Positions 1 through 11,183 of a stretch of 11,183 nt of DNA are shown here, piece after piece (position 1 is the stretch's first letter; each line of letters opens with the position of its first letter). Source of the stretch: Polynucleobacter meluiroseus (GTDB lineage: Bacteria > Pseudomonadota > Gammaproteobacteria > Burkholderiales > Burkholderiaceae). The notes below the pieces were generated by a model. It ran no database searches, was not told the origin of the DNA, and worked only from the letters and a program-made list of their open reading frames with translations. The position numbers and the translations under genes were made by a program. The DNA lies in contig CALQED020000017.1 of NCBI GenBank assembly GCA_943329505.2, positions 1-11,183 on the forward strand, written 5' to 3'.

Positions 1-146
1 TAGGCGGACATCACGCTAAAATAGCAGATTGGCGTCGGCAGAAGTCTTTAGAGCTGACGTTCAAGCTCAGGCCAGATTTAATTGAATCGGCCAGAGCTAA
101 TGGGTTGCTAACCCGAGAAGATGAACAATTTCTTCGCTCGCTGTGA
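1..146 (+). CDS. trmD: TrmD, tRNA (guanine-N1-)-methyltransferase, C-terminal end only
   Basis: Partial gene entering from the left edge. The frame from base 3 to the TGA at 144-146 gives 47 residues starting [19 protein letters not shown], which matches the TrmD C-terminal region (the HH..I..WRR..S motif and the helical tail ending TREDEQFL). TrmD is the cytoplasmic SPOUT-family enzyme that transfers a methyl group from SAM to N1 of G37 in tRNAs reading CNN/GNN-type codons, which prevents frameshifting. rplS directly downstream agrees with the conserved rpsP-rimM-trmD-rplS order of proteobacteria. The knotted SAM-binding domain lies outside the window, so identity rests on the tail and the neighbour. 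Confidence 0.93.
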
Positions 147-282
147 ATACTCTCAGTAGTGCTCAGTGGTGAATAGGTGGTTTAGATTTTGGTTTAGTGA
201 AATTGTTTTAACTGCATCCTCTGTTAGGTCCGTTGATGAAAATCTCGGGATTAAACGCTAATACGATGTTTAAGGATTAAAA
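147..282 (+). other. trmD-rplS spacer and rplS leader with Shine-Dalgarno
   Basis: A 136-bp AT-rich gap, longer than I would expect inside the rpsP-trmD-rplS operon. AAGGA at 272-276, 6 nt before the rplS ATG, is a good Shine-Dalgarno site and fixes that start. Near the trmD stop there is a two-copy 10-bp direct repeat (CTCAGTAGTG 152-161, CTCAGTGGTG 162-171) and then GGTTTAG twice (179-185, 191-197). I see no convincing sigma-70 promoter and no clear autoregulatory hairpin, so co-transcription with trmD is the simplest reading. Confidence 0.5.
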
Positions 283-678
283 ATGAATTTAATTGAAAAA
301 ATTGAGCAAGAAGAAATTGCTCGCTTAAGTGCTAACAGAACTTTGCCAAGCTTTGCGCCTGGCGATACAGTAGTTGTTAGCGTAAACGTTGTTGAAGGTA
401 CACGTAAGCGTACCCAGGCCTTCGAAGGCGTTGTGATTGCTAAACGTAATCGCGGACTTAATTCTAGTTTTATCGTGCGTAAGATTTCTTCTGGTGAAGG
501 CGTTGAGCGTACTTTCCAGACTTACTCACCTTTGATCGCGAGCATTGAAGTAAAGCGTCGCGGTGATGTTCGTCGCGCGAAGTTATATTACTTGCGCGAT
601 CGTTCTGGTAAGTCAGCACGTATTAAAGAAAAACTCCAAGCACGCAATAAGACAGTGGCTGCTCCAGCCGCTGAATAA
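283..678 (+). CDS. rplS: 50S ribosomal protein L19
   Basis: 131 residues. L19 sits at the 30S-50S interface of the ribosome and contributes to an intersubunit bridge. The sequence is typical throughout: an N-terminal helix ([12 protein letters not shown]), the [14 protein letters not shown] beta strand around residues 26-39, [17 protein letters not shown] around 48-64, and the family signature [19 protein letters not shown] around 89-107 followed by GKSARIKEK. It is about 15 residues longer than E. coli L19 because of an Ala/Pro-rich tail ending AAPAAE. The start is supported by AAGGA at 272-276. A strong intrinsic terminator 20 nt after the stop closes the transcript. No anomalies seen. Confidence 0.98.
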
Positions 679-697
679 TGACCGCTTTGAGGTAAAT

Positions 698-724
698 AAA
701 AAGGCGGCCTTGGTCGCCTTTTTT
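698..724 (+). terminator. Rho-independent terminator of the trmD-rplS transcript
   Basis: AAAAAGGCG (698-706) pairs with CGCCTTTTT (715-723) around the 8-nt loop GCCTTGGT. GC pairs sit at the loop end and the 3' arm runs into a T-tract (719-724). This is a textbook intrinsic terminator. The A-tract on the 5' side could let it work weakly in the opposite direction as well. Confidence 0.93.
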
Positions 725-731
725 GTTGCCT

Positions 732-746
732 TAGAATATGACTATG
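732..746 (+). promoter_or_regulatory. Predicted -10 box and leaderless start of the Nudix gene
   Basis: TAGAAT (732-737) matches TATAAT at 5 of 6 positions and is followed by 6 nt and then ATG at 744. A -10 hexamer normally ends at -7, so the predicted first transcribed base is the A of this ATG. A weak -35 (TTGGTC, 710-715, 16-bp spacer) lies in and beside the loop of the rplS terminator. There is no Shine-Dalgarno sequence before either in-frame ATG (738 or 744). Inferred from sequence only. Confidence 0.55.
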
Positions 747-1481
747 TCTAAGACTCTTAAGCCTGCAGTAGATGCGATCAATATCGCTGCGCCCTCAGGG
801 TTTAGTGCAGAAGCGGTTGCAATTCATGAGGTATGTATTCATGATAAAAAGGTCAACCCAGAATTTCTGGAGCCGGAGGCTCTAAAAGCCCGTCTCCAAT
901 GTCCGCCTCAATGGCAACCCGAAATTACTGATGAAAACCGCTACGTCATGGCTACGGATATCATCGCTAAGCGTCAAGCTGCTGGAAAGGTAACCCGGGC
1001 AGCAGTATTAATCCCTTTGCTATTAAAAGAGGATGGCTTATCTGTTTTATTGACACAAAGAACCAATCATTTGCATGATCATGCAGGGCAAATTAGCTTT
1101 CCGGGTGGCCGAATGGATCCTGAGGATCTCAGTCCAAATGACACTGCTTTAAGAGAAAGCAAGGAAGAGATTGGTCTAGATCCTCAGCGCGTAGAGATTA
1201 TTGGTCATCTTCCAGAGTATTTAACAGTTTCTGGCTATAGCGTCACGCCAGTAGTAGGATTAGTACAAGCTCAGGCAGAATATGTCTTGGATGAGTTTGA
1301 GGTGGCAGATGTTTTTGAGGTGCCGCTCCATTTTTTACTAGATCCAGCCAATCACCAGATCAGAGTATGGCAAAGTGAGTTGGGTGGCCGTCGTTTCTAT
1401 GCAATGCCTTATGAGAACCGCTTCATTTGGGGTGCTACAGCGGGAATGTTGCGTAACCTTTATCATTTATTAAAAGTATGA
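744..1481 (+). CDS. Nudix hydrolase, CoA pyrophosphatase (NudL/YeaB) type
   Basis: 245 residues from ATG 744; an in-frame ATG at 738 would add two. The Nudix fold hydrolyses nucleoside-diphosphate-X compounds with Mg2+; this subfamily is thought to act on coenzyme A and derivatives. The UPF0035-type signature LLTQRTNHLHDHAGQISF followed by PGG lies near residues 102-122, and the catalytic helix RESKEEIGL near 137-145 carries the metal-binding EE pair. The Nudix box is longer than the canonical GX5EX7RE spacing, as is usual in CoA pyrophosphatases. About 90 residues precede the Nudix core, so it is longer than the roughly 190-residue E. coli NudL. I chose 744 because a -10 box places the transcript start there. 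Its last codon overlaps the next gene (ATGA, 1478-1481), implying coupling. The substrate is not proven. Confidence 0.88.
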   Translation: MSKTLKPAVDAINIAAPSGFSAEAVAIHEVCIHDKKVNPEFLEPEALKARLQCPPQWQPEITDENRYVMATDIIAKRQAAGKVTRAAVLIPLLLKEDGLSVLLTQRTNHLHDHAGQISFPGGRMDPEDLSPNDTALRESKEEIGLDPQRVEIIGHLPEYLTVSGYSVTPVVGLVQAQAEYVLDEFEVADVFEVPLHFLLDPANHQIRVWQSELGGRRFYAMPYENRFIWGATAGMLRNLYHLLKV

Positions 1482-2434
1482 CTTTCTTCTCTATTCTCTT
1501 CGCCCTCATTGCTGAGCAATATCGCCCAGTAACTTCTAGCCATTGGATTGCGCGTATGAGTACGCGTTGGTTGGATTGGGTGGCCGGTGAATTTGGTGGT
1601 AAATCTGAAGAGGGTGCAAGTCCAGTTGGTGCACGTATGGCCTGCTTGGTCGCATTTATCTTGCCAACCTTCTTGGTGTTCATGGTCTATGTCATCTGTA
1701 TGGTGACTTATCCGATCTTAGGTTTTTTGTGGAACATCGTCATTGCGTATTTGTTTTTTGGTTTTCGTCAATTCAGTCACTCATTTACTTTGGTGCATGA
1801 AGCGATTGAAGCGCATGATTTGCCAGCAGCTCGCGTTGCATTGGGTGAGTGGTATGGCCCAGAATTAGATACAACCAATCTTTCTGAGACTGAAGTCATT
1901 TCATTAGCGCTAGAGCGCGCCATCATTGGCTCGCATCACCATGTATTTGGCATCTTATTTTGGTTCATGATGCCTATGGGCCCTGCTGGTGTAGTGCTTT
2001 ATCGTTTAGCGGATATCGCCTCTCAGCGTTGGTCGGAGCGTGATTACAACCTTAGTGAAGCAGCACGCCATTTCTTCTATGTACTTGATTGGATTCCTGC
2101 ACGGATCACTGCAATGGGCTTTGCAATTGTTGGAAACTTCGAGGGTGCAGTGTATGGATGGCGTTATCTCACGCAAAAATGGTCTGACTCATTATCTGCT
2201 GTGATTTTGGCTGCAGGCAGCGGCGCGTTAGGTGTGCGCTTAGGTCAACCCTTGAGCGAGCCTGATAGCGATGAAGCTTTACGAATGGCTGAGGCTGGTG
2301 AGCCCTTAGTCTATGAGGTGGGTCTTGAGCCAACTGAGCGCACCATGCGCTCTGCAGTTGGCTTGGTATGGCGCTTAGTTATCGCTTGGATGGCTTTATT
2401 GCTAATGTTGACCATCGCTCTTTGGCTTGGCTGA
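1478..2434 (+). CDS. CobD/CbiB-family integral membrane protein (degenerate, AmpE-like)
   Basis: 318 residues. The start ATG overlaps the Nudix stop as ATGA, so translation is probably coupled. Membrane segments are visible near residues 1-12, 53-75, 78-96, 155-175 and 294-316. The family resemblance is the block SLALERAIIGSHHHVFGILFW, then PAGVVLYRLADI (around 169-180) and DWIPARITA (204-212), which align with the CbiB/CobD blocks APLFW, GAPGA..YR..NTLD and PARI. True CbiB joins aminopropanol (or its phosphate) to adenosylcobyric acid in B12 synthesis. Here the usual Asn/Asp-Gly residues of the first block are replaced by AIIGSHHH and no cobalamin gene is nearby. A role in B12 synthesis is therefore unlikely; AmpE-like proteins of unclear function are the better comparison. 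Its 3' end overlaps rsgA on the other strand. Confidence 0.78.
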   Translation: MTFFSILFALIAEQYRPVTSSHWIARMSTRWLDWVAGEFGGKSEEGASPVGARMACLVAFILPTFLVFMVYVICMVTYPILGFLWNIVIAYLFFGFRQFSHSFTLVHEAIEAHDLPAARVALGEWYGPELDTTNLSETEVISLALERAIIGSHHHVFGILFWFMMPMGPAGVVLYRLADIASQRWSERDYNLSEAARHFFYVLDWIPARITAMGFAIVGNFEGAVYGWRYLTQKWSDSLSAVILAAGSGALGVRLGQPLSEPDSDEALRMAEAGEPLVYEVGLEPTERTMRSAVGLVWRLVIAWMALLLMLTIALWLG

Positions 2435-3392
2435 TCCCCTGAATTTGTGTATCCGCCGTTTTTGAGTCTGAACGCAGTTGTCTAAATAGCGCCAGTCTTT
2501 CTGGCGCTATTGCATTTTGATTAACTGCATCTCGCACAGCACAATCAGGTTCAGATTGATGCGCACAATTATGAAAGCGACATTTACCCAGCAGGTCTTG
2601 AAATTCTCGAAAGGCGTGCTGTAATTCGCTCACAGACATGTGCGCTAAGCCAAACTCCTGAAAGCCAGGTGAGTCAATGAGTGCACCGAGTTTTCCAGCA
2701 TCATTTCTGCCCCAAGATTCTGGTAATTCAAAATAGCGGCAAGCTGTAGTGGTATGTTTGCCAGTATCTAGACGCACAGAGTATTCCTGGGTTAATGCAG
2801 CAGCATTCGGAACCCAAGCATTTAGTAGGCTAGATTTACCCATGCCTGACTGACCAACAAAGACAGATACTTTGCCTTGCAAGGCAGGGCGTAGCGCATG
2901 AATCGATGCAGGATCAAATTTAGCGGAGACCTCGCTGACTGGGTAGCCCATGCGTGCGTAAGGGGCAATGATCTTGCGCGCTTGCTCTAGCTTATCTTGA
3001 AGATCGCACTTATTGAGCAGAATATGCAAACCAATTTGATTGGCTTCTGCAGCTACGACCGCTCTGCCTAGTAGGTCGGGGGAGAATGCAGGTTGCGTCG
3101 CTAGGACTACCAAAATTTGATCAACGTTAGAAGCAATAATCTTGCTCTTAAATGCATCAGATCGATACAGAATAGTCTCGCGGGGCTCGATTTCAATAAT
3201 GCGTGCTTGATTTGCAGAAGTCATCTCTAGCAACAGGCGATCACCTACTGCACCAATATGCTGCTTGGCAGGTGTGCTCACCTGAATCAGTGGACCACTT
3301 GGTGACTCATTGGCAAGTACATCGGTAACCAGACGCTGCGCTAGGTAATGCCTGCCATAAGAAGCAGTCAGTAGCGCACGAAATTGTTCCAT
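2379..3392 (-). CDS. rsgA: RsgA, small ribosomal subunit biogenesis GTPase
   Basis: 337 residues. RsgA (YjeQ/EngC) is a circularly permuted GTPase that binds the 30S decoding region late in assembly and promotes release of RbfA. The permuted motif order is clear: G4 NKCDL (127-131), G5 SAK (156-158), G1 GQSGMGKS (180-187), G2 threonines around 214-216, G3 DSPG (240-243). The zinc knuckle follows as C271-x4-C276-x-H278-x5-C284. An OB-like N-terminal domain precedes the GTPase. The ATG lies 14 nt after the M48 stop with no good Shine-Dalgarno sequence, which suggests coupling to that gene. The last 18 codons overlap the CobD-like gene antisense, and codons 294-303 contain a perfect 11-bp inverted repeat. 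Confidence 0.97.
   Translation of the reverse strand: MEQFRALLTASYGRHYLAQRLVTDVLANESPSGPLIQVSTPAKQHIGAVGDRLLLEMTSANQARIIEIEPRETILYRSDAFKSKIIASNVDQILVVLATQPAFSPDLLGRAVVAAEANQIGLHILLNKCDLQDKLEQARKIIAPYARMGYPVSEVSAKFDPASIHALRPALQGKVSVFVGQSGMGKSSLLNAWVPNAAALTQEYSVRLDTGKHTTTACRYFELPESWGRNDAGKLGALIDSPGFQEFGLAHMSVSELQHAFREFQDLLGKCRFHNCAHQSEPDCAVRDAVNQNAIAPERLALFRQLRSDSKTADTQIQGISQAKERWSTLAIKPSKR
2485..2511. repeat. Perfect 11-bp inverted repeat inside rsgA, possible terminator for the convergent transcript
   Basis: AATAGCGCCAG (2485-2495) and CTGGCGCTATT (2501-2511) are perfectly complementary around a 5-nt loop, TCTTT. The hairpin begins 51 nt after the stop of the plus-strand CobD-like gene and is the only strong hairpin between the two convergent genes. 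It is entirely inside rsgA coding sequence (residues 294-303). On the plus strand TTTT appears only 5 nt after the stem (2515-2518), so as an intrinsic terminator it is imperfect. It could equally slow RNA decay from the 3' end. Confidence 0.6.
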
Positions 3393-3406
3393 GAGATAAA
3401 CGAGAT

Positions 3407-4657
3407 TTAGCTCAGACGTTGCAAGTTGGCGATACGCAATGGGGCAGGCGGGTGCGAGCTATAGAAAGCAGTGTAGATAGGATCTGGTGTTAGCGTCGAT
3501 GCATTATCTTGATACAGCTTCACCAGTGCAGAGATAAGATCTTGGGCGGACGATTTTTCAGCAGCAAATCCATCAGCTTCGTATTCATGTTTGCGCGAAG
3601 CAAGGCTGCCGAGCGGCGTGAAGAAAAAACTAAATACTGGGGAGACCAGCATAAATAGTGCCAAGGCTAGACCACCGTTATAGCCATTAAGGTTAGGCAT
3701 GACTCCAAGATCGGTATAAAACCAAACTTGCGTACTGACCCATCCAAGTAAGGCAAACATCGCAAAGCTCAAGGCAAAGGAAACAATAAGACGCTTGCGA
3801 ATATGTTTGCACTTGAAGTGACCTAACTCATGAGCAAGCACTGCCTCAACTTCGCCGGGGTTTAGTTTCTCAATCAGGGTATCAAAGAATACAATACGCT
3901 TCGCTTTGCCCATGCCAGCAAAGAATGCATTGCCATGAGCACTACGCTTACTGCCATCCATAACAAACAAGCCTTGACTAGCAAAGTCGCAGCGCGTTAA
4001 GAGCGCCTCAATTTTAGTTTTGAGTGGGCCATCTTCTAAAGCTTGAAACTTATTAAAGAGAGGTGCAATGAATGTTGGAAAGATCCACTGCATCAACAGG
4101 CTAAATAGAGAGAGCACTGCCCATGCCCAGAGCCACCAAAGATCACCAGCCTTAAGCATTAGCGTGAGGATGACCCATAACAATGGAATGCCAATCGCAC
4201 CACCCACAGATAGACCTTTAAACATATCACTAAAGAATAATTTTTTATTCATGCGATTAAAGCCAAAGCGCTCTTCGAGATAAAACTGTTTGTACCAAGA
4301 GAAAGGCAGATCCAGAATTCCGGAAATGATGACGATGGATACTAGCAATGCAATTTGCTGCGCAACACCTTCGCCCAGCAATTGCAGAAGAGCTAAATTG
4401 AGGATTTCTAATCCCCCTAGTAATGTGAAGGCAATTAAAATAATGGCACTTACCCCATTTTCTAAAATCGCTAGACGTAATTTAGCGATTGTGTAGTCAG
4501 CGGCTTTCTGATGTTCGGCTAGAGTTACTTTGGAAGCAAACTCAGCCGGGACTGTGTCTCGATGCTGGGAAACGTACCGAATTTGACGTTGGGAGAGCCA
4601 GTGGCGTAGGCCAAAACTGGCTATGAAAGCGATTAGGAAAACAATTGTGAATGTCAT
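3407..4657 (-). CDS. M48-family membrane metalloprotease, Ste24/CAAX-protease-like
   Basis: 416 residues from ATG 4657; GTG 4663 in frame would add two. This is an integral inner-membrane zinc protease of the Ste24 (M48A) type. An N-terminal membrane helix is followed by several more (roughly 66-115, 147-193, 289-312, 328-348), the FGFN signature at 131-134, the catalytic HELGH at 276-280, and the third zinc ligand in EYEAD at 358-362, with the conserved SHPP near the C-terminus. The length fits bacterial Ste24 homologues. These are thought to work in membrane-protein quality control; a bacterial CAAX-processing role is not established. The start is chosen from a TATAAT box placed so that transcription would begin on this ATG. 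rsgA follows after 14 nt, so the two are probably one operon. Confidence 0.92.
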   Translation of the reverse strand: MTFTIVFLIAFIASFGLRHWLSQRQIRYVSQHRDTVPAEFASKVTLAEHQKAADYTIAKLRLAILENGVSAIILIAFTLLGGLEILNLALLQLLGEGVAQQIALLVSIVIISGILDLPFSWYKQFYLEERFGFNRMNKKLFFSDMFKGLSVGGAIGIPLLWVILTLMLKAGDLWWLWAWAVLSLFSLLMQWIFPTFIAPLFNKFQALEDGPLKTKIEALLTRCDFASQGLFVMDGSKRSAHGNAFFAGMGKAKRIVFFDTLIEKLNPGEVEAVLAHELGHFKCKHIRKRLIVSFALSFAMFALLGWVSTQVWFYTDLGVMPNLNGYNGGLALALFMLVSPVFSFFFTPLGSLASRKHEYEADGFAAEKSSAQDLISALVKLYQDNASTLTPDPIYTAFYSSHPPAPLRIANLQRLS

Positions 4658-4681
4658 GCTCACATTATATTTACTGTGAGC
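4658..4681 (-). promoter_or_regulatory. M48 gene promoter: consensus -10 framed by a perfect inverted repeat
   Basis: On the minus strand the perfect consensus TATAAT (4669-4664) is followed by 6 nt, GTGAGC, and then ATG 4657, which predicts a leaderless mRNA. A perfect 7-bp inverted repeat, GCTCACA (4658-4664) and TGTGAGC (4675-4681), lies around the -10 with a 10-nt centre. The -35 region is weak (ACCCCA at a 17-bp spacer). The repeat looks like an operator. In a transcript reading through from the upstream prpD gene it could also form a hairpin directly before the ATG. Its half-sites face the opposite way to CRP sites. Confidence 0.6.
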
Positions 4682-4710
4682 GATATTGGGGTGGATTTGG
4701 TTTGCAAGGC

Positions 4711-6087
4711 CTAGTTGCGTGGGCTAAGTAGAGCGACAAAATCTCTAGCCGAGGCGAAAGTCTCCAGTTCCCAGGCCGCCTTACATATCAACTCAGACTG
4801 ATTTAAGCCCAAAATTGGAGACATTAAGTCCATACATTTTCTATCTAGCTCTAATCTATTCATGGGATTATTTGGCGTTCCCTTAACATCTCGGGTATAA
4901 ACCTCAAAGTGTTTGCCGGAGCGAAGTGTAATTCGTACAATCCCTTGTCGCGTTGGCATATTTTTTGATAGCTCATCACTGCCTTCCAGGCTAATTAACT
5001 TCCTTAATTCCAGGATCTTGGGGTCACTCATTCTGGATCGATCGTGAGCCAAATGAAAGTCCATCCTCCCCTCAAAAATCATGAGTGCTACGAGATGCTG
5101 CAAGCAGATTTCTGGCATTTCTCGATTGTTCACAATGGTGAGAGATTCATGTGGAATTTTCACGTGAATATTAGTAATACTAGAAGGATCAAGCTGCTTG
5201 CCTAGCGTCTGAATGAGTTCGTCTACGCAATCTAGGGGTGCCTGAATGGGGGAGCCTACTGTCCAACGCTTAATACTAGTTTGGAGAATTTCATAGCGCT
5301 TCCCTAGGTCAACTCCCAACTCTTGTCTGAGTGGTTCAACACCATAGGCATCATAAAAATTTCTCTCGCCAGAGAAAACATCTTCAACACCAGTAAAGTC
5401 ATTAATAACCATGAGCGCTGATGTCATTCCATTTCTGGCTGCCATTCCTCCAAAATCAAACGCTTTTTCAATGTGATCTTTATCACGCATCCAGCAAGAC
5501 ACTCCCGAAGCTTGTTGCGCAGCGTAGGATAGTAAATACCTGGCTTGAATTGCATTCACTCCCAGTAGCGCTCCAGCGGAAGCAGCGGCACCAAAGTTTG
5601 GCCCAAAGGTATGGGATGAGTGTCCATTGGCTCTAAATTGATAGGGGTGTAGCGATTTTGTTAATCGACAGCAAATATCGTAGCCCAAAGTCATTGCTTT
5701 AAGTATGTCTAGACCAGAATTATCTTGTAGCTCTGCTGCCGCTAGAGTGGCAGCAACAATACCGCAGCCAGGATGGGTCAGAGATTCCGCATGAGAGTCA
5801 TCGGTCTCATCTGCGTGACCAAACATACCATTTGCTAGGGCAGCATTGATTGCAGTTGTTCTTAGATTAGTCCCAAGTAATATGGCCTGGGGGGCAGCAG
5901 CACCCTGTGCTTTAACAAATTGAATGGCTCTTTTGCCTGCTAGCATTTGAGAGCCAGAGATCATTGATGCAATAGTGTCCAAAAAATGAAACTTAGACTT
6001 TTCAAGAATATGGTCTGGTAATTGTTGTGTTAAAGCGCTCGCTATATATTCAGAAACGAGCGGCATTGGTGAAGCTTTTAATTCCAT
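4711..6087 (-). CDS. MmgE/PrpD-family protein (copy 1)
   Basis: 458 residues, the usual family length. The MmgE/PrpD family includes 2-methylcitrate dehydratase, cis-aconitate decarboxylase and iminodisuccinate epimerase, all acting on small di- or tricarboxylates in the cytoplasm. The N-terminal helical domain carries HADETDDSHAESLTHPG (91-107), matching the family DxxDD..H block, then NGHSSHTFGP (154-163) and HIEKAFDFGGMAARNG (205-220) with the expected lysine K208. At the position where many members have His in a HPAIDA-like block, this protein reads SPIQAPLDC with Gln282, so it belongs to a different subgroup from copy 2. It starts 37 nt after copy 2; ATG 6066 is an alternative start. Nothing distinguishes dehydratase, decarboxylase or isomerase activity. 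A 2-methylcitrate role is unlikely because no prpB or prpC is nearby. Confidence 0.85.
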   Translation of the reverse strand: MELKASPMPLVSEYIASALTQQLPDHILEKSKFHFLDTIASMISGSQMLAGKRAIQFVKAQGAAAPQAILLGTNLRTTAINAALANGMFGHADETDDSHAESLTHPGCGIVAATLAAAELQDNSGLDILKAMTLGYDICCRLTKSLHPYQFRANGHSSHTFGPNFGAAASAGALLGVNAIQARYLLSYAAQQASGVSCWMRDKDHIEKAFDFGGMAARNGMTSALMVINDFTGVEDVFSGERNFYDAYGVEPLRQELGVDLGKRYEILQTSIKRWTVGSPIQAPLDCVDELIQTLGKQLDPSSITNIHVKIPHESLTIVNNREMPEICLQHLVALMIFEGRMDFHLAHDRSRMSDPKILELRKLISLEGSDELSKNMPTRQGIVRITLRSGKHFEVYTRDVKGTPNNPMNRLELDRKCMDLMSPILGLNQSELICKAAWELETFASARDFVALLSPRN

Positions 6088-6124
6088 ATCATTCTCGTAA
6101 TAAAGTAAGGCATTATTTCAGTAT

Positions 6125-7483
6125 CTACTTACATAACAGCAAAAGTTTTGATACATCTTGTTCCTGCTCTATAGACCATATCTTTTTTTGAGTTTGCTGT
6201 GCGTTTTCAGGGCCAATGACTGGGCTGGCATTTGCTAGAAATTTTTGAATTAAATCTTGGTCTGACATGGGGTGGTCTACTGTTCCGTTAGCATGCTCAA
6301 TAAATACCTCTTTTGATTCGACTTTAGTTTTGATGCATGCATAAGCTTGATCTCGCTGGAGGGATTCGTCTACCGTCACAGAAATTTTTTGACGTAGATT
6401 TTCTACTTGAGGATCCAATACCTTATGATCTGAGTATTGCTCAATGCCCGCTTTACCATCAATAAAGGCAACAGCAATGCTATGGTAAATGCTAAATTTT
6501 GAATGCAATCCAGAGCTTGGATTTTGTGTTCCAGTAATAGACACTACAAGTGGGTTGACCTTCACTTCAATCGATTCAATACTCTCTAGGTCCCAGCTTT
6601 TTAATTGCCGCAGCGCTATCAATGCATCAATTGCAGGGTGCAAGACAACACCACACGCATAAGGTTTAAAACCATTACGAGTGATTTCCCAGCTGGCCCC
6701 TAACTCAGACGTCATACGCTCTGGTGCAGAAGTGCTGCTGTAGATACGACAAAATCCTCTTTTACCTTCGATGATTTCTAGACTGCTATCAAAACCCCGC
6801 ATTGCTAGACGTGCAGATAAAATCCCATTCGCTGCAGCTTTGCCTGCGTGGAAAGATTTACACATAGTTCCGCGGTTTTGCTGCATGCCGCTAGCTTGCG
6901 TACCAGCAATCCCCATTGCATGTGTAATTTGACCTGCATTTAAACCCAATAATTTTGCTACTGCTACCGCAGATGAGAAGTGGCCCAAAGTTCCAGTCAG
7001 ATGCCATCCACCAGCATGGTGAGCGGGAGATGATTGACCTACGCGAACCCCAGCCTCAAAGCCACATACGTATGCTAGTAAGAAATTTTTACCGCACGAT
7101 GGTTGACGTTGTGATTCAGAAAAAAGGGCCGCTAATGTCGGAGAGCTTGCATGGAGAACAACGCCACCCATGTGGGTGTCATCGAAATCTAGTAAATGAC
7201 CCATTTGCCCATTTACCATCGCAGCATCAAGGTAGCTTAAAGAGGTATTCCGACCCAAAACAATTGATTGATGATCTGTCGAATTTTCTTTTAAAGTGTC
7301 TATCAAAATATCTGGGGTGGAATGTTGACCTCCAATTAATGCACAGCCAATCCAATCCAGGACGCCTCTTTTGGCGGCATGAACTGTTTCAGGAGATAAG
7401 TCTTCAAACTTTGTTTTGAAGATATGCGCGGAAAAATCCTCTGTATATGAAGGACTTCCATCTTCTTTGATATGCATTCCCAT
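6125..7483 (-). CDS. MmgE/PrpD-family protein (copy 2)
   Basis: 452 residues. The family active-site blocks are all present: GHLLDFDDTH (95-104), H111 in VLHASSPT, GGWHLTGTLGHF (158-169), GTMCKSFHAGKAAANG (205-220) with K209, and KPYACGVVLHPAIDA (273-287) with H282. By comparison with human cis-aconitate decarboxylase (ACOD1/IRG1) these are the acidic, histidine and lysine positions that line the carboxylate pocket, so the enzyme looks catalytically intact. Substrate and reaction cannot be read from sequence. It begins 9 nt after the bug stop and is followed by a second, clearly divergent family member, which indicates one operon. The ATG at 7483 is used; ATG 7477 is the alternative. A long antisense frame inside it is not considered a gene. 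Confidence 0.88.
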   Translation of the reverse strand: MGMHIKEDGSPSYTEDFSAHIFKTKFEDLSPETVHAAKRGVLDWIGCALIGGQHSTPDILIDTLKENSTDHQSIVLGRNTSLSYLDAAMVNGQMGHLLDFDDTHMGGVVLHASSPTLAALFSESQRQPSCGKNFLLAYVCGFEAGVRVGQSSPAHHAGGWHLTGTLGHFSSAVAVAKLLGLNAGQITHAMGIAGTQASGMQQNRGTMCKSFHAGKAAANGILSARLAMRGFDSSLEIIEGKRGFCRIYSSTSAPERMTSELGASWEITRNGFKPYACGVVLHPAIDALIALRQLKSWDLESIESIEVKVNPLVVSITGTQNPSSGLHSKFSIYHSIAVAFIDGKAGIEQYSDHKVLDPQVENLRQKISVTVDESLQRDQAYACIKTKVESKEVFIEHANGTVDHPMSDQDLIQKFLANASPVIGPENAQQTQKKIWSIEQEQDVSKLLLLCK

Positions 7484-7492
7484 TTTAATTTC

Positions 7493-8464
7493 TCAGTCAG
7501 CGTAAATATTTGCTTTGATGATTACTTCGCTCCAGCGTTTGACTTCAGCATCTAGCATATCGCCCGCTTCTTTTGATCCACCTTGGACGGGTTCCATGGC
7601 GTATCTCTTTAGCAACTGTTTAATACCATCTGATGTAAGCGTCAGCTCTGCAGCTTTTTTGAGTTTGATCAGGACATCACTTGGGAGATTTACTGGCGCG
7701 TAGACTCCATACCATCCAGCAACATCATAGTCTTTAATACCACCCTCAATCATTGTTGGCACTTCAGGTAAAGCCGAAGATCGCGTGTTGGTAGTGACGC
7801 CAAGCGCCCTAAATCTTTTTGCTTGGATTTGTGATTTTAATTCAGCAACGGATCCAAACATCATCTCTACATCTCCAGCCATCAAAGCATTCATCGCTGG
7901 GCCTGCGCCTTTGTAGGGCACATGCACAATATCAACCCCTGCTTTATTTTTGAATAGCTCTGCCGCTAGATGAATGGCAGAACCTGCACCTGCAGATGAA
8001 TAGTTATATTTACCAGGGTTCGCTTTTAATAGGGCAATTAATTCTGGCACATTTTGTGCTGCAAAATCATTTCTTACTACCAACACATAGGCTGACCGCC
8101 CAATCAATGTGATGGGTTGAAGTAGCTTGAGATCGATTGAGGATTTTGGGTACATTGCAGGAGCTGATGCGGTTGCAATATTGCCGAGTAAGAGGGTGTA
8201 GCCATCAGGTTGTGCCTTAATCACACTTGTAATTCCGATGGTGCTTCCTGACCCAGGCCTGTTTTCTACAAGTACGGTTTGACCTAAATTTTTTCCAAAA
8301 TCAGTAGAGAAAAGTCTTGCAATGCCATCTACAGCCCCTGCTGGTGCAAATGGAACAATAAGTTTAATGGGATGATCTGGATAGGCTGCGAGAGCAAGAG
8401 GTGACCAGATTAAGCTTGCTAGGATGATGGAGGGCAAGATTTTTTTTAATGCTTTTTGAATCAT
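7493..8464 (-). CDS. Bug-family (TctC-type) periplasmic tripartite tricarboxylate transporter receptor
   Basis: 323 residues from ATG 8464. A Sec signal peptide is clear: lysine-rich start MIQKALKK, a hydrophobic core, and a likely ALA/AYP cleavage after residue 26. An upstream ATG at 8500 would put 12 polar residues before it and is less likely. The mature protein shows Bug-family landmarks: YPDHPIKLIVPFAPAGAVDG at its start, VENRPGSGSTIG (from about residue 66), PDGYTLLLGN, and HVPYKGAG (181-188). Bug proteins bind carboxylates or related small solutes in the periplasm. No TctA/TctB membrane partners lie nearby, the usual orphan state in Burkholderiales. As first gene of the bug-prpD2-prpD1 cluster it probably captures the compound, or a relative of it, that the two enzymes handle; that link is inference. 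Confidence 0.9.
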   Translation of the reverse strand: MIQKALKKILPSIILASLIWSPLALAAYPDHPIKLIVPFAPAGAVDGIARLFSTDFGKNLGQTVLVENRPGSGSTIGITSVIKAQPDGYTLLLGNIATASAPAMYPKSSIDLKLLQPITLIGRSAYVLVVRNDFAAQNVPELIALLKANPGKYNYSSAGAGSAIHLAAELFKNKAGVDIVHVPYKGAGPAMNALMAGDVEMMFGSVAELKSQIQAKRFRALGVTTNTRSSALPEVPTMIEGGIKDYDVAGWYGVYAPVNLPSDVLIKLKKAAELTLTSDGIKQLLKRYAMEPVQGGSKEAGDMLDAEVKRWSEVIIKANIYAD

Positions 8465-8617
8465 ATCGAGTTGTCTCGTGTGATGAGAAATCAACGGCAT
8501 ATCGTTGTTTCAAGTGTTAATCATGCTGCCTATCTTACACCTGAAGATTGCTTGAACTCCCGTTGAAGTATCTCTCTAGGTGGATGCGAACTAGTTGCCA
8601 AAATTTATCTTCTATTT
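8465..8617. other. Divergent spacer upstream of bug and orn
   Basis: This region must hold the promoter for the bug-prpD2-prpD1 cluster, but I see no strong one. A minus-strand TAAGAT (8537-8532) is the best -10 candidate and has no good -35. A short inverted repeat CAACG-N6-CGTTG (8492-8507) spans the alternative ATG at 8500. No regulator gene is present, so any control would come from elsewhere. Confidence 0.3.
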
Positions 8618-8657
8618 TTGTTCGCAAGACCTTTTAGGGTCTAAAATACTGATCAAT
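8618..8657 (+). promoter_or_regulatory. Candidate orn promoter with overlapping inverted repeat
   Basis: TTGTTC (8618-8623), an 18-bp spacer, and TAAAAT (8642-8647, 5 of 6 to consensus) lie just before the orn ATG at 8658. The -10 ends 10 nt before the ATG, which would leave a leader of only about 4 nt, and no Shine-Dalgarno sequence is visible. TTTTAG-GGT-CTAAAA (8632-8646) is a perfect 6-bp inverted repeat overlapping the -10 and could be an operator or chance. Confidence 0.45.
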
Positions 8658-9242
8658 ATGAGTGAAATCACAAGCGCCTCTGTTACTAAGTCAGCCCCCC
8701 TGAATGAGCATCTTATTTGGGTGGATATGGAGATGTCTGGATTGGATCCAGAAACCGAACGCATCCTCGAAATCGCCATTATTGTGACCGATGCCCACCT
8801 CAATACTATTGCAACTGCTCCTGTATGGGTAGTGCATCAGGATGATGTGCTCTTGGATGCTATGGATGCTTGGAATAAGGGTACCCATGGGCGCTCGGGC
8901 TTAATTGATAAGGTCAAAGCGTCTACGCAAGATGAGGCCACAGTAGAAGCAGAGTGCATTGCCTTTTTAAAGAAATATATCAAGGCGGGGATTGCTCCAA
9001 TGTGTGGCAACACTATTGGTCAGGATCGTCGCTTCATGGCTAAGTACATGCCTAAGTTGGAGGCGTACTTTCATTATCGAAATATTGATGTGTCAACTCT
9101 AAAAGAGTTGTGCAAACGTTGGCATCCAGAGCTTGTTAAGGGCTTTACAAAAAAGCAGGCACATACTGCCTTGGCCGATATTGAAGAATCGATTGAAGAG
9201 CTAAAGTATTACCGCGATAAATTTATCGTCCCCTTACCTTAG
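8658..9242 (+). CDS. orn: Oligoribonuclease
   Basis: 194 residues. Orn is a cytoplasmic DEDDh 3'-5' exonuclease that degrades 2-5 nt RNAs and pGpG from cyclic-di-GMP turnover, and is usually essential in gammaproteobacteria. All catalytic residues are present with an offset of 11 from E. coli Orn: D23 and E25 in [11 protein letters not shown]123 in [13 protein letters not shown]169 and D174 in [19 protein letters not shown]140 matches the conserved dimer-interface tyrosine. The frame stays open upstream to a TTG at 8595, but those residues do not resemble Orn and ATG 8658 fits the family, leaving a short N-terminal extension. It is divergent from bug and convergent with mogA, whose stop codon abuts its own. 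Confidence 0.97.
9215..9228. repeat. 14-bp perfect palindrome at the 3' end of orn
   Basis: CGATAAATTTATCG is a perfect palindrome 11 nt before the orn stop codon, encoding part of YRDKFIV. It is AT-rich and has no loop, so it would make a poor hairpin terminator. It is noted because orn and mogA meet here with no spacer in which a normal terminator could sit. Confidence 0.4.
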
Positions 9243-9872
9243 TTAACTCGATTTCTTGATGGCACTCTTGGGTCTGAAGGCCTTAACGACTGCTTCATTG
9301 GTTTCGATATAAGGCCCGCCAATAAGGTCGATGCAGTAAGGCACTGCAGCAAAGATACCGGGCACAATAGATTTACCATTCTCATCTTTGAGGCCTTCTA
9401 GAGTTTCAGCGATGGCCTTGGGTTGTCCAGGTAAATTAATAACAAGAGCGGCGTGCCCCTCGATTTCTCGAAGGACTGCTGTCTGTCGAGACAAAATGGC
9501 TGTTGGTACAAACCGAAGGCTAATTTGCCGCATTTGCTCGCCAAATCCTGGTATTTCTCGCGTACCCGCTTCTATAGTTGCTTCTGGGGTCACATCGCGT
9601 CTTGAGGGGCCTGTACCACCGGTAGTGAGCACGAGATCACAACCCAGTTCATCAATCAGTTCTACGATGGTTTCCGTAATGACTTCAGATTCATCGGCAA
9701 TCAAACGCTCGAAGAAGATACAAGGGTTATTGATAGCATTCATGAGCCAGGTTTGTAGGGCGGGGATGCCTTCGTCTTGATAAACCCCCTTACTGGCTCG
9801 ATCTGAGATCGAGATCAGGCCGATTTTGAGTTCGTTTGGAGAGTTCCGCTTCCAGGCTTCTGTATGCTTCAT
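9243..9872 (-). CDS. mogA: Molybdopterin adenylyltransferase MogA
   Basis: 209 residues. MogA activates molybdopterin by adenylylation with Mg-ATP so that MoeA can insert molybdate. The match to E. coli MogA is close along its length: KIGLISISDRASKGVYQDEG (16-35), VLTTGGTGPSRRDVTPEA (81-98), GFGEQMRQISL (109-119), FVPTAILSRQ (121-130), INLPGQPKAIAETLEGL (145-161) and the tail AFRPKSA. The catalytic aspartates correspond to D60 and D93 (E. coli D49 and D82, offset 11). The extra 11 N-terminal residues depend on ATG 9872, supported by a TAGAAT box 6 nt before it. It is transcribed alone on this strand, is divergent from pmbA across 26 bp, and its TAA directly abuts the orn TAG. Confidence 0.96.
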   Translation of the reverse strand: MKHTEAWKRNSPNELKIGLISISDRASKGVYQDEGIPALQTWLMNAINNPCIFFERLIADESEVITETIVELIDELGCDLVLTTGGTGPSRRDVTPEATIEAGTREIPGFGEQMRQISLRFVPTAILSRQTAVLREIEGHAALVINLPGQPKAIAETLEGLKDENGKSIVPGIFAAVPYCIDLIGGPYIETNEAVVKAFRPKSAIKKSS

Positions 9873-9884
9873 ATTTCTATTCTA
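9870..9884 (-). promoter_or_regulatory. Predicted -10 box and leaderless start of mogA
   Basis: On the minus strand TAGAAT (9884-9879) is followed by 6 nt (AGAAAT) and the mogA ATG at 9872. There is no Shine-Dalgarno sequence. The -35 position (TGTAAA, 9907-9902, 17-bp spacer) is weak and falls inside the first codons of pmbA. Inferred from sequence only. Confidence 0.55.
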
Positions 9885-9886
9885 GC

Positions 9887-9901
9887 TATTATTAGGACAT
9901 G
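9887..9901 (+). promoter_or_regulatory. Predicted -10 box and leaderless start of pmbA
   Basis: TATTAT (9887-9892, 5 of 6 to consensus) is followed by 6 nt (TAGGAC) and the pmbA ATG at 9899. The AGGA inside the 6 nt is too close to the ATG to be a normal Shine-Dalgarno site. No good -35 is seen; its position lies in the mogA start region. This -10 is only 2 bp from the mogA -10 on the other strand. Confidence 0.5.
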
Positions 9902-11183
9902 TTTACATATTCATCCAACCAGTTTCAAGAAATCATTCATTTCATGCTTAAAGAGGCCAAAAGAAGGGGTGCCTCGGATGCCATTGCCGAAGTCTCTGAG
10001 GGTCAGGGGCTGTCGGTAACAGTTCGTAAGGGCGAAGTGGAGACGATTGAACAAAGTTTGGATAAGCAGGTTGGGGTAACGCTATTTTTAGGCCACCACC
10101 GCGGTAATGCCAGTACCAGTGATTTTTCAAAAGAGTCTTTGAAGGCGACGGTTGATGCCGCTTATCACATTGCCCAACATACTGCGGAAGACAATTGTGC
10201 CGGTCCAGCTGAAGTAGAGTTGCTTGAAAAAAATCCCTTAGATTTGGATTTGTTCCATCCCTGGGATATCGATGCAACGCGTGCGGTAGAAATTGCACGT
10301 CTTTCTGAGGGCGCAGCATTTTCTGTGAGTCGGCAAATTCAAAATAGTGATGGCGCATCAGTATCAGCACACCATGCGCATTTCATGATGGGAACATCGC
10401 ATGGCTTTATGGGTGGCTACCCATTCTCACGCCATTACATTTCTTGCGCTCCGATTGCTAGTGAGGGGGGTAAAAAATCGCACATGCAAAGAGATGATTG
10501 GTATTCCAGTTCACGCATCCCTTCAGATTTAGCTGATCCAGCAGCTATTGGTCAGTATGCTGCACAGCGTGCCTTATCTCGCTTAAAGGCGAGATCACTC
10601 ACTACGCGTCGTTGCCCGGTGATCTTTGAAGCCCCTTTAGCTGCTGGTCTTATCGGTAGCTTAGTGCAAGCAGTTTCTGGTGGCGCCCTTTATCGTCGTT
10701 CCAGTTTTTTACTCGATAGCTTAGGTAAGCAAGTCTTGCCAAAACATCTCAGTCTCTTTGAAAATCCTCATCTCAAGGCTATGACAGGTAGTGCGCCATT
10801 TGATGAAGAAGGTGTGCAGACTAGCGCTCGCACTGTAGTTGATAAAGGTATTTTAGAAGGATATTTTCTTTCGACCTATTCTGCGCGAAAGTTGGGAATG
10901 AAAACTACAGGCAATGCAGGTGGCTCGCATCACCTCACTTTGCAAAGTAAGAAGACGCCTAAAGGTGGCTTACCTGCGCTATTAAAAGAAATGGGTACGG
11001 GTTTATTGGTCACCGAGTTAATGGGGCAGGGTGTGAATTATGTAACAGGCGATTACTCTCGTGGTGCATTCGGCTATTGGGTAGAGAATGGTGAGATTCA
11101 GCATCCAGTCGAAGAGGTCACGATTGCCGGTAACTTACGCGATATGCTGCTAGACATTGAATTGATTGGAAGTGATACCTTGA
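9899..11183 (+). CDS. pmbA: PmbA/TldE, subunit of the TldD-TldE metalloprotease (3' end cut)
   Basis: 428 codons are in the window with no stop, so the gene runs off the right edge; E. coli PmbA has about 450 residues, leaving roughly 20-25 missing. TldD-TldE is a cytoplasmic protease that matures modified peptides such as microcin B17 and degrades the antitoxin CcdA. TldE is the partner without the zinc site. Recognisable blocks are VTVRKGEVETIEQS (40-53), DLDLFHPW (115-122), YRRSSFLLDSLGKQVLP (265-281), FDEEGVQT (301-308), YSARKLGMKTTGNAGG (327-342), and VTELMGQGVNYVTGDYSRGA (371-390) with YWVENGEI and VEEVTIAGNL just after. The start at ATG 9899 agrees with the family N-terminus and with a -10 box 6 nt before it. 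tldD is not in the window. Confidence 0.96.
   Translation, partial: MFTYSSNQFQEIIHFMLKEAKRRGASDAIAEVSEGQGLSVTVRKGEVETIEQSLDKQVGVTLFLGHHRGNASTSDFSKESLKATVDAAYHIAQHTAEDNCAGPAEVELLEKNPLDLDLFHPWDIDATRAVEIARLSEGAAFSVSRQIQNSDGASVSAHHAHFMMGTSHGFMGGYPFSRHYISCAPIASEGGKKSHMQRDDWYSSSRIPSDLADPAAIGQYAAQRALSRLKARSLTTRRCPVIFEAPLAAGLIGSLVQAVSGGALYRRSSFLLDSLGKQVLPKHLSLFENPHLKAMTGSAPFDEEGVQTSARTVVDKGILEGYFLSTYSARKLGMKTTGNAGGSHHLTLQSKKTPKGGLPALLKEMGTGLLVTELMGQGVNYVTGDYSRGAFGYWVENGEIQHPVEEVTIAGNLRDMLLDIELIGSDTL

Follow-up and report, generated by a model that had tools for sequence, protein, structure and literature searches.

Four genes in an 11,183-nt stretch of a Polynucleobacter MAG (contig CALQED020000017.1, positions 1 to 11,183; hereafter the window) begin with a -10-like hexamer, six nucleotides and an ATG, as read directly from the sequence, and they are very probably transcribed as leaderless mRNAs from sigma-70-type promoters, with transcription beginning at the A of the ATG or no more than 1-2 nt away. 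The exact spacing is conserved among orthologues and enriched at ATG starts of the genus, and this is absent from the sampled outgroups. Our best reading is that leaderless mRNAs, or mRNAs with 1-2-nt leaders, would be produced from ∼3-5% of ATG starts, most often at divergent gene pairs. From the layout we infer that the hexamers act as promoters, where transcription starts and how translation begins. Where 6 nt separate the -10 element of a sigma-70-type promoter from the start codon, RNA polymerase would start on, or 1-2 nt from, the A of the ATG, and the 5'-terminal AUG would be initiated without a Shine-Dalgarno (SD) site by the ribosome, probably as an intact 70S particle.

Start layout of four genes in the window

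A sequence-only reading of this DNA had pointed to a TATAAT-like hexamer, 6 nt and an ATG at the nudix, M48, mogA and pmbA genes, and the layout is present at all four. The nudix hydrolase gene (Pfam NUDIX; 744..1481, plus strand) has a predicted -10 element, TAGAAT, at 732..737 and a predicted leaderless start at 744. A second in-frame ATG, at 738, lies immediately 3' of the hexamer; it is missing in several relatives in which the ATG at N6 from the hexamer is kept, and the -10 layout is useful for fixing start codons, here 744 and not 738. The same TAGAAT is located immediately 3' of a hairpin with a T run (-18 kcal/mol, z -4.45), at which the terminator scan reported no terminator. On the minus strand, the M48 (CAAX-type) peptidase gene (Pfam M48 domains; 3407..4657, predicted leaderless start 4657) follows a predicted TATAAT at 4664..4669. 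An in-frame GTG at 4663, immediately 3' of this hexamer, is absent from the relatives listed. The mogA-like gene (Pfam MoCF_biosynth; 9243..9872, minus strand, predicted leaderless start 9872) and the pmbA gene (Pfam PmbA_TldD domains; 9899..11183, plus strand, predicted leaderless start 9899) diverge from a 26-bp region between their start codons (9873..9898, no strand assigned), which holds their predicted -10 hexamers, TAGAAT at 9879..9884 (minus) and TATTAT at 9887..9892 (plus), back to back and 2 bp apart.

The earlier arithmetic, that 19 of 4096 random hexamers match TATAAT at five or more positions, is correct, and 4 of 11 starts with the layout is indeed far above chance (binomial 8.5e-7 with the per-position background measured at 0.72%). 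The value is 7e-4 at the genome-sample rate of 4% and 0.012 at the rate for divergent genes. Since the layout in the window was spotted after the fact, the independent tests described below weigh more.

The four genes were also said to lack a usable SD site and rplS to have a good one. Both statements hold, the first partly by construction, and rplS carries AAGGA at -11 to -7. Among the genus starts sampled, an SD at the usual distance was found in none of the 70 starts with a hexamer at -12, versus 401 of the 1689 others. This absence is largely forced because the hexamer occupies the SD position, and for that reason it was rejected as independent evidence. An AGGA is present before pmbA, but just 1 nt from the ATG.

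A single-position peak at ATG starts of the genus

Enrichment of -10-like hexamers at the N6 spacing was a test set beforehand. The genus was represented by the own genome (20 of 237 contigs) and four relatives, and three outgroups and E. coli K-12 were used for comparison. Starts were taken from our own coding-score gene caller, in E. coli as well, and not from annotation; miscalled starts should dilute a peak at -12. A gene was counted if it began with ATG and had 80 nt of upstream sequence, which held for 1759 of the 1763 called. In the five genus samples the hexamer peaked exactly at -12, with 70 matches among 1759 starts and 12.7 expected. Twelve of the 70, counted by eye, are window genes or their orthologues, which leaves 58. 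Because the relatives have orthologues in common, the 70 matches represent 53 clusters; when each orthologue cluster was represented by a single gene, the hexamer stood at -12 in 49 of 1287 starts, against a mean of 9.7 at other positions. No comparable peak was found at internal ATGs or other positions, none at -12 in the outgroups and E. coli K-12 (6/994 starts, 6.5 expected), and no clear one at -12 before GTG (3/643) and TTG (10/1221) candidate starts. On the translation side, a preference for ATG is seen among the -12 starts. The predicted enrichment is thus present in the relatives and confined to one position, and is weak in the own genome, where 5 of 246 starts matched (1.7 expected) and two of these are window genes, leaving a signal of three starts beyond the window. 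An early orthologue mapping in three 400-kb blocks, which found both orthologues for 94 of 426 genes and the start for 85, already had the hexamer at -12 in 6 of the 85. Raw whole-genome counts of TATAAT-N6-ATG were set aside as evidence, since most matches need not sit at gene starts; the own genome has 9 versus 7 of the reversed pattern, and other genomes lie above the control in some cases and below it in others.

The excess at -12 amounts to ∼3.3% of ATG starts for hexamers with at least five of six matches, and ∼4.6% for TANNNT. The sequence-only reading had suggested that leaderless translation is a frequent start mode in this lineage; the enrichment stands, but 'frequent' is too strong for an excess of a few percent. 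Divergent genes had the layout in 43 of 490 cases (8.8%, against a background of ∼1.1%). It also occurred at 12 of 727 operon-like positions (background 3.1), so genomic context separates the classes imperfectly. The base at -1 is a pyrimidine in 77% of the -12 set and in 58% of other genes. A -35 element 16-18 nt upstream was not enriched in the -12 set (p 0.23), and an extended -10 (TGn) was not clear (6/70 vs 32/479). GC at -14/-13 was found in 16 of 70 versus 30 of 479, partly in mogA/pmbA orthologues.

Conservation of the spacing among orthologues

Alignment of orthologous upstream regions had been proposed earlier, and it revealed exact spacing kept while the spacer letters change. Rows with a codon other than ATG at the aligned start, or with <60 nt upstream, were dropped, and duplicates were merged. 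The numbers of loci matched, with ATG at the start, and of distinct upstreams were 35, 30 and 23 for nudix; 41, 41 and 38 for M48; 44, 43 and 21 for mogA; 44, 43 and 20 for pmbA; and, among four other genes, 42, 28 and 20 for orn; 35, 35 and 18 for rplS; 36, 36 and 25 for cobD; and 38, 37 and 37 for rsgA. The hexamer stood exactly at -12 in 22 of 23 distinct genus upstreams of nudix (N5 in the remaining one), 36 of 38 of M48 (N7 in two, L132 and L133), 21 of 21 of mogA and 20 of 20 of pmbA, whereas the layout was found in 0/18, 0/25, 1/37 and 0/20 of those of rplS, cobD, rsgA and orn. Alignments of the four proteins begin at residue 1 in most genus loci, and do so at the M48 genus loci listed. 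Of 69 comparisons between orthologues across the genus samples, 52 were concordant for the layout (base rate 4%); concordance at six control positions was 0/3 to 2/8 and 4/17. Of the 182 genus genomes that could be assessed at pmbA, 180 had N6 spacing, one N5 and one N7, with variable spacer letters. The 182 include 21 of the 25 that lack the exact 32-nt mogA/pmbA pattern, G015 and G022 among them; pmbA matches were only partial in G145, G160 and G184, and G172 had no close match.

The leaders could instead be very short rather than absent, with transcription starting a few nucleotides before the ATG and ordinary 30S binding at an SD-less, unstructured 5' end. Start sites may shift by a base or two, and there is a shoulder at -13 (23/1759, 12.7 expected; in the 1287 clusters it reaches 18, where the highest count from -70 to -21 is 17), so 1-nt leaders, or starts 8 nt past the hexamer, may be included in the signal. 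Spacings of N7 (two loci of M48, one of pmbA) and N5 (one locus each of nudix and pmbA) point the same way. However, fixed spacing is needless for ordinary SD-less leaders, and both the single-position peak and the near-invariant 6 nt at pmbA argue against this reading, which we consider unlikely.

The divergent mogA/pmbA region

Of 44 genus-type loci, 43 have a gap of 26 bp between the mogA and pmbA start codons, and in 37 outgroup loci the gap is 643-790 bp. The exact 32-nt pattern is shared by 161 of the 186 genus genomes and occurs in none of 197 genomes from elsewhere in the order. Because two starts would point apart within 26 bp, there is probably room for only one polymerase at a time. 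In E. coli and Salmonella, symmetric bidirectional promoters have starts 7-25 bp apart, with an optimum of 18 and reciprocal -7/-11 positions (PMC10268837, PMC12825309). The mogA/pmbA region resembles them as described there, in divergent initiation from one short stretch of DNA by one polymerase at a time, and the conserved opposite-strand hexamers within 26 bp could be a promoter of that kind, with the genes also served by leadered transcripts from further sites; additional promoters inside the neighbouring gene are compatible with the sequence. It differs in having non-overlapping hexamers and two genes that would both be leaderless, and a distance of 27 bp separates the predicted starts, at 9872 and 9899. 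This is outside the range of the class, and the symmetric assignment was rejected on this distance; as a full account of the region it has little probability. In those relatives whose M48/orn gap is 15 bp, 16 bp separate the start codons of this pair, which is split in the window, and orn has just a 4/6 hexamer at -13.

That the hexamers are not promoters of these genes, but chance AT-rich DNA, promoters of other transcripts, or the product of miscalled starts, the true one lying further downstream after an SD, is very improbable: the missing -35 enrichment and the raw count in the own genome would fit, but the peak is missing at other positions, internal ATGs and in outgroups, orthologues are concordant, and most genus alignments run from residue 1.

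Returning to leaderless promoters, similar -10 elements lie ∼30 nt upstream at many outgroup loci, which suggests leader loss; leaders of roughly 25 nt, used in sister families, appear to have been lost in the genus at the same promoters. A wider proposal, to which we give slightly less than an even chance, is that Polynucleobacter has minimal divergent leaderless promoters, in which 15-26 bp hold little but two back-to-back -10 elements and upstream contacts fall in the first codons of the other gene, that the choice made by the polymerase couples the two genes, and that leaders and intergenic DNA collapsed to give this arrangement, at promoters still leadered in sister families. With many sister-family loci having similar -10 elements and leaders, and Polynucleobacter -10 elements 6 nt from the ATG, the comparison makes testable the route of leader loss, the role of compaction and the sharing of a 26-bp promoter region by two leaderless genes.

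Comparison with known leaderless systems

Leaderless mRNAs have been mapped in the same order. In Burkholderia cenocepacia, 72 transcription starts are reported to coincide with the start and 42 to fall no more than 10 nt from it, 24 of the transcripts being tRNAs (PMC4603805), and in Cupriavidus metallidurans leaderless transcripts make up 4.67% of primary starts (PMC7563307). Those of Polynucleobacter are predicted from sequence, and the sampled outgroup blocks have no sequence peak. In Deinococcus, a -10 motif located 6-7 bp before the ORF serves as promoter of leaderless genes, a role put to experimental test in that study (PMC12340547); the element adjoins the ORF as at our four genes, but the leaderless share is given there as nearly one third of D. 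radiodurans genes, versus ∼3-5% of sampled ATG starts here. A further likeness is to the TA-led genes of Zheng et al. 2011 (PMC3160421), which have a TANNNT box ∼12 bp before the start codon and no SD, as do the four genes, and are reported from 9 of 71 beta-proteobacterial genomes, at 2.8-10.6% of genes. The main text of that survey does not mention Polynucleobacter, which its supplements may include, and conservation of the spacing among orthologues, found here, does not appear in the passages of the survey that we compared. Leaderless genes are already known, though uncommon, and a freshwater beta-proteobacterial genus joins the lineages in which a leaderless start mode can be detected, here with a spacing kept almost to the base among relatives.

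The -10 layout in the window

A sequence-only reading had reported a -10-like hexamer, exactly 6 nt (N6) and ATG at nudix (ATG 744, plus strand), M48 (4657, minus), mogA (9872, minus) and pmbA (9899, plus), and all four layouts are present there. The window is contig C17 of its own genome (1.42 Mb, 237 contigs, 64% complete), and its PmbA shows up to 94% identity to Polynucleobacter proteins. A Pfam check of ten of the eleven window genes, leaving out rplS, returned nudix, CobD/CbiB-like, RsgA, M48 peptidase, orn (RNase_T exonuclease), two MmgE/PrpD proteins, a TctC (Bug-type) binding protein, mogA (MoCF_biosynth) and PmbA. Four layouts among eleven starts are indeed far above chance, with a probability of 8.5e-7 given a measured per-position background of 0.72%, and of 7e-4 if the rate is 4%, the sample rate. 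Extra in-frame start codons, an ATG at 738 abutting the nudix hexamer and a GTG at 4663 in M48, are not generally conserved in relatives; the ATG at N6 is. Within 692-737, rplS is followed by a strong hairpin and T run (-18 kcal/mol, z -4.45) that stops a few nt short of the nudix -10 and is kept in relatives; a terminator scan returned no hit.

Enrichment at -12 within the genus

Genes were called without upstream signals in samples of four same-genus genomes (400 kb apiece) and of the own genome (267 kb); a match required at least 5 of 6 positions of TATAAT, and expectations were taken from positions -70 to -21. The proposed scan of starts for a -10 peak before ATG revealed enrichment, with hexamers beginning exactly at -12 in 70 of 1759 ATG starts versus 12.7 expected (own genome 5/246; relatives 14/425, 24/391, 16/377 and 11/320). 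Position -13 forms a shoulder to this peak (23); position -11 does not (14). The conditional suggestion of a frequent start mode in the lineage is too strong; these counts describe a minority mode. Twelve of the 70 starts are window genes or their orthologues, and two of the five own-genome matches are the window's M48 and mogA. With one gene per orthologue cluster (n=1287), there were 49 matches at -12, 18 at -13 and 11 at -11, on a background that averages 9.7 and reaches at most 17 across -70 to -21. No excess at -12 was seen in E. coli K-12 and three outgroup genomes taken together (6/994, 6.5 expected); one of these, G039, gave 4/166 versus 1.7 expected, which a TANNNT count did not repeat (1/166). 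In-frame internal ATGs had no comparable peak, and GTG (3/643) and TTG (10/1221) candidate starts no clear one. Raw pattern counts were uninformative and were set aside as evidence.

The layout was commonest at divergent genes (43/490). Behind same-strand gaps of at least 50 nt it was rarer, at 13/521 (p 1.3e-5), as it was with a single gene per cluster (29/355 divergent versus 10/376, p 9e-4), and operon-like positions had it least often (12/727, with 3.1 as background). Base -1 was a pyrimidine in 77% of the -12 set versus 58% of other genes, and no -35 element was enriched upstream of the set. The 70 starts have G at -14 (40%) and C at -13 (44%) more often than is seen ahead of other -10-like hexamers (23% and 24%), an excess owed in part to mogA/pmbA orthologues.

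Conservation of the spacing

Alignment of orthologous upstream regions, also suggested by the sequence-only reading, showed the hexamer exactly at -12 in 22/23 distinct genus-type upstreams for nudix, 36/38 for M48, 21/21 for mogA and 20/20 for pmbA. CobD-like (0/25) and rsgA (1/37), which had been described as lacking the layout, lack it in the genus-type upstreams almost without exception, as do rplS (0/18) and orn (0/20). Spacer letters vary, most of all in nudix, and the M48 spacer is GATCTC or CATCTC in 30/38. Where one orthologue carried the layout, the other did so too in 52/69 comparisons, against a base rate of 4.1%; the corresponding counts at six control positions were 0/9, 0/6, 0/3, 2/8, 0/6 and 4/17.

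The divergent mogA/pmbA pair

The mogA and pmbA starts are separated by 26 bp in 43/44 genus-type loci (L141 has 40 by projection) and by 643-790 bp in 37 outgroup loci. The string CAT-N6-ATTCTA-N2-TANNAT-N6-ATG occurs as a single copy in each of 161/186 genus genomes and in 0/197 genomes outside the genus; the three genus genomes in the latter draw carry it. Among the 25 genus genomes without the string, 21 were read at pmbA; N6 is kept in 17 of 19 in a first reading and in both genomes of a second, with N5 in G001 and N7 in G073. Overall, pmbA has N6 in 180/182 assessable genomes. In 14 of the 19 genomes of the first reading, and in G015, TATGAT stands at N6 to an in-frame ATG that lies four codons further upstream, and we infer that this ATG serves as the pmbA start there. 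In G017 (C1:1045735-1046746) the pmbA match is broken into three pieces, as by a frameshift; the divergent element is nonetheless intact. Another divergent pair, in a block of G010, has TATAAT-N6-ATG at both starts (116582 and 116666), 84 bp apart.

Only 2 bp separate the mogA/pmbA hexamers, and the distance between the predicted starts is 27 bp; probably a single polymerase fits there at a time. Excerpts of PMC12825309 describe symmetric bidirectional promoters as taking one polymerase at a time, with basal activity too low for competition. The pair itself does not qualify as such a promoter, as 27 bp falls outside the 7-25 bp range in excerpts of PMC10268837.

Proposed leader loss and the split M48/orn pair

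In outgroup pmbA (37 loci), GCTATNAT lies 31-39 nt before the nearest ATG in 19 and farther in 6, and was not found within 120 nt in 12, including the nine Pandoraea loci. For M48, 13 of the 18 outgroup loci, all of them Pandoraea or Ralstonia-like, place TATAAT at 29-30 nt; the hexamer lies at 71-94 nt in 3 more and was not found in 2. Genus-type pmbA and M48 carry similar -10 elements 6 nt before ATG. Leader loss at the same promoters would be the simplest account of this difference, with homology of such short elements between genus and outgroup presumed. Divergent gaps of 0-59 bp are in excess in the genus samples (38/245 pairs, some orthologous to each other, versus 5/140 for the outgroup and E. 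coli samples; p 1.8e-4), which fits compaction.

M48 and orn are divergent neighbours in 34/41 genus-type loci, 15 bp apart in 22 and 0-51 bp in 12 by projection, mostly loci in which the orn alignment was shifted or began at a later residue. Unsplit loci read CAT, about 15 bp close to atctataatgatctc, and ATG. In the other seven (the window, L108, L116, L119, L128, L132 and L133) the genes are 2.4-5.0 kb apart; the M48 TATAAT is retained, at N6 in five and N7 in two (L132, L133), and the spacer letters are new in 5/7. The window's orn has TAAAAT-N10-ATG (8642-8658), as does L116, a spacing at which the leader would be a few nt long. In the window, the interval between M48 and orn (4658-8657) contains two PrpD-like genes and one of Bug type. 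An inverted repeat read by eye, GCTCACA-N10-TGTGAGC at 4658-4681, surrounds the M48 -10 element, is absent from the relatives listed, and is possibly an operator or an insertion trace.

Relation to known leaderless systems

Taken together, the enrichment at -12 and the conserved spacing uphold, from sequence, the prediction of leaderless mRNAs for nudix, M48, mogA and pmbA, and leaderless starts are a minority mode. In the open-licence literature searched, we found nothing on Polynucleobacter leaderless genes or Shine-Dalgarno sites and, judged by title, nothing on its transcription start sites. According to excerpts of the sources, a class of leaderless genes that carry a TANNNT box ~12 bp upstream has already been described and makes up 2.8-10.6% of genes in 9/71 beta-proteobacterial genomes (PMC3160421); leaderless mRNAs have been mapped in B. 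cenocepacia (PMC4603805) and C. metallidurans (PMC7563307), work in Deinococcus has put the motif to an experimental test (PMC12340547), and 5' AUGs are initiated by 70S ribosomes in a kasugamycin-tolerant manner (PMC9031893, PMC5230787). What goes beyond this known class is the exactness of the conserved spacing and the compact divergent mogA/pmbA pair.
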